The translations under genes were made by a program, and so were the position numbers. Under the pieces are notes generated by a model that did no database searches, was not told where the DNA came from, and saw nothing but the letters and a program-made list of their open reading frames with translations. Positions 1-64,000 of a DNA stretch of 64,000 bases are shown here, one piece after another. The stretch comes from an uncultured Pseudohongiella sp. (GTDB taxonomy: Bacteria > Pseudomonadota > Gammaproteobacteria > Pseudomonadales > Pseudohongiellaceae), in assembly GCA_902597095.1 (NCBI GenBank), contig CACJWK010000002.1, positions 1 through 64,000 on the forward strand, read 5' to 3'. The number at the start of each line of letters is the position of its first letter. The first letter of the stretch is position 1.

Positions 1-1
1 C

Positions 2-76
2 GCGGAGCAAATTGGAGTTGAGGCGGTTGGCGACTCGCAAGGTGTAGCGAAATATTCATTCTCTGCCAGCTATTGA
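2..76 (+). CDS. Possible 3' end of an outer-membrane beta-barrel protein (partial)
   Basis: An open frame enters from the left edge and stops at a TGA at 74-76, giving 24 residues. It ends in an alternating aromatic pattern, KYSFSASY, with a terminal Tyr. A terminal aromatic residue on an alternating strand is typical of outer-membrane barrel proteins such as porins and TonB-dependent receptors. Too little is visible to name a family, and a chance frame is possible. Confidence 0.3.
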   Translation, partial: AEQIGVEAVGDSQGVAKYSFSASY

Positions 77-324
77 AATGGTGGCGATTAGCATGCCGGT
101 AGCTGAAGCGCAATAATCAGGAACTTCAACACCGGGAAGGCTCATGCGAATAACGGCTGTCAAAAACGCTCGATTTGCCTATACTTAGGTGAAGCCTGAA
201 CCACTGACTGGTCCAAAATCTCTCGAGAAATAGCACTACGGAGAGAGCCTATGGGAAGCCAGGCTTTACAGCCCTGCAAAAGGCACTAAAAATACCGATA
301 ACAGAATAACAACAAGGGCCACCC
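77..324. other. Intergenic region upstream of the oxidoreductase operon
   Basis: No gene is visible here. The stretch holds a candidate sigma-70 promoter (157-185) pointing at the operon that starts at 325. A 5' leader of about 130 nt follows, with AAGGG six bases before the ATG. Confidence 0.5.
157..185 (+). promoter_or_regulatory. Candidate sigma-70 promoter for the 2-oxoacid oxidoreductase operon
   Basis: A -35-like CTGTCA (157-162) and a -10 TATACT (180-185, five of six consensus bases) are separated by 17 bp. They lie about 140 bp upstream of the first ATG. This was called by eye and has not been tested. Confidence 0.45.
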
Positions 325-2100
325 ATGAAGCCTACGGATATCGCCAATCCTGAATATTTCCACAAAGTGGTGGATTGCCAGTGGGCTTGCCCCGCTCATA
401 CCCCCGTTCCGGAATATATTAGACTGATCGCCGAAAAGCGCTATACCGATGCGTATATGGTAAATTGGCACAGCAACGTTTTCCCCGGAATACTCGGGCG
501 CACCTGCGACAGACCTTGCGAACCCGCCTGCCGGCGCGGCCGAGTTGAAGAGCAGCCAGTGGCCATCTGCCGCTTGAAGCGGGTTGCCGCAGATTTTAAA
601 GAAGACATCAAGAATCGATTGCCTGTTGTCCCTGCCGATAATAATGGAAAGAATATTGCACTGATCGGGGCCGGTCCGGCTTCTTTGACTGTCGCCCGTG
701 ACCTCCTTCCCCTGGGCTATGCAATCACCCTATTTGAGCGCGATGCAGTGTGCGGTGGCGCAATGCGCACACAAATCCCCCGCTTCAGATTGCCGGTAGA
801 GGTACTCGAAGAAGAACTCAATTACATCCTCGACATGGGTGTCAATTCGCGCTTTGGTGAGGAAATCACCAGCATGAAAAGCCTGCTCAACGAAAACTAC
901 GATGCAATCTTTGTTGGGACCGGTGCCCCTCTTGGTAAACATCTTGATCTCCCCGGCTATTCTGAGGTGCAGGATAGAATTCACACGGGGATCGAATGGC
1001 TGGCGAACGTGGCATTCGAACATATCCAGGCTATTGGCAAGCGCGTCATTGTGCTGGGAGGCGGCAATACCGCCATGGACTGCTGCAGAACTTCCAAGCG
1101 ACTGGGGGGAGAGACAGTCACTGTTGCTGTACGCAGCGGCTTCGATGAAATGAAGGCGTCTCCCTGGGAAATTGAAGACGCAATTGCCGAAGACATCCCC
1201 ATCCTTAATTTCCACGTCCCCAAGCGTTACCTTGTCGAAGAAGGTCGCCTGGTAGGCATGGAATTCGAGAAGGTACGTAAGGAACTCGATGAGAATGGCC
1301 GCCGCATGCTGGTCCCGACCGGTGAAGAACCGGTGATTATTCCCTGCGATGATGTGATTTGCGCCATTGGCCAGGAAAACAGTTTCCCCTGGATTGAACG
1401 GGATATCGGCATTGAATTCGACCGCTGGGGACTTCCGGTTCTTGACGAAAATACCTTTCAGTCGACCCATGAAAAAGTATTCTTTGGCGGAGATGCTGCT
1501 CTCGGGCCGGACAATATCATCACGGCAGTCGCGCATGGGCACGACGCGGCTCTCTCCATTCATCTGTTCTGCCAGAATCAGGAGGTCACCGAACGTATCA
1601 CGCCGCTGACCTCATTGGTGAGTCAGAAAATGGGGATCCATCAGTGGTCCTACGACAACGATATCAGTAACGATGTGCGTTACGCCGTGCCTCACGCTGC
1701 CAAGGAAAAAACCCTCAAAGACATCAACATGGAAGTTGAGCTTGGTTTTGACCCGGAGCTTGCATTCGGTGAAACAATGAGATGTCTGAACTGCGATGTC
1801 CAGACCGTATTCACCGATCAACTCTGCATCGAATGTGATGCCTGTGTAGACATCTGTCCGACTGATTGTATTAGTTTCTCAGACAACGGCACAGAAGCAG
1901 AACTGAGAAGCAGGCTGACTGCTCCGGCTCACAATGAGTCACAGGCCCTCTACATTTCCGGAGCGCTTCAGACGACGCGAATCATGGCAAAGAATGAAGA
2001 CCTGTGCCTTCATTGCGGGCTTTGCGCGGAACGTTGCCCGACCAACGCCTGGGACATGCGCAAATTTCTTTACAATACAGCAAAAGCGGTGAACGCATGA
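325..2100 (+). CDS. GltD-like FAD/NAD(P)-binding oxidoreductase with C-terminal ferredoxin domain
   Basis: 591 residues. The N-terminal part resembles the glutamate synthase small subunit (GltD). It has an N-terminal Cys-rich 4Fe-4S region (CQWACPAHTPVP, then CDRPCEPAC), an FAD-binding GAGPAS motif near residue 112 and a second dinucleotide site (LGGGNTAMD) near 245. A late GGDAALGP motif closes the FAD fold. The last 100 residues carry two 4Fe-4S ferredoxin motifs, CIECDACVDICP and CLHCGLCAERCP. It overlaps the next gene by 4 nt (ATGA), so the two are translationally coupled. By context it should pass electrons between NAD(P)H and the oxidoreductase encoded by the next two genes. It is not a true GltD, because no GltB large subunit is nearby. 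The start is supported by AAGGG upstream. The direction of electron flow is inference. Confidence 0.85.
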   Translation: MKPTDIANPEYFHKVVDCQWACPAHTPVPEYIRLIAEKRYTDAYMVNWHSNVFPGILGRTCDRPCEPACRRGRVEEQPVAICRLKRVAADFKEDIKNRLPVVPADNNGKNIALIGAGPASLTVARDLLPLGYAITLFERDAVCGGAMRTQIPRFRLPVEVLEEELNYILDMGVNSRFGEEITSMKSLLNENYDAIFVGTGAPLGKHLDLPGYSEVQDRIHTGIEWLANVAFEHIQAIGKRVIVLGGGNTAMDCCRTSKRLGGETVTVAVRSGFDEMKASPWEIEDAIAEDIPILNFHVPKRYLVEEGRLVGMEFEKVRKELDENGRRMLVPTGEEPVIIPCDDVICAIGQENSFPWIERDIGIEFDRWGLPVLDENTFQSTHEKVFFGGDAALGPDNIITAVAHGHDAALSIHLFCQNQEVTERITPLTSLVSQKMGIHQWSYDNDISNDVRYAVPHAAKEKTLKDINMEVELGFDPELAFGETMRCLNCDVQTVFTDQLCIECDACVDICPTDCISFSDNGTEAELRSRLTAPAHNESQALYISGALQTTRIMAKNEDLCLHCGLCAERCPTNAWDMRKFLYNTAKAVNA

Positions 2101-3929
2101 ACAGCCCAGCCGGTGCCAAAATTGAAACCCTAACCAAGGTGAATGACTTTGTCGTGAAGTTCGCAAATGTGAATGGCTCGGGTTCCGCAAGCGCAAACAC
2201 GCTTTTTGCTAAAGCGATTTTCCGCATGGGTATACCGGTCAGCCCTCACAATATTTTCCCATCAAATATCCAGGGGCTGCCGACCTGGTACGAAGTCCGC
2301 ATCAGTGAAAAAGGATATCTCGGGCGACGTGAAGGTGTAGACCTGATGATCGCCATGAATGAGCAGACTATCCAGAGAGATATTGATTCGGTCGTGTCCG
2401 GAGGATATGTACTGTATGACTCTACCAAGTCTCTTCCCGAACAGATGGCTCGTGAAGATGTGCAGTTTCTGCCGATCCCGCTGACAGAAATATGTATCCG
2501 CGAATTTGAGAAGCCCTCACAGCGGCAGCTGTTCAAAAACATTATATATGTCGGCGCTCTGGCAGCACTGATCAACATTGATTTTGATGTCCTCACGAAC
2601 CTCATCTCAGACCAGTTCCGCGGCAAGGAAAAGCTGATCCCCCCCAATATTAATGCCCTGCAGCTTGGCCATCAGTTTGCTTCGGAACACTTTCAATGCC
2701 CGCTGAGACTGAAATTGAAGTCTTCCGACAAGACAGACAGCAAAATCCTCATGGACGGCAATACTGCCGTAGGACTGGGCTGTGTTTATGGGGGCGCCAC
2801 CGTCGCTTCCTGGTACCCATTGACCCCCTCGACCTCGGTGGTTGATGCTTTTGGACGGTATTGCCAGCGTCTGCGGATAGACAAGCAGACTGGCCAGCAA
2901 AAATTCAGCGTTGTGCAGGCTGAAGATGAACTCGCCGCCATTGGTATCGCGATTGGTGCAGGCTGGAATGGCGCGAGGGCTTTCACTGCCACCAGCGGGC
3001 CCGGCATTTCCCTGATGCAGGAATTTCTCGGGCTGGCGTACTTTTCCGAAATTCCGGTAGTTCTGTTCAACATCCAGAGGGTAGGCCCGTCAACGGGCAT
3101 GCCAACTCGTACCCAACAGGGAGATCTGCTGAGCTGTGCATACGCCTCTCACGGCGATACAAAGCACATCCTGCTCTTCCCATCAACGCCCAAGGAATGC
3201 TTCGATTTCGCCGCAAGTGCCTTTGACATCGCCGATCAGATACAAACACCGGTAATTGTTATGAGTGACCTCGAACTCGGCATGAATGAACAGATCAGCG
3301 AACCGCTGGACTGGCAGGAAGGCAGAGCCTATGACCGAGGTAAAGTTCTGAACCAAGAGCGACTGGAGGGACTGGAACATTTTGGTCGGTATCAGGACAG
3401 CGATGGCGACGGCATTCCCTACCGAACCTATCCGGGTACTCACCCCGATAAGGGAAGCTATTTCACCCGCGGCAGTTCCCACGATGCCAATGCAGCATAC
3501 ACGGAAGACGGCGATATCTACGCTGAAGTCATGGACAGGATTGCGAAGAAATTTGACACAGCCCTTAACTACTTACCAGAACCGGAAATTCGCGAAAATG
3601 GCGCAGCCATGGGACTGCTATTTATGGGAACCACCACCAGTGCAATAACAGAGGCACAGGATCTGCTGACTAAGCATGGCGTGGCCACGGACACTCTGAG
3701 GGTTAAGTCCTTTCCCTTTCATCAGTCAGTCAGGACCTTTATTGACCGCCATGAGAAAGTGTACGTAATTGATCAGAATCGAGACGCGCAGCTAAAAAGC
3801 CTGCTGAAAATTGAACTCAACGTCAATGAATCACAAGTGCAGTCGATTCGCAGCTATAACGGGGTGCTTATTACCGCGGAACATATTTCTCGTTCCGTTC
3901 TTGATTCGCAGGAAAACACGGGCGAATAA
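2097..3929 (+). CDS. 2-oxoacid:acceptor oxidoreductase, fused gamma/alpha subunit (KorA-like)
   Basis: 610 residues from the ATG that overlaps the previous stop; the frame stays open upstream, but only inside the preceding gene. Residues 1 to about 190 form the gamma (catalytic-interface) domain, with GSGSASANTLFAKA near the start. From about 220 onward comes the alpha (pyrimidine-binding) domain, with a YPLTPSTSVVDAF stretch, the conserved TATSGPGISLM segment and RVGPSTGMPTRTQQGD. This gamma-alpha order matches the KorA type that acts on 2-oxoglutarate and similar 2-oxoacids with CoA. With the beta subunit it would oxidatively decarboxylate a 2-oxoacid to acyl-CoA and reduce ferredoxin-type clusters. 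The substrate cannot be read from sequence alone; 2-oxoglutarate is the family's usual one. Confidence 0.88.
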   Translation: MNSPAGAKIETLTKVNDFVVKFANVNGSGSASANTLFAKAIFRMGIPVSPHNIFPSNIQGLPTWYEVRISEKGYLGRREGVDLMIAMNEQTIQRDIDSVVSGGYVLYDSTKSLPEQMAREDVQFLPIPLTEICIREFEKPSQRQLFKNIIYVGALAALINIDFDVLTNLISDQFRGKEKLIPPNINALQLGHQFASEHFQCPLRLKLKSSDKTDSKILMDGNTAVGLGCVYGGATVASWYPLTPSTSVVDAFGRYCQRLRIDKQTGQQKFSVVQAEDELAAIGIAIGAGWNGARAFTATSGPGISLMQEFLGLAYFSEIPVVLFNIQRVGPSTGMPTRTQQGDLLSCAYASHGDTKHILLFPSTPKECFDFAASAFDIADQIQTPVIVMSDLELGMNEQISEPLDWQEGRAYDRGKVLNQERLEGLEHFGRYQDSDGDGIPYRTYPGTHPDKGSYFTRGSSHDANAAYTEDGDIYAEVMDRIAKKFDTALNYLPEPEIRENGAAMGLLFMGTTTSAITEAQDLLTKHGVATDTLRVKSFPFHQSVRTFIDRHEKVYVIDQNRDAQLKSLLKIELNVNESQVQSIRSYNGVLITAEHISRSVLDSQENTGE

Positions 3930-3976
3930 TCTTCACATCGACCCCGACGCGCTGCATCACCAGACAGGAAAATCGA

Positions 3977-5032
3977 ATGACGTATATCCGCAAACCCAGA
4001 TTCCAGCATCCCCAACTCGAAACCAATGAGTTGGGTCTCACACGAAGAGACTACGAAGGAACCCTCACCACGCTTTGTGGCGGTTGCGGGCATGATTCTA
4101 TCAGCGCGGCGATCATCCAGGCTGCAGCAGAAATGTCCCTGGAGCCTCACCGAATCGCCAAGCTATCCGGAATCGGATGTTCGTCCAAAATCCCTTCTTA
4201 CTTTCTCGGCAAAGCGCATGCCTTCAATGCCGTTCATGGCAGGATGCCCTCTGTTGCCACCGGCGCCAATCTGGCGAACAAGGAGCTGTATTATCTCGGC
4301 ATCTCCGGAGACGGGGACAGCGCTTCAATCGGGCTTGGACAGTTTTGTCACATCGTGCGGCGTCGCATCAATATGTTATACATCGTGGCGAACAATGGCA
4401 CCTATGGTTTAACCAAAGGCCAGCTGTCTGCTACGGCCGACCTTGGCTCTAAAACCAAGTCCGGTGAGGAGAGCCTCTATGATAATATTGACCTGGCTTC
4501 TCTTGCGATCGAATTGGGTGCAAGCTTTGTTGCCAGGAGTTTTTCTGGTGACAAAAAACAGCTGGTACCCCTGATTCAGGCAGGTTTGAGCCATAAGGGC
4601 TTTGCATTCATCGATGTAGTCTCACCGTGCGTGACATTCAATAATACGGATCTTTCAACACACGGATACAAGAACACCTGGGAAAACAACGCTGCACTGA
4701 GTCAGGTAGATTTTGTGCCGATGCGCGATGAAATCACCACAAGCTATGCCGAGGGTGAGGAGAAAGATATCACTCTGCACGACGGCTCAGTAATACATCT
4801 CCACAAGATCGGAAATAATTACGACCCCTTCGATAAAGAAAAGGCAGTGATGCATATCAGTCAATACAAAGCCGAAGGAAGAATTGCGACCGGCTTGCTG
4901 TATATCAATCAAAAAACATCAGACCTGCATGATCTGACCAACACTGTTGATCGCCCATTTAACGTGCTGAGCGAACAGGAGCTGTGCCCGGGCAATCCAA
5001 TATTAATGGAAATCAACGAGGCATTCCGTTAG
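3977..5032 (+). CDS. 2-oxoacid:acceptor oxidoreductase beta subunit (KorB-like)
   Basis: 351 residues, the thiamine-diphosphate-binding subunit. It has the conserved CGGCGHDS segment near residue 35, GIGCSSKIP near 70 and the ThDP/Mg motif GDGDSASIGLGQ near 112, followed by NNGTYGLTKGQ. It has no ferredoxin domain of its own, so the clusters of the first gene in the operon probably serve as electron acceptor. It starts 47 bp after the alpha subunit, with AGGAAA as ribosome site. It is convergent with djlA, with only 13 bp between the stops and no obvious terminator hairpin. Confidence 0.88.
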   Translation: MTYIRKPRFQHPQLETNELGLTRRDYEGTLTTLCGGCGHDSISAAIIQAAAEMSLEPHRIAKLSGIGCSSKIPSYFLGKAHAFNAVHGRMPSVATGANLANKELYYLGISGDGDSASIGLGQFCHIVRRRINMLYIVANNGTYGLTKGQLSATADLGSKTKSGEESLYDNIDLASLAIELGASFVARSFSGDKKQLVPLIQAGLSHKGFAFIDVVSPCVTFNNTDLSTHGYKNTWENNAALSQVDFVPMRDEITTSYAEGEEKDITLHDGSVIHLHKIGNNYDPFDKEKAVMHISQYKAEGRIATGLLYINQKTSDLHDLTNTVDRPFNVLSEQELCPGNPILMEINEAFR

Positions 5033-5045
5033 AGACGCAAGAACA

Positions 5046-5828
5046 TCAGGACCTGTGCTTTTTGATCAGCTCGTAAGCCGCCTTGATGTCCTGAGTCTTT
5101 TGAGTCGCAATATCGATCATTTCTTCAGGCAAACCTTTCGCAACCAATTTATCTGGATGATGCTGATTCATCAGGCGACGGTAAGATTTCTTCAGCTCCT
5201 GATCAGTGATGGACTCCTGCACCCCTAACAGCTCATAGGCTGCATCCAGCTTTTTAGACTCTGCCCGGATATCACCGAATTGCGCCTGACCTGAGACCAT
5301 GCGCAGCAGGCGGAAGAACTCCTCTGGCCGCCAGTTTAATTGCGCCGCAATGTGTTGAAGCGTTCTCTCTTCATCGCCGTGCAGACTGCCATCGGCCAGA
5401 GCCGTCGAAATGAGAATTTCTAGAAACATTTGAACAAGATTCCGGCGCCGGAAAGTCTCGCGTTTAAACTGCGCCAGCACGTCGTCGAGCGGAAAGCTTT
5501 CTTTCTTACCTTCATTAAACAGGTTGATCGCGAGGACTCTCTGCTCGGATGTCAGGTGCATCCGCTGCATGACCTGCTCAGCGAGCTCTATTTCATCTCG
5601 AGTTACCTTACCATCCGACTTCGCGATATAGCCCATAACAGCAAATGTGGTCGTAAAAAAAGCGGACTGCACCCTCTCCGTAGCGCCAATCCCTAAACTG
5701 TCATCCAGTGCTATGCCCTCGAGGCCACCATCAAAGTAATTCCCTAGTGCTGCCCCCATGACGGCGCCAAGCGGCCCACCCATCATAAAGCCGAATGTGC
5801 CGCCAACAATCTTTCCCCACCAACTCAA
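5046..5828 (-). CDS. djlA: DjlA-type membrane-anchored DnaJ co-chaperone
   Basis: 260 residues (E. coli DjlA has 271). The N-terminus is a Gly-rich hydrophobic membrane segment (residues 5-30). A TerB-like all-helical domain follows (about 50-180), and a C-terminal J domain carries the HPD tripeptide at 224-226. The family stimulates DnaK ATPase at the inner-membrane surface and affects capsule and stress signalling in enterobacteria. Its ATG overlaps the stop of the upstream lipoprotein gene by 4 nt, so the two are likely cotranscribed. Confidence 0.9.
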   Translation of the reverse strand: MSWWGKIVGGTFGFMMGGPLGAVMGAALGNYFDGGLEGIALDDSLGIGATERVQSAFFTTTFAVMGYIAKSDGKVTRDEIELAEQVMQRMHLTSEQRVLAINLFNEGKKESFPLDDVLAQFKRETFRRRNLVQMFLEILISTALADGSLHGDEERTLQHIAAQLNWRPEEFFRLLRMVSGQAQFGDIRAESKKLDAAYELLGVQESITDQELKKSYRRLMNQHHPDKLVAKGLPEEMIDIATQKTQDIKAAYELIKKHRS

Positions 5829-6556
5829 GACACACTCCTCGTAGCTGCTTTCCAGTCAATTTGACCGCCGGCTGAACTGAGCAATTTTTCAAACCAGCTC
5901 TTTTCGAATTCTGCCCAACACCCATCTAACTGCCGATCAAATTTCTCCGAGTTCTGCTGCACCTGATCGGCCGCCTGAATTAACCAGCGCTTCCGCAGAT
6001 GCCTACCACGCTGGAAGCCGTCGTTACCTTCATGATAGGCAAAATAAAGCGACCGGGCATCAGTGGCCTCAATCCCGCTGATTCGACGGGAATTCGCGTT
6101 GTACCAGGCAACGAAGTCCACCGCATCGGCAAAATCGGACCGAGAAGCAGAATCGTTTCCAGACCTCAACTGATATTCCTGCCAGGTTGATTCAAGCGCC
6201 TGAGCGTAACCAAAAGCACTTGACGGCCTGGCGCCGGGGAATACCCACAGAGAACGTTCCCGTGCAGGTCGGGCCCGGGAGCGAAAGCTGGATTCCTGAT
6301 AAATGATGGCCATGTTAAGCGCGATAGGGGTTTGCCACCGCTCCTCCGCAGCTTTTGCAGCACGATACCAGCTGGTACGTTCAGTGAAGATCGAACATAC
6401 ATCGCCGGGATTTGCTAATGGTGAACTGTTGCAGCCACCCAATACTATTAACGCCCCACAGCATGCATCACGTAACCTGCACGACAGCGCAAGAGAACTG
6501 ATTGGCAAAGAATCGGACCTGCGGGACGAACCCGCTGATGCAGAAGTCTTCCGCAT
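5825..6556 (-). CDS. SLT-domain (lytic transglycosylase-like) lipoprotein
   Basis: 243 residues from the ATG at 6556, which has AGGT nine bases upstream. The frame stays open to 6727, but that extension is Arg-rich and lacks a better start. The chosen N-terminus gives a lipoprotein signal with lipobox LGGC (Cys42). It is followed by a soluble-lytic-transglycosylase-like fold: YQESSFRSRARP carries the presumed catalytic Glu, then SAFGYAQALESTW, and AYHEGNDGFQRG near the end. Such proteins cleave peptidoglycan glycan strands from the periplasmic face of a membrane. It sits between ligA and djlA and is coupled to djlA by a 4-nt overlap. Activity is inferred from motifs only. Confidence 0.75.
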   Translation of the reverse strand: MRKTSASAGSSRRSDSLPISSLALSCRLRDACCGALIVLGGCNSSPLANPGDVCSIFTERTSWYRAAKAAEERWQTPIALNMAIIYQESSFRSRARPARERSLWVFPGARPSSAFGYAQALESTWQEYQLRSGNDSASRSDFADAVDFVAWYNANSRRISGIEATDARSLYFAYHEGNDGFQRGRHLRKRWLIQAADQVQQNSEKFDRQLDGCWAEFEKSWFEKLLSSAGGQIDWKAATRSVS

Positions 6557-6749
6557 ATCGGACCTGACGCCCTGCCGGCCTGCAGGACTGAACCGAAGCA
6601 AACCTGCGCGATTGCGTTTTCCATTGATCGGCTGTTTGCCGTTCACGTCAGTTTTCCTCGTGGCTTTTCCCGTGGCTTCTCGCAGTCTCGGCGCGACAAG
6701 TGTTGCCGTGCAAAGCCGTGTGCGCACGATCGGACCGCTTTTCCCCGGA

Positions 6750-8795
<2,046 letters not shown>

Positions 8796-10754
8796 TTAGG
8801 AGCTGTTGCCAGCCGCCCGTAATTGACGCAATTCAAAGTCTCTGATTCTCTGGCGATAATGCTCAATCGTCTGAGCGGTCATTACATTACGATGATCGTC
8901 TTTCAACTCACCGTCAAGCGATTCCTTCAGGTGGATGGCCACATCAAGCATCTGTTCAAATGCTTCCAGATTGTTGATCGGAGAAGGCAGGGCTAAAAAC
9001 AAACTGACGCCGATCGTTCTGAATTCAGCCATGGCATTCAAATCAAAAGTCCCCGGATTCAAAATGTTGGCAACACTGAAGATCACCGGGCCGTTGGTTG
9101 TGCCGCGAAACCTCTTGTGGAATATATTCATTTCACCAAACTTCAACCCACTGGTGATCAAAGCCTCCAGCAGATTATCCCCATGCAGCTCGGAGCCCTC
9201 GCGAGCCATCACATTACACACCAGCACTTCCGCGGGCTGTGCTAATGGCGCCTGCTGTCGGACTTCTGACGGCCTGTTGCTCGGGGCTTTTTGCTGGGCC
9301 TCAACTGATGCACTGCCTGCCCAGTCCAACTGCTCCCCAGCGGCGGCTGTCTGCTCCTCACTGACTGCCTCGTCAACCCCATCGAACTCGAAGTCCTCAT
9401 CGCCCTCATCAAGCTCTGTCTCGCGAGACGAAGCCAGTTCAGCCTCAGCGGTATCAGCACCGAGCCCATCGGTCGGGTTTTCGACGGTCGCAGCGTCGGA
9501 TTCCTCGACTCCCTGCCTGATTACTGCCTCCTCTTCGTCTTCAAACACGAAGCTGTCTTGCTGTTCTTCCACCGGAGCAGATACCGCCACTGCGGTCTTT
9601 TCGCTATGCCGCTTGCGCCAGGAACCGAGCAAGGCTGCAGCCCGAGATAACAGTGTCTCTGCGCCTGTAGTACGCTTCGCGGAATGACTATCGCCCTCAT
9701 CAAAAAGTGCATTATGGGCGGGTGCGGACGGGTTGCCACCAATACGCTCACCGGCGGTCATGGAAAATTCATTCAGGTCATCATCAACTTCAGTTTCTTG
9801 GGATGATTCATCAGAATAACCTTCAGGTTCCTGAGTCTGATCTGCCTCATCCGACTCATCAATGTCGTCCGGCTGTTCAGAGGAGCCACCCTGGTCAGTC
9901 TGAGCGGCGGGGTCAGCCGTGATAAAAACGGAATCAGACAGCGCGTCATCGCTTTCCTCATAATCCAGCAGAACCTCATCAGGATGTTCAACATCCCCGT
10001 CAACAGCACCATAATCCATGACCACGTCCTGACCGCCTGAATTCTCAAGTGGATCAGGATCGGCCTGCTGAGCAGCAGGACGTGCTTCGGATATTGGAGA
10101 TTCATCGCCATGCGCTTCCGGGTCGCCGTCAGAATCATCCCGCGCCCAGCGGCCCGCGTCATCCGGCTCATGCTCAGACAGTTCACCAGTCACTTCATCT
10201 AGCGGGCCCTCCGCCATGAAATCGCCCAGGGCCGGTTCCCTGTCGTCAATCTGACTGAACTCCTTGACTGCATCGTCAGTCGGCTCACAGGCCTGCTGCG
10301 GGACGACTTCATCTGAAACGCGCAGCGCGTCAGGAGTGCTATGCTGGCTACTCGCCGGTGTCTCTGGGGTTTGGGGGTCGTTGTTTTCCGCGATCTTTTC
10401 CTTTTCTGAGAGGCCTGCCGGCTCATCAGAATGTCCGACGGCTACCGAATCCATCAACACCGGAACCGCCTCGCTCCCTTCCCCCAGATCAAGTGCCTCT
10501 GCCCGCAGCGCCGCTCTCTCGAGCTTTCTGGACATGCCTTCCTGCATTGCTCCATCCCGCTGCACCACGCGAGCGCCTCCGCTGGGCAATTCGGCGAGTT
10601 CCAGAGCATCCAAATCGACGTCTGCGGGAATATTCTTGTCGATCGCCATGCGCAATTGGCCGCGGCGCGCCTGGAGCGCCACGAATAGGCCACGCAGAAT
10701 AAAGCCAATAATGGCCAGACCGAGCAGAAGGATGATCAGTTCACGTAAACTCAT
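8796..10754 (-). CDS. zipA: Cell division protein ZipA with an unusually long acidic linker
   Basis: 652 residues, about twice E. coli ZipA (328). An N-terminal membrane helix (residues 5-27) is followed by a short basic stretch. A very long, low-complexity linker rich in Glu, Asp, Ser, Ala and Gln runs from about 60 to 505. The globular FtsZ-binding domain occupies 508-652. ZipA tethers FtsZ to the inner membrane at midcell. The linker is one open frame with no sign of a frameshift. Its reverse strand shows long Ser-rich open frames that are only shadows. It sits between smc and ligA. Confidence 0.93.
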   Translation of the reverse strand: MSLRELIILLLGLAIIGFILRGLFVALQARRGQLRMAIDKNIPADVDLDALELAELPSGGARVVQRDGAMQEGMSRKLERAALRAEALDLGEGSEAVPVLMDSVAVGHSDEPAGLSEKEKIAENNDPQTPETPASSQHSTPDALRVSDEVVPQQACEPTDDAVKEFSQIDDREPALGDFMAEGPLDEVTGELSEHEPDDAGRWARDDSDGDPEAHGDESPISEARPAAQQADPDPLENSGGQDVVMDYGAVDGDVEHPDEVLLDYEESDDALSDSVFITADPAAQTDQGGSSEQPDDIDESDEADQTQEPEGYSDESSQETEVDDDLNEFSMTAGERIGGNPSAPAHNALFDEGDSHSAKRTTGAETLLSRAAALLGSWRKRHSEKTAVAVSAPVEEQQDSFVFEDEEEAVIRQGVEESDAATVENPTDGLGADTAEAELASSRETELDEGDEDFEFDGVDEAVSEEQTAAAGEQLDWAGSASVEAQQKAPSNRPSEVRQQAPLAQPAEVLVCNVMAREGSELHGDNLLEALITSGLKFGEMNIFHKRFRGTTNGPVIFSVANILNPGTFDLNAMAEFRTIGVSLFLALPSPINNLEAFEQMLDVAIHLKESLDGELKDDHRNVMTAQTIEHYRQRIRDFELRQLRAAGNSS

Positions 10755-10858
10755 GAGGTAATGAGTGTACCGGTCGGAAAATTGCTGATTAAAATTAGTA
10801 GTATTATCTGACGGTTAAGGACATTTCTTTAGTACAAACCGCCTCAGAAAGAGACAGA

Positions 10859-13800
10859 TCACATGGCTGCCAGCTCAGCGGCCTCATCAATGTCGACAGC
10901 AACAATGCGTGAAACCCCCGCCTCGTGCATGGTGACACCCAGCAACTGGTTGGCGACTTCCATAGTGATTTTGTTGTGAGTGATAAAAATGAACTGCACG
11001 TTCGCCGACATTTCCGCCACCAGATTGGCATAACGGCCAACATTGGCATCATCCAGCGGCGCGTCCACCTCATCCAGCATACAAAAAGGCGAAGGGTTGA
11101 GGTGAAAAATCGAAAAAACCAGAGCAATCGCGGTCATCGCTTTCTCACCGCCGGAGAGGAGCTGAATGGTGCTATTTCGCTTACCCGGGGGACGCGCCAT
11201 GATCGCCACACCGGTATCCAGCAGATCTTCCCCTGTCATGTCCAGATAGGCATGTCCGCCTCCGAAGATTCTGGGAAACAGACTATGCAGACCGCCGTTG
11301 ATTTTGTCAAAGGTCTCCTTGAACCGGGTTCGGGTTTCCTTATCTATTTTGCGAATCGCATTTTGCAGAGTCGCCAGAGCCCGCTCCAAATCTTCATTCT
11401 GTTTGTCCAGATAGACTTTCCGTTCGGATTGCGTCTGGTATTCATCAATCGCAGCCAGATTTATCGGGCCCAAGCGCTGTATGCGATTGCCCAGTTTTTC
11501 CAAGGCTTGCTCGCACTCTGCCTCAGTCAGCGAGTCGGGTAACTGGCTGATGATAGCCTCAAGCTCAAAGTTCGCCTCGGTGAGTTGCGCGACCAAAGCC
11601 TCTCTCTTGACGGTGGCACCCTCAGACTTCAGCCGGTTCTGCATCAGGGTTTCGCGCAAAGCATTCTGCCGCGCCTGCTTCTCATTGCGTTCCTGCTCCA
11701 GTTTGCGCATGGCGTGCTCATTTTCGTCCACTCTGGACTTGGCTTCAGCCAGCTCTTTTTCGACCCCGAGCCGCTGCTCAAGCAGTGTTTCAAGGTCTGC
11801 ACGCATTCCTTCCAGTGGCTCGTGGGACTCTTCGATCTGGGTAGTCAGGCTTTCAATACGCTCTTTCGAGCGCTGCACCTGGCTGGCCATGCGATCCATT
11901 GTCTCCCGGGTTGACTTAAACTGGGCAGCGACAGACTGTTGCCTGAGCGCCAGTTCATGCGCCATGTCTTTGTCCTTCCGGGATTTTTCTCTGGCAATCG
12001 ACAGGGCAGCTCTTACTTCCTCACGCTTAGACTCCAGTTCTTCGCGCCCGCCCTTGTCCTGCGCCATGCTGTCAAGGGCCCGTTGCAGCCTGGCGCGCGC
12101 CTCGCCGATCTGAGACTCTTCAAGCTCGATCAACCGACCGAGCTCCTGCAACTCCTTTGCAAGCTGTTGCCGGCGTACCGATGCTTCTTCAGCCTTCGCG
12201 CGGTGTGCACTCAGACGGGATTTGACTTCACCCAGAAGCCGGGTCTTTTCCGCCACGGCAGCTTGACAGGATTCGCGATTTAACTCGGCAACTTTCAAGG
12301 ACTCTCGCAAGGCCGAACGATTTTGCTCCATAACCTCGATATCTGCCCGCAGCCGTTTAAGCTGCACAAACAAGTCACCGATCAGGCCTCGCCGCTCTAC
12401 GATGGAATCCTGAGCGCTGATGTTCTTTATTTGAATCCAGCCAGCGCCCAACCAGACGCCGTCGCGCGTCACAATCGACTCTGAAGGGCTCAGCTGATGT
12501 TGGTTAGCCAGCGCCTCTGAAAGACTTTCTGCTGCGTAAATGCCCTGCAACAAGTTACCCAACTGCCAGTCGCAGCCGACCTTGCTGCCGATCAGAGGCA
12601 GATTCAGATTATCAGGAGAATCAGCAGAATCGGCACTGACGTTAACGAATGACAACTTACCCAAAGGCAGATCCATCAGCACCTCGGCCAGGTTATCCAA
12701 GCCTTCGATACAGATTGCCTGCAGGGTTTCTCCCAGAACCGACTCAACAGCCAATTCCCACCCACTGTCAACGCGCAAGCCCTCTGCCAGGCGCAACTGA
12801 TTGTCGAATCCTTTGGCCTGGAGCCACTGATTCAGCTTCGGATTGTCCTGGCCAAGCGCTGCCTGCTGCAGGGCCTCAAGAGATGCCAGCTTGCCCTGAG
12901 CGGTTTGCAGCTCACCACGGAGCTGATCCAGTTCAGACTGATTCTCTGCTATTGACTGTCTGCAGACCGCAACTTCGTTACTGGAGGACAGGTCGCTCTT
13001 TAGCTCGTCGACTTCCTTTTCCAGCGCTTCCAGTTGCTGCTGATCGGTGATCGCAGTGCTACTGGGCATCTCGGCCAGTCGATTCTGCTCTTCCAGTAAA
13101 CGTTTTCGACGCTCTAATGCCCTGTCAATCGACTGCTCGAGCTGCTGGATCCGCGATTGTTCAACTTCTGCAGTCTGTCTGGGTTCTTCCGCCCGCTGGT
13201 TGAACTCATCCCATGCCTGCTGCCACTCCTGTAAAGCCGACTCCGCGGCTGACAGCTCACTGGCTGACCGCTGCTCCTCATCACGGGTAATTTGAAGTTC
13301 CGGCCCAACGGTTTTAAGCTCGGCATCAAGGTGGGTTATTTTCTTCAGATCAGTATCAAGCTCTTCTTTCGTTTGCTCCCAGCCCTCTTCAGTCTCGGAC
13401 AAATCCAGCTTAAGCTGCTCCACTCTCTCCAGATGGTGCTCAATAGATTGTTCAATACGGGCAATGTCATTGCCCAGGCTGTAAAAACGAGCCTGCACTT
13501 CGCCTAGCGCATCGGCTAGCTCCGCATTATCCGCTAGATGCTGCTCGACGCTCGCATCGAGCGCTCGCTGCTCCGCAATCGTCGCTTCGATTTGAATTTC
13601 CAGTTGACTGATTTTCCCCTGATTTTGTCTCAGCTCAGCGTCCAGGCTCTGCCAGCGCAGCGCATTGAGATTCGCGCTCGTCTGACGCTCTTCCGCCTTA
13701 AGCTCACCGTACTTTTCTGCTGCGATCGACTGTCGCTTAAGATGCTGTAGCTGACGCTTGAGCTCCTCTCTGATGTCTTCCAACCTCTCAAGGTTTTCCT

Positions 13801-14362
13801 TGGTCCGCTTAATTCGACTTGCAGTTTCCTTCCGCCGTTCCTTGTATTTGGAAATGCCCGCAGCTTCTTCGATATAGACGCGCAACTCCTCAGGTTTCGA
13901 TTCGATCAGTCGAGAAACCATACCTTGCTCAATGATTGAATAGCTGCGAGCACCAAGACCCGTTCCTAGAAAAATATCGGTTATGTCTTTGCGCCGACAC
14001 CTGGTCCCGTTGAGGAAATAAGCCGACTGCGCCTCACGGTCAACTCTGCGCTTGATTGAAACTTCGGTGTAGTTGGCATATTCACCTGTCAATTTATGAT
14101 CGTGATTATCGAATACCAGTTCGACGCTGGCTTGTCCTACCGGCTTGCGGGCGCTGGAGCCGTTGAAGATCACATCAGTCATGTATTCGCCGCGAAGGTT
14201 TTTGGCGGAGCTCTCGCCCATTACCCACCGGACTGCATCGATCACATTCGATTTGCCGCAGCCGTTCGGACCGACCACTGAGCAGAGATTGGAGGGAAAA
14301 TTGATCGTGGTGGGATCCACGAAAGATTTGAAACCGGCTAATTTAATACACTTAAGACGCAT
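10859..14362 (-). CDS. smc: Chromosome segregation ATPase SMC
   Basis: 1167 residues, full length for the family. The N-terminal Walker A is GPNGCGKS (31-38). Long coiled coils flank a hinge around residues 500-660. The C-terminal head has the signature LSGGEKAMTAIALVF and Walker B CMLDEVDAPLDD. SMC with ScpA and ScpB compacts and segregates the chromosome. Both partners are encoded in this window at 58348-60348, and no MukBEF is seen. First gene of the smc-zipA-ligA group. Confidence 0.97.
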   Translation of the reverse strand: MRLKCIKLAGFKSFVDPTTINFPSNLCSVVGPNGCGKSNVIDAVRWVMGESSAKNLRGEYMTDVIFNGSSARKPVGQASVELVFDNHDHKLTGEYANYTEVSIKRRVDREAQSAYFLNGTRCRRKDITDIFLGTGLGARSYSIIEQGMVSRLIESKPEELRVYIEEAAGISKYKERRKETASRIKRTKENLERLEDIREELKRQLQHLKRQSIAAEKYGELKAEERQTSANLNALRWQSLDAELRQNQGKISQLEIQIEATIAEQRALDASVEQHLADNAELADALGEVQARFYSLGNDIARIEQSIEHHLERVEQLKLDLSETEEGWEQTKEELDTDLKKITHLDAELKTVGPELQITRDEEQRSASELSAAESALQEWQQAWDEFNQRAEEPRQTAEVEQSRIQQLEQSIDRALERRKRLLEEQNRLAEMPSSTAITDQQQLEALEKEVDELKSDLSSSNEVAVCRQSIAENQSELDQLRGELQTAQGKLASLEALQQAALGQDNPKLNQWLQAKGFDNQLRLAEGLRVDSGWELAVESVLGETLQAICIEGLDNLAEVLMDLPLGKLSFVNVSADSADSPDNLNLPLIGSKVGCDWQLGNLLQGIYAAESLSEALANQHQLSPSESIVTRDGVWLGAGWIQIKNISAQDSIVERRGLIGDLFVQLKRLRADIEVMEQNRSALRESLKVAELNRESCQAAVAEKTRLLGEVKSRLSAHRAKAEEASVRRQQLAKELQELGRLIELEESQIGEARARLQRALDSMAQDKGGREELESKREEVRAALSIAREKSRKDKDMAHELALRQQSVAAQFKSTRETMDRMASQVQRSKERIESLTTQIEESHEPLEGMRADLETLLEQRLGVEKELAEAKSRVDENEHAMRKLEQERNEKQARQNALRETLMQNRLKSEGATVKREALVAQLTEANFELEAIISQLPDSLTEAECEQALEKLGNRIQRLGPINLAAIDEYQTQSERKVYLDKQNEDLERALATLQNAIRKIDKETRTRFKETFDKINGGLHSLFPRIFGGGHAYLDMTGEDLLDTGVAIMARPPGKRNSTIQLLSGGEKAMTAIALVFSIFHLNPSPFCMLDEVDAPLDDANVGRYANLVAEMSANVQFIFITHNKITMEVANQLLGVTMHEAGVSRIVAVDIDEAAELAAM

Positions 14363-14469
14363 TAAACGAAAGCTCGAGCGATCCCGATACCATTTATTGG
14401 CTGATTGTTTGAGTATTGGATGTACTTAGTATTCATGATGCGTGTGAAAAACACTGATCACGGCGACCG

Positions 14470-14490
14470 AGGTTAGAGACGAACTAACCT
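14470..14490. repeat. Perfect inverted repeat, 7-bp arms
   Basis: AGGTTAG (14470-14476) and CTAACCT (14484-14490) flank a 7-nt spacer, about 110 bp upstream of the smc start. It could be an operator or an RNA hairpin. No U-tract follows, so it is not a clear terminator. Confidence 0.5.
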
Positions 14491-14543
14491 TCGTTCTTGC
14501 CAAGTGTAGCGCATGCACGGGCGTAAAAACACCATATATTGGG

Positions 14544-14557
14544 TTTTGGTGCCAAAA
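14544..14557. repeat. 14-bp perfect palindrome TTTTGGTGCCAAAA
   Basis: A continuous symmetric palindrome in AT-rich DNA, about 180 bp upstream of smc. Its size and symmetry would suit a dimeric regulator site. No known consensus is recognised. Confidence 0.4.
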
Positions 14558-15352
14558 TATTGACCCGTCCGGGGCTCTTGACTGAACAGACCAGTCGCTT
14601 GTGCGAGTCCCGCACGATCGACAAGCAGGCCTACGATGCAGAATCGCACCGACTCACCAGAGTGGCGAAGCAGGACAGCCCGTCTCGTTCTGTCAGCCTA
14701 ATGACATGAATCATGCCGGATACTCTGAACGATAGTGAATAACCGCAGGGTCAGCTGATCCGAATACAGGAACGCATTCAAATGCTATTTCTTCATGATT
14801 CTCCATTATGTGTACACCGAACAGCACGCTAAGGTAAGCCCTTGGAGAGGCACTACATGTTGAAATTAAAACTCCCGAATGACAAATGAACTCGCCTGAA
14901 ATCACACTAGTTTGCCACCGGCAGATCGATCCACTTTGTTGCCCTTGAGGCGATCCTTGAATACCTTGATGACATTTAGAGCAGGCATCAGGCACGCAGT
15001 GAAGGTCATGGACAATCGGGCATGGGAGTTGCTCATGGCGCGCTTGAACCACAAGGACACGTTCGGAAAGCAAAAAAGGCCCACGCCTGAAAGGCAGACG
15101 CTACTACCTGATCGAAAAAGTAAAGGCAGGTACAGTTGCATGCCGGTTCAGAGGGTTATCAGGTAACTAATGAGACCCACTTCTTAAGCATTCAAATTTC
15201 TGTCTAGCACCTAGCTACTCTCGGGGAAATTGTGTTATTCAGCTCCCCAGCATGTCAGTTCTTGGCAATGCTTGAGCGCTACACTGAACTCCTCTCGTTT
15301 GTTGTAAGGCGAGAGATTCGTCACAAAATAAATCTACCCTAGGGGATACAAA

Positions 15353-15751
15353 ATGGAACTGAGAGCTGAATCTGAAATGAAAATTACGTTGGTAATTCCA
15401 ATCCCTGGCGGCTCTACATTAGTTTCCGAAGGAAATGCCGGAAAGCATGGAAAAGTTTTTGCGAGCCACAACATTTACTCAAACAGCGCAACAAAGAATG
15501 CAGGAAATTTTGATGGCGGAGCTCGAACATTGATGGAAGATGGTTCCGCTATTGGCGCAACATTGCAGGGTGTTTGGAAGCGAAAAGGAAACATTATTAC
15601 GATTAATAGTTTGGATGATGACACTAAAGGCGACCAAAACTATGCAATCACAGAAGCCGATATGCTCGAGATGAAGACTAAGGTTTACCCAACACATTCA
15701 GCTTCAGAAAACCGACCTACATGGAAAAGACCAGTCTCTGAATCACTATAG
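15353..15751 (+). CDS. Hypothetical protein, small soluble beta-rich
   Basis: 132 residues, not recognised. The start is well supported: AGGGGA lies seven bases before the ATG, and a second in-frame Met follows at residue 9. The pattern of Gly-rich turns, alternating hydrophobics and GVWKRKGNIITI followed by a D-G-D stretch suggests a small beta-barrel of the kind seen in DUF3224-like proteins, but this is a guess. There is no signal peptide. The last 22 codons run antisense over the 3' end of a decayed gene on the other strand (15685-15948). The native C-terminus may therefore have been replaced by rearrangement. Confidence 0.6.
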   Translation: MELRAESEMKITLVIPIPGGSTLVSEGNAGKHGKVFASHNIYSNSATKNAGNFDGGARTLMEDGSAIGATLQGVWKRKGNIITINSLDDDTKGDQNYAITEADMLEMKTKVYPTHSASENRPTWKRPVSESL

Positions 15752-15948
15752 GTTTCTAGGTACGTGAAAAGGGTTTCGTCATCATTGAAGTAGACATTAC
15801 AGACAACGGTCCCAGGCTCTTCGTTGGCATTCTGCGCAACCATCTTTTCTGCTTATTCCCGCAGCTCAGCAGCTTTACCTGGCAATACTTTCAATTCGTA
15901 AAAGACTTGGGGTTGTTTCGCTGAACCCACTAATACATGACGCATCAT
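15685..15948 (-). pseudogene. Antibiotic biosynthesis monooxygenase (ABM)-like fold, interrupted
   Basis: Reading the minus strand from ATG 15948 gives an ABM-type N-terminus (QVFYELKVLPGKAAELRE), then an in-frame TAA at 15853-15855. The same frame resumes with AEKMVAQNANEEPGTVV, then a YFNDDETLFTYLETYSDSET stretch, and ends at 15685. The LKVLPGKAAEL, NEEPGT and LETYSDSE pieces match the usual spacing of small quinol/heme-monooxygenase-like ABM proteins. The stop is TAA, so recoding is unlikely. The 3' end is also short for the family and overlaps the gene at 15353-15751. Confidence 0.55.
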
Positions 15949-15992
15949 GAGTAAAACACCCACCAAAAGTGGTAAGGCAGCAGGGATGCAGG

Positions 15993-16304
15993 CTAGAAGT
16001 CGCTGTTATCAGTTTCAAAGCCACCTGGGGTGGCTGTGTCATGTGGTGATTGACGAGTGAGAATCGAGTATGTTTCTAGTTCACGAATTGTGAAGCACTT
16101 TCTTTCAGTCCTTTGGAATCTCCCGTTAATAAATCCTCTGGAGGGGCCAAAGCATAGAACCTGTTCAGGTGGCGGTTGGAGCAGATTGTAGCGAGTAAGC
16201 TCATACTCAGTCAGATCTTCAAATCGGATTTCTTCAGTCGATGAGCAAGACTGAATGATCAACAGATAGAGCAATGCACAAATAATCATTGCGCTTTTTT
16301 TCAT
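15993..16304 (-). CDS. Small predicted lipoprotein
   Basis: 103 residues with a clear lipoprotein signal: MKK, a hydrophobic core and lipobox IQSC (Cys20). The mature part is about 80 residues, with two further Cys and no recognised domain. AGGGAG upstream supports the start. Its function is unknown. It lies downstream of the redoxin gene on the same strand, 221 bp apart, and could share its transcript. Confidence 0.65.
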   Translation of the reverse strand: MKKSAMIICALLYLLIIQSCSSTEEIRFEDLTEYELTRYNLLQPPPEQVLCFGPSRGFINGRFQRTERKCFTIRELETYSILTRQSPHDTATPGGFETDNSDF

Positions 16305-16525
16305 ATATCAAATACTCCCTCAGCTCCAGTATACGGCTGCCAAAGCGAAGACGGGCATTTATACGAACGCTATCAGCAGCGACTCAAATGATTTTCAACG
16401 GCCAATGCAGACTTTCCGAAACATCCTGATTCTTTATATGCATTAGCGTTCCAGGCGTGACCAAATATCTGCCGGTTTATTACCAGAAGTATGATGCCCT
16501 TTCTCTGCTCTGGTAAACGAAACTA

Positions 16526-17683
16526 CTACCTTTTCGAGCGCTCGTAGTCCAGTTGCTGAAATTCCAGGTTAAAGGAAATCGGAACAGAAACTGGAAGATA
16601 ACAGATTGCATCGTCACAGGCTTGATAATCCAGAGTACCGGATAGTGTGATGGCATCAACATCTTCCAATTGCTTTTCTATTTCTGCCGATGCATTAATG
16701 ACAGCTTCTTGTAGAAGCGTAAACGGCGCTTGATATGCAGGCACAAATTCATTCAGCGGTTCGAAGTGGTAAACTTCAGATTCCGGAAAGTCAATAGGCT
16801 CGTAATCAACAAACTCAGAAACTGCCATATTGAAACCTACAACTCGATATCCCATTTCTTCAGCACCTGGCGCGTATACATGCATATCTGGGCCAGGTAC
16901 CACTTCTACTACTAGAGAAAAACGCTTACCGTTGGTTACAATGTTGTCACTTGGATAGGCCGTGAATTTTAATTGTGCAGTTGAGCCTTGAATAGCTTCG
17001 ATAGGGGAAAGCCCAATGCCGCTTTTCAACATAACTGTCGCAGTAGAAGCACGCTCACGATAAAACTCTTCGAAGAAGCGGGAAGTGACCCGGCCATTTC
17101 CATCCAACACAAAAGTACCAGGAAATGGAGTACCATTGATCATGCGCCGAAGTTGTGGTGAATCGAATACCTCTGCAGCTACATAACGATGAATATCAGC
17201 TACTACTTCGGGGTCATCAGCATTAGGCCCAAGGCCCTCGGCCACAACGGTATTTAGGATACCGTATTCTTTTATTACAGCGGACTCATCATCTGAAAGA
17301 AGCGGAAATGTGATTCCGCGGCGCTCAGCGAATGCGGCTAAAGTTTTCTCTGAATCATAGCTAATGGCTGCAACGCCAACACCAGCTTCTGTCAGTTCTT
17401 TTAATCTGTCCTGCAACTCCACGAGTTGCGCTTTGCAATAGGGTCACCAATCAGCCGAACGATGAAATAGCAAAATGGCACCGTTTGGCCCCATGGTAGA
17501 TTGCAGAGTCTGAATTCGACCATTCTGATCTGGCAGACTAAATCCCGGCACTCGCTCTCCAACTTGAGGCCCGAGCGAGTGCACGTCGATTGCGGTTCTA
17601 CTTTGAGCGGTCGCCAGCCCGGAGATAGCATAGAGGAGCAAGGAGATAGTAGTGTGTCTCAATCTGGCAGGAGATAAGGTCAT
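16526..17683 (-). CDS. Candidate selenoprotein: redoxin domain (UPYC) fused to DsbD-N-like domain
   Basis: Read through the TGA at 17444-17446, this is one 385-residue frame. It has a signal peptide (residues 1 to about 27, ending ATAQS) and an AhpC/TSA-type redoxin domain starting VGERVPGFSLPDQNG. The redox motif is SADW-U80-PYC83. In Cys homologues this site is RSADWCPYCKAQL, so the UGA replaces exactly the first Cys. Conserved redoxin sequence continues in the same frame (GVAAISYDSEKTL, FPLLSDDES, GTFVLDGNGRV). The C-terminal 150 residues resemble the periplasmic DsbD N-terminal domain, ending in LDYQACDDAICYLP (Cys356, Cys361). A SECIS-like hairpin follows the UGA. Start: ATG 17683 gives the best signal peptide, though its ribosome site is weak. 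A periplasmic or membrane-facing thiol oxidoreductase or peroxidase is likely. The alternative is a pseudogene broken by one Cys-to-stop mutation. Confidence 0.75.
17413..17446 (-). promoter_or_regulatory. UGA codon with SECIS-like stem-loop
   Basis: On the minus strand the UGA (17446-17444) is followed after 14 nt by GCAACTC, loop GTG, then GAGTTGC (17429-17413). This is a perfect 7-bp stem. The first loop base is G, 22 nt after the UGA. Bacterial SECIS elements sit directly downstream of the Sec codon, with a small apical loop that begins with a guanine at about this spacing. The match is by eye. Confidence 0.65.
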
Positions 17684-18039
17684 AACGTAATTGGTCCAGG
17701 TGACTTCGCTCATCTTGATTGGTGAAGCTTGCAAAATCTTAAATCAAGCCTGTACCAAGAACAAGAGTAACTTCAGAATACAACTACGGTCAGACTAACT
17801 TGCTCCAAATTAGGTCAAACCCATAACACAATCTGAGTCTTCGCTTATAACTTATTGATCTAGCGATGAAATCGGCATAACCATCCGGCAGTTGTCATGG
17901 GGCAATGGAGAGCTTGAATGAATAAGCAATTCGCTCCCAAGGACCGTGTAAGCGAAGTAAATTTCCAAGTCTACTGACGTTACTCATCACAGTTCCATGA
18001 TAATCTCGTCAAGTATCCTGAGATCTTAGGTCCCGTAAA
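17684..18039. other. AT-rich intergenic region between divergent genes
   Basis: 356 bp between the redoxin gene (minus) and a small plus-strand gene. It must hold promoters in both directions. I see no convincing -35/-10 pair and no gene. The redoxin frame continues upstream to a TTG at 17734, but that extension is not needed for the signal peptide. Confidence 0.45.
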
Positions 18040-18219
18040 ATGCGCAAGTTACTCATAAGGATTTGGTATCTGCCAAGCAGTCTAGTAGAAAACCTAGATG
18101 AGAAGGCTTCTAAATTGAGAGCGAAGCTTGGCATCAAAGATGAATGGGATGACGACACATCATTTGTTGTATTTCTGATAGTGTTTTTCAGCTTAGTACT
18201 GTATCGCCTATTTACCTAG
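18040..18219 (+). CDS. Small tail-anchored membrane protein (59 aa)
   Basis: A 59-codon frame starting at ATG 18040, with AGGT eight bases upstream. The first 40 residues are charged and amphipathic (including ENLDEKASKLRAKLG and DEWDDD). The last 18 form one hydrophobic helix (residues 41-58, FVVFLIVFFSLVLYRLF). This gives a cytoplasmic head with a C-terminal membrane anchor. No family is recognised. It ends 165 bp before the amidase start. Confidence 0.5.
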   Translation: MRKLLIRIWYLPSSLVENLDEKASKLRAKLGIKDEWDDDTSFVVFLIVFFSLVLYRLFT

Positions 18220-18383
18220 CTATGTTCAATATGACTGGCCACTTGCTACGCCAATTAGCAGCCGCTAAACCTGATTCTTTTTGGCAGCCTTCGAGGGCGC
18301 TATCTACTCATACAACAAAACTCTCTGTTACTATGTCCACCTTAGTTGGTTCCAAATTTAGATCGACGATAGAATCTGACGCC

Positions 18384-20012
18384 ATGACGAAAAAGCAAAA
18401 AATTCAATGCCGAATGTACCGTAGAATCCTCTGCCTTGTAGTGATCTCCTTCTCGTCTTGTAGTGATCTAACTCAAAACTCGGTATCAGAAGCGAGCAGG
18501 AGTAGTGGTAGTTTCACTTATAAAATAACGCAAGCACCGCGTTTAGTCGAAGCTACGATCGCAGAATTACAAGAATCACTAAGGTCCGGTGATTTTACCT
18601 GTCGGGATGTTGTGCGTGGCTATCTAGATAGAATAGCAGCATATGACCAGCCCAACGGTATCAACGCAATTACTGAGATAAATCCCAACGCTCTGCGTCG
18701 TGCAGATGAAATCGATTCCGCTTTAGCGAAAGGTATCGAGATGCCTCCCCTATTTTGTGCCCCGCTGCTAGTAAAAGATAATTTTGACACTGCTGACATG
18801 GTAACCACTGGGGGATCTATCGCACTGCGGAACAGTGTGCCGGAAGACGACGCCTTCATGATTCGAAAGCTTAGAGATGCAGGTGCGATTGTGCTTGCAA
18901 AAACAAATATGGCGGAGTGGGCATTCAGCCCGAGAGAAAGCATCTCCTCCTCATATGGTCGTACTGCTAATGCGTACGATCTGAACTATGTACCAGCAGG
19001 TTCATCGGGTGGCACTGCTTCTGGAGTAGCTGCAAGCTTTGGAGTCGCTGGCATGGGCTCCGACACAGGTAACTCGATCCGAGGGCCATCCTCTCATCTT
19101 TCTTTATTTGGATTACGCTCGACTTTGGGCCTGACCAGTCGAGATGGCGTAATTCCACTTAATTTTGATCGTGACATCGCTGGCCCAATGGCAAGAACGG
19201 TGGAAGATGGCGTAAAACTGTTTGACGTAATCGCAGACTATGACCCCAGCGACCCTCTAGCAGAACCAAATCGGCGTGAAGAATCCTATCTAAAATTTCT
19301 TAATGTTTATGGTCTTCAAGGTAAACGGCTTGGCGTACTTCGAAGTCTCGTGGATCAGGATGGAGCGGACCCCGAGATTAAACTTATATTTGAAGATGCC
19401 ATAGCGAAATTAAGTGAAGCCGGAGCAGAAATAGTTGATCCATTCTCGATCCCGGACTTCAAATCCCTCAGCGATGCTATTCCATTCTGCCCAAGATTTC
19501 GCTATGACATTGCTCAATATTTGCGTACGTTACGCAGCCAACCAGTCATGGATGTGAACCTTTTGCTTGATAGCGATCAAGTTTCTGATGAGGCGCGTAG
19601 TCGTCTGACTTTTTACTCGGAGTATCCGTTGGACGTTCCACCTGATGAATGGGCAGAGCCTTGTATTACTTGGCCAAACAACCCTCTGCGTAATCAGCTT
19701 CTTCAAAATGTCATTGCAGCAATGGATACAAAGCAGATCGACGGCATTATCTTTCCAACCTGGTCAAATCCACCTGCGCGTATTGATCGTGGGGTTGAAG
19801 AATATGCAGGAGACAATAGCCAGTTATTGGCACCAGATGCTGGACTCCCAGCTCTAACCGTTCCGATGGGCTTCTGGCGTAATCATTTACCAGTGGGCTT
19901 ACAATTCGTGGGGAGGCCATATTCGGAAGGCACTCTAATAGAAATGGCTTACTCGTTTGAACAGGCAACTCGCCATCGTCGACCGCCAGCTGACTACCCG
20001 GAGTTGAATTGA
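18384..20012 (+). CDS. Amidase signature family protein, predicted lipoprotein
   Basis: 542 residues from ATG 18384. The frame is open back to 18222, but the internal start gives a membrane-export signal (MYRRILCLVVISFSSC) with a plausible lipobox Cys. The amidase-signature Ser-Ser-Lys triad is present: Lys in APLLVKDNFD, cis-Ser in GMGSDTGNSIRGPSSH and nucleophile region AGSSGGTASGVA. The late segment GLPALTVPMGF is also typical. The family hydrolyses amides, but the substrate cannot be read from sequence. Export is unusual next to the cytosolic carboxylase genes that follow, so a shared pathway is uncertain. The DNA here is more AT-rich than the flanking housekeeping genes. Confidence 0.8.
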   Translation: MTKKQKIQCRMYRRILCLVVISFSSCSDLTQNSVSEASRSSGSFTYKITQAPRLVEATIAELQESLRSGDFTCRDVVRGYLDRIAAYDQPNGINAITEINPNALRRADEIDSALAKGIEMPPLFCAPLLVKDNFDTADMVTTGGSIALRNSVPEDDAFMIRKLRDAGAIVLAKTNMAEWAFSPRESISSSYGRTANAYDLNYVPAGSSGGTASGVAASFGVAGMGSDTGNSIRGPSSHLSLFGLRSTLGLTSRDGVIPLNFDRDIAGPMARTVEDGVKLFDVIADYDPSDPLAEPNRREESYLKFLNVYGLQGKRLGVLRSLVDQDGADPEIKLIFEDAIAKLSEAGAEIVDPFSIPDFKSLSDAIPFCPRFRYDIAQYLRTLRSQPVMDVNLLLDSDQVSDEARSRLTFYSEYPLDVPPDEWAEPCITWPNNPLRNQLLQNVIAAMDTKQIDGIIFPTWSNPPARIDRGVEEYAGDNSQLLAPDAGLPALTVPMGFWRNHLPVGLQFVGRPYSEGTLIEMAYSFEQATRHRRPPADYPELN

Positions 20013-20084
20013 GAAAAGATCAGCTGCATAAAATATGTTACTAGTTTAATAAAATCTCGCTTTTAGGTGGTGACGAACGGTCTT

Positions 20085-21638
20085 ATGAGTTGGGAAAAAG
20101 AAATCCAAGAAATAGAGAAGCGCAAGCAACTTGCCCTGTTACAAGGTGGCGAATCTGCAATAGAAAAACAACATCTCAAAGGGCGGCTCACAGTCCGAGA
20201 GCGAATTACTGAACTCGTCGACCCTGGTAGCTTTGAGGAAATCGGCCTTGCAGCTGGGTCAGCGAGTAGGGATGAATCAGGCGAGTTGACAAACTTTGAG
20301 CCGGCCAATTTCCTCGTTGGCTTCGGCAGAGTTAATGGTAGAAGGATCGTTGTCGGGGGTGAAGATTTCACAATGAAAGGTGGGTCTCCGTCTGCGGCGG
20401 GCTTGCGAAAAAGTATTTATGCCGAAGACCTCGCACTTCAATTTAAAGTACCGCTAATCCGGCTTCATGAAGGAGCTGGAGGCAGTGTGGGAGGCAGCGG
20501 CGAGAAGCCTGCAAGTTTACCAGATCCAGTTTACGCACCACCAAGATTCCAATCTGTAGCAAAAGCAATGGCGACGGTCCCGGTTGCCACCGCTGCGCTA
20601 GGGTCAGTCGCAGGACTCCCTGCGGGCAGGCTCGTTGCAGCACACTTTTCTGTAATGTCGAAGGCAACTGCGCAAATATTGACGGCAGGGCCTGCGGTAG
20701 TCGCACGCGCGATGGGCGAGCAGAAAAGCAAAGAGGAGCTTGGAGGCTGGAAGGTTCATACGAAAAATGGCACCGTGGATAACGGAGCTAATGATGAGAT
20801 AGCATGCTTGGAGGAGATAAGAAAATTTCTTTCCTACATGCCGAACAACATTTATGAACTTGCCCCAAGATTAACTTGTGAGGATCCTGTAGACCGTAAA
20901 GATCAAATACTCACTTCGATAGTTCCCCGCGATCGAAGAAAGTCTTTCGATATGCGACTAGTAATTAATAGCATTGTGGATCGCGCAAGTTTTTTCGAAA
21001 TAGGGACTGACTACGGCCGATCCCAAATAACGGGTCTCGCGAGGCTCAACGGACAACCAGTCGGCATTTGGGCAAACAACTGCAAGTTTCTCGCCGGCTC
21101 TATGACAGCAAATGGTGCAAACAAGGCGCGCCGATTCATGGAATTGTGCGATCTGTTCCGCCTACCAATAGTTGCGTTGGTTGATGAGCCGGGGTTTATG
21201 ATTGGAAGTCAAGCGGAAAAAGAGGCCACGATAAGATATGGCACCGCAGCAGTTTTGACCGCAGCAATGACAACCGTTCCGTGGGCTTCCGTTATGATTC
21301 GTAGGTCTTTTGGTGTTGCACAAGCCGCACACTACGGACCAGGGGGATTTGTTCTCGCTTGGCCATCTGCCGAAAGCGGACCACTACCGGTGGAAGGCGG
21401 AGTGGCAGTGGCTTTTCAAAGAGACATCGCCGCGGCGCCAGACCCGGAAGCTAGACGTCGCGAATTGGAGACGCAATTCGCTGCTAAGCAGTCTCCCTTT
21501 CCAAGATCAGAAGCGTTCAATGTCCATGATCTCATTAATCCGGCAGAAACTAGATCTGAACTTTGTCGTTGGGTCGACAGGATTGTGCCGCTTCTGCCGG
21601 GGCTCTTAGGCTCAGCACAATTTCATATACGCCCCTAA
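20085..21638 (+). CDS. Acyl-CoA carboxylase carboxyltransferase (beta) subunit
   Basis: 517 residues from ATG 20085 (MSWEKEIQEIEKRK). GTG codons at 20067 and 20070 are alternative starts closer to AGGTGG. It is a two-part crotonase-like carboxyltransferase, as in propionyl-, methylcrotonyl- and geranyl-CoA carboxylases and in biotin-dependent decarboxylases. Visible are KGRLTVRERI near residue 35, LHEGAGGSVGGS near 130 for acyl-CoA/carboxybiotin binding and GFMIGSQAEKEATIRYGTA in the C-terminal half. It transfers CO2 between biotin and an acyl-CoA. A biotin carrier follows directly, but no biotin carboxylase is nearby. The substrate is unknown. Confidence 0.85.
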   Translation: MSWEKEIQEIEKRKQLALLQGGESAIEKQHLKGRLTVRERITELVDPGSFEEIGLAAGSASRDESGELTNFEPANFLVGFGRVNGRRIVVGGEDFTMKGGSPSAAGLRKSIYAEDLALQFKVPLIRLHEGAGGSVGGSGEKPASLPDPVYAPPRFQSVAKAMATVPVATAALGSVAGLPAGRLVAAHFSVMSKATAQILTAGPAVVARAMGEQKSKEELGGWKVHTKNGTVDNGANDEIACLEEIRKFLSYMPNNIYELAPRLTCEDPVDRKDQILTSIVPRDRRKSFDMRLVINSIVDRASFFEIGTDYGRSQITGLARLNGQPVGIWANNCKFLAGSMTANGANKARRFMELCDLFRLPIVALVDEPGFMIGSQAEKEATIRYGTAAVLTAAMTTVPWASVMIRRSFGVAQAAHYGPGGFVLAWPSAESGPLPVEGGVAVAFQRDIAAAPDPEARRRELETQFAAKQSPFPRSEAFNVHDLINPAETRSELCRWVDRIVPLLPGLLGSAQFHIRP

Positions 21639-21661
21639 CATTGCATTGCGAGAAAGAAAAT

Positions 21662-21886
21662 ATGACCAAGGTGACTCTTGAAACTGCCGGCAGCGTATGG
21701 AAGGTTTTGATTAACGTTGGAGACTTTGTAGATATTGGAACAACCATGTTTATCTTAGAGGTAATGAAAATGGAAGTTTCTTACGAGGCAACCAAAAAGG
21801 GCGAAGTAGTAGCGATACATATCGAGGAAGGCGACATTGTTGAAGAAGACCAAATCGCGGTTGAAATAAGAGAAGATGAAAGTTGA
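21662..21886 (+). CDS. Biotin carboxyl carrier protein, single-domain
   Basis: 74 residues, a complete biotinyl domain with the biotinylation motif EVMKME (Lys36) at the hairpin tip. It starts 23 bp after the carboxyltransferase stop, with a GAGAAAGA ribosome site. Such stand-alone carriers serve acyl-CoA carboxylases or decarboxylases. With its neighbour it forms the carboxyltransferase half of a biotin enzyme. The ATP-dependent biotin carboxylase, or a membrane decarboxylase subunit, would have to be encoded elsewhere. Confidence 0.85.
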   Translation: MTKVTLETAGSVWKVLINVGDFVDIGTTMFILEVMKMEVSYEATKKGEVVAIHIEEGDIVEEDQIAVEIREDES

Positions 21887-21935
21887 GCCGATAAGCTGAG
21901 CAGCTTAAGACACGTCAATGCGTGTCGCCATATAG

Positions 21936-22454
21936 TCATTCTTGTGTCGCGAAATAAGATGAGGAAACAATGTCGGCTTGCACGGAATTGATCTCAACTC
22001 GATCAGCAATTGATTCCAGATATATGATGAAGTCTCTGGAGAGCCCGCCCTCGTGGTTTCTTAGCCATTTACGCATCCCCGGGAACCGAAACCACCAGCT
22101 AATTGAATCCTCTAACTCCTCCCATATCTTGCCATCAAATCGAGTTTCTAGCTGTTTCTTATAAACAACTTCCACACCAACCATCCAACTGAGGATATAA
22201 AATCCGAACCGTGCTTGCTCACACGATTTCATTTTTTGTTTATCGGACAAGCAGCACCATACTATCCTTGATAGATCGTCATCAGTTGCCATTAGTTTCA
22301 AAGCCTCAGCACGAAATAAGCTTACCTCCGTTGCCTCTTTTATATGGCTTTCCCTTGCGTTAGATTTCAACTCATAGATGAGAACTATTAGCGAAACCAG
22401 GACCCCAAAACCGGCTAGGATTTCACCAAGATCTGCAAAATCTGACAACGTCAT
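21936..22454 (-). CDS. Hypothetical one-TM protein, marine-type small membrane family
   Basis: 172 residues. One N-terminal helix (about 8-29, LGEILAGFGVLVSLIVLIYEL) is followed by a charged, mostly helical cytoplasmic or periplasmic domain rich in Trp and Glu. The layout, a helix followed by an E-L-K/R-x-N motif, matches the tandem pair at 23013-23969. I believe all three belong to one broad family of uncharacterised proteins common in marine gammaproteobacteria. Convergent with the biotin carrier gene. Confidence 0.6.
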   Translation of the reverse strand: MTLSDFADLGEILAGFGVLVSLIVLIYELKSNARESHIKEATEVSLFRAEALKLMATDDDLSRIVWCCLSDKQKMKSCEQARFGFYILSWMVGVEVVYKKQLETRFDGKIWEELEDSISWWFRFPGMRKWLRNHEGGLSRDFIIYLESIADRVEINSVQADIVSSSYFATQE

Positions 22455-23012
22455 GAATTCACTCCAACTCTAATAACGTATAGAGATATACAAGAGTATA
22501 GAAACATCCAAAAGTCAACTGCAAGCCGATTAATGTCGCACATGTCAGCAACACCGGCGCGTAATGTTGGCTTAAGGTCGGAAAGAATCGAAGGGGATCT
22601 TAATAGCGAATGTCTTTCACCAGATCAAATCCGCTTAACGCGCGCTACTTATACTATTTTGCAAGTTACCGGAGATATCAACTTACTTATCTCATCATTC
22701 CGTGCCCGGAGGCTTTGACGGCTTCGATTCTGGCGAACTGCTATGACGAGGCTATCTCAAAACCACCGCTTTCGTTTATGCAGCCGCATTTGGTCAGATC
22801 CCCCAAGGCACATAGAAAGATCATTAGAACCGTCTTTGATAACAACTGCAAAAATCAAGCAGTTTCCTGAAAAAGGTACCTATAAACAGGGTTCTTACCA
22901 CAAGCATCTTTGTCAAAGAAGCTGACTCTCACGAAAGAGTCAATATAACTATTTCAATTATTCCGATAAAGGACGAAAAGTACTTAATGAGCTATTACTT
23001 AGGAGTCCGCGC
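22455..23012. other. Gene-poor AT-rich region
   Basis: 558 bp between divergent small membrane-protein genes. Short overlapping frames (22533-22718, 22610-22870) show no recognisable protein and no good ribosome site. The right end carries TTAGGAG, the ribosome site of the next gene. Confidence 0.45.
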
Positions 23013-23498
23013 ATGTCCAAAAAAACACCCGTAGCAATATCATTTACCGGAGTGGCAAATTTTCTTGGTGTTGTTGGGATTATTGGTTCTCTTATCTTTG
23101 TAGGTCTAGAACTTAGACAGAATAAAAAACTTGCGATGACGAATGCATATCAAACACGCCTGAGTGAAATGCAGCAAGCGCAGCGGAATCTTGCAGAATC
23201 AGGTGACTTGGCCGAATTATTGGTGAAGAGAAACACACAAGGCGCTGATTCCTTGACAGAAACTGAGCTATTCCGGGTGAGGGCCTGGGCCAGAAGCGTC
23301 CAATGGCGTATGGAAAGCCAGTATTATCAGTATAAACAAGGGTTTCTTGACACAATTGCACTTGAAAGAACATTGGACGATATCGTTAGTCAGAGGATCT
23401 ATGCAGAGTGGAAAGATTTGGATTTAATAGAACGACTTTACCCTCCCGAATGGAAAACCATGATCGAAGATAGGGTAAAAAACACAGGAAACAAGTAG
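23013..23498 (+). CDS. Hypothetical one-TM protein, first of tandem pair
   Basis: 161 residues. TTAGGAG precedes the ATG. One membrane helix lies at about residues 14-32 (NFLGVVGIIGSLIFVGLEL), followed by RQN and a helical domain of about 120 residues. The first 37 residues are nearly the same as in the next gene, while the rest has diverged. The stop is followed at once by the next ATG with no gap, so the two are cotranscribed and probably arose by duplication. Function unknown. Confidence 0.65.
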   Translation: MSKKTPVAISFTGVANFLGVVGIIGSLIFVGLELRQNKKLAMTNAYQTRLSEMQQAQRNLAESGDLAELLVKRNTQGADSLTETELFRVRAWARSVQWRMESQYYQYKQGFLDTIALERTLDDIVSQRIYAEWKDLDLIERLYPPEWKTMIEDRVKNTGNK

Positions 23499-23969
23499 AT
23501 GTCTCCAAAGATACCCGTAGCAATATCATTCACTGGGATCGCCAATTTCCTTGGTGTGATCGGCGTAATTGGTTCATTAATTTTCGTCGGCTTGGAGCTG
23601 AGACAATCACAGATAATAGCATTAGCGTCACAACAGCAAGCGAGGACAGGCACCTTGGTGGATATCATCGGTACATTCTCCTACCCGGATAAGCCCGCTA
23701 ATTGGGAAGATATGATTACAAACAAACTGAGTGAAGAGCAATTCAATCTTGGCGCGAATGCCGCCTATCAACTTTGGATGCTTTATGAAAACGACCATCT
23801 CCAGCACGAATTGGGGTTGATCGATGAAGGGGTTTGGACTTCCAAAGTCTCCGCTATGAGGAATCTTTATGGCATATGTGAATTTCGCTCCATCAGCGAA
23901 CTCGCTCTCACCTTTTCGAATGCTGCTCTCTCTGAAATCGTTTTGGATTGGGATTATGAGGAATGTTGA
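23499..23969 (+). CDS. Hypothetical one-TM protein, second of tandem pair
   Basis: 156 residues, starting on the base after the previous stop. The N-terminal module (MS-K-PVAISFTG-ANFLGV) and its helix are close to those of its neighbour. The remaining 115 residues share little with it beyond overall helical character and length. The conserved anchor with a changed C-terminal part suggests the C-terminal domain sets specificity. Function unknown. Confidence 0.65.
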   Translation: MSPKIPVAISFTGIANFLGVIGVIGSLIFVGLELRQSQIIALASQQQARTGTLVDIIGTFSYPDKPANWEDMITNKLSEEQFNLGANAAYQLWMLYENDHLQHELGLIDEGVWTSKVSAMRNLYGICEFRSISELALTFSNAALSEIVLDWDYEEC

Positions 23970-24276
23970 AAACATTACGGGAACAGCGCCACATTGGACT
24001 AGACAGCAGGCAAAGTTGGTTGGCCATTCGTTTGTTGGACGTTAGTGGTTCCGCTAGCTTCAAGACTGCTAATTCTAGCCAGCTTGCAACTTTTTATGAA
24101 TTAAAAAAATCAAGGGCTAAATTGTATGAAAAGTGGTAAAAGTAGACAATCGCAGCATTGCGATGGTGGAATTTCAGTGATAAAGAGCCAAAGCCCACGT
24201 AAATAATCTGATATTGACTCCTGCCAGGGACACCAACTTGCAGTATCCTTCCTAATCTCCACATTACATAAATGCA
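23970..24276. other. Intergenic region with one doubtful short ORF
   Basis: 307 bp. A 58-codon frame (23963-24139) begins inside the previous gene's last codons and encodes a basic peptide beginning MLKTLREQRH and ending AKLYEKW. Its ribosome site is too close to the ATG and no family is recognised, so I do not call it. No promoter is clear. Confidence 0.4.
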
Positions 24277-25788
24277 ATGAATATCGGCATAACCCCTATG
24301 AGAATTTTTAGTAGCTTTGCTTTTAAACTATACCTTGCCGCCCTCTGTCTGAGCGCATTGAAAGCAACAGCGCAAACGACCTCCCTAAGCTTTTCGCGCA
24401 TTCAGCCTGACACTTTTGGCGGGAGCATGTCGTTGTCCAATGCCTGGGGCGATTATGATATGGATGGCGATCTGGATTTGGTCGTGGTATTCAAAACCGG
24501 GGATGTCAGGCTTTATAACAATGAGTTTGGCGGATTCACTAATGTTGGGCCTGACCTGGGTCTACCCATTGGTGGCAAGGAAAGACGTGCTGTCGCCTGG
24601 GGAGACTATGACGGCGACGGCTATCTGGACTTATATATCGGCAGCAATCGCCAGGGGAACGAGTTGTTTCATAACGATAGATCTCAGGGATTCACGGAAG
24701 TTACTGCTGAATTTCAAGTCGGCGTTCCTGAAGTCAGCACTCGACAGATTAGCTGGGTTGATTACGACAATAACGGCACGCTTGATTTGTTTGTTGCGGA
24801 TAGAGTCGGCGCCAACCTGCTATTCAGCAACAACGCAGGCAAATTTGTCGAAGTCGGCTCAGAACTGGGAATTGATGACTCGCGAGCCACAGTTGGCGCT
24901 TGCTGGTTTGATTATAATCAGGATGGTTTGCTCGATCTATTTTTAGCCAATCAGGGAACGGGCAAAGACGCCCTTTACCGTAATAATGGCAAGAACTTTA
25001 CGGATGTTGCCGGGCAACTGGGCATGGAAGGCGGGACAAGAGAAAGCGGAGATGGCGGCGTAGATTGCAGTATCGCGGACTTCGACAACGATGGCAATTT
25101 AGATCTCTTCGTTGCTACCTACGGAATCAATAAGCTATATCGCAATACCGGCAACGGTGCTTTCACTGAAGTAAGCAACTCCATGGGTATCACAGGCGAC
25201 GATCACATGGTCGGCGCTAGTTGGGGCGATTATGACAATGATGGCAGGGTTGATTTGTTTGTAGCAGGCTATCATGACAATGATGGTCTACGCACGCCGC
25301 ATGATCGACTGTTCCAAAATTTGGGCGGATCCTTCAGAGAGTGGAATCTTGAAAAGACTGCCCTCAATGGCGCTGACCACGGTGTGCAATGGGCGGACTT
25401 TGACGCAGATGGCGACCTGGACCTTTCGCTGACTGAAGGCTATAACATTGCCGGACGTCACCCACTAGTAAGAAATGAATTGTCTGACGATTTACGCGGA
25501 GCATCTCTTTCGGTCAGCGTAAGCGATCATAATGGAGTAATGAATCGTGCCGGCGCTGAAGTTCGGATTTTCGATCAGCAAGGTCAGCTTCTCGGATTAC
25601 GCTTAGTCACCACAGGCGATGGCTATAACAGCCATAGTAACTTGCCGGTACATCTGGGTTTACCGAATGTCGATACCGTTGATATCGAAGTAACTTTTTT
25701 GACGCCTTCCGGCAGGCAAGCGCAGCACTACCGGAATATCAGGATTGCCGATTATCTCGGCAGATCTTTTGTAGTAAACCAGCAATAA
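24277..25788 (+). CDS. Secreted FG-GAP/VCBS repeat protein, CRTAC1-like
   Basis: 503 residues, with ATG 24277 or the alternative ATG 24298 (MRIFSSFAFKLYL), which gives the tighter signal peptide ending in ATAQ. Seven or more FG-GAP/VCBS-type repeats follow, each with a Ca-binding DxDxDGxxDL motif (DYDMDGDLDLVV, DYDGDGYLDLYI, DYDNNGTLDLFV, DFDADGDLDLSL). They form a beta-propeller. The last 100 residues resemble the ASPIC/UnbV domain. Extracellular or periplasmic Ca-dependent binding is likely. Partner and ligand are unknown. Followed 37 bp later by ggt on the same strand. Confidence 0.8.
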   Translation: MNIGITPMRIFSSFAFKLYLAALCLSALKATAQTTSLSFSRIQPDTFGGSMSLSNAWGDYDMDGDLDLVVVFKTGDVRLYNNEFGGFTNVGPDLGLPIGGKERRAVAWGDYDGDGYLDLYIGSNRQGNELFHNDRSQGFTEVTAEFQVGVPEVSTRQISWVDYDNNGTLDLFVADRVGANLLFSNNAGKFVEVGSELGIDDSRATVGACWFDYNQDGLLDLFLANQGTGKDALYRNNGKNFTDVAGQLGMEGGTRESGDGGVDCSIADFDNDGNLDLFVATYGINKLYRNTGNGAFTEVSNSMGITGDDHMVGASWGDYDNDGRVDLFVAGYHDNDGLRTPHDRLFQNLGGSFREWNLEKTALNGADHGVQWADFDADGDLDLSLTEGYNIAGRHPLVRNELSDDLRGASLSVSVSDHNGVMNRAGAEVRIFDQQGQLLGLRLVTTGDGYNSHSNLPVHLGLPNVDTVDIEVTFLTPSGRQAQHYRNIRIADYLGRSFVVNQQ

Positions 25789-25825
25789 TTCACTAGCTTA
25801 TCGATATAATCACAGGGACAAAGTT

Positions 25826-27592
25826 ATGTTGAGGAAAGGTTTACATCTCATCATCGCCGGCATGTACACGCTGCCCACGCTAACAGCAACCTTTACTTCA
25901 GCTGTGGCCACTGCTCAGCAACCTGATTCAGAACCACTGTTCGAATATAGTGCAATCAATCATCCGGTCATTGGCAGAAGAGGTATGGTCGCCAGCCATA
26001 ACCAACTATCTAGTGAAATTGCGGCTGAAATTTTAGCCAAGGGTGGCAATGCCATTGACGCTGGTGCTGCGCTGGGCTTCGCTTTAGCGGTCACGCTGCC
26101 TCGTGCCGGCAACATCGGCGGCGGCGGTTTCATGCTGGTGCACGTGGCCGCATTAAATAGAACGATTGCTATCGATTTTCGTGAAACCGCGCCTGCTGCC
26201 GCAAGTCAAGATATGTTTTTTGATGCCAATGGCAACGTTGTGCTCGATCAAACCTACCGGTTCTCTCACAAATCTTCAGCTGTCCCGGGTTCAGTTGCAG
26301 GTTTAGCGCACATCGTTGAAAACTACGGCTCCATGACGCTCGCAGAAGTGCTTGAGCCTGCCATAAAATTGGCCAGGGACGGCATCGAAGTCACGTATGA
26401 CCTTGCCGCTGATCTGGCCCGTAGCCAGCGCCTAAAAAACAATCCCGCCAGCTTGCGTAAATTTTATAAGCCCGATGGTTCCAACTACGAAGTCGGCGAG
26501 CGGTGGACACAACCCGACCTAGCGTGGACACTCTCAGAAATCGCTGAGCATGGCGTCGAAGCGTTCTACAGTGGCAGTGTCGCAAAGAAAATCGTCGCCG
26601 ATATGGAAGCGCATAACGGTCTGATCACGATGCAGGACCTGGCTGACTATGAAATCGTTGAACGCGAGCCAGTTCGAGGTTCGTTTCGAGGTTACGAAAT
26701 CGCAGCCATGCCTGCACCTAGTTCTGGCGGGACGCACGTCATCCAAATGCTGAACATCCTGGAGAACTTCCCACTGGCAAAAATGGGCCCAGAAAGCGCC
26801 GATTCGCTGCACATCATGGCGGAAGCGATGAAGTTCTCCTACGCGGACCGCAGCAAATATCTCGGTGATCCTGACTTCGTAGAATTGCCTACCGAAATCC
26901 TAACAAGTAAAGAATATGCCAGTGACATCGCCGCTCAAATCTCGATGGAGCGCGCTTTAACATCTGACGAAATAGCGCCGGGCAAGCTGTCCTTCTATGA
27001 AAGTGATGAAACCACTCACTATTCTGTGGTGGACGATGAGGGCAACATGGTTGGCAATACGTATACCCTTATGTTTTCCTTTGGTTCAGGTGTTGTGATT
27101 GAAGGCACGGGGATACTCATGAACAACAACATGGGTAACTTTACGCTGCGCTCCGATATCCCCGATGCTTTTGGCTTGATGGGCAGCGAGGATAATTTGA
27201 TTCGCCCGAATCGACGCCCAGTCAGTTCCATGTCACCGATATTGGTTTCCAGAAACGGCCAACCGATCATGATGACAGGGAGCCCAGGAGGATCCAAAAT
27301 CATAAGTGCAAATATGCAGATGGTTCTAAATGTTGTTGAGTTTGGGATGAATATCGCTGATGCAGCGGTAGCACCTCGAATCCATCATCAATGGAAGCCT
27401 GATGTATTAGAAATTGAAAGTGGTATCAGCCCAGACACTGTCTCTCGATTAATTGACCGGGGGCAGAATATTAATTTCAGTCAGCGCAGCGCCGGTATGG
27501 GAAGCTTGCAGACGGTCATGTGGTCAGACGGCGTATTCTATGGATACTCAGACCCAAGACGCCCAGGAGCTGGAGCTGTCGGAGTGGATTGA
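25826..27592 (+). CDS. ggt: Gamma-glutamyltransferase
   Basis: 588 residues with an N-terminal signal (about residues 1-30). It is an Ntn-hydrolase made as a precursor that cleaves itself before the nucleophile. Here that is Thr396 in ETTHYSVVD, which aligns with E. coli Thr391. Other family motifs are GGNAIDAGAALGFALAV near residue 72, GNIGGGGFM near 95 and SSMSPILV and TGSPGG in the small subunit. It hydrolyses or transfers the gamma-glutamyl group of glutathione in the periplasm. It shares a strand with the CRTAC1-like gene. Confidence 0.92.
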   Translation: MLRKGLHLIIAGMYTLPTLTATFTSAVATAQQPDSEPLFEYSAINHPVIGRRGMVASHNQLSSEIAAEILAKGGNAIDAGAALGFALAVTLPRAGNIGGGGFMLVHVAALNRTIAIDFRETAPAAASQDMFFDANGNVVLDQTYRFSHKSSAVPGSVAGLAHIVENYGSMTLAEVLEPAIKLARDGIEVTYDLAADLARSQRLKNNPASLRKFYKPDGSNYEVGERWTQPDLAWTLSEIAEHGVEAFYSGSVAKKIVADMEAHNGLITMQDLADYEIVEREPVRGSFRGYEIAAMPAPSSGGTHVIQMLNILENFPLAKMGPESADSLHIMAEAMKFSYADRSKYLGDPDFVELPTEILTSKEYASDIAAQISMERALTSDEIAPGKLSFYESDETTHYSVVDDEGNMVGNTYTLMFSFGSGVVIEGTGILMNNNMGNFTLRSDIPDAFGLMGSEDNLIRPNRRPVSSMSPILVSRNGQPIMMTGSPGGSKIISANMQMVLNVVEFGMNIADAAVAPRIHHQWKPDVLEIESGISPDTVSRLIDRGQNINFSQRSAGMGSLQTVMWSDGVFYGYSDPRRPGAGAVGVD

Positions 27593-27632
27593 AAAATGCT
27601 CATAACAAACTGTTTTAATTAATTTTTTATAT

Positions 27633-27663
27633 CTTATGAGATGTCACGATTAGATGTCATAAG
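27633..27663. repeat. Inverted repeat between ggt and tRNA-Pro
   Basis: CTTATGA (27633-27639) and TCATAAG (27657-27663) form perfect 7-bp arms around 17 nt. It lies just past the 3' ends of both ggt (+) and tRNA-Pro (-). No U-tract follows on either side, so a classical terminator is doubtful. Confidence 0.4.
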
Positions 27664-27672
27664 CCTAGGAAA

Positions 27673-27749
27673 TGGTCGGGACGACAGGATTTGAACCTGT
27701 GACCACCACACCCCCAGTGTGGTGCGCTACCAGACTGCGCTACGCCCCG
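27673..27749 (-). tRNA. tRNA-Pro (anticodon GGG)
   Basis: 77 nt including an encoded CCA. The acceptor stem CGGGGCG pairs with CGTCCCG with one G-U. The anticodon loop CTGGGGG gives anticodon GGG, and the T loop is TTCAAAT. It sits 36 bp downstream of the merR-type gene on the same strand and forms the right border of the accessory block. Confidence 0.95.
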
Positions 27750-27785
27750 AAAAAGGATTGAGAGAAGAAAGGACTCAGTCACGCA

Positions 27786-28139
27786 CTATAACGACTTGAT
27801 CACCTCTTCAAGTTCTCTGATCAGAATCTTGATTTCGCCTGAGCTTACGCGGGACGCAGCGACCTCATCAGGACTGTCGGTCATCTTCTGCCGCGCACCA
27901 CCGATCGTGTAGCCCTGCTCATAAAGCAAGCTTTTGATTTGCCGTATCAGAATGACGTCCTGCCTCTGATAGTATCGTCGGTTGCCTCGCCGCTTAACAG
28001 GCTTTAGCTGAGGGAATTCTGCCTCCCAGTAGCGCAACACATGGGGTTTGACCGCACAGAGTTCGCCGACCTCGCCGATAGTGAAATAGCGCTTCGGAGG
28101 AATTGGAGGGAGTTCGTCGTTATTCTTCGCTTCCAGCAT
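27786..28139 (-). CDS. MerR-family transcriptional regulator downstream of ihfA
   Basis: 117 residues. An N-terminal MerR helix-turn-helix spans about 17-85 ([22 protein letters not shown], given in part, then RRYYQRQDV). It has no metal-binding Cys pair and only a short C-terminal helix, so it is not a CueR/ZntR-type sensor. A MerR-like gene directly after ihfA is a conserved arrangement in Pseudomonas and relatives. It overlaps ihfA by 20 nt. Its target is unknown. Confidence 0.85.
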
Positions 28140-28428
28140 ACCCTTCTACTCTTGCTTTCAGTTTTTGTCCCGGCCGAAAAGTCACTACCCGTCTTGCCTT
28201 GATTGGGATTTCCTCGCCAGTTTTTGGGTTACGGCCGGGACGTTGTTTTTTGTCTCTGAGATCAAAATTCCCGTACCCGGAGAGCTTGACCTGTTCATTA
28301 CGTTCAAGCGAGAGGCGAATTTCCTCGAAAAACTGCTCTACAACCTCTTTCGCTTCTCGCTTATTGAGACCCAGTTCTTCAAACAGACGCTCGGCCATGT
28401 CAGCCTTTGTAAGCGCTCCATCTGCCAT
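28120..28428 (-). CDS. ihfA: Integration host factor subunit alpha
   Basis: 102 residues (E. coli 99). The DNA-bending protein dimerises with IhfB, which is encoded at 44684-45001. It has the conserved core [10 protein letters not shown] and the beta-arm with intercalating Pro in [14 protein letters not shown]. Last gene of the pheST operon, 13 bp after pheT, as in E. coli. Confidence 0.95.
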
Positions 28429-28441
28429 AATTCATCCCTAC

Positions 28442-30829
28442 CTATTTCCGCAAATCAGCATTAAATTGTTCTTGTAGTGCGTTGACGCAATTACCAATTA
28501 TTGCAGTTATCTCTTCATCGCTAAGAGTGCGGGAAGGATGTTGCCACGTCAAGCCCAAAGCCACACTTTTTTGGCCTTTAGCGATTGCATCCCCTTGATA
28601 AACATCAAATATTCGCAAGTCTGTCAGAAATTCGCCCGCGCTGGCCCTGACCAGATTAATGATAGAGTCTGCAGAGACAGCCTCGTCAATCACGATCGCC
28701 ATGTCGCGCTGCACCTCAGGGTATTTGGACAATGCGCTGACCTGAGGCATACGCGCCTCAAGCAGGGCAACAAGACGCAGCTCAAAAACAAATATCGATT
28801 GATCTAAATCCAACTTGCGCTGAATTGCGGGGTGCAGCGCGCCGAGGACTCCGACTCGCTCACCCTCTGAGTTTCTGATCTCGGCACACTGCCCGGGGTG
28901 ATAGCCACACTCGGCTACTGGGAAGAAACTCAGCTGGCCTGTCTTACCACCAAGGCCCAGCAATACCTCTACATCACCTTTCAGATCATAGAAGTCTGAC
29001 TGGTCACGACCATTGGACCAGCTTTTTGGCAACTGGCTTCCGGCGATCAGTCCACCTACCCGGGCCTCCTGCTGTATCTCTTCTCCATTACGCTGAAAAA
29101 CCAGACCTGTCTCGAAAAACCTGAGTCGCTCGTGCTGACGATTGGCATTGTGCTGGTAGCTCGACAGCAAACCGGGAAGCAAACTGCAACGCATCACCCC
29201 CATTTCTTCAGAGATCGGATTTTGCAGGGGAATTGCCTGTTGCGAGCCAGTGATCAATTCGGAAAGAGCGGGATCAATAAAACTGTAGGAGATAATCTCC
29301 TGATAGCCAAGCGCCACCAGATGTTCCCGCAAGCGGTTTGTCTCGATGGTTGTCTCTGAGCTCTTCGGGAAGCGCTGAGCGCTGAGACCGGCTGTCCGTG
29401 GAATGTTGTCATAGCCGAAAATCCTTGCCAACTCTTCGATCAGATCGGCCTCTATACTGACGTCAAACCGATAGCTCGGCACCTCAACCTCAATGGATTG
29501 ATTGTCTTGGGCCGTTATGACGAACCCGAGACGCGACAGAATCTCTGCCACCTCCTGAGCACTGATGGTGACGCCGAGATCCTTTTTGATGCTCGCAAAC
29601 CGTAACCTTACCGTGTTGCGTTCAGGTAATGTACCGAAGGCCTCGGTAATCGGCCCCGGCTCTCCACCAACGATTTCAAGCAGCAACGCAGTGGCCCGCT
29701 CCATGGCTCTCCGCTGCAATTCAAAATCAACGCCCCTCTCATAGCGGTGAGCCGCGTCAGTGTGCAGACCATATGCGCGTGCCCTTCCGGCAATCGATAA
29801 AGGTGCAAAGAAAGCGCATTCCAGAAAGACGTGTTTCGTTGCGTCACTCACGGCCGTGGCAAGCCCCCCCATCACGCCTGCCATGGCCACCGGTTTTTCC
29901 GCGTCAGCTATCACTAAAGTATCGGCGCTCAGCGCTATTTCCTTGCCGTCAAGCAAGGTGATCACCTCACCATCATCGGCCATCCTCACGCAAATCTTTC
30001 CGGAAAGCTTCTCGAAGTCGAAGGCATGCATCGGCTGACCCATTTCCATCAGCACAAAATTGGTCACATCAACGATTGGATCAATGCTGCGCAGCCCCGA
30101 GCGCCTGAGCTTTTCCTGCATCCACAGCGGCGAACGGGCATTCAGCTTTACGTTCCGGATCACCCGCCCCAGATAGCGGGGGCAAGCCTCGGTTGCGCTG
30201 ATGGTGACGGGAAATTCTTCGGCGTGAACAGGCTCCACAGCATTGACGGCGGGCTCGCACACTTCTTTTCGGCTGAGTACCCCCACTTCGCGCGCAATTC
30301 CCCGCATCCCAAGGCAATCACCCCGGTTCGGCGTCAGATCTAACTCAATCATGGAATCAGAGAGCTGCAGGTAAGCACGAAAATTCTGACCTACTGGTGC
30401 ATCAGACGGAAGCTCCATCAGCCCTTCAGAACTTTCTTCCAGACCCAACTCTTCGGCCGAACAAAGCATCCCGTGGGATTCCACGCCACGCAATTTCGCT
30501 TTGGTAATCTTCAGCGGTTTGCTTTGCCCCGTTTCAATGGTAGCGCCGACCGTGGCAAAGGGCGCTTTCATCCCCGGCACGACGTTGGGAGCACCGCATA
30601 CAACCTGTTGCTTATGCTCTCCGTCAAAGACGGAACATACGCGGAGCTTGTCAGCATCAGGGTGCTGCGTTACCTGCCTGACCTCAGCAACAATAATCCC
30701 GCTAAACTCTCGGGCAACTGGGGCAATTCCATCTACTTCAAGTCCCGCCATGGTTAAACTCGCGGCAAGCTCGTCAGTTGTCAGCCCGGAATCGACCCAT
30801 TCGCGCAGCCAGCTTTCACTAATAATCAT
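28442..30829 (-). CDS. pheT: Phenylalanyl-tRNA synthetase beta subunit
   Basis: 795 residues, the same as E. coli. It shows an N-terminal tRNA-binding OB domain (GIIVAEVRQVTQHPDADKLR, about 43-62), B3/B4 editing and B5 domains in the middle and a C-terminal ferredoxin-fold anticodon-binding domain. It forms an alpha2-beta2 enzyme with PheS, whose gene ends 8 bp upstream. Confidence 0.97.
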   Translation of the reverse strand: MIISESWLREWVDSGLTTDELAASLTMAGLEVDGIAPVAREFSGIIVAEVRQVTQHPDADKLRVCSVFDGEHKQQVVCGAPNVVPGMKAPFATVGATIETGQSKPLKITKAKLRGVESHGMLCSAEELGLEESSEGLMELPSDAPVGQNFRAYLQLSDSMIELDLTPNRGDCLGMRGIAREVGVLSRKEVCEPAVNAVEPVHAEEFPVTISATEACPRYLGRVIRNVKLNARSPLWMQEKLRRSGLRSIDPIVDVTNFVLMEMGQPMHAFDFEKLSGKICVRMADDGEVITLLDGKEIALSADTLVIADAEKPVAMAGVMGGLATAVSDATKHVFLECAFFAPLSIAGRARAYGLHTDAAHRYERGVDFELQRRAMERATALLLEIVGGEPGPITEAFGTLPERNTVRLRFASIKKDLGVTISAQEVAEILSRLGFVITAQDNQSIEVEVPSYRFDVSIEADLIEELARIFGYDNIPRTAGLSAQRFPKSSETTIETNRLREHLVALGYQEIISYSFIDPALSELITGSQQAIPLQNPISEEMGVMRCSLLPGLLSSYQHNANRQHERLRFFETGLVFQRNGEEIQQEARVGGLIAGSQLPKSWSNGRDQSDFYDLKGDVEVLLGLGGKTGQLSFFPVAECGYHPGQCAEIRNSEGERVGVLGALHPAIQRKLDLDQSIFVFELRLVALLEARMPQVSALSKYPEVQRDMAIVIDEAVSADSIINLVRASAGEFLTDLRIFDVYQGDAIAKGQKSVALGLTWQHPSRTLSDEEITAIIGNCVNALQEQFNADLRK

Positions 30830-30837
30830 TGTTTACC

Positions 30838-31878
<1,041 letters not shown>

Positions 31879-32238
31879 TTAGGCTGCCAGACTCGCTTTG
31901 GCCTGATCGACAATGGCGGTAAAAGCAGGCTTATCGTGAACGGCCAAGTCAGCGAGGACACGACGATCGATTTCAATGTTCGCTTTCTTTAACCCTGCGA
32001 TAAGCTGGCTGTAGCTTAAGCCATTCTCTCTGGCCTGGGCGTTGATTCGCGTGATCCAAAGGGCGCGGAATACCCGCTTCTTCGCGCGACGATCTCGAAA
32101 GGCGTACTGGCCGGCCTTGGTGACCGCCTGCTTGGCGACTCGAAAGACGCGACTGCGCGACCCATAGTAACCCTTGGCCTGCTTAAGGACTTTTTTGTGG
32201 CGCCGACTGGCAACCACACCGCGTTTTACTCGGGACAT
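31879..32238 (-). CDS. rplT: 50S ribosomal protein L20
   Basis: 119 residues, with the basic N-terminus and the conserved core [15 protein letters not shown] typical of L20. It binds 23S rRNA early in 50S assembly and in E. coli represses the infC-rpmI-rplT message. 33 bp after rpmI. Confidence 0.97.
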
Positions 32239-32271
32239 TATTTATCTCCTGACTTTGCTGTAGGGTTCAGA

Positions 32272-32466
32272 CTAGGTTTCTTTCAGCATGCGCTTCACTG
32301 CTGGCACATCGGCCGCATGGACCTCAGTAGTGCCGCGCAGGTGTCGCTTACGCTTAGTCGTCTTCTTGGTCAGGATGTGGTTCTTATTCATGCGCTTTCG
32401 CTTGAATCCGGAACCGGTTTTCTTGAACCGCTTTGCGGCCCCGCTGTGGGTCTTCAACTTTGACAT
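32272..32466 (-). CDS. rpmI: 50S ribosomal protein L35
   Basis: 64 residues, basic, with the family pattern [20 protein letters not shown] and a KRKRHLRGT segment. Placed between infC and rplT, as in nearly all gammaproteobacteria. Confidence 0.97.
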
Positions 32467-32649
32467 AGTTTCCTACTCCGCATTTAACGCCAGGGGCGAT
32501 GCACATCGGTGTGCGCAGTATTGAAAGCCTCTGACGTCTCATCGCCTGAGCGATGGCTCATTGAATTCTGCCGGATCCAAGCTGTCAGCCTGGCGAAAGT
32601 CGGCACTAGCCGCTGGTGTCGCCCGTGTGGCTGGACAATTTGCAATCTG
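32467..32649 (-). promoter_or_regulatory. infC-rpmI spacer, possible L20 translational operator
   Basis: 183 nt between infC and rpmI. It contains a perfect 6-bp hairpin with a TCAG loop (32540-32555). A GATG/CATC stem can form nearer the rpmI start. In E. coli this spacer helps form the L20 repression structure. The role here is inferred from position and structure only. Confidence 0.35.
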
Positions 32650-33177
32650 TCAGCGTTTTTTGACCGGCGCCAGAACCATAACTATTTGCCGGCCTTCCAT
32701 CTTGGGCTCCTGCTCAACAGTGCCGTAGTCTGCCAGATCCTCTCGAATCCTTGACACAAGCTCCTGTCCAAGATGTTGATGGGCAAGTTCACGGCCTCGG
32801 AATCGTAACGAGACCTTGGCCTTATCCCCATCCTCAAGGAAACGAACCAGGTTGCGTAGTTTTACCTGATAGTCTCCTTCTTCCGTCCCTGGTCGAAATT
32901 TGACTTCTTTTACCTGAGTACGGCGCTGTTTCTTCTTATTAGCCGCTTTCTGCTTCTTCAGGTCAAAAATATGTTTGCCATAATCCATGATCTTGCAGAC
33001 CTTAGGGTCTGCATCCGGTGCGATCATCACCAGATCTAGTTTGGCTTCTTCCGCCGCAGCACGAGCGTCGGCAATTGGAACAATCCCAACTTGCTGGCCG
33101 TCTGCTCCAACGAGCCGAACCTCTTCGGCTTCAATAAATTCGTTAATCAGTGGCTTCTTAGCGCTGCTTCTCATCAT
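32650..33177 (-). CDS. infC: Translation initiation factor IF-3
   Basis: 175 residues (E. coli 180). It has the N-terminal domain ([21 protein letters not shown]), a Lys-rich linker ([13 protein letters not shown]) and a C-terminal domain with [19 protein letters not shown]-3 checks start-codon pairing on the 30S subunit. Two adjacent ATG codons (33175-33177 and 33172-33174) can start it. Upstream in frame there is no AUU, AUC or AUA before a stop eleven codons back. So it does not seem to use the rare start codon known in E. coli infC. Confidence 0.95.
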
Positions 33178-33241
33178 ACGCGCTGACGCTCTGACCCTGT
33201 TACTGTGCTAATAGTCACACTCCTTAAACACACAAAATTCC

Positions 33242-35176
33242 CTACTGGGTAGCCCGGTTCGCTTCGCTGCGTCCGTAGCTGAACACGTCCTGCTGCAAGT
33301 GGTCACAGAATGCCTGCAGCGCCATCGTGCCAAGGTCTGCCCCCTCACGTGTTCGGACAGTCACAGTACGGCTCTCCACTTCTTTATCACCCACAATCAG
33401 CAAATAAGGAACCTTCTGCAGCGTGAGCTCGCGGATTTTAAAGCCGATTTTCTCATTTCTCAAGTCCGAAATCGCCCTAAAGCCCTTGTTTTTCAAGGAT
33501 TCTTCAACTTGTTTGCAATATTCGCCCTGCTTATCTGTGATGTTGAGAACTGCAACTTGCTGTGGCGCCAGCCACGCCGGCATAGCACCGGCATAATGCT
33601 CGATCAACACGCCAATAAACCGCTCAAACGAACCCAGAATGGCTCTGTGCAGCATTACGGGCGTCTTCCGGCTACTGTCTTCGGCAACATAGCTCGCACC
33701 AAGCCGTTCCGGCAGGAAAAAATCCACCTGAATCGTGCCGCACTGCTGTACCCTGCCCATGCAGTCCTTGAGGGAGTATTCGATCTTCGGACCGTAAAAG
33801 GCTCCCTCACCCGGCTGCAACTGCCAGGCAAGTCCGGTAGCCTCAAGTGCATCCTTTAACGCCTGCTCAGCATTATCCCAAAGATCGTCAGAACCAACCC
33901 GCTTTTCAGGACGCGTCGACAGACGTAGAATGACTTCATCAAAACCGAAGTCCCGGTAGACAGCAAACAGCAACTGCATGAAGTCCGCCACCTCAGACTG
34001 GATCTGACCCTCGGTGCAGAAAATATGACCATCATCCTGCACAAAACTGCGAACTCTCATTAAGCCGTGCATGCTGCCTGAAGGCTCATAGCGGTGGCAC
34101 GATCCAAATTCTGCCAGCCTCAGAGGCAGATCCCGATAGCTTTTCAGTCCCTGATTGAACACCTGAATATGGCAGGGGCAGTTCATCGGTTTGATCGCAT
34201 ACATGCGATTGTCAGATTCGACGCTAAACATCTCATCAGAAAATTTGGAGGCGTGGCCGCTTTTCTCCCACAGAGAATAGTCAACAAGTTGCGGCGTTTT
34301 GATTTCTTTATAGTCATTGGCAGCCTGAACGGACTGCATGTAATCCTGAATGACCTGGTAAATAGTCCAACCGTCAGGATGCCAAAAAGGCATACCTGGC
34401 GCTTCTTCTTGAAAATGAAAAAGCCCGAGCTGCTTGCCCAATTTTCTATGATCGCGCTTCTCTGCCTCTTCAAGACGCTGCAAATAGAGCTTCAGGTCCT
34501 GCTTAGACCCCCAAGCTGTGCCGTATATACGCTGCAGCATCTCATTGTCAGAGTCTCCCCTCCAGTAAGCGCCGGCAACACTGGTGAGCTTAAAGGCTTT
34601 AAATTTGCCGGTGTCTGGTACGTGGGGCCCCCGACAGAGGTCGATGAAATCGCCCTGCCGATAGAATGATAGATCCTCATCACCTGGGATGCTCTCGATG
34701 ATCTCTACCTTGTAGTCTTCCCCCATTTCTCTGAACAGCGAAATTGCTTCGTCGCGCGAAAGCACCGAACGCTCAACAGGTAGATTTTCCTTGACTATCT
34801 TCTGCATGGCTTTTTCAATCGCCGCCAGATCATCCGGCGTAAACGCCCGCTCGAACGAAAAGTCGTAGAAAAACCCATCCTCAATGACAGGGCCGATTGT
34901 TACCTGAGCGCTCGGAAAGAGTCTCTGAACAGCCTGAGCCATCAAGTGTGCGCAGGAATGACGGAGAATCTCAATACCGTCATCGTCCCGCTCAGTCACG
35001 ATCGCTAAGTCCGCATCATCATCGATGAGAAAGGAGGTATCGACCAATTGTCCGTCGACACGCCCGGCTAGAGCTGCCTTGGCTAATCCGGGTCCAATAG
35101 ACGCAGCAACGTCGGCAACGGTTACCGACTGATTAAATTGCCTGGTGCTACCATCAGGTAGAGTGATTAAAGGCAT
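33242..35176 (-). CDS. thrS: Threonyl-tRNA synthetase
   Basis: 644 residues (E. coli 642). It has an N-terminal TGS domain (1-60), an editing domain with [11 protein letters not shown], a class II core with the zinc Cys in [13 protein letters not shown] and a C-terminal anticodon-binding domain. First gene of the thrS-infC-rpmI-rplT-pheS-pheT-ihfA-merR run. tRNA-Val lies 120 bp upstream on the same strand. Confidence 0.97.
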
Positions 35177-35296
35177 GACTCTCGTCCGATCTTTGACGGC
35201 TGGATCATGCAGGCACGCTGACCCAGCATCTGTGTTTCCGATCAGGAGGGGTTAACGAACCGTACGGCCACTCCGGGACAACATCATGTAACGAAG

Positions 35297-35373
<77 letters not shown>

Positions 35374-35449
35374 GTTACCTGATCAACTAACAAGCCGAGG
35401 AAGCAGAACCGGTTTCTCGAAGCCGTGGGCTCCCGGGCGAAGCGGGCGA

Positions 35450-35479
35450 ATTATACGGAATTACCCCCACCTGTGTCGA
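35450..35479 (-). promoter_or_regulatory. Sigma-70 promoter for tRNA-Val with GC-rich discriminator
   Basis: On the minus strand, -35 TCGACA (five of six) and a perfect -10 TATAAT are spaced by 18 bp. The discriminator that follows is TCGCCCGC. GC-rich discriminators are typical of stable-RNA promoters under stringent control. It sits between uvrB (3' end) and tRNA-Val. Confidence 0.6.
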
Positions 35480-35507
35480 CGAATTTATCGGAAGAAATGC
35501 CATCTCG

Positions 35508-37526
35508 TCATTGTCTTAGCATACGTTGTTTAAGCTTCGCGATGCGATCCCGAGTGGCGGCCGCTTCTTCAAAAGCCAGATTCTTAGCCTGCTCATACAT
35601 CAGGGATTCCTGTTGGGTAATTTCCAAGCGGATTTCTTCCGGATCTGAAAAATCCATTTTGCCATACGCATTCGCCGTCTCGGCCACCGAGCGACTCGAA
35701 TGCAGCGAATCTGAGCCCTTGCTGGCATAGGCGCCTTCCATGACATCCAGAATGCGCTTGGTCACCCCTTTCGGGGTAATGTTATGTTCACGATTATAAG
35801 CGAGTTGCGTATCACGCCGGCGATTGGACTCATCCATCGCTCTTTGCATGGACCCGGTGACGGTATCCGCATATAGAATCGCCTTGCCGTTCAGATTTCT
35901 GGCCGCCCTGCCAATCGTCTGAATCAATGAACGCTCAGACCGAAGAAATCCTTCTTTGTCTGCGTCAAACACAGCAACCAGCGAAACTTCCGGTATATCG
36001 AGCCCTTCCCGCAGCAGATTTATTCCCACCAACACATCAAAGCTCCCTAACCTGAGGTCCCGGAGGATTTCAGACCTCTCTACTGTATCAATGTCTGAAT
36101 GCAGATAACGAACCCGGATGCCGTGTTCGGCGAGATAATCGGTCAGATCTTCAGCCATCCGCTTGGTCAGAACCGTAACAAGCACGCGCTCCTGATTTGC
36201 CACAACCCTGTTAACTTCAGACAGCAAATCATCAACCTGAGATGAAGCGGAACGCACTTCCAATTCCGGGTCAACCAGCCCGGTTGGACGAACCACTTGC
36301 TGCACCTGCTGTCCTTCATGCTCAGTCTCATATGGACCGGGGGTGGCAGATACGTAGATTATTTGCGGGGTTAGCGACTCCCACTCTTCAAATCGCAACG
36401 GTCGATTATCCAACGCTGATGGCAAGCGAAAACCGAACTCCACCAACGTTTCCTTACGCGACCGGTCTCCCTTATACATCGCCCCTAACTGCGGTATCGA
36501 AACGTGGGACTCGTCGGCGACGACCAAGGCGTTTTCCGGCAGATAGTCGTAAAGCGTGGGTGGAGCTTCCCCCGCCGCTCTGCCCGACAGATAGCGCGAA
36601 TAATTCTCTATGCCGTTGCAGTAGCCCAATTCCTGGATCATCTCCAAATCAAATTTGGTTCTCTGCTCAAGTCGCTGCGCTTCAACCAGTCGATTATTTC
36701 CCTGCAACTGCGAAAGTCGCTCCTTGAGTTCATGCCGAATATCGTCCAGCGTACTTAACAGTTTTTCTCGCGGGGTCACATAATGGGACTTCGGAAAGAC
36801 GGTGAGCCTCGGGACCTCCTTGATCAGCGCGCCGGTCAGAGGGTCAAAATAAGACAGTTTTTCGATCTCATCATCAAACAGCTCGATTCGGATTGCATTG
36901 CGCTCCGATTCAGCGGGATAAATGTCTATGACATCCCCCCGCACACGATAAGTCGCCCGCCTTAGCTCCATATCATTGCGGGTGTACTGAAGATCCGTGA
37001 GCCGCCTCAGCAATTTCCGCTGATCCATCCGGTCACCACGATCGAGGTGCACTACCATCTGCAAATAAGAGCCCGGATCCCCAAGACCATAGATGGCAGA
37101 CACAGTGGCGACAACAATAACATCCTGACGCTCGAGCAGTGCTTTCGTTGCCGACAGCCTCATTTGCTCTATGTGATCATTGATGGAAGCGTCTTTCTCG
37201 ATGTAAAGATCGGAAGACGGCACATACGCCTCGGGCTGGTAGTAATCATAGTAGGAGACAAAATATTCCACCGCATTGTTGGGGAAAAACTCCTTGAATT
37301 CACCATACAGCTGTGCGGCAAGCGTTTTATTCGGCGCCATGACAAGCGTTGGACGCTGCACCGTCTCGATGACGTTGGCAATGGTGAAAGTCTTCCCCGA
37401 ACCGGTAACACCGAGCAAGGTCTGGGCGTGAAGCCCATCGACCAATCCCTCTACCAGCCTGGCAATCGCGTGTGGCTGATCGCCAGCAGGCTTGAACTTG
37501 GATTCCAGGGTAAATAATTTCGGCAT
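35508..37526 (-). CDS. uvrB: Excinuclease ABC subunit B
   Basis: 672 residues from ATG 37526 ([11 protein letters not shown]), which has AGAAG upstream. An in-frame ATG at 37544 lacks a ribosome site. It has Walker A GVTGSGKT, the beta-hairpin used for damage checking ([18 protein letters not shown], about 92-110), helicase motifs including QTIGRAARN and a C-terminal UVR motif. It loads at DNA lesions with UvrA and recruits UvrC. No canonical LexA box was seen upstream. Confidence 0.97.
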
Positions 37527-37751
37527 CGTTCTTCTGTTACTCATTCAGCGGAAAAACAGCCTGCCCGAGCTCCGCAGCCAGTGAAAGCTCCAGCAACGGG
37601 CAGGATACTACCATTTAGGAAGACATAAACCGCTTAGGTTGACCGTGTTCTATTTTCTCATTAGACTACGCGCCTTTTCTGGGATTCGGTCACTGTTCCG
37701 GCCAAACGAACTGAGAATAGCGTTCTGATCGCACAGAAAAGATAACTCTGC

Positions 37752-37826
37752 TGCCCAATAGCTCAATGGTAGAGTAGGTGACTGTTAATCACTTGGTTCC
37801 TGGTTCGAGTCCAGGTTGGGCAGCCA
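37752..37826 (+). tRNA. tRNA-Asn (anticodon GTT)
   Basis: 75 nt including an encoded CCA. The acceptor TGCCCAA pairs perfectly with TTGGGCA, the discriminator is G, the anticodon loop TGTTAAT gives GTT and the T arm has TTCGAGT. It lies alone between uvrB and a cyclophilin gene. Confidence 0.95.
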
Positions 37827-38065
37827 CTTTCTAACGTCTTCTTCTCTCTGACCTCTTGGTTCTGACCCCTCAGTTCTTTCCTTGTCAAAAGATCTCTGTT
37901 TACGTCGGCCAGCGGGTTGATTTCTACTCCGAGGCGTCTGCTTCACTTACGCTCCCTCCGCTCCGGCCTCTGGATTCCGCATTGCCCGCGCCCGATATCA
38001 GTAGTTCCGTTCCTGAGATTTAGGGTATAGTGACTGCCTGCCCATGACACTTCGGAGACCGCTCT

Positions 38066-38629
38066 ATGATTCGTTCACTGTTAACAGCACTGGTACTGAG
38101 CATTAGCACAGCAGCACTCGCTCAGGACAACCCCGTTGTGGTGATGGAGACAAGCAAAGGCACGATCCGAATCGAACTATGGGCGGATAAAGCACCGATC
38201 AGTGTCGAGAACTTTCTCCGATATACGGATAACGAACTTTATGACGGCTTAATCTTCCATAGAGTAATCAATGGCTTCATGATTCAGGGGGGAGGCTTCA
38301 ACGCCGACATGGTGCAGCTATCGACTTACGAGCCCATTAAAAATGAGGCCTCGTCAAACGTACCCAATAACCGGGGCACTTTGTCCATGGCACGAACCAA
38401 CGTCGTGGACAGTGCAACCAGCCAATTTTTCATCAATCTGGTAGACAATGATTTTCTGAATCACACTGACGACACCACTCGCGGTTTCGGTTACGCGGTG
38501 TTCGGCGAGGTGATTGAAGGAATGGAAGTTGTTGACGAAATAGCCGGTGTGGCTACCGGTCGAAGCGGGACCTACAGGGACGTTCCAACTGAGCCAGTTG
38601 TTATTATTTCAGCGAGAAGAGAGATTTAG
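38066..38629 (+). CDS. Periplasmic peptidyl-prolyl cis-trans isomerase (cyclophilin)
   Basis: 187 residues with a signal peptide (cut near ALAQ, residue 20). The cyclophilin fold has FHRVINGFMIQGGGFN, the core SQFFINLVDN and GYAVFGEVIEGMEVVDEIA. It is closest in type to PpiA, which catalyses proline isomerisation in the periplasm. A TATAGT -10-like box sits at 38026-38031, without a good -35. A second exported cyclophilin lies at 63231-63812. Confidence 0.9.
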   Translation: MIRSLLTALVLSISTAALAQDNPVVVMETSKGTIRIELWADKAPISVENFLRYTDNELYDGLIFHRVINGFMIQGGGFNADMVQLSTYEPIKNEASSNVPNNRGTLSMARTNVVDSATSQFFINLVDNDFLNHTDDTTRGFGYAVFGEVIEGMEVVDEIAGVATGRSGTYRDVPTEPVVIISARREI

Positions 38630-38678
38630 CGCGGGGCTTATTGCCGACGGCATAGGCGGATCTTATTGGCCTACTCTC

Positions 38679-40667
38679 TTATTCTCTGAAAAGTCGGGTT
38701 ACTGTTGCTGACTCGCCTTCCTCTATAGATGCTGCGCCGCTGTCATTAGCACCAGTGGCATACTCCTTGGACTGGATATCCCAGAGCGGGTCGCTGATCT
38801 CTTCCTTCGGCTCGAATCCATCCACAGCCTCCAGCAAAATCTCTCGGATCTCAGCCAGATTCATTTCCCGGCAGGCCAGTTGCAGTCGGTTCAGCAAATC
38901 CTGCAACTCTTCCCAGACCAAAAAGTCCTCTTCGGCCCGCATGATCTTCGGATGCTCGGTACCGGTTACCGATTCACCTATCAGCAGTTCTTCGTAAAGC
39001 TTTTCCCCCGGACGCAAACCGGTGTACTCGATAGCGATATCACCGCGATAGGCGTTCTCGTCTTTGACGTCATAGCCCATCAAATGCACCATTTTTTTAG
39101 CCAAATCGACGATGCGGATAGGCTCGTTCATATCCAGTACGAAGACATCACCGCCTTTCGCCATAGATCCCGCCTGAATCACGAGTTGAGCTGCCTCCTG
39201 GACTGTCATGAAGTAGCGGGTAACTTCCGGATGCGTCACCGTTATTGGGCCACCCGTGCTGATTTGCCGCCGGAACAGCGGCACGACCGATCCGGAGGAG
39301 CCAAGCACATTACCGAAGCGCACCATACTGAACCGGGTCCTGCTGGCCCGCTGGGCCATTGCCTGAAGTACCTGCTCAGCGAATCGCTTTGTTGCCCCCA
39401 TGAAATTAGTAGGCCTGACCGCCTTGTCAGTGGAGATCAGCACAAAGTTTTTTACGCCGAAGTCCTCTGACGCACGGGCAGAAGTCAGCGTTCCAAAAAT
39501 GTTATTTTGCGCCCCTTCAATAATGTTTTTCTCCACCATAGGCACTTGCTTATAGGCTGCCACATGATAGACGGTTTCCACTTTGAAGGTTTTGATGGCA
39601 TTTTCCATTAGCGCTCGATTACAAACCGACCCAAGCAAGGCAACAACCGAAATGTTCTCACCGCCTTCGATTGATTTAAGCTTTTCACGCACCTCAGCTT
39701 CGATGGCGTAGAGCCCGTATTCGAAAGCATCCAGGATGATCAGCCGAGACGGGTTGATGGTCACAATCTGACGACACAGCTCGGAGCCGATAGAACCACC
39801 GGCACCGGTCACCATTACCGCCTGACCGGTTATGCAGGCACCAAGTAATTGTGGGTCAGGTGGCACGATATCTCTCCCGAGAAGGTCTTCGATGTCGATA
39901 TCTCTGATTTCATCAACCCCAACCTTCCCAGAAACCATATCGAACAGATCTGGTACCGTTTTCACATGCACCGGCAGATGTTCCAGGCGGTTCAGAATTT
40001 CCTTTCGCTCAGCGTGAGTTGCGGACGGAATGGCCAACAGGATTTGCCTGACGGAATAGGTTTCTATGAGCTCATAGAGCGAGTTGGGCGAGTAGACTCT
40101 GATGCCATGCACCGAGCTACCGATCATACGATGTCCATCATCCACAAAGGCCACCGGTAAATACTGATCCCCGTTCTGTAGCGCCACAACCAGCTGCATG
40201 CCTGAACTGCCGGCACCGTAGATAATAATGGGTTCCTTTGGCCGGAAATTCTGAATGAGGCCCTGGAGGAGTACTTTGACAAAAAACCGGCTCCCACCGA
40301 TGAGCAGCAGAGAGATCATCCAGAAAATGAGCAATACCGAAAAATCAGCGGCAGCCGCTGTAGAAGTAAAGAAATAGGTCGCGGCCAGGAGCGCAGTAGC
40401 AAAGGTCACTGCCTGAAGAATCAGAAAGCCGGCCTGCAACCCCATATACAGCAGTACGATCCGGTATAGGCCAAGACGGGCAAAAAACACGATGCTCAGC
40501 GCCGTTGCCAGGGTGAAATAGCCGTAAAACCGCTGCCCTTGTCCGAAGACGTCACCGTCCAGCAGGCCGAATGAAAACGCCAGGGCCATAAAGAGCATCA
40601 GCGCATCAGCAGACATCATGAGTGCCTGCTTTAATGACCGAGAAAGAGGTATGGTAGGAATCCGCAT
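38679..40667 (-). CDS. WbpM/FlaA1-type nucleotide-sugar 4,6-dehydratase, membrane-bound
   Basis: 662 residues. The first 150 form four membrane helices. A CoA-binding-like Rossmann domain (YGAGSSGMQLVVAL near 152) follows, and then the catalytic SDR domain begins at about 285 with TGAGGSIGSELCRQI. The catalytic region reads STDKAVRPTNFMGATKR, with Met in place of the usual SDR Tyr, a mark of the long-form WbpM family. Such enzymes convert UDP-GlcNAc to a 4-keto-6-deoxy sugar for O-antigen or glycan synthesis. Next to a WbpL-like transferase, as at the end of the Pseudomonas O-antigen locus. Confidence 0.9.
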   Translation of the reverse strand: MRIPTIPLSRSLKQALMMSADALMLFMALAFSFGLLDGDVFGQGQRFYGYFTLATALSIVFFARLGLYRIVLLYMGLQAGFLILQAVTFATALLAATYFFTSTAAAADFSVLLIFWMISLLLIGGSRFFVKVLLQGLIQNFRPKEPIIIYGAGSSGMQLVVALQNGDQYLPVAFVDDGHRMIGSSVHGIRVYSPNSLYELIETYSVRQILLAIPSATHAERKEILNRLEHLPVHVKTVPDLFDMVSGKVGVDEIRDIDIEDLLGRDIVPPDPQLLGACITGQAVMVTGAGGSIGSELCRQIVTINPSRLIILDAFEYGLYAIEAEVREKLKSIEGGENISVVALLGSVCNRALMENAIKTFKVETVYHVAAYKQVPMVEKNIIEGAQNNIFGTLTSARASEDFGVKNFVLISTDKAVRPTNFMGATKRFAEQVLQAMAQRASRTRFSMVRFGNVLGSSGSVVPLFRRQISTGGPITVTHPEVTRYFMTVQEAAQLVIQAGSMAKGGDVFVLDMNEPIRIVDLAKKMVHLMGYDVKDENAYRGDIAIEYTGLRPGEKLYEELLIGESVTGTEHPKIMRAEEDFLVWEELQDLLNRLQLACREMNLAEIREILLEAVDGFEPKEEISDPLWDIQSKEYATGANDSGAASIEEGESATVTRLFRE

Positions 40668-40683
40668 GTTGTCTCCTCACCCG

Positions 40684-41688
40684 TCAGGGCCTGCCCGCGC
40701 CCAAGACCACGGTCAGCATAGCCAAGGGGGCTACAGCAATCAAACTGAAAAAACCTCCTGAGCTTGGGTAGAGCACGCTGGCTATCGCCAGCGGGGTCAA
40801 CCAGCAGAGGTTAACCAGTGTAGTGGCTATCGTCACTTTACGGTGACTCTGGAATTTTCTGGCGGCATGTTGGTACGCATGGGTATTGTGCCCTTCGAAC
40901 CAGCGATCACCGCGCCAGAACCGGCAAGCCAGCGTCAAGGTCGCATCTACCGCAAAAGTCGCCAGTAAAATCAGCCACGTCCAATAGGTCATGACGCCGG
41001 CCTGCACAGTGAATAAGGCCATCAGACCGATGAAAAAGCCAGCAAAACTGCTCCCTACATCACCCATGAAAATCCGCGCCGGATGCCAATTCCAGACAAG
41101 AAACCCCGCCGCTGAGGCGCATGCTACAGTGAACAGTACTGATCCACCGCTTTGTATCCCGGTGATGCCTGTTACAAGCGAAAAGCCGGTCACAAACAAC
41201 AGCTCTGCGCCGGCCAGGCCGTCAATACCGTCCATGAAATTGAACAGATTGGTCAGCCAGACCATGGCCACAAGGGCGAGGACAAACAGTACAGACTGGT
41301 TAAGAATTGTGAAGAAGCCAAAATCGAGCGCTGGGACTTCACCGAGCCAGAATAGCGACCAGAGCGCAGCGCCAAAATGCAGAGGAATCCGCCACATGGC
41401 ATGCATATTTTTCAGGTCATCGATCAGGCCCACTATGGCGACGGCATAGGCGCCGAAAAGCGACAGGAAAAGCCCCTTTTCAAGCTGACCCGTGTAAAAA
41501 ACAGTCGTAGAGGCGATGAACACAGGCACTACGACCGCCAGTCCACCGCCGATGGGTATCGGTATGGAATGCGACGATCGAGCCACCGGCTTATCAAGGA
41601 AACCGATGTGTAGTGCAGCTGTTCTCAGCAGACCAGTCAGCATGACCGCGGTCCCAAAGCTCACTAGCAGCAAAACCAGGGTATTCAT
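40684..41688 (-). CDS. Undecaprenyl-phosphate sugar-1-phosphate transferase, WbpL/WecA type
   Basis: 334 residues from ATG 41688, preceded by AAGGTC. The frame is open to 41712 with no better start. It is a polytopic membrane protein of the glycosyltransferase-4 family. It has the Mg-binding region LTNLFNFMDGIDGLAG, FMGDVGSSFAGFFIG and, near the C-terminus, the EGHNTHAYQHAARK loop. It puts the first sugar phosphate of a surface glycan onto the lipid carrier. Sits 16 bp upstream of the WbpM-like gene, so the two form one unit. Confidence 0.9.
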   Translation of the reverse strand: MNTLVLLLVSFGTAVMLTGLLRTAALHIGFLDKPVARSSHSIPIPIGGGLAVVVPVFIASTTVFYTGQLEKGLFLSLFGAYAVAIVGLIDDLKNMHAMWRIPLHFGAALWSLFWLGEVPALDFGFFTILNQSVLFVLALVAMVWLTNLFNFMDGIDGLAGAELLFVTGFSLVTGITGIQSGGSVLFTVACASAAGFLVWNWHPARIFMGDVGSSFAGFFIGLMALFTVQAGVMTYWTWLILLATFAVDATLTLACRFWRGDRWFEGHNTHAYQHAARKFQSHRKVTIATTLVNLCWLTPLAIASVLYPSSGGFFSLIAVAPLAMLTVVLGAGRP

Positions 41689-41804
41689 AACAGCTGACCT
41701 TGAAGCCAACACGATTGAGTGTTCGATTATAGCGTGAATCTCGCGGTAAATTTTTAATATTTCGGTCGCCGAGGTGATATCCAGAGCGCCCGAGGCAACT
41801 AATT

Positions 41805-42149
41805 TCAGTCGTCAGTGATAAGAACCCTGCCGCTGTTTTTCTCCAAGGTCGCCCTCCCGATGCAGGGAACTGCCAGTACTTCCTCTAGTGCGCTAAAGCT
41901 CCAAAAAATTTGCCGGTAAACCCAAATTTCCATGGCTTTATCCGGCCCGATGCCGGTCAGGGCTGCCGCAACAGTCGCAGTATCTGCCGTATTTATGTCA
42001 AGCTGCATTACTTGCTCGGTGGTTTGCTGAGGTCCTTCCGCTGCAGTCGACAACGAGGGCAACAGCAGTGTACCAAGCAAGCAAAATGCGATCAGGCTCA
42101 ATGCCCTAATATCTGTCAGACTTTTGATACCAATGTCCTTATCAGTCAT
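41805..42149 (-). CDS. ComEA-like helix-hairpin-helix protein, exported
   Basis: 114 residues from ATG 42149. A GTG at 42170 in the same frame is an alternative. A hydrophobic export or anchor segment (about residues 17-37) precedes a single helix-hairpin-helix domain starting QLDINTADTATVAAAL and GIGPDKAMEI. ComEA proteins bind DNA during uptake, but short ones also occur outside competence loci. Downstream of ihfB-pyrF and upstream of wbpL-like, this matches the ComEA gene next to wbpM in Pseudomonas. A GGAGG...CCTCC hairpin spans the GTG. Confidence 0.75.
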   Translation of the reverse strand: MTDKDIGIKSLTDIRALSLIAFCLLGTLLLPSLSTAAEGPQQTTEQVMQLDINTADTATVAAALTGIGPDKAMEIWVYRQIFWSFSALEEVLAVPCIGRATLEKNSGRVLITDD

Positions 42150-42200
42150 TAGAATTCCAACCGGAGGCACCTACCTCCTTTGTCAAGCGTAGTCGGAATT

Positions 42201-42905
42201 TCAGCAATCGCCAGCAGCGGCTGAGTTAAATTCCCGAAGAGCCTGCGAGGGAGACGCGGCCTGGGTAATCGGCCTTCCCACCACCAGGTAAGTGCTGCCC
42301 ATGGCCACTGCTTCAGCCGGACCAACCACTCTTTTTTGATCTCCTCTGGCGTCTTCAGTTCGCCGGATACCCGGTGTAATCAAGGCGAATCTGTCGCCGA
42401 ACCGCTCCCGCAGCAAGGGCGTCTCGGCGGCAGAGCAAACCACCCCATCCAGCCCCGCTTCTGATGTCATTTCCGCCAGTCGAATCACCTGCTCTGCCGG
42501 ACTGCACGAAATCCCCTGCCTGGTGAGATCGTCACCGGCCAGACTGGTCAGGATGGTCACCGCAATCAGCAACGGTCGGGTGCCGGAAACGCCTTCGAGC
42601 GCCGCCCGGGCCTCGCTCATCATAGCCACTCCACCGGATGCATGAACGTTTATCATCCAAACGCCTAGTTCAGCAGCGACCCTGACAGCCCCGGCTACGG
42701 TATTCGGGATGTCATGGAATTTGAGATCGAGAAATACATCAAATCCCATATCGACCACGTGCCTGACAAAATCCGGCCCCGCAGCTATGAAGAGTTCTTT
42801 GCCAATTTTTACCCTGCAGCTTGCGGGATCTAGTCCGGACAAGAATTTCTCAGCCGCAGCAGCGGTCGGGAAATCCAGAGCAAGTATTATTCTCTTTTCA
42901 GTCAA
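42201..42905 (-). CDS. pyrF: Orotidine 5'-phosphate decarboxylase
   Basis: About 234 residues. Start choice: TTG 42905 has AGGTGG five bases upstream, while GTG 42914 in frame has none, so I prefer TTG. The catalytic [10 protein letters not shown] motif is intact, as are the ALDFP start and a late [10 protein letters not shown]. It makes UMP, the last step of de novo pyrimidine synthesis, in the cytoplasm. Downstream of lapB, as in many gammaproteobacteria. Confidence 0.95.
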
Positions 42906-43022
42906 GTGAACCACCTATATGTGTAACATGTGACGCTCATTAAACGGACAAATGCCTGCAGTAAAATAGGGCAAGCGGCAAGATCCAACGGCGCTGTGTG
43001 CGATCTCAAACTCCGGTAGCCG

Positions 43023-44216
43023 TCAGCGCCCCTTCTCAAGTTTTGGCTGGATACTATCCCACCTGTGACACCCTGGACAAAGCCAGTACAGCTGCCTCGC
43101 TTCGTAGCCGCAGTAGCCACACTGGAAACCGAGTTGCTTAGCCAGATGAGCCAGCAGAACCTCACGAATCTTTTCAATATCGCTGATCATTGCGGGGTCG
43201 AATTGATTGGTTTCCACCTCAAATTCCAGCAACTTAGCGACTGCTGCAAACGAAGGCTGTGCGGCAAGATGACGGCGGACATATTGAATCGCCCTGTCAG
43301 CGCCCTCAGTTTCAGCAATCAGTCGGGAGATAAGCTGAAGCGCAACCGGGTTCGCCTGCTTATCAAGGAAACCATCGAGAAACTTAATCAACTCACCTTC
43401 ACGGCCAAGCTCAGAATAGCTGGCCGCCATCACATCAACCACCTGTGTGAGAAACGCTGGGCTGTGTTCCGCGATGCGCCTGCATTCGCGAATAGCACCA
43501 TTGCAATCACCGGATTCATGCTCAAGCCTCGCCGTTAATAAACTCGCCCGGAGATGGTGGCGTTGAAATCCGCCCCCTCTTCGCAGCTGCTGACGAGCTT
43601 CACCCAACTGCCCCTCGACAAGCAGCTCTTCCGCTATTTCACAGTGATAGTGCACCATCCGGGCATTCCATTCTGAGCTGCGTCGGTACGCTGAATGTGA
43701 GAGCAATTCTTTTGTACAGGTGATCGCACGGTGCCACTCTTTTTCCAGCTGGTAAATACTGACAAGAAGCGGAAGGGCTTCCCATTTTCCTTCAGGCTTT
43801 CCCTGCGCGAGCTCTTTAAGTAGGCGCTCCGCTCTGTCGAGAAGCCCCCCAGAAATATAGTCCTTTGCAAGCTGAAGGCGCGCTGCATCTGCCAGTGACG
43901 CCTCCAATCCTGAACGAGCCAACACCGCCTGATGCACTTTGATGGCTTTATCGACCTTCCCTCGCCGCCTAAGCAGCGCACCAAGCGCGAGATGGGTCTC
44001 CACTGTTTCTCCGTTGACTTCCAACGCCTTAATGAAGGTATCAATCGCCTCATCGGGCTCGTCGTTTAGCAAGTAATTCAGACCGGCGAAATATTCCTGA
44101 AAAATATCCCTCGTTTGTCGTGGCGGGAATTTTATGGAACGTGAACCAGAGCGTCCGAGCAACCAGCCTGTACAGATCGCGATCAGCAGCAACGCGTAGA
44201 GAGCAAGTCCCTCCAT
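43023..44216 (-). CDS. lapB: LPS assembly regulator LapB (YciM)
   Basis: 397 residues (E. coli 389). It has an N-terminal membrane anchor (3-20), multiple TPR repeats across 40-350 and a C-terminal rubredoxin-like metal site (CGYCGYEARQLYWLCPGC). LapB with FtsH controls LpxC degradation and so the LPS level. Its ATG abuts the lapA stop without a gap. Confidence 0.95.
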   Translation of the reverse strand: MEGLALYALLLIAICTGWLLGRSGSRSIKFPPRQTRDIFQEYFAGLNYLLNDEPDEAIDTFIKALEVNGETVETHLALGALLRRRGKVDKAIKVHQAVLARSGLEASLADAARLQLAKDYISGGLLDRAERLLKELAQGKPEGKWEALPLLVSIYQLEKEWHRAITCTKELLSHSAYRRSSEWNARMVHYHCEIAEELLVEGQLGEARQQLRRGGGFQRHHLRASLLTARLEHESGDCNGAIRECRRIAEHSPAFLTQVVDVMAASYSELGREGELIKFLDGFLDKQANPVALQLISRLIAETEGADRAIQYVRRHLAAQPSFAAVAKLLEFEVETNQFDPAMISDIEKIREVLLAHLAKQLGFQCGYCGYEARQLYWLCPGCHRWDSIQPKLEKGR

Positions 44217-44528
44217 CTAGTCGAGATCCCGCAAGGACAAATTACGCAGTTGCTTGACCTCCCGACGAGCGTTTTCAAGGTCTTTAGTCATCCGCTTTAG
44301 CTTGGCTCTTGATTTGAGCTGAGAGAAGAAATTCAGCCCCAGGAGCAAACCTAACGCTCCCCCTAGTACAAACGCTCCGATTATCCAGGCCGAAACCGGC
44401 CGCGGCGCGAAGACGAGAGTACCGAAGGTGATAGTGACTGAATCAGTGTTGAAGTAGGTGAATGTGGTTGCAGCGACAAAAACTGACAGCAGAACAAATC
44501 CAAACAGCAAGTTGCTTAAGTTTCGCAT
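44217..44528 (-). CDS. lapA: LPS assembly protein LapA
   Basis: 103 residues, with two membrane helices (about 8-26 and 45-68) and a basic C-terminal coiled tail. This is the usual LapA (DUF1049) layout. It is coupled to lapB. Confidence 0.93.
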   Translation of the reverse strand: MRNLSNLLFGFVLLSVFVAATTFTYFNTDSVTITFGTLVFAPRPVSAWIIGAFVLGGALGLLLGLNFFSQLKSRAKLKRMTKDLENARREVKQLRNLSLRDLD

Positions 44529-44683
44529 GGCTTGAAGGCTTACGCACTAATCACAGAGCAGGGAGCGCATGGAACGGACATACTTGGCTTGGGTTGAAAC
44601 GTGCTTTGACGGTTGCCCGTTGATCAGCCAGAGCTGTAAGCTCTGGCGAACCTGAGAGAAATCGAACCAGGGTGCTGCCGTCG

Positions 44684-45001
44684 TCAGAAAAAGCTCTCTC
44701 TCGGCGTGCTCTCACTGAGCATGCTTTCATTCACCCTGTCTCGGAGTTCCTTACCGGGTTTGAAATGGGGTACGTACTTTCCACTCAGAGCAACGGGGGT
44801 ACCGGTCTTCGGATTCCGCCCGATCCGCGGTACCCGATAATGCAGTGAGAAACTGCCGAAACCTCGAATCTCAATCCGGCCACCGTCAGACAATACCTGA
44901 GACATATATTCAAGTACTGCTTTTACCGCCAACTCAACGTCCTTGGAGGATAACTGAGTTTGTTTTTCCGCAATGCGTTCGATCAGCTCAGACTTCGTCA
45001 C
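44684..45001 (-). CDS. ihfB: Integration host factor subunit beta
   Basis: 105 residues (E. coli 94), longer by a C-terminal tail ([13 protein letters not shown]). The HU-family core [11 protein letters not shown] and the beta-arm [12 protein letters not shown] are clear. It partners with IhfA from 28120-28428. Downstream of rpsA, as in Pseudomonas and E. coli. Confidence 0.95.
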
Positions 45002-45086
45002 TGTTATACTCCTGCCCCGGTCGCCGGCTCTGCAGTTAGGGCCGGCTTTTCAGTCTAGACTATCAGAACGTAAACCCTTGTAACAA

Positions 45087-46763
45087 CTAGTTTTTATCCA
45101 TTTCAGCTTTGATTAAATCACCGATGGTTCCCGGTGAGACGTCAGCGGCATCGGAGTTCTTATGCTCCTGAATCGCTGCTTTTTCATCGTCAATCTCGAT
45201 CGCTTTGATAGACAGGCTGAGCGCTCGGTTTTTCCGGTCAACACTGACGACCTTAACCCCGACTTCTTCACCTTCTTTCAAGGCATTGCGGGCATCCTCG
45301 ACCTTGTCTCGACTGATTTCTGACGCACGCAGGATACCTTCAACGCCATCAGCCAAGGTCAGAACTGCTGTCTTGGCGTCTACCGACACCACAGTACCCT
45401 TGACGATACTGCCTTTTTCGAACTGACCGACGTAGTCTGTGAAGGGATCTTCTTCCAGCTGCTTAATACCCAGTGAGATTCTCTCACGTTCCGGGTCTAT
45501 CGACAGGATGACCGTTTCGATCTCATCGCCCTTGGTGTAGTTGCGAACAGCGTCTTCCCCCGTCTCATCCCACGAAATGTCAGACAGGTGAACGAGTCCA
45601 TCTATATTGCCGTCAAGACCAATGAAAATACCAAAGTCGGTGATTGACTTGATGCTACCGGAAATCTTGTCACCCTTTTGAAATCTTTCGGCAAAACCGT
45701 CCCAAGGATTCTGGAAACACTGCTTGATACCGAGCGATATCCTGCGACGCTCTTCATCAATGTCCAGCACCATGACGTCAATCTCATCGCCTAACTGAAC
45801 TACCTTGGAGGGATGGATGTTTTTGTTTGTCCAGTCCATTTCTGACACGTGGACCAGGCCCTCAACCCCTTCTTCCAATTCGGCAAAACAGCCGTAATCG
45901 GTCAGATTGGTCACCACTGCCTTGACCCTTGAATGCTCCGGATAGCGGGCCTTGATAGCAACCCAGGGATCCTCTCCCAGTTGCTTGAGACCGAGGGAGA
46001 CGCGATTGCGCTCACGGTCGTACTTGAGCACTTTTACGTCGATCTCGTCACCGACGTTGACGATTTCACTAGGGTGCTTGATCCGCTTCCACGACATATC
46101 CGTGATATGCAACAAACCGTCCACGCCTCCGAGATCAACAAATGCACCATAGTCGGTGAGGTTCTTGACGATGCCCTTAACCGACATACCTTCCTGCAGC
46201 TTTTCGAGCAGAGCATCACGTTCTTCGCTGCTGACAGACTCCAGCACTGCTCTGCGCGATACCACCACGTTGTTACGCTTTCGATCCAGTTTGATCAGGC
46301 GGAACTCCAGTTCCTGCCCCTCGAGATGCAGCGTATCGCGAACCGGTCTTACATCAACCAAGGACCCGGGCAAGAATGCCCTGATGTTGTTGAGGTCGAC
46401 CGTGAATCCGCCTTTGACTTTGCCGTTAATCACGCCGGTGACAATATCATTTTTCTCATGCGCAGCTTCCAACTCCATCCAAGATTCGGCGCGTTTCGCC
46501 TTCTCTCGCGATAGGCGAGTTTCACCGAAGCCATCTTCCACTGTTTCTAGCGCGACTTTGACTTCATCACCGACTGCCAGACCGAGATTTCCCTGTTCAT
46601 CTAGGAACTGATTGCGGGGTATGACCCCCTCCGATTTCAACCCTGCATGGACCGTGACCCAGTCACTGTCTATGTCAATCACGGTGCCGGTGACGATGGC
46701 ACCGGGCGTCATGTCGACTTGTTTCAGGCTTTGTTCAAATAGTTCAGCAAAATTCTCGCTCAT
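45087..46763 (-). CDS. rpsA: 30S ribosomal protein S1
   Basis: 558 residues (E. coli 557), with six S1 RNA-binding repeats. The first two serve ribosome docking, and the later four carry the typical VGDEI and RISLGIKQ repeats. S1 unfolds mRNA leaders for initiation. The upstream spacer to cmk is 168 nt and should hold the promoter and the autoregulated leader, but no clear -10 was picked. Confidence 0.97.
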
Positions 46764-46931
46764 TAATATTTTCCGTTAAATCAGGTGGTTGCAATTGTTA
46801 TCTAGAACGTTTTAAACGCTTGCTAACCTCTCCCGTGGTCCAGTCACCAAGGGGTTATTACAAAAACATCGCCGCACACCAGACTGGGATATGTAATGCG
46901 GGGATACCAAATACACTTTTGCGAAACTCGG

Positions 46932-47618
46932 CTAGGATTCGCGCGAGAGCGCTACCGTAACCAATCTGAGAACCTGCTCCATGACTTCTGAGCGGTCCAG
47001 CTCTGTGGTGTCAATCACGATTGCATCGCCAGCAGGCTGCATCGGAGAAACTGAGCGACTGCAATCGCGCTTATCGCGTACGTCGAGCTCCCGAAAAAGC
47101 GCGGGGAATATAGCATCAATTCCCTTATCTAACAACTGCTTATAGCGCCTTTGCGCGCGCGCCTCGGTACTGGCAGTCAGAAAGAACTTCGCACATGCGT
47201 CGGGAAACACCACGGTACCCATGTCCCTGCCGTCTGCAACCAAACCGGGGCTTTGCCGAAAAGCCAATTGTCGGTCGAGCAGCGCTTCTCGCGCGGCCGG
47301 AATGGCGCCTATTTTTGAAGCCATATCACTGCCAAGGTCGGTTCGAATCAGAATGGAGACATCTTCTCCATCCAGCGCAACGCTGCCGGCACCATGCAGA
47401 CCAAATTGAATGTCCAGATTCCGAGCAAATTGCGCGATCACTTCGGGCTCATCGAGACTCAAACCGGCTCTGGCAACTGCCACACCCAGAATCCGATAGA
47501 GCGATCCACTGTCAAGCAGATGAAATTCGAGGTGAGACGCTAGCGAGGCCGCCAGTGTTCCTTTGCCAGTCGCTGAAGGTCCGTCGATTGTAATGACCGG
47601 AATATTTATATTATTCAA
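46932..47618 (-). CDS. cmk: Cytidylate kinase
   Basis: 228 residues. It has a P-loop GPSATGKGTLA (14-24) and the later DGRDMGTVVFPDA motif. It phosphorylates CMP and dCMP. The start ATG overlaps the stop of the aromatic fusion gene by 4 nt, so it is coupled to it. The order aroA-cmk-rpsA is widely conserved. Confidence 0.96.
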   Translation of the reverse strand: MNNINIPVITIDGPSATGKGTLAASLASHLEFHLLDSGSLYRILGVAVARAGLSLDEPEVIAQFARNLDIQFGLHGAGSVALDGEDVSILIRTDLGSDMASKIGAIPAAREALLDRQLAFRQSPGLVADGRDMGTVVFPDACAKFFLTASTEARAQRRYKQLLDKGIDAIFPALFRELDVRDKRDCSRSVSPMQPAGDAIVIDTTELDRSEVMEQVLRLVTVALSRES

Positions 47619-50600
47619 TCATTTATCTCTTCTATATTAAGTCCAGCTTGAGCTGCTATAGCCACAAAACCGGGAAATGATGTCGCCACGTTTTGACACT
47701 GCTTGATAGTGATTTCGGATTCCGCTCGCAGTGATGCCACCGCGAATGCCATCGCGATTCGGTGATCTCCGTAACTGTCAATTGTCGCTCCACCCAGTAC
47801 TGACTTACCGTCAATGGCAATGCCGTCTTCAAAGGTCTCCACGCTGATCCCCAGTTGACGTAATCCGGTTGCCATGACCTCAATACGGTCGCTCTCTTTG
47901 ACCCTCAGCTCTTCAGCGCCCCGAAGCACTGTTCGTCCATCAGCGCAGGCCGCAGCCACGAACAGCGCCGGAAACTCATCTATTGCGAGAGGCACCAGGG
48001 CGGGATCGATCTCGATACCCGCCAGGGGGGCATAGCGTATGCTGATGTCAGCTACCGGCTCACCGCCCACCTCACATTCATTGTCGAGACTCAGATCAGC
48101 GCCCATTTGCCTAAGAATCTCAAGCACGCCCGTTCGCGTCGGATTGACGCCTACATGGTGAAGGGTCAGCCACGCACCGGGCGTAATGGCCGCTGCCACC
48201 AGAAAGAAGGCGGCAGAGGAAATATCCGCCGGCACATCGATGCTTGTGGCTCGCAGCGAGCCACCACCGTAGAGCGAGACGTCCGGTTCCGGATACCCCC
48301 CCTCAAGCTCATAGCCAAAACCGCGTAGCATCCGCTCAGTATGGTCCCGGCAGATCGCCGGTTCAGTCACCCGGGTTGTCCCCTCAGCAAAGAGTCCAGC
48401 CAAAAGCAAACTGGACTTAACCTGGGCACTGGCGACCGGCATATCATAGTCAATCCCTTTCAAATCAGCGCCGCTGATCTGCAAAGGCGGAGTACCGGCG
48501 GCAGTCATCTCGATAGTCGCCCCCATGTCTGTCAGCGGCTTCACAATCCGGTTCATAGGTCGCGCGCTCAGGGATCCATCCCCGGTCAGACGCGACTCAA
48601 ATGGCTGAGCTGCCAGAAGCCCCGCCAATAACCGCAGGGCCGTCCCGCTGTTTCCCATGTAAAGGGGAGCCCGCGGCGCTTTCAATCCCTGCATGCCAAC
48701 CCCGTATATCGTCAGTTTTCCGGAGTCTGGTCCGACGATCGTGACACCCATCTCTCTGAAGGCTGCCACGGTATTCATGGCGTCCTCGCCTTCAAGGAAA
48801 CCTTCTACCCGGGTCACGCCCCTGGCGAGCGAGCCAAAGATTACCGCTCTGTGTGACATTGATTTATCCCCCGGAACCCTGAGGGCTCCAGAGATTGAGC
48901 CACCGGGCCTGAGCCGATAGCTTTTCGAGTCATTAGTCATTGCCGTTGCTCGTGATAAGTCCTGCTGATGAACGATGAAATTGTCCCTTGTGTCTTTTGC
49001 CCGCTGGAAGAGCAATTTTAAGTCCTGCCCATGTCGGCGCACGACAAGTTGCTTTAAGCCTTCGAGATATTCGATGTACTGTGTCAGGATCGCCGCTGTT
49101 GCGTCTGCGTTCGCCACAGCAATATCCGACCACATCTGTGCATTGCTTGAAGCAATTCGGCTGAAATCGGCAAACCCCCCTGCCGCATATTGAAACACCT
49201 CTTCGCTGGCATCCTGATGAAGTAGCAGATCAACGATTGAATAGGCCAGCAGGTGAGGAAGATGACTCGTTGCCGCTAGCACTTCATCATGTCTCTCAGG
49301 CCCCATTCCCAAGACCTCTGCGCCCAGTGCCCGCCACATCAGATGAATTTCCGCCACTGCTGATGCTGTGTTGTCTGCGTGCGGGGTCAAAATGACGCGG
49401 CGCCCTTCAAACAGCCCGGATTTTGCCGACACATAGCCACTTTTTTCCGAACCTGCTATCGGATGCCCGGGGACGAACCGGGCTGTAAGGCTGGCTTCGT
49501 GGTCAGCGAGGCTGGCCAGGACATGAGATTTGACGCTACCAACATCGGTAAATACCGCGTCGGGCTTACCATGCTTCTGCAACAGAGTCAGGGACTCCGG
49601 AATCGCCAGCGGAGGCATGGCGAGGACAACAAGGTCAGCAGCAGCAATAACCTCTTCGGCACTGCCTGCGCCGGTCAGAGTCCCCTCATTTCTCGCGCGC
49701 TTCAGGGCCTGCTTGTCGGGATCTGCCGCACGGATATCGAGCTCCGGAAATTTCCTACGAAGACCCATCGCGATGCTGCCACCGATCATCCCGAGCCCGA
49801 TAATAGCAACTGTTTGGCTCTTCAGCGGAGCGGGCTGAGTCCCCTCCGGCCCGTTCTGACTGATCCTAGGCGGCACCTCTGAGAGGTTGTTTGTGCTATC
49901 CGGTGTCGCCTGGTTAAAGGCTGGATAAGACCCAAGAACTTTGATCTCTTCCGTACAGGTTTTCAGTCTGTCAAACAGCAACGCGATTTTCTGGTCGTTC
50001 ACATGCCCTTCAAAATCGATAAAGAAGACATAGGCCCAGGCCTTCCTCTTCGACGGGCGCGAATCAATTTTAGACAGACTGATCTGCAGCTGCTGGAAAG
50101 GCTCGAGCAACCGAAACAGCGCCCCCGGCTCGTTGCGGGTAGACACCAGAATACTGGTCTTATCGACCCCTGAAGGAGCCGCTTTCTCCTGCTGCAATAC
50201 AACAAATCGTGTTCTGTTATCTTGATTGTCCTGAATACCGCGAGCCCGAATATGGAGATTATAGGCTTCTGCTGCCAGATTCCCGGCAATGGCCGCTATG
50301 CCGCCATCTTCGCTAACACGGCTCGCGGCCTCTGCATTGCTCGCGCACTCGAGCAGTTCAGCCTCAGGGCAATTGCTCCGAATCCAGTTCCGGCATTGCG
50401 CCAATGACTGCTTGTGAGAGGCAATGACCTTCACGGTCATTTGCTCAGCCTGCTTTGGCACGAGCAGGTTATGCTCAATATTGATTACTTCTTCACCGAC
50501 AATCGAAAGCTCAGTTTCGATCAGGCAGTCCTGCGTGATATTAACTGGGCCCTCAGTTGAGTTTTCAATCGGAACCAGACCACAGTCGGCCTGGCCCTGC

Positions 50601-50737
50601 GCCACGGCGGCAAAGACATCGTCGATAGTACTGCAGGCAAGCTGCTCGCACTCAGCCCCAAAGCGGCCGATCACAGCAGCCTGCGAAAAAGTCCCTGGCG
50701 GGCCGAGGTAAGCAATTTTTTGAGGCTTGTAAGTCAT
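47615..50737 (-). CDS. Triple fusion: prephenate dehydratase-ACT / prephenate dehydrogenase / EPSP synthase
   Basis: 1040 residues in one uninterrupted frame. Residues 6-181 are prephenate dehydratase (LGPPGTFSQ at the start, NRTRF at 174-178). Residues 195-273 are an ACT domain with the Phe-binding motifs GALF (205-208) and DSRP (225-228). A polar linker (274-306) follows. Residues 308 to about 590 are TyrA-type prephenate dehydrogenase (GLGMIGGSIA at 314). From about 600 to the end lies AroA/EPSP synthase (PGDKSMSHRA, GNSGTALRLLAGL and DHRIAMAFAV). A TyrA-AroA fusion is normal in Pseudomonas; having PheA joined in front is not. The chorismate mutase domain usual at the PheA N-terminus is absent. 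The protein would handle EPSP formation and both branches from prephenate. It lies 132 bp after gyrA, with serC and hisC missing from between. Confidence 0.93.
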   Translation of the reverse strand: MTYKPQKIAYLGPPGTFSQAAVIGRFGAECEQLACSTIDDVFAAVAQGQADCGLVPIENSTEGPVNITQDCLIETELSIVGEEVINIEHNLLVPKQAEQMTVKVIASHKQSLAQCRNWIRSNCPEAELLECASNAEAASRVSEDGGIAAIAGNLAAEAYNLHIRARGIQDNQDNRTRFVVLQQEKAAPSGVDKTSILVSTRNEPGALFRLLEPFQQLQISLSKIDSRPSKRKAWAYVFFIDFEGHVNDQKIALLFDRLKTCTEEIKVLGSYPAFNQATPDSTNNLSEVPPRISQNGPEGTQPAPLKSQTVAIIGLGMIGGSIAMGLRRKFPELDIRAADPDKQALKRARNEGTLTGAGSAEEVIAAADLVVLAMPPLAIPESLTLLQKHGKPDAVFTDVGSVKSHVLASLADHEASLTARFVPGHPIAGSEKSGYVSAKSGLFEGRRVILTPHADNTASAVAEIHLMWRALGAEVLGMGPERHDEVLAATSHLPHLLAYSIVDLLLHQDASEEVFQYAAGGFADFSRIASSNAQMWSDIAVANADATAAILTQYIEYLEGLKQLVVRRHGQDLKLLFQRAKDTRDNFIVHQQDLSRATAMTNDSKSYRLRPGGSISGALRVPGDKSMSHRAVIFGSLARGVTRVEGFLEGEDAMNTVAAFREMGVTIVGPDSGKLTIYGVGMQGLKAPRAPLYMGNSGTALRLLAGLLAAQPFESRLTGDGSLSARPMNRIVKPLTDMGATIEMTAAGTPPLQISGADLKGIDYDMPVASAQVKSSLLLAGLFAEGTTRVTEPAICRDHTERMLRGFGYELEGGYPEPDVSLYGGGSLRATSIDVPADISSAAFFLVAAAITPGAWLTLHHVGVNPTRTGVLEILRQMGADLSLDNECEVGGEPVADISIRYAPLAGIEIDPALVPLAIDEFPALFVAAACADGRTVLRGAEELRVKESDRIEVMATGLRQLGISVETFEDGIAIDGKSVLGGATIDSYGDHRIAMAFAVASLRAESEITIKQCQNVATSFPGFVAIAAQAGLNIEEIND

Positions 50738-50869
50738 ACTGGCCGGAGAATGGTTAGAATCTTAGGAGTCCCTATAAGTAAGCGGGAAAGAATCTACTTC
50801 TGAGCTGGCAGCTAATGACTCTCGCGCGAATTTTATCGAGCCAGCACTTCGGTAGAAGCCGAGGTCAGC

Positions 50870-53488
50870 TTACCCTTGAGCGTCCCCGGCATCGTCCGAT
50901 TCACGAATTTCCACTGCGGGCTGCGAGCCTGCCGACTCATTGACTTCCGACAGCCCTTCCTCGGGATCCTGAACGGCTTCCAGGCCGACCAGTTTCTCAC
51001 CGTCTTTCAGCCTTATCAGACGCACCCCTTGGGTATTTCTTCCCTGAACTGAAACTTCATCAACTCTCGTGCGCACCAGCGTACCCTTATCTGAGATAAG
51101 CATGATCTCATCGCCGTCAGCAACTTGGGCAGCACCAACAATCGGCCCGTTTCTATCACTCGCCTGCATCGCAATGACCCCCTGACCACCGCGGCCATAT
51201 ACGGGAAATTCATCGCTTCTGGTGCGCTTGCCATACCCATTTTCACTCACCGACAGAATGCACTGATCTGAATCGGGAATAATCAGCGCAATCATACGGA
51301 AACCGTCGCTCATTTTGATCCCGCGTACGCCTCTCGCAGTTCGGCCCATCGGCCTGACATCGGCCTCAGAAAATCGAATGGCTTTCCCGCTGCTGCTGAC
51401 CAACATCACGTCTTGTTCACCGTCGGTGATGGCAGTCCCCACCAGTTCATCACCCTCGTCCAACTCAATCGCTCGCAGACCCACACTTCGCTGGCGCGCA
51501 AAGTTGGTCAGCACGGTCTTTTTCACTGTTCCATTAGACGTTGCCATGAATACGAAGTGCTCATTGGAGTACTCGCTCACCGGCAACATACTGGTAATAC
51601 GTTCATCGTCCTCTAAGGGCAACAGATTGACCAGAGGCTTTCCCCTTGAAGTCCGACTTGCTACCGGTATTTGATAAACCTTAATCCAGTACACCTTACC
51701 AACGCTGCTAAAGCAAAGCAGCGTGTCGTGCGTATTGGCTATCAGCAAGTGCTCAACAAAGTCTTCATCTTTTACACTCGCCGCCGCTTTCCCCATCCCC
51801 CCTCTGCGCTGTGCAGTATAGTCTGCCAGGGGCTGTGTCTTGGCATATCCGGCTTGGGATATAGTCACGACGCGGTCTTCTTCCGAAATCAGGTCCTCAA
51901 CCGTAAGATCCTGCTGAGAACCGATAATCTCTGTGCGCCGGTCATCGCCATATTCTGAACCGACCGCTTCCAGCTCTTCCCTGACCACAGAGAGCAGGCG
52001 CGGTTGATGCTCGAGGATATCGAGATAATCGGCAATTTGCTTGAGCAGCTCTTTATAGTCATTGATCAGCTTCTCATGCTCAAGACCTGTCAGCCGGTGC
52101 AGTCGTAAATCCAAGATCGCCTGTGCCTGCTCAGGAGAGAGCATATAGTCTCTCCCGTTGAGCCCATAGCACGCATCCAAGCCGTCCGGCCTGCAGGCAT
52201 CCGGACCGGCTTCGCCGAGCATTTCGAGTACGCTAGCAGAATTCCAGGCTCGCGCTACCAGCTTTTCTTTGGCTTCTGAGGCGGAAGGGGAGGTTTTGAT
52301 CAATTCGATCACTGCATCAATGTTAGCTAACGCCACAGCAAGACCTTCCAGTACGTGACCCCGCTCCCGGGCCTTACGCAACAGGTAGGTCGTTCTGCGA
52401 GAGACCACCTCGCGCCGATGCCTTAGAAACGACTCAAGGACTTCCTTGAGATTCAGCAGGCGCGGCTGTCCATCAACAAGAGCCACCATATTAATGCCGA
52501 ACACAGATTGCATCTGAGTCTGAGCGTAGAGATTGTTGAGCACAACATCGCCGATTTCTCCGCGCCGTAATTCGATTACAATGCGCAGACCGTCCTTGTC
52601 TGATTCGTCTCGGAGTTCAGTAATGCCTTCGAGCTTTTTCTCTTTAACCAACTCTGCAATTCGCTCGATCAGCTTTGACTTATTTAGCTGATAGGGAATC
52701 TCAGTGACTACGATGGTCTGCTTACCGCTTTTCTCATCCTCAAGAATCTCTGCCTTGGCACGAACGTAAATGCGTCCCCGGCCGGTCCGATAGGCCTGTA
52801 TGATTCCCGCTTTACCATTGATAATCCCGGCAGTTGGAAAATCCGGGCCCGCGATATGCTCCATCAATGCATCTATTTCGCAGTCAGGATAATCAAGCAG
52901 GGCAATCGCTCCGCTGATAACTTCACGCAAATTGTGCGGAGGAATATTGGTTGCCATCCCAACCGCAATACCGGACGAACCGTTAACCAGAAGGTTGGGA
53001 ATCTGGGTCGGCAGCACATCGGGAATGTCTTCAGTGCCGTCATAATTCGGAGAAAAATCAACGGTCTCTTTATCAAGATCCGCCAGCAGGTCATGAGCAA
53101 CCCTTGCCATACGAATCTCGGTATATCGCATGGCTGCAGCAGCATCCCCATCGATAGAACCAAAATTGCCCTGCCCGTCTACCAAGGGGTAGCGTAACGA
53201 GAAATCCTGCGCCATTCGCACAATCGTGTCATAGACTGCGCTATCACCATGAGGATGATATTTACCAATCACATCGCCGACTACGCGAGCGGACTTTTTA
53301 TAGGGCTTGTTAAAGTCGTTCGACAACACATTCATCGCAAACAGCACCCGGCGATGTACGGGCTTCAATCCGTCCCTGACATCCGGCAAAGCCCGCCCTA
53401 CGATTACGCTCATGGCATAGGCGAGATAGGATTCCCGCATCTCACTTTCAAGTGCGACCGGAGACACCTGTTTGGCAAATTCAGACAT
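50870..53488 (-). CDS. gyrA: DNA gyrase subunit A
   Basis: 872 residues (E. coli 875). The catalytic Tyr122 is in RYTEIRM. The quinolone-resistance region reads GDSAVYD, with Ser83 and Asp87, the drug-sensitive residues. The C-terminal beta-pinwheel has the GyrA box QRRGGMGK, and an acidic tail ends the protein. It introduces negative supercoils with GyrB. The promoter is probably in the 438-bp gap facing mtaD. Confidence 0.97.
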
Positions 53489-53926
53489 GCTTTAGAGATT
53501 CCCTAGCAATTTACGCATTGAACGCGTCTGTTAACACAAGGAGGCGGCTGACTCAGTTTCGGCGGCTTGCACCGTTCAATGAACACTGAGACATCATTTG
53601 CGGCCGACAGATCGGCACGGTACAAACGGTTTTTTCAACACCCTGGTAGGCCATTTTTATTGTCGGGACTTTGACGCCGTATAGCCTGATGTGAGAGGTC
53701 CCAGGGACCGCTTTCATGCGTCGATATGCTACCACATCCGCATACGTGATTGACACTGTTTAGCCGGTTTTTTGACAATAATTACACTATAGTTTTCAGT
53801 GGCTTATCGCTTAGCTAAATGCGGAATCCGAAGCGCGCGTTTTTCGTTGCAAAGCGCTATACTCTCGACGTTGATTCCGCTGCATGAATTCCTCAACCAG
53901 GCTCAAAAAACAGGGAGGTTTGAGCA
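53489..53926. other. Divergent promoter region between gyrA and mtaD
   Basis: 438 bp without a gene. A weak minus-strand promoter (TGTCAA, 18 bp, TAGCAT with an extended TG; -10 at 53726-53731) may serve gyrA. An 8-bp inverted repeat, GCGGAATC (53821-53828) with GATTCCGC (53873-53880), brackets a TATACT box (53858-53863) that has no -35. GGGAGG precedes the mtaD TTG start. Confidence 0.4.
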
Positions 53927-55255
53927 TTGAACCCGAACAACCAAGCCGAAGCCGACCTCATCATCGAGGCCGCTTACGTCATACCCGTTACTCCCCGCGG
54001 ACAGATTCTCAGTGATCACGCCCTTGTTGTGAACAACAAACGCATCACCGGTATCGTCCCATCTTGCGACATCAGTGACTGCCGCGCCAAAAAGACCATC
54101 AGCCTGCCCAATCATGTCCTGATGCCGGGCTTCGTCAATGCGCATGGTCACATATCAATGTCTCTGTTTCGCGGACTGGCTGATGACATTCCGCTTCAGG
54201 AGTGGCTGGAGACCCGAATCTGGCCTTTGGAAAGCAAGTACGTGGACAGAGAATTCGTTCGGGACGGTGCCATGCTGGCTTTGGCTGAAATGATTTCGAC
54301 CGGCACAACCTGTTTCGCGGATATGTATTTTTATGCAGACGAGGTTGCCGGGGTCGCACATGAATCGGACATGAGGGCGCAATTAGCCAGCCCGGTGCTC
54401 GATTTCCCGACCGCGTGGGCTCAGAATGCAGATGAGTACATCAATAAAGCCACACAAATCCATGACGACTATCGATCAAACGAGCTGATCAGCACTGCCT
54501 TTGGCCCGCACGCACCCTATACCGTGTCGGATGAACCGCTCACACGGATCGCCGCGCTAGCCGAGGAAATGGACGTGCCGATCCATATGCATCTTCATGA
54601 AAATGCGCAGGAGGTTACTGACGCAGAAGCCACCGATGGACGGCGTCCCCTGCAAAGACTGCGGGATCTTGGCATTGTCAGCCCGAGGCTACTCTGTGTG
54701 CATGCAACGCAACTACTGCCAGAAGAAATCACGTTGCTTGCCACGCACGGCGCCAGTGTTATCCACTGCCCTTCCTCAAACATGAAACTGGCCAGCGGTT
54801 TTTGTAAGGTCGATCAACTCGTGAGACAGGGAGTGAATGTGGCTCTGGGGACGGATGGCGCAGCAAGCAACAACGATCTGGATATGTTTGGCGAAATGCA
54901 TCTGATGGCAATGATCGCCAAAGCGGTCGCCCAGGACGCGGCTGCGGTGAACGCGCAACAGGCACTGGAAATTGCTACCTTAAATGGGGCCAAGGCACTC
55001 GGGCTTGATAACGAGATTGGCAGCCTAGAAATAGGCAAGTACGCAGATGTCTGCGCGGTTTCACTCGCCCCGCTCGGCATGACGCCGCTCAATAATCCGC
55101 TTTCGCATCTTGTTTATGCAAGTAATGGCAGTTACGTGAGCCACGTTTGGGTAGGCGGAACGCCCCTGCTGACGGATGGTGAACTGCAAACCCTTGATCT
55201 GGCGTTAATCAGGGACCGGGCACAATATTGGCGGGGCCAATTTTCGTCTCAGTAA
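53927..55255 (+). CDS. mtaD: 5-methylthioadenosine/S-adenosylhomocysteine deaminase family amidohydrolase
   Basis: 442 residues, starting at TTG 53927 with a strong GGGAGG eight bases upstream. It has the TRZ/ATZ amidohydrolase fold, with metal ligands in NAHGHISMSL, HLHENAQE and HCPSSNMKL, and GTDGAASNNDLDMF. In Pseudomonas the gene before ubiG deaminates methylthioadenosine. The same order here supports that role, though other aminohydrolase substrates are possible. Confidence 0.88.
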   Translation: MNPNNQAEADLIIEAAYVIPVTPRGQILSDHALVVNNKRITGIVPSCDISDCRAKKTISLPNHVLMPGFVNAHGHISMSLFRGLADDIPLQEWLETRIWPLESKYVDREFVRDGAMLALAEMISTGTTCFADMYFYADEVAGVAHESDMRAQLASPVLDFPTAWAQNADEYINKATQIHDDYRSNELISTAFGPHAPYTVSDEPLTRIAALAEEMDVPIHMHLHENAQEVTDAEATDGRRPLQRLRDLGIVSPRLLCVHATQLLPEEITLLATHGASVIHCPSSNMKLASGFCKVDQLVRQGVNVALGTDGAASNNDLDMFGEMHLMAMIAKAVAQDAAAVNAQQALEIATLNGAKALGLDNEIGSLEIGKYADVCAVSLAPLGMTPLNNPLSHLVYASNGSYVSHVWVGGTPLLTDGELQTLDLALIRDRAQYWRGQFSSQ

Positions 55256-55272
55256 GCCACAGGTTGTAGTCA

Positions 55273-55974
55273 ATGAAAAACGTCGACGATCTTGAAATCC
55301 GCAAGTTTGAGGCTCTCGCTTCTCGCTGGTGGGATCCAGACAGCGAATTCAAACCGCTGCACGATATCAACCCTCTCAGGGTGAATTACATCAGTCAGCA
55401 CATCAATCTGGCGGAGAAGCGGGTCCTGGACATCGGTTGCGGTGGAGGCATCCTGGCCGAGGCACTGGCCCACCATGGCGCGGCAGTCACCGCGATCGAT
55501 AAAGCGGAAGCCTCGCTGTCAGTCGCGAAACTGCATTTGCTTGAGAGCCAGCTGGACATATCCTATCTGGACAGCACAGCAGAAGAATTTGCAGAAGCTC
55601 AACCGGCACAGTTTGATGTGGTTACCTGCCTTGAGATGCTCGAGCACGTGCCGGACCCCTCATCGGTCGTTGCTGCCTGCCAGCGGCTCGTCAAACCGGG
55701 CGGCTTGGTCTTTTTTTCTACCATTAATCGAAACCCGAAATCCTATTTGTTTGCCATTATCGGCGCAGAGTATCTGTTGAATTTGTTGCCCCGGGGAACG
55801 CACGACTACGCCAAACTGATCAAGCCCTCAGAACTGGCCACCTGGTCCCGACAAGCCCATCTCACCCTCAAAGATCAAATCGGTATGGGCTACAACCCTG
55901 TGACCAAGAAATATTTTCTGCAAAACAGCCTGGATGTTAATTATCTGGCCTGCTACGGAAACCCCGCGGCTTAG
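55273..55974 (+). CDS. ubiG: Ubiquinone biosynthesis O-methyltransferase UbiG
   Basis: 233 residues (E. coli 240). It is a SAM methyltransferase with motif [17 protein letters not shown] near residue 49 and the N-terminal [19 protein letters not shown] typical of UbiG. It performs both O-methylations in ubiquinone synthesis. 17 bp after mtaD and 2 bp before mupP. Confidence 0.95.
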
Positions 55975-55976
55975 TC

Positions 55977-56660
55977 ATGGAATTAGATACCTCCATCGAA
56001 TGCGTGCTGTTCGACCTTGACGGCACACTCATTGACACCGCACCGGATTTTGTTAAAACCTTAAGCCGACTTACCGCAGAGAACAATCAGCCGCCAGTGA
56101 CTGACTTGCGGGTTCAGCAGACCGTCTCAGACGGCGCTCGCGCTCTGGTTAAACTCGGGTTCGGCATTGAAGAACATGACGACCGCTTTGCCCCTCTGAA
56201 TCAGCGTCTGCTGGATTTGTATCTCGAACAATTGTCTGATACCGACGCAACTCTTTACCCAGGACTCTCCTGCCTGCTCGCAAAGATGGAAGCGGCCGGC
56301 ATTCCTTGGGGGATCGTCACCAACAAACCCGAGATATATTCACTTAAACTGCTGGACAAGTTAGATCTGATCTCACGCTGCGGCGTTCTGATCTGCCCTG
56401 ACCACGTAACCGAGCGGAAACCCCACCCCGAACCCATCTTTTTAGCCTGCGACCGTCTGTCCTGCAGCACCGAACGCACTGTCTATCTGGGTGACCACAT
56501 TCGCGACATACAAGCCGCCAAGAATGCGGACGTGATTGCCGTCGCAGCCGCATATGGCTACCTGTCTGCTGAGGCAAAAGTTGAAGAATGGCCCGCGGAC
56601 TTTATATTAAGGTCTTCCGAACAAGCCCTATCTTTGCTGAATACCCTAAAATTCGCCTGA
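55977..56660 (+). CDS. mupP: HAD phosphatase, MupP / phosphoglycolate phosphatase type
   Basis: 227 residues. The HAD motif I is FDLDGTLIDTAPDF (12-25), motif II is VTNKPE and a later motif is LGDHIRDIQAAKNA. In Pseudomonas the gene between ubiG and yciK is MupP, which removes phosphate from MurNAc-6-phosphate in the cell-wall recycling pathway. The same context suggests MupP. Sequence alone cannot exclude phosphoglycolate phosphatase (Gph). Confidence 0.85.
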   Translation: MELDTSIECVLFDLDGTLIDTAPDFVKTLSRLTAENNQPPVTDLRVQQTVSDGARALVKLGFGIEEHDDRFAPLNQRLLDLYLEQLSDTDATLYPGLSCLLAKMEAAGIPWGIVTNKPEIYSLKLLDKLDLISRCGVLICPDHVTERKPHPEPIFLACDRLSCSTERTVYLGDHIRDIQAAKNADVIAVAAAYGYLSAEAKVEEWPADFILRSSEQALSLLNTLKFA

Positions 56661-56684
56661 TAGAAGTCAAAAAGGGCCTCTTAT

Positions 56685-57464
56685 ATGTTCGAGTATCACC
56701 CTTCTTCCCAGCATCTGGCCGGCAAAAAAATTCTGATTACCGGAGCCAGCGATGGTATTGGCCGGGCTAATGCCATCTGCTTTGCTGAACACGGTGCAGA
56801 GTTGCTTCTATTGGGGCGCAACCAGGAAAAACTGGAACACCTGTTTGACGAACTTGAAGAAAAATCCCCGGGCAAGGTTACGATTCATCCGATGGATTTC
56901 GCCAAGGCAAGAGCCGAGGACTACTCAGGCCTCGCTGCCTCTTTAAACGAACACTTCCCGGTGATTGACGGTCTGATCCATAACGCTGCACAGCTCGGGA
57001 CGCTGTGTCCGGTCGAATACTACCCGGATCACGACTGGGAAACGTTGATCAACATCAACCTAAACGCAGTTTTTCATCTGACAAAAGCAGCAATGCCTTC
57101 GCTGAAGCGTTCTGAGGATGCCCGCTTGCTGTTCATTTCTTCCAGTGTTGGACGAAAGGGTCGCGCTTACTGGGGTGGCTACGGGGTCTCCAAGTTCGCG
57201 TTGGAAGGTCTCATGCAAACACTTGCTGATGAACTGACCTCAACCTCGAATATCCGGGTTAACAGCCTGAATCCGGGTGGCACAAGAACCGCGATGCGAC
57301 AGGCAGCCTATCCTGCTGAAGACCCCCACTCTCAGCCCGCAGCAGAGAGTTTGATGCCCGTCTACCTCTATCTGCTCGGACCTGAGGCCGCCCATATTCA
57401 TGGGCAGGCATTGGATGCCAGAGATTTCGACCCCAGCACATTAAACACAGTAGAGGGCACCTAG
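56685..57464 (+). CDS. yciK: YciK-family short-chain dehydrogenase
   Basis: 259 residues (E. coli 252). It has Rossmann motif GASDGIGRA (near 20), catalytic YGVSK with Tyr and Lys and HNAAQLG. This oxidoreductase of unknown substrate is conserved next to mupP in Pseudomonas. Last gene of the mtaD-ubiG-mupP-yciK run. It faces rluB across 89 bp with no clear terminator hairpin. Confidence 0.93.
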   Translation: MFEYHPSSQHLAGKKILITGASDGIGRANAICFAEHGAELLLLGRNQEKLEHLFDELEEKSPGKVTIHPMDFAKARAEDYSGLAASLNEHFPVIDGLIHNAAQLGTLCPVEYYPDHDWETLININLNAVFHLTKAAMPSLKRSEDARLLFISSSVGRKGRAYWGGYGVSKFALEGLMQTLADELTSTSNIRVNSLNPGGTRTAMRQAAYPAEDPHSQPAAESLMPVYLYLLGPEAAHIHGQALDARDFDPSTLNTVEGT

Positions 57465-57553
57465 GTCAGTTCAACCAGCAAAAACACCAAGAGGAGGCTC
57501 CCGGAAGGCTGACATCACACAGAAGCTTACGGATAAATAAACAGCGGCAGGTT

Positions 57554-58285
57554 TCATGTGACCATTTTCACGAGCTTATCGATTTCCGGCTTAGCCAACT
57601 CCTGAAACCGCCCGCGCTTGACTGAACTGGGTATGAAAATCGGACCGAACCGCACCCGTTTCAGGCGGCTCACCTTCAGCCCTTGCGACTCCCACAGCTT
57701 CCTGATCTCCCGATTGCGACCTTCCATCAGCACAACGTGATACCACTGATTGATCCCTTCCCCGCCATAGTGCTGGATGTCGGTAAATCTGCACAGGTGG
57801 TCATCGATCATCACCCCGGCATGCATCGCCTGCACCATTTCCGGCGACACTTCACCCATGACTCGAACCGCATACTCACGCTCTATTTGTGAGCGGGGGT
57901 GAGTCAGTCGATTGGCCAGTTCCCCATCAGTCGTAAAGAGCAACAGACCACTGGTATTGATATCCAGGCGACCTATCGATACCCAGCGACCGTGCTTGAG
58001 CGGTGGCAGTTTGTCGAATACCGTCGGCCGACCCTCCGGATCTTTCCGAGTGCTGATTTCATCTTCTGGTTTGTTGTAGAGAATAACCCGGCGGGAATCC
58101 CGTGTTTTTTGCTGAGGAGCAAGGCGTTTGCCGTCGACAGTCACTTTGTCTGAATCGTTTACCCGATCACCAACGGTCGCGATCTGGCCGTTAACCTTGA
58201 CCCTGCCTGCCGCAATCCAACGCTCCAACTCGCGCCTTGAGCCAAAGCCAGCGCGCGCGAGCACCTTTTGTAGTTTTTCACTCAT
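57554..58285 (-). CDS. rluB: 23S rRNA pseudouridine synthase RluB
   Basis: 243 residues. It has an N-terminal S4 domain (about 2-60), then the RsuA-type catalytic core with GRLDINTSGLLLFTTDGELAN, where the Asp is catalytic, and EGRNREIRKLW. RluB makes the pseudouridine at 2605 in E. coli 23S rRNA. It lacks the long basic tail of many RluB proteins. RluE is a less likely alternative. Clustered with scpB and scpA, as in many bacteria. Confidence 0.9.
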   Translation of the reverse strand: MSEKLQKVLARAGFGSRRELERWIAAGRVKVNGQIATVGDRVNDSDKVTVDGKRLAPQQKTRDSRRVILYNKPEDEISTRKDPEGRPTVFDKLPPLKHGRWVSIGRLDINTSGLLLFTTDGELANRLTHPRSQIEREYAVRVMGEVSPEMVQAMHAGVMIDDHLCRFTDIQHYGGEGINQWYHVVLMEGRNREIRKLWESQGLKVSRLKRVRFGPIFIPSSVKRGRFQELAKPEIDKLVKMVT

Positions 58286-58347
58286 GGGTAACCAAACCGT
58301 GTTGTTATGTCCTCAGAACCCGAGTGGAACTGGCCCTCTCCCAGCGA

Positions 58348-59424
58348 CTACTGCCCCGCAACTGGCTCTTCAGAGTCTGACCCTGCTACTGGCTCATCGC
58401 TGTCTTCAGACATCGCCTCAGCTGCAGAGGGCGCGGGGTTTGCCTCGACCCCCGTGACCGCCTGCGGATCTCCGGAGAGATCATTATCATCATGCGGGCC
58501 AAATCTTTCAGATTCCTGAAGGTCTTCTCTACTCGGTGAGGCACCGAGGATATCGCCGTCGGCCACATCGTCTGCTGGCGCAAAAGATGCTCCTTCGGCG
58601 GTCTGGTCTGAATCGGCAGGCCGTTCGGCGCGCTGCGTCGCTGGCTCCGGAACCACCCCGTCCTCTGAATCGGAATCTGCTTCTTCGCCAAGAAGGCTCT
58701 CCGGCATTCCCATCCTGAGAATTTCATCAAGCGGTTTTTTTGACAACTCGAGCGCTTCCTCCTCTGCCAGAAGTTGTACGCGCTCCGCGTCGCTCTGCTC
58801 GAAACTCGCTTCGTCAGTGACTTCCTCCGGCAGGTCTATCACTCGTTGCTGCGCCAGTTCATCTGCAAGATCCAACTCCTGCTCAGATTGAGACAACTCT
58901 TTGATCTCAGACAGCGGTGGTAATTCTTGCAGGCTTTTAAGATTGAAATAATCCAAAAACTGTTTGGTTGTCGCAAACATCGCGGGTCTACCCGGAACGT
59001 CTCTGTAACCGACCACCCGAATCCATTCCCTGTCCAAAAGCGTGCGTATGATATTCGCACTTACTGCGACACCCCGTATCTCTTCGATGTCACCACGGGT
59101 GATAGGCTGACGATAGGTAACAAGTGCCAGCGTTTCCAGAAGCGCGCGGGTGTAACGGGGAGGACGCTCCTCCCACAGCTTTGCGACCCACTCACTGAGA
59201 GCTTGTTTGACCTGAAACCGGTAGCCTGAAGCAACCTGTTTCAGCTCAAATCCCCGATCATTACAGTCCTCAGAAATTGCCTGCATCACCTGCTTCAGCT
59301 CATCCCGGTCGGGTTGCTCACTTTTCTCGAACACTGCAATGATATTGTCCAGAGTCAGCGGTCTCCCGGCGGCAAGAAGGCAACCTTCAACGATCATCTT
59401 AACTTTGTTATCTACGTCACTCAT
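58348..59424 (-). CDS. scpB: Segregation and condensation protein ScpB with long acidic tail
   Basis: 358 residues. The winged-helix ScpB core spans about 1-175 (TYRQPITRGDIEEIRGV, then FNLKSLQELPPL). The rest, about 180 residues, is a low-complexity tail dense in Glu, Asp, Ser and Ala. The usual family length is about 180-250. It binds SMC heads through ScpA. It starts 18 bp after scpA. Confidence 0.93.
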   Translation of the reverse strand: MSDVDNKVKMIVEGCLLAAGRPLTLDNIIAVFEKSEQPDRDELKQVMQAISEDCNDRGFELKQVASGYRFQVKQALSEWVAKLWEERPPRYTRALLETLALVTYRQPITRGDIEEIRGVAVSANIIRTLLDREWIRVVGYRDVPGRPAMFATTKQFLDYFNLKSLQELPPLSEIKELSQSEQELDLADELAQQRVIDLPEEVTDEASFEQSDAERVQLLAEEEALELSKKPLDEILRMGMPESLLGEEADSDSEDGVVPEPATQRAERPADSDQTAEGASFAPADDVADGDILGASPSREDLQESERFGPHDDNDLSGDPQAVTGVEANPAPSAAEAMSEDSDEPVAGSDSEEPVAGQ

Positions 59425-59442
59425 GCGAAGTCTAGTTAAAAA

Positions 59443-60348
59443 TCACAAACCTCGAGATTTAATATGGATCGGGCCGAAGGGGTCTGACTGCACGATCTCC
59501 ACCAACGAATCTTTCAACAATTCCATGACGGCGAGAAATGTCACAACGACGCCCAGTCTGCCCTCCGCTTTGACCAGTAGCGCAACCAGCGGCACAAATT
59601 TATGCTCGGAGACCTTGTCCAGAATTTCCGACATCTTTTCCCGGGTCGACAGAGTTTCGAATTGAATGCGGTGGTGCTCAAACATGTCTGCCCGAGTCAG
59701 GACGCTCGACAGGCACAGAAGAATTGCCTCTAGTCTGACTTCCGGGTCCGGCGTGACTCTCTCAATCTCAGGTGGTGTTGCGCTCGCCAACATGATCTCC
59801 CTGTCTAATCTGGGCATTGCGTCGATGTCTTCCGCCGCTTGTTTGAAGCGCTCATATTCCTGCAACCGCCTGATCAACTGCATCCGCGGGTCGTCTTCTT
59901 CTTTCTCCTCTGCTTCCTGGCGAGGCAACAGAATCCGGGACTTGATCTCAGCCAGCATAGCGGCCATGACCATATACTCCGCTGCCAGCTCGAACTGGCT
60001 GGATTGCATAAGATCTACGTAGGACATGTATTGGTCAGTAATGTCCGAAACATTGATTTCGAGAATATCGAGGTTTTGCCGCTTGATAAGATAAAGAAGC
60101 AGGTCCAGAGGCCCTTCAAACGCTTCCAGAAAAATTTCCAGCGCATCAGGTGGAATATAGAGGTCTTTGGGTACTTCAGTGATGGCCTCACCGCCAACGA
60201 TGGCGAGCGGAAGCTCTTTTTGCTCCGGACTCGACCCGGACAAACGGTCATCGGCCCCAACCGCAGCTGGTACAGATTCTAAAGGTGATGAAGACTGCCG
60301 CTCAGGTGCTGAGGACTCTGATTTCGCTTCCGGTTCGGTCGTGGTCAA
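59443..60348 (-). CDS. scpA: Segregation and condensation protein ScpA
   Basis: 301 residues, the kleisin of the SMC complex. An acidic, Ser-rich N-terminal extension (1-65) precedes the conserved FEGPLDLLLYLIKRQNLDIL. The AAEYMVMAAMLAEIKSRILLP segment is also typical. The C-terminal winged helix is present. With scpB and smc in the same window, the full condensin is encoded here. Confidence 0.95.
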   Translation of the reverse strand: MTTTEPEAKSESSAPERQSSSPLESVPAAVGADDRLSGSSPEQKELPLAIVGGEAITEVPKDLYIPPDALEIFLEAFEGPLDLLLYLIKRQNLDILEINVSDITDQYMSYVDLMQSSQFELAAEYMVMAAMLAEIKSRILLPRQEAEEKEEDDPRMQLIRRLQEYERFKQAAEDIDAMPRLDREIMLASATPPEIERVTPDPEVRLEAILLCLSSVLTRADMFEHHRIQFETLSTREKMSEILDKVSEHKFVPLVALLVKAEGRLGVVVTFLAVMELLKDSLVEIVQSDPFGPIHIKSRGL

Positions 60349-60420
60349 TCTGTTAATCTGCCGCCAATCAGGTTTGACCTATGGTACTCCACTTGCGAAG
60401 CAATGCCTACACCATCAAGC

Positions 60421-61638
60421 TTACTGCCAGGCACTGAGACCCATTGCTGAGCGAACTTCTGCAAGCGTTTCACGGGCCGATTCTCGCGCCTTCTCGCCGC
60501 CCTCCAGAAGAATTGAGCGAACCAGGTCACGATCGTTTTCGAATTGCTCTGCTTCTTTCTGAATCGGTTCCAATTCTGCCGTGATGGCATCGATGACTGG
60601 CTTCTTACATTCAAGACAACCAATACCAGCATTTTGGCAGCCTTGGGTCACCCACTCTTTGGTGTCCTGATCGGAATAAGTCAGATGAAGTTGCCATACC
60701 GGACATTTTGCCGGATCACCCGGATCAGTAAGCCGAACACGCGCAGGGTCTGTCGGCATTGTGCTGATTTTTTTGCTTATCTGCTCCAAGGGCTCTCGCA
60801 GACTGATCGTATTATCGTAAGACTTTGACATCTTCTGACCATCGAGTCCGGGCATCTTCGATGACTCCGTGAGCAGCGACTTAGGCTCGGGCAGGATCAC
60901 CTTTCCGCCGCCTTCAAGATAACCAAACAGCCGCTCACGGTCCCCGATGGAAATATTTTGCTGTTCTTGAAGCAAAGCCCGGGCTTTCTCAAGCGCTTCG
61001 TGATCCCCTTGCTCCTGATAGGCCGTTCGAAGCTGTGTATAAAGCCGCCCCGCTTTCTTTCCCATCTTTTTAATTGCCGCCTCAGCGTTTTCCTCAAACC
61101 CGGGCTCGCGCCCATACACGTGATTAAAACGCCGGGCAACTTCCCGGGTGAGCTCAACGTGTGCTACCTGGTCAGCGCCCACAGGCACATAACCCGCCCG
61201 GTACATGAGAATATCTGCAGCCTGAAGCAGCGGATACCCGAGAAATCCGTAGGTATCGAGCTCTTTTTCCTGAAGTTTTTGCTGCTGATCCTTATAGCTG
61301 GGAACACGCTCCAGCCAACCCATGGGTGTGATCATGGAAAGGAGCAGATGCAGCTCAGCGTGCTCAGGCACTTTGGACTGGACAAAAAGCGCCGCGGACC
61401 CGGGATTGACGCCTACGGCCAACCAGTCGATCACCATTTCAATGACGTTATCCTCGAACAGCGTCGCATCACCATAGTGGGTTGTCAGAGCATGCCAATC
61501 AGCAACGAAGAAAAAGCACTCATACTCATGCTGAAGCTTAATCCAGTTTTGCAGCACTCCGTGGTAATGCCCCAAATGCAGACGACCCGTAGGTCGCATT
61601 CCCGATAGGACACGCTGCTGCGAATTAACTGTCGACAA
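60421..61638 (-). CDS. trpS: Tryptophanyl-tRNA synthetase (long type)
   Basis: 405 residues, longer than E. coli TrpS (334). It has the class I motifs TGRLHLGHYHG (HIGH-like, 17-27) and GQKMSKSYDN. The extra length lies in an insertion after the core and in the C-terminal half, where CPVWQLHLTYSD and CQNAGIGCLECKKP carry Cys residues. This long form is known in Pseudomonas and others. 72 bp upstream of scpA. Confidence 0.95.
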   Translation of the reverse strand: MSTVNSQQRVLSGMRPTGRLHLGHYHGVLQNWIKLQHEYECFFFVADWHALTTHYGDATLFEDNVIEMVIDWLAVGVNPGSAALFVQSKVPEHAELHLLLSMITPMGWLERVPSYKDQQQKLQEKELDTYGFLGYPLLQAADILMYRAGYVPVGADQVAHVELTREVARRFNHVYGREPGFEENAEAAIKKMGKKAGRLYTQLRTAYQEQGDHEALEKARALLQEQQNISIGDRERLFGYLEGGGKVILPEPKSLLTESSKMPGLDGQKMSKSYDNTISLREPLEQISKKISTMPTDPARVRLTDPGDPAKCPVWQLHLTYSDQDTKEWVTQGCQNAGIGCLECKKPVIDAITAELEPIQKEAEQFENDRDLVRSILLEGGEKARESARETLAEVRSAMGLSAWQ

Positions 61639-61750
61639 GTTAGACTCCTCTTAATTCTGGCACCCAGAGATCTCTGCAAGCGTTTCCGGCCAGATGCCTG
61701 TCGGTTTCACGTCCGTAGTATAAATTGAATCGCTGCCTCGTGGCGCGTCA

Positions 61751-62371
61751 CTATTGAAATGGCTTGGGATCTCCATTGCCGATGCGCAGCACCTCAGGCA
61801 CGCCATTAACTAAGTCAACAAGTGTCGTCGGCTGCACGGAGCAAGCCCCGCCGTCAACGATCATGTCAACTGTCTTGCCCAGCTTCATTCTCATTTCGTA
61901 GGGGTCGGTCAATTGCTCGGACTGATCCGGCAAGATGAGACTGGTACTCATGATCGCCCCCCCAGTTTGCGCCAGAATAGCCTGGGCGACAGCATTGTCA
62001 GGCACTCGAAGCCCTATGGTTTTGCGCTTGGTCTGTTTCAAACGCCGAGGCACCTCTGGAGAGGCTTTGAGGACAAACGTGTAGGGCCCGGGCGTATACG
62101 CCTTGAGAATTCTGTACGCGCTATTATGCACCTGCGAGTAGATCGACAATTCCGACAAGTCACGACAGACCAGGGTGAAGTGATGTTTGGTGTCCAGGCG
62201 GCGTATCTGCCGGATGCGATCCAGCGCTGATTTATTGCCTATATGGCACCCCAGCGCATAGGTTGAATCCGTTGGGTAAACCACCACGCCGCCCTGCAAT
62301 AGACATTTCGCTACCCTCTGAACAATGCGAGGCTCCGGGTTCGTCGCGTGTACCTGAAGAAATTCACCCAT
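61751..62371 (-). CDS. yciO: YciO/Sua5-family protein (L-threonylcarbamoyladenylate synthase-like)
   Basis: 206 residues, the same as E. coli YciO. The YrdC/Sua5 fold shows VVYPTDSTYALGC, a KxR ATP-site motif and a late IMSTSLILP. YciO is the paralogue of TsaC, and its true substrate is less clear than that of TsaC. Upstream of trpS, a common arrangement. Confidence 0.88.
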   Translation of the reverse strand: MGEFLQVHATNPEPRIVQRVAKCLLQGGVVVYPTDSTYALGCHIGNKSALDRIRQIRRLDTKHHFTLVCRDLSELSIYSQVHNSAYRILKAYTPGPYTFVLKASPEVPRRLKQTKRKTIGLRVPDNAVAQAILAQTGGAIMSTSLILPDQSEQLTDPYEMRMKLGKTVDMIVDGGACSVQPTTLVDLVNGVPEVLRIGNGDPKPFQ

Positions 62372-62509
62372 TTAGAAACAGTCGTAAGAGAGCAGTGGCT
62401 TGAGCCATTAACCCGAAAAGTCGCGATTCTAGTATATTGATGCTCAAAAGCAGACACCTTTTTGCAAATCAACTATGATTAAGATCACGAGGGTGAGACA
62501 ACAATCCGC

Positions 62510-63139
62510 ATGAAACAATTTATCGATTACATCCCGCTGTTTGTCTTCTTCTCCGTCTGGGCGATGGATGAGAGGACCATTACTCTGGCAGATTATCAGC
62601 ACAGCATTGGTGGCATATTCAGTGCAGCAGAGTTTTTACTCGCTAGTTCCGTCCTGGTCTACGGAGGCCTGTATGTGGCACAGCGAAGACTGGACAAATT
62701 TCAGTGGATTACCCTCGCGGCTGTAGTCCTGTTTACCATTCCCACGATTATTTTTCGTGATACAAACTTTCTGAAGTGGAAAGCCCCCATCGTAAATTGG
62801 ATTTTTGCCCTGATCTTCATGCTGTCTCGCTTCTTCGGAGAAAAACCGGCTATTGAACACATGATGGGCCACACAGTGGCAGCGCCTCGGGATTTATGGA
62901 TAAAGCTCAATTCCCTGTGGGTGTGCTACTTCGTGGCACTTGGCGCAATCAATCTGGCCGTCGCGTTTGGCCTGAGTGAAGCTTTATGGATTCAATTTAA
63001 AGTGTTCGGCAATTTTGTTCTGACATTTCTCTTTGTTGTCGGTCAGATGCCTCTGCTTGCAAAGTATATTGAAACCGACGATATCGAAAAGGATAGAGCC
63101 CGCGAAGACAAGGCAGCAGAGTCTACCTCAGCACCATAG
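62510..63139 (+). CDS. yciB: YciB/IspZ-family inner membrane septation protein
   Basis: 209 residues with five to six membrane helices. It has the family marks MKQFIDYIPLFVFF, then MLSRFFGEKPAIEHMMG and FVVGQMPLL, and a charged C-terminal tail (about 180-209). YciB proteins act in envelope synthesis and division in E. coli and Shigella. The N-terminal half is somewhat diverged. The stop lies within an 11-bp inverted repeat arm (63136-63146). Confidence 0.85.
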   Translation: MKQFIDYIPLFVFFSVWAMDERTITLADYQHSIGGIFSAAEFLLASSVLVYGGLYVAQRRLDKFQWITLAAVVLFTIPTIIFRDTNFLKWKAPIVNWIFALIFMLSRFFGEKPAIEHMMGHTVAAPRDLWIKLNSLWVCYFVALGAINLAVAFGLSEALWIQFKVFGNFVLTFLFVVGQMPLLAKYIETDDIEKDRAREDKAAESTSAP

Positions 63140-63221
63140 GCGCCGACCCATAAGCATTTTTACAACAAGACTGTGGCCCGGAAAATCCCTGTCTCGGCGT
63201 GCGTTTTCTTTCGGCGCCTAT
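63136..63221. repeat. 11-bp inverted repeat between convergent yciB and cyclophilin genes
   Basis: ATAGGCGCCGA (63136-63146) and TCGGCGCCTAT (63211-63221) are perfect complements 64 nt apart, between the two converging 3' ends. It could fold in either transcript. The long loop makes it a poor intrinsic terminator. Confidence 0.45.
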
Positions 63222-63230
63222 TGACGGTGT

Positions 63231-63812
63231 CTACTGAGGCAGAAATACCGATCTAAGGTCAGGAAACTGCTGATCAAGCACTGCGTTCCACTCGGAAAGT
63301 TGGCGCTCACGACGCCTGAACAGCTCGCTCGGATCCCCTTCAATAGTGATCTTCAGAATTTTATCCCGGCGCCGGATTTGAAGAACAACCGGCAAGCCTT
63401 CAGTGACTCGCCCGAAGACCGAGTGCTTGCCGTCAAGATGCGGGGTCGCCAGGTGCGTGATGAAAAACTGGCTGCCATCGGTGCCGGGACCCGAATTCGC
63501 CATGGACAGCACGCCCTGTCGGTTGTGCTTCAGCAACAACTCACCCGAAAATTGGTAACCCGGACCTCCGGTTCCGTCCGCCCTCGGATCCCCACCCTGC
63601 GCCATGAAATTTCGTTCTACTCGATGAAAACTCAAGCCGTCATAAAAGCCTCGCAGGGCGAGGTTCACGAAATTTGCTACAGTGGTGGGAGCGGCCCGGT
63701 CATTCAACTCTGCTTTCATCATACCCCGCTCGGTCTCAATGACTGCAACCAGTGGTTGCGCATCAGCAAGGGTGAACATAAACAACAGACAGGCAAATGC
63801 AATCTTTTTCAT
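63231..63812 (-). CDS. Second periplasmic peptidyl-prolyl isomerase (cyclophilin)
   Basis: 193 residues with a signal peptide (1-18, ending ADAQ). The cyclophilin core has [27 protein letters not shown] (cited in part), [21 protein letters not shown] and [10 protein letters not shown]-terminal extension of about 30 residues (RRREROLS-like, basic) follows. Its start is 18 bp after the xthA stop, so it is probably in one operon with xthA. It is paralogous to 38066-38629. Confidence 0.88.
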
Positions 63813-63830
63813 ATCTTGATTACCGGGCTA

Positions 63831-64000
63831 TCAGTATGGAAGGTCTGCATAATCGATAATTACCGGAGCGTGATCGGAGAAATTTTGTGCTGTATAAATT
63901 TCAGCACCCAAGACAGATGAACGCAAGCCCGGAGTGATCAGCTGATAATCCAGACGCCAGCCAACATTTTTGGCCCGGGATTGGCCGCGGTTTGACCACC
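63831..64000 (-). CDS. xthA: Exodeoxyribonuclease III, C-terminal end (partial)
   Basis: The last 55 codons enter from the right edge. They read WSNRGQSRAKNVGWRLDYQL and end SDHAPVIIDYADLPY. The RAKNVGWRLDYQL and FSDHAPV motifs are the C-terminal catalytic Asp-His of the ExoIII/APE1 family, which cuts at abasic sites in base-excision repair. The 5' part is outside the window. Confidence 0.88.
   Translation of the reverse strand, partial: WSNRGQSRAKNVGWRLDYQLITPGLRSSVLGAEIYTAQNFSDHAPVIIDYADLPY

Follow-up and report, generated by a model that had tools for sequence, protein, structure and literature searches.

A gene of an uncultured Pseudohongiella sp. that seems to be broken by a stop codon appears to encode a conserved bacterial selenoprotein; the in-frame codon was confirmed, and its reading as selenocysteine (Sec) is supported by sequence comparison. 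The window, by which we mean the whole stretch of 64,000 nucleotides analysed here (contig CACJWK010000002.1), carries the gene on its reverse strand (16526..17683), where it runs from an ATG at 17683 to a TAG at 16528-16526 and encodes 385 residues with 42-88% identity to nine aligned relatives, two of which also have a Met at the position of its start. The single in-frame TGA (17444..17446, reverse strand), in the context SADW-U-PYC, is predicted to be read as Sec at residue 80 (U80), the first position of a U-x-x-C motif. An earlier note on this DNA had proposed that the TGA splits an otherwise continuous redoxin domain and that a conserved frame continues for about 300 codons beyond it, and both proposals were borne out. 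The Pfam AhpC-TSA match (residues 41-200; 17084..17563, reverse strand; 99.2 bits against a cut-off of 26), a peroxiredoxin/thioredoxin-fold domain that contains U80 and C83, runs across the TGA, and the 305 codons from TGA to TAG belong to a frame that is conserved in the long-form orthologues. As a control for chance, the window holds 10 frames that contain a TGA and overlap other genes only slightly; the selenoprotein frame and three of the other nine were scanned against Pfam, and none of the three control frames had a domain spanning its TGA. The protein begins with a probable Sec-pathway signal peptide (residues 1-26, ending ATA/Q; 17606..17683, reverse strand), recognised by eye from the translation, with pLDDT below 50 at residues 1-4 and 6-26.

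Both the PF00578 score and the motif U80-P-Y-C83 place the N-terminal domain in the peroxiredoxin-like (Prx-like) UxxC class. The TxxU motif of classical Sec-peroxiredoxins is absent, the corresponding sequence being ADW-U. In a PDB alignment to AhpE, the Cys of the TGIC motif is matched by C83 and its Thr by U80. As it is C83 and not U80 that falls under the AhpE Cys, a peroxidase role for U80 is unsure, and a thioredoxin-like reductase is a close rival. The protein would then be a thioredoxin/ResA-like reductase of disulfides or sulfenic acids, with U80 as nucleophile at the N-terminal position of a CxxC-type motif, rather than a peroxidase. Its UxxC layout is that of thioredoxin, ResA is found among its matches, and the best NCBIfam matches are a mixture of thiol peroxidase and ResA models, all below cut-off. 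We hold this reading to be a tentative one with somewhat less than an even chance. No NCBIfam model exceeded its cut-off on the selenoprotein, so a standard annotation pipeline may well report it as two pieces. The model for the SelL-related redox protein (NF040769) shares the redoxin fold with it, although the score of 46.9 bits is far under the 120-bit cut-off for membership.

The in-frame UGA is strongly conserved. The protein was matched at some level in 139 of 146 searched genomes, at least 43 of which carry the long form with its UGA. A contig scan found 210 relatives, the best 80 of which were kept, many from the same genomes as in the former search, and the codon is TGA in 79 of these best 80 of 210 loci. 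Every match that spans the site has TGA (81/81, comprising 79 long-form copies and two copies of a third family). Close relatives were also checked for further stops and frameshifts, and the long-form orthologues retain both the frame and the UGA. Extra stops were listed for L038, L039, L043 and L076 at 81-83 codons before the UGA. The window start aligns at 79 codons before it, so these stops lie upstream of the start and the long-form frame is intact. Further stops are listed for two rows of a short paralogue (G048:C33 and G083:C44). Many genomes from the genus have a single UGA in this AhpC/TSA paralogue of about 200 residues (L078, L080-L082, L086-L089), and four further genera of the family have Cys (L079, L083, L084, L085). 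In two loci (L093:6671-6718 and L152:3851-3898), the long form is adjoined by a third UGA family with about 33% identity, and these two genomes thus carry Sec redoxins side by side. A second exact match to the pattern of UGA plus hairpin was not found in the window's own genome, where only the copy in the selenoprotein gene was recovered; other selenoproteins may exist there.

Downstream of the UGA lies a SECIS-like hairpin (17413..17429, reverse strand) as the earlier note had described it, with a spacer of 14 nt, a 7-bp stem (17429-17423 with 17419-17413) and the loop GUG (17422-17420). The folding energy of the single 48-nt sequence (-9.3 kcal/mol; z -0.72) was equalled or bettered by 47 of 200 shuffles; it was therefore dropped as evidence for the hairpin in favour of covariation, and it is by comparison only that the stem stands above chance. 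The covariation set consisted of 84 distinct 48-nt stretches from the long, short and third forms pooled, with stretches containing N dropped. Paired stem cells amounted to 98.1% against 92.3% in shuffles, three of the seven stem pairs had changes on both sides, and pairing collapsed in slid versions. In the column pair 21-31, GC occurred 40 times, AU 38 times, GU six times and AC not at all (n=84). Since these columns are synonymous positions of Gln and Leu codons in the long form, their covariation is not forced by the protein sequence; a shared G+C bias could add to the pattern but hardly explains the missing AC. The loop G25 was invariant (84/84), giving the G in the apical loop of a SECIS hairpin. 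The stem is also mostly lost where the codon is Cys, with 46 of 77 stem pairs kept in 11 Cys loci versus 141 of 147 in 21 TGA loci, nine of which have the same stem.

The Sec machinery on which the earlier note had made its reading depend is present in the window's own genome (2.4 Mb; 77% complete), with selA at 545.4, selB at 385.8, selD at 289.7 and tRNA-Sec (selC) at 65.3 bits, all over cut-off, and the tRNA was called tRNA-SeC by ARAGORN. Among the 43 carriers of the long UGA gene, a count that leaves out long-form fragments in G020 and G009, tRNA-Sec was matched in 34; of the 24 carriers with a completeness of 90% or more, 22 have a match. It was not matched in the other nine, which include G040 and G088 from the more complete group. 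For the loci labelled Acidobacteriota or Gemmatimonadota, nine of 11 genomes had a tRNA-Sec match that scored 61 bits or more; G152 and G154 have the UGA gene, and their best matches (46.8 and 50.8 bits) are each a tRNA-Ser(UGA). Incompleteness of the metagenome-assembled genomes (MAGs) may account for UGA-gene carriers without a tRNA-Sec match. Physical linkage to the machinery was also seen: tRNA-Sec lies near the selenoprotein gene in two of 107 loci, within the DNA around each locus. The sel locus is complete in L144 (a MAG titled Proteobacteria), with the order selD, tRNA-Sec, selB, selA, selenoprotein gene (L144:277-6122), and partly visible in L191 (Acidobacteriota sample), with the order selenoprotein gene, tRNA-Sec, selA (585.6 bits) and the start of selB (L191:1255-4501). 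The selB score there (222 bits against a cut-off of 242) is low because the locus ends within the gene. No conserved operon emerged from neighbour clustering, in which no cluster occurred in more than 26 loci and distances were scattered; function was thus not read from context, the linkage to tRNA-Sec apart.

These data bear on whether the UGA could be a true stop, in which case the gene would be a pseudogene or two separate proteins. Elsewhere in the window UGA does act as a normal stop, and some carriers lack a tRNA-Sec match, but the codon stands at one site in all spanning matches with a conserved frame beyond it, and the covariation of the stem and the sel linkage likewise argue for decoding; we regard a true stop as highly improbable. 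In one of the three control frames of the window (58348-60348, reverse strand), scpA stops at a TGA at 59445 and scpB continues in the same frame. This ordinary stop indicates that UGA has not simply been reassigned, and it makes a selenium-free reading of UGA as Cys or Trp, through a changed code or a near-cognate tRNA, scarcely credible next to the presence of tRNA-Sec, selA, selB and selD and the loss of the hairpin in most Cys copies.

Copies with Cys at the site came mainly from a sample of the phylum of L156 (Acidobacteriota; L156 is titled Holophagales), in which 42 of 297 genomes matched at E<=1e-25. As the earlier note had held, relatives do have Cys at the UGA site, these being the more distant ones: 27 loci drawn from this sample (L170-L196), some chosen for having no listed stop, comprised 20 with TGA and seven with Cys, and the four short-form loci add to the latter. 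Twenty genomes picked from the same sample were tested for tRNA-Sec. Matches of 60.6-77.2 bits were obtained in 13 genomes with TGA copies, and one of 69.7 bits in G231, which has a single-domain Cys copy. In the six genomes with two-domain Cys copies, the best matches were of 46-50.6 bits and all were tRNA-Ser by ARAGORN, on whose word we discounted the four that formally pass the Rfam tRNA-Sec cut-off of 47 bits. One of these six, G271, has a UGA copy beside its Cys copy, yet its best match is likewise a tRNA-Ser. In the locus L182, a Cys copy (TGC at ~466) has kept all seven stem pairs, and the best tRNA-Sec match of its genome is a tRNA-Ser; the stem is apparently a fossil SECIS element that marks a recent change from Sec to Cys.

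Carriers of the gene are found in Pseudomonadota, Acidobacteriota and Gemmatimonadota, as judged by record title or tree label. On a quick tree of 112 rows, copies from Gammaproteobacteria, Acidobacteriota and Gemmatimonadota are intermixed, and six changes between Sec and Cys are required to account for the six Cys rows; the single-domain Cys copy of L194 (179 residues) is left out of this tree. Some of the distant rows, including ones with Cys, sit on long branches that make their placement unsure. Within a sample of 369 genomes of the class, the fusion was detected at E<=1e-30 in the window's own genome only, which makes transfer of the fusion gene between phyla likely. Mislabelling or contamination of MAGs may explain single cases of the phylum mixing.

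The redoxin assignment of the earlier note stands for the AhpC/TSA domain, but the protein is more than a redoxin, and the note had missed a C-terminal domain like the N-terminal domain of DsbD (residues 251-365; 16589..16933, reverse strand). Pfam recovers it weakly and fold comparison clearly: the PF11412 score of the window protein (23.1 bits) falls below the gathering score of 25, while across the family the best E-value was 7.7e-8 and 45 of 46 sequences matched at E<=0.001. A PDB sequence search with a profile of this domain gave one match, at E 0.6 and unrelated by name. The domain was modelled alone, as fold searches with the full-length model were filled by matches to the N-terminal domain, and the model has the nDsbD fold with its Cys pair. 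This pair, C356-x4-C361 (16601..16618, reverse strand), is conserved in 46 of 46 and 45 of 46 sequences, respectively, and aligns with YQGCADAGFC of E. coli DsbD. Comparison therefore supports a DsbD-N-like domain of relay type, although the spacing is CxxxxC as opposed to the CxxxxxC of DsbD/ScsB. Unlike in those proteins, it lies C-terminal to a Prx-like domain and lacks a membrane part; neither the membrane domain nor the C-terminal thioredoxin domain of DsbD gave a Pfam match in the selenoprotein.

To call the protein a new selenoprotein, as the earlier note did, is too strong as far as the Sec site is concerned. Prx-like UxxC selenoproteins (pfam00578) were first described from the Sargasso Sea in 2005 (PMC1088965), appear in the GOS survey of 2008 as the 225 sequences of Prx-like 1 (PMC2398784), and recur in reviews of 2022 and 2026 (PMC9312934; PMC13188914). 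As described from marine samples in these texts, they share the AhpC/TSA domain, UxxC in place of TxxU, and a bacterial SECIS element. A DsbD-N-like fusion is not among the features described in the main GOS text. None of the fusions listed in section 9 of that text involves DsbD, and the word is absent from it and from the 2022 review; in the 2026 review it occurs once, for another protein, TsoB. The fusion may have been sighted earlier, and some of the 225 GOS sequences may carry it. The Unknown_3 fusion of the GOS survey likewise joins a Sec Prx-like domain to a Cys-bearing domain, but according to the main text that domain has three Cys with a CxxC, as against two Cys and CxxxxC here (PMC2398784, section 9). 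In the open literature, no paper was found on a selenoprotein in Pseudohongiella or on a selenoprotein with nDsbD, and a search combining selenoprotein, DsbD, peroxiredoxin and periplasm returned none on such a fusion by title and start of abstract. What is new here is the architecture of a Prx-like UxxC domain with a DsbD-N-like domain, the UxxC kind itself being known.

We consider it probable that the protein is a selenoenzyme that is exported and acts as a reductase of peroxide (or of a disulfide), with a DsbD-type membrane protein restoring its reduced state by way of the fused relay domain; its export, electron flow, substrate and chemistry are what we infer for a selenoprotein and a relay-type domain that comparison supports. 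The hairpin just 3' of the UGA would recruit SelB with Sec-tRNA-Sec, allowing insertion of U80, and the mature exported protein would carry four redox residues, U80/C83 in the Prx-like domain and C356/C361 in the DsbD-N-like domain. U80 would most likely attack peroxide, with a protein disulfide or sulfenic acid as the less likely target, after which C83 would resolve the intermediate as a Se-S bond with U80. The fused C356/C361 pair could then reduce this bond and might itself be re-reduced with cytoplasmic electrons by a DsbD/ScsB-type membrane protein. A candidate in the same genome is a DsbD-type frame that spans 907 residues or more (L210:1-2724), whose DsbD membrane domain scores 73.1 bits, over the Pfam cut-off, while the frame falls short of the NCBIfam cut-off for DsbD (118 versus 330 bits); its AAWCITC thioredoxin-like end, recognised by eye, may be what reduces C356/C361. 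The N-terminal periplasmic part of this frame is seemingly duplicated, and its best NCBIfam match is the model for the rhodanese/DsbD fusion-like selenoprotein TsoB, at a score far under the cut-off of that model (128 versus 805 bits), the frame itself being without a UGA. In Caulobacter, electrons for envelope peroxide pass from ScsB through TlpA to the peroxiredoxin PprX (PMC5403849), a comparable route from a membrane electron transporter to an envelope peroxiredoxin. There, however, the relay is a separate protein, and selenium is not named in the passage on this route, whereas in the selenoprotein relay and peroxidase would be one chain.

We tentatively suggest, at only slightly under even confidence, that these proteins are a new family of envelope reductases, each a single chain that joins a DsbD-N-like domain, as electron donor, to a Sec peroxidase. 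The family would be common to one gammaproteobacterial lineage, Acidobacteriota and Gemmatimonadota, would sometimes be encoded beside the sel locus, and would change from Sec to Cys or back as the Sec trait is lost or gained. With its second domain, the protein offers a hint as to what could keep a Sec enzyme reduced where the compartment is oxidising. The switches between Sec and Cys, together with the loss of the hairpin in most Cys copies and the six genomes in which no tRNA-Sec was recognised, would make the family a natural test of how Sec is retained or lost.
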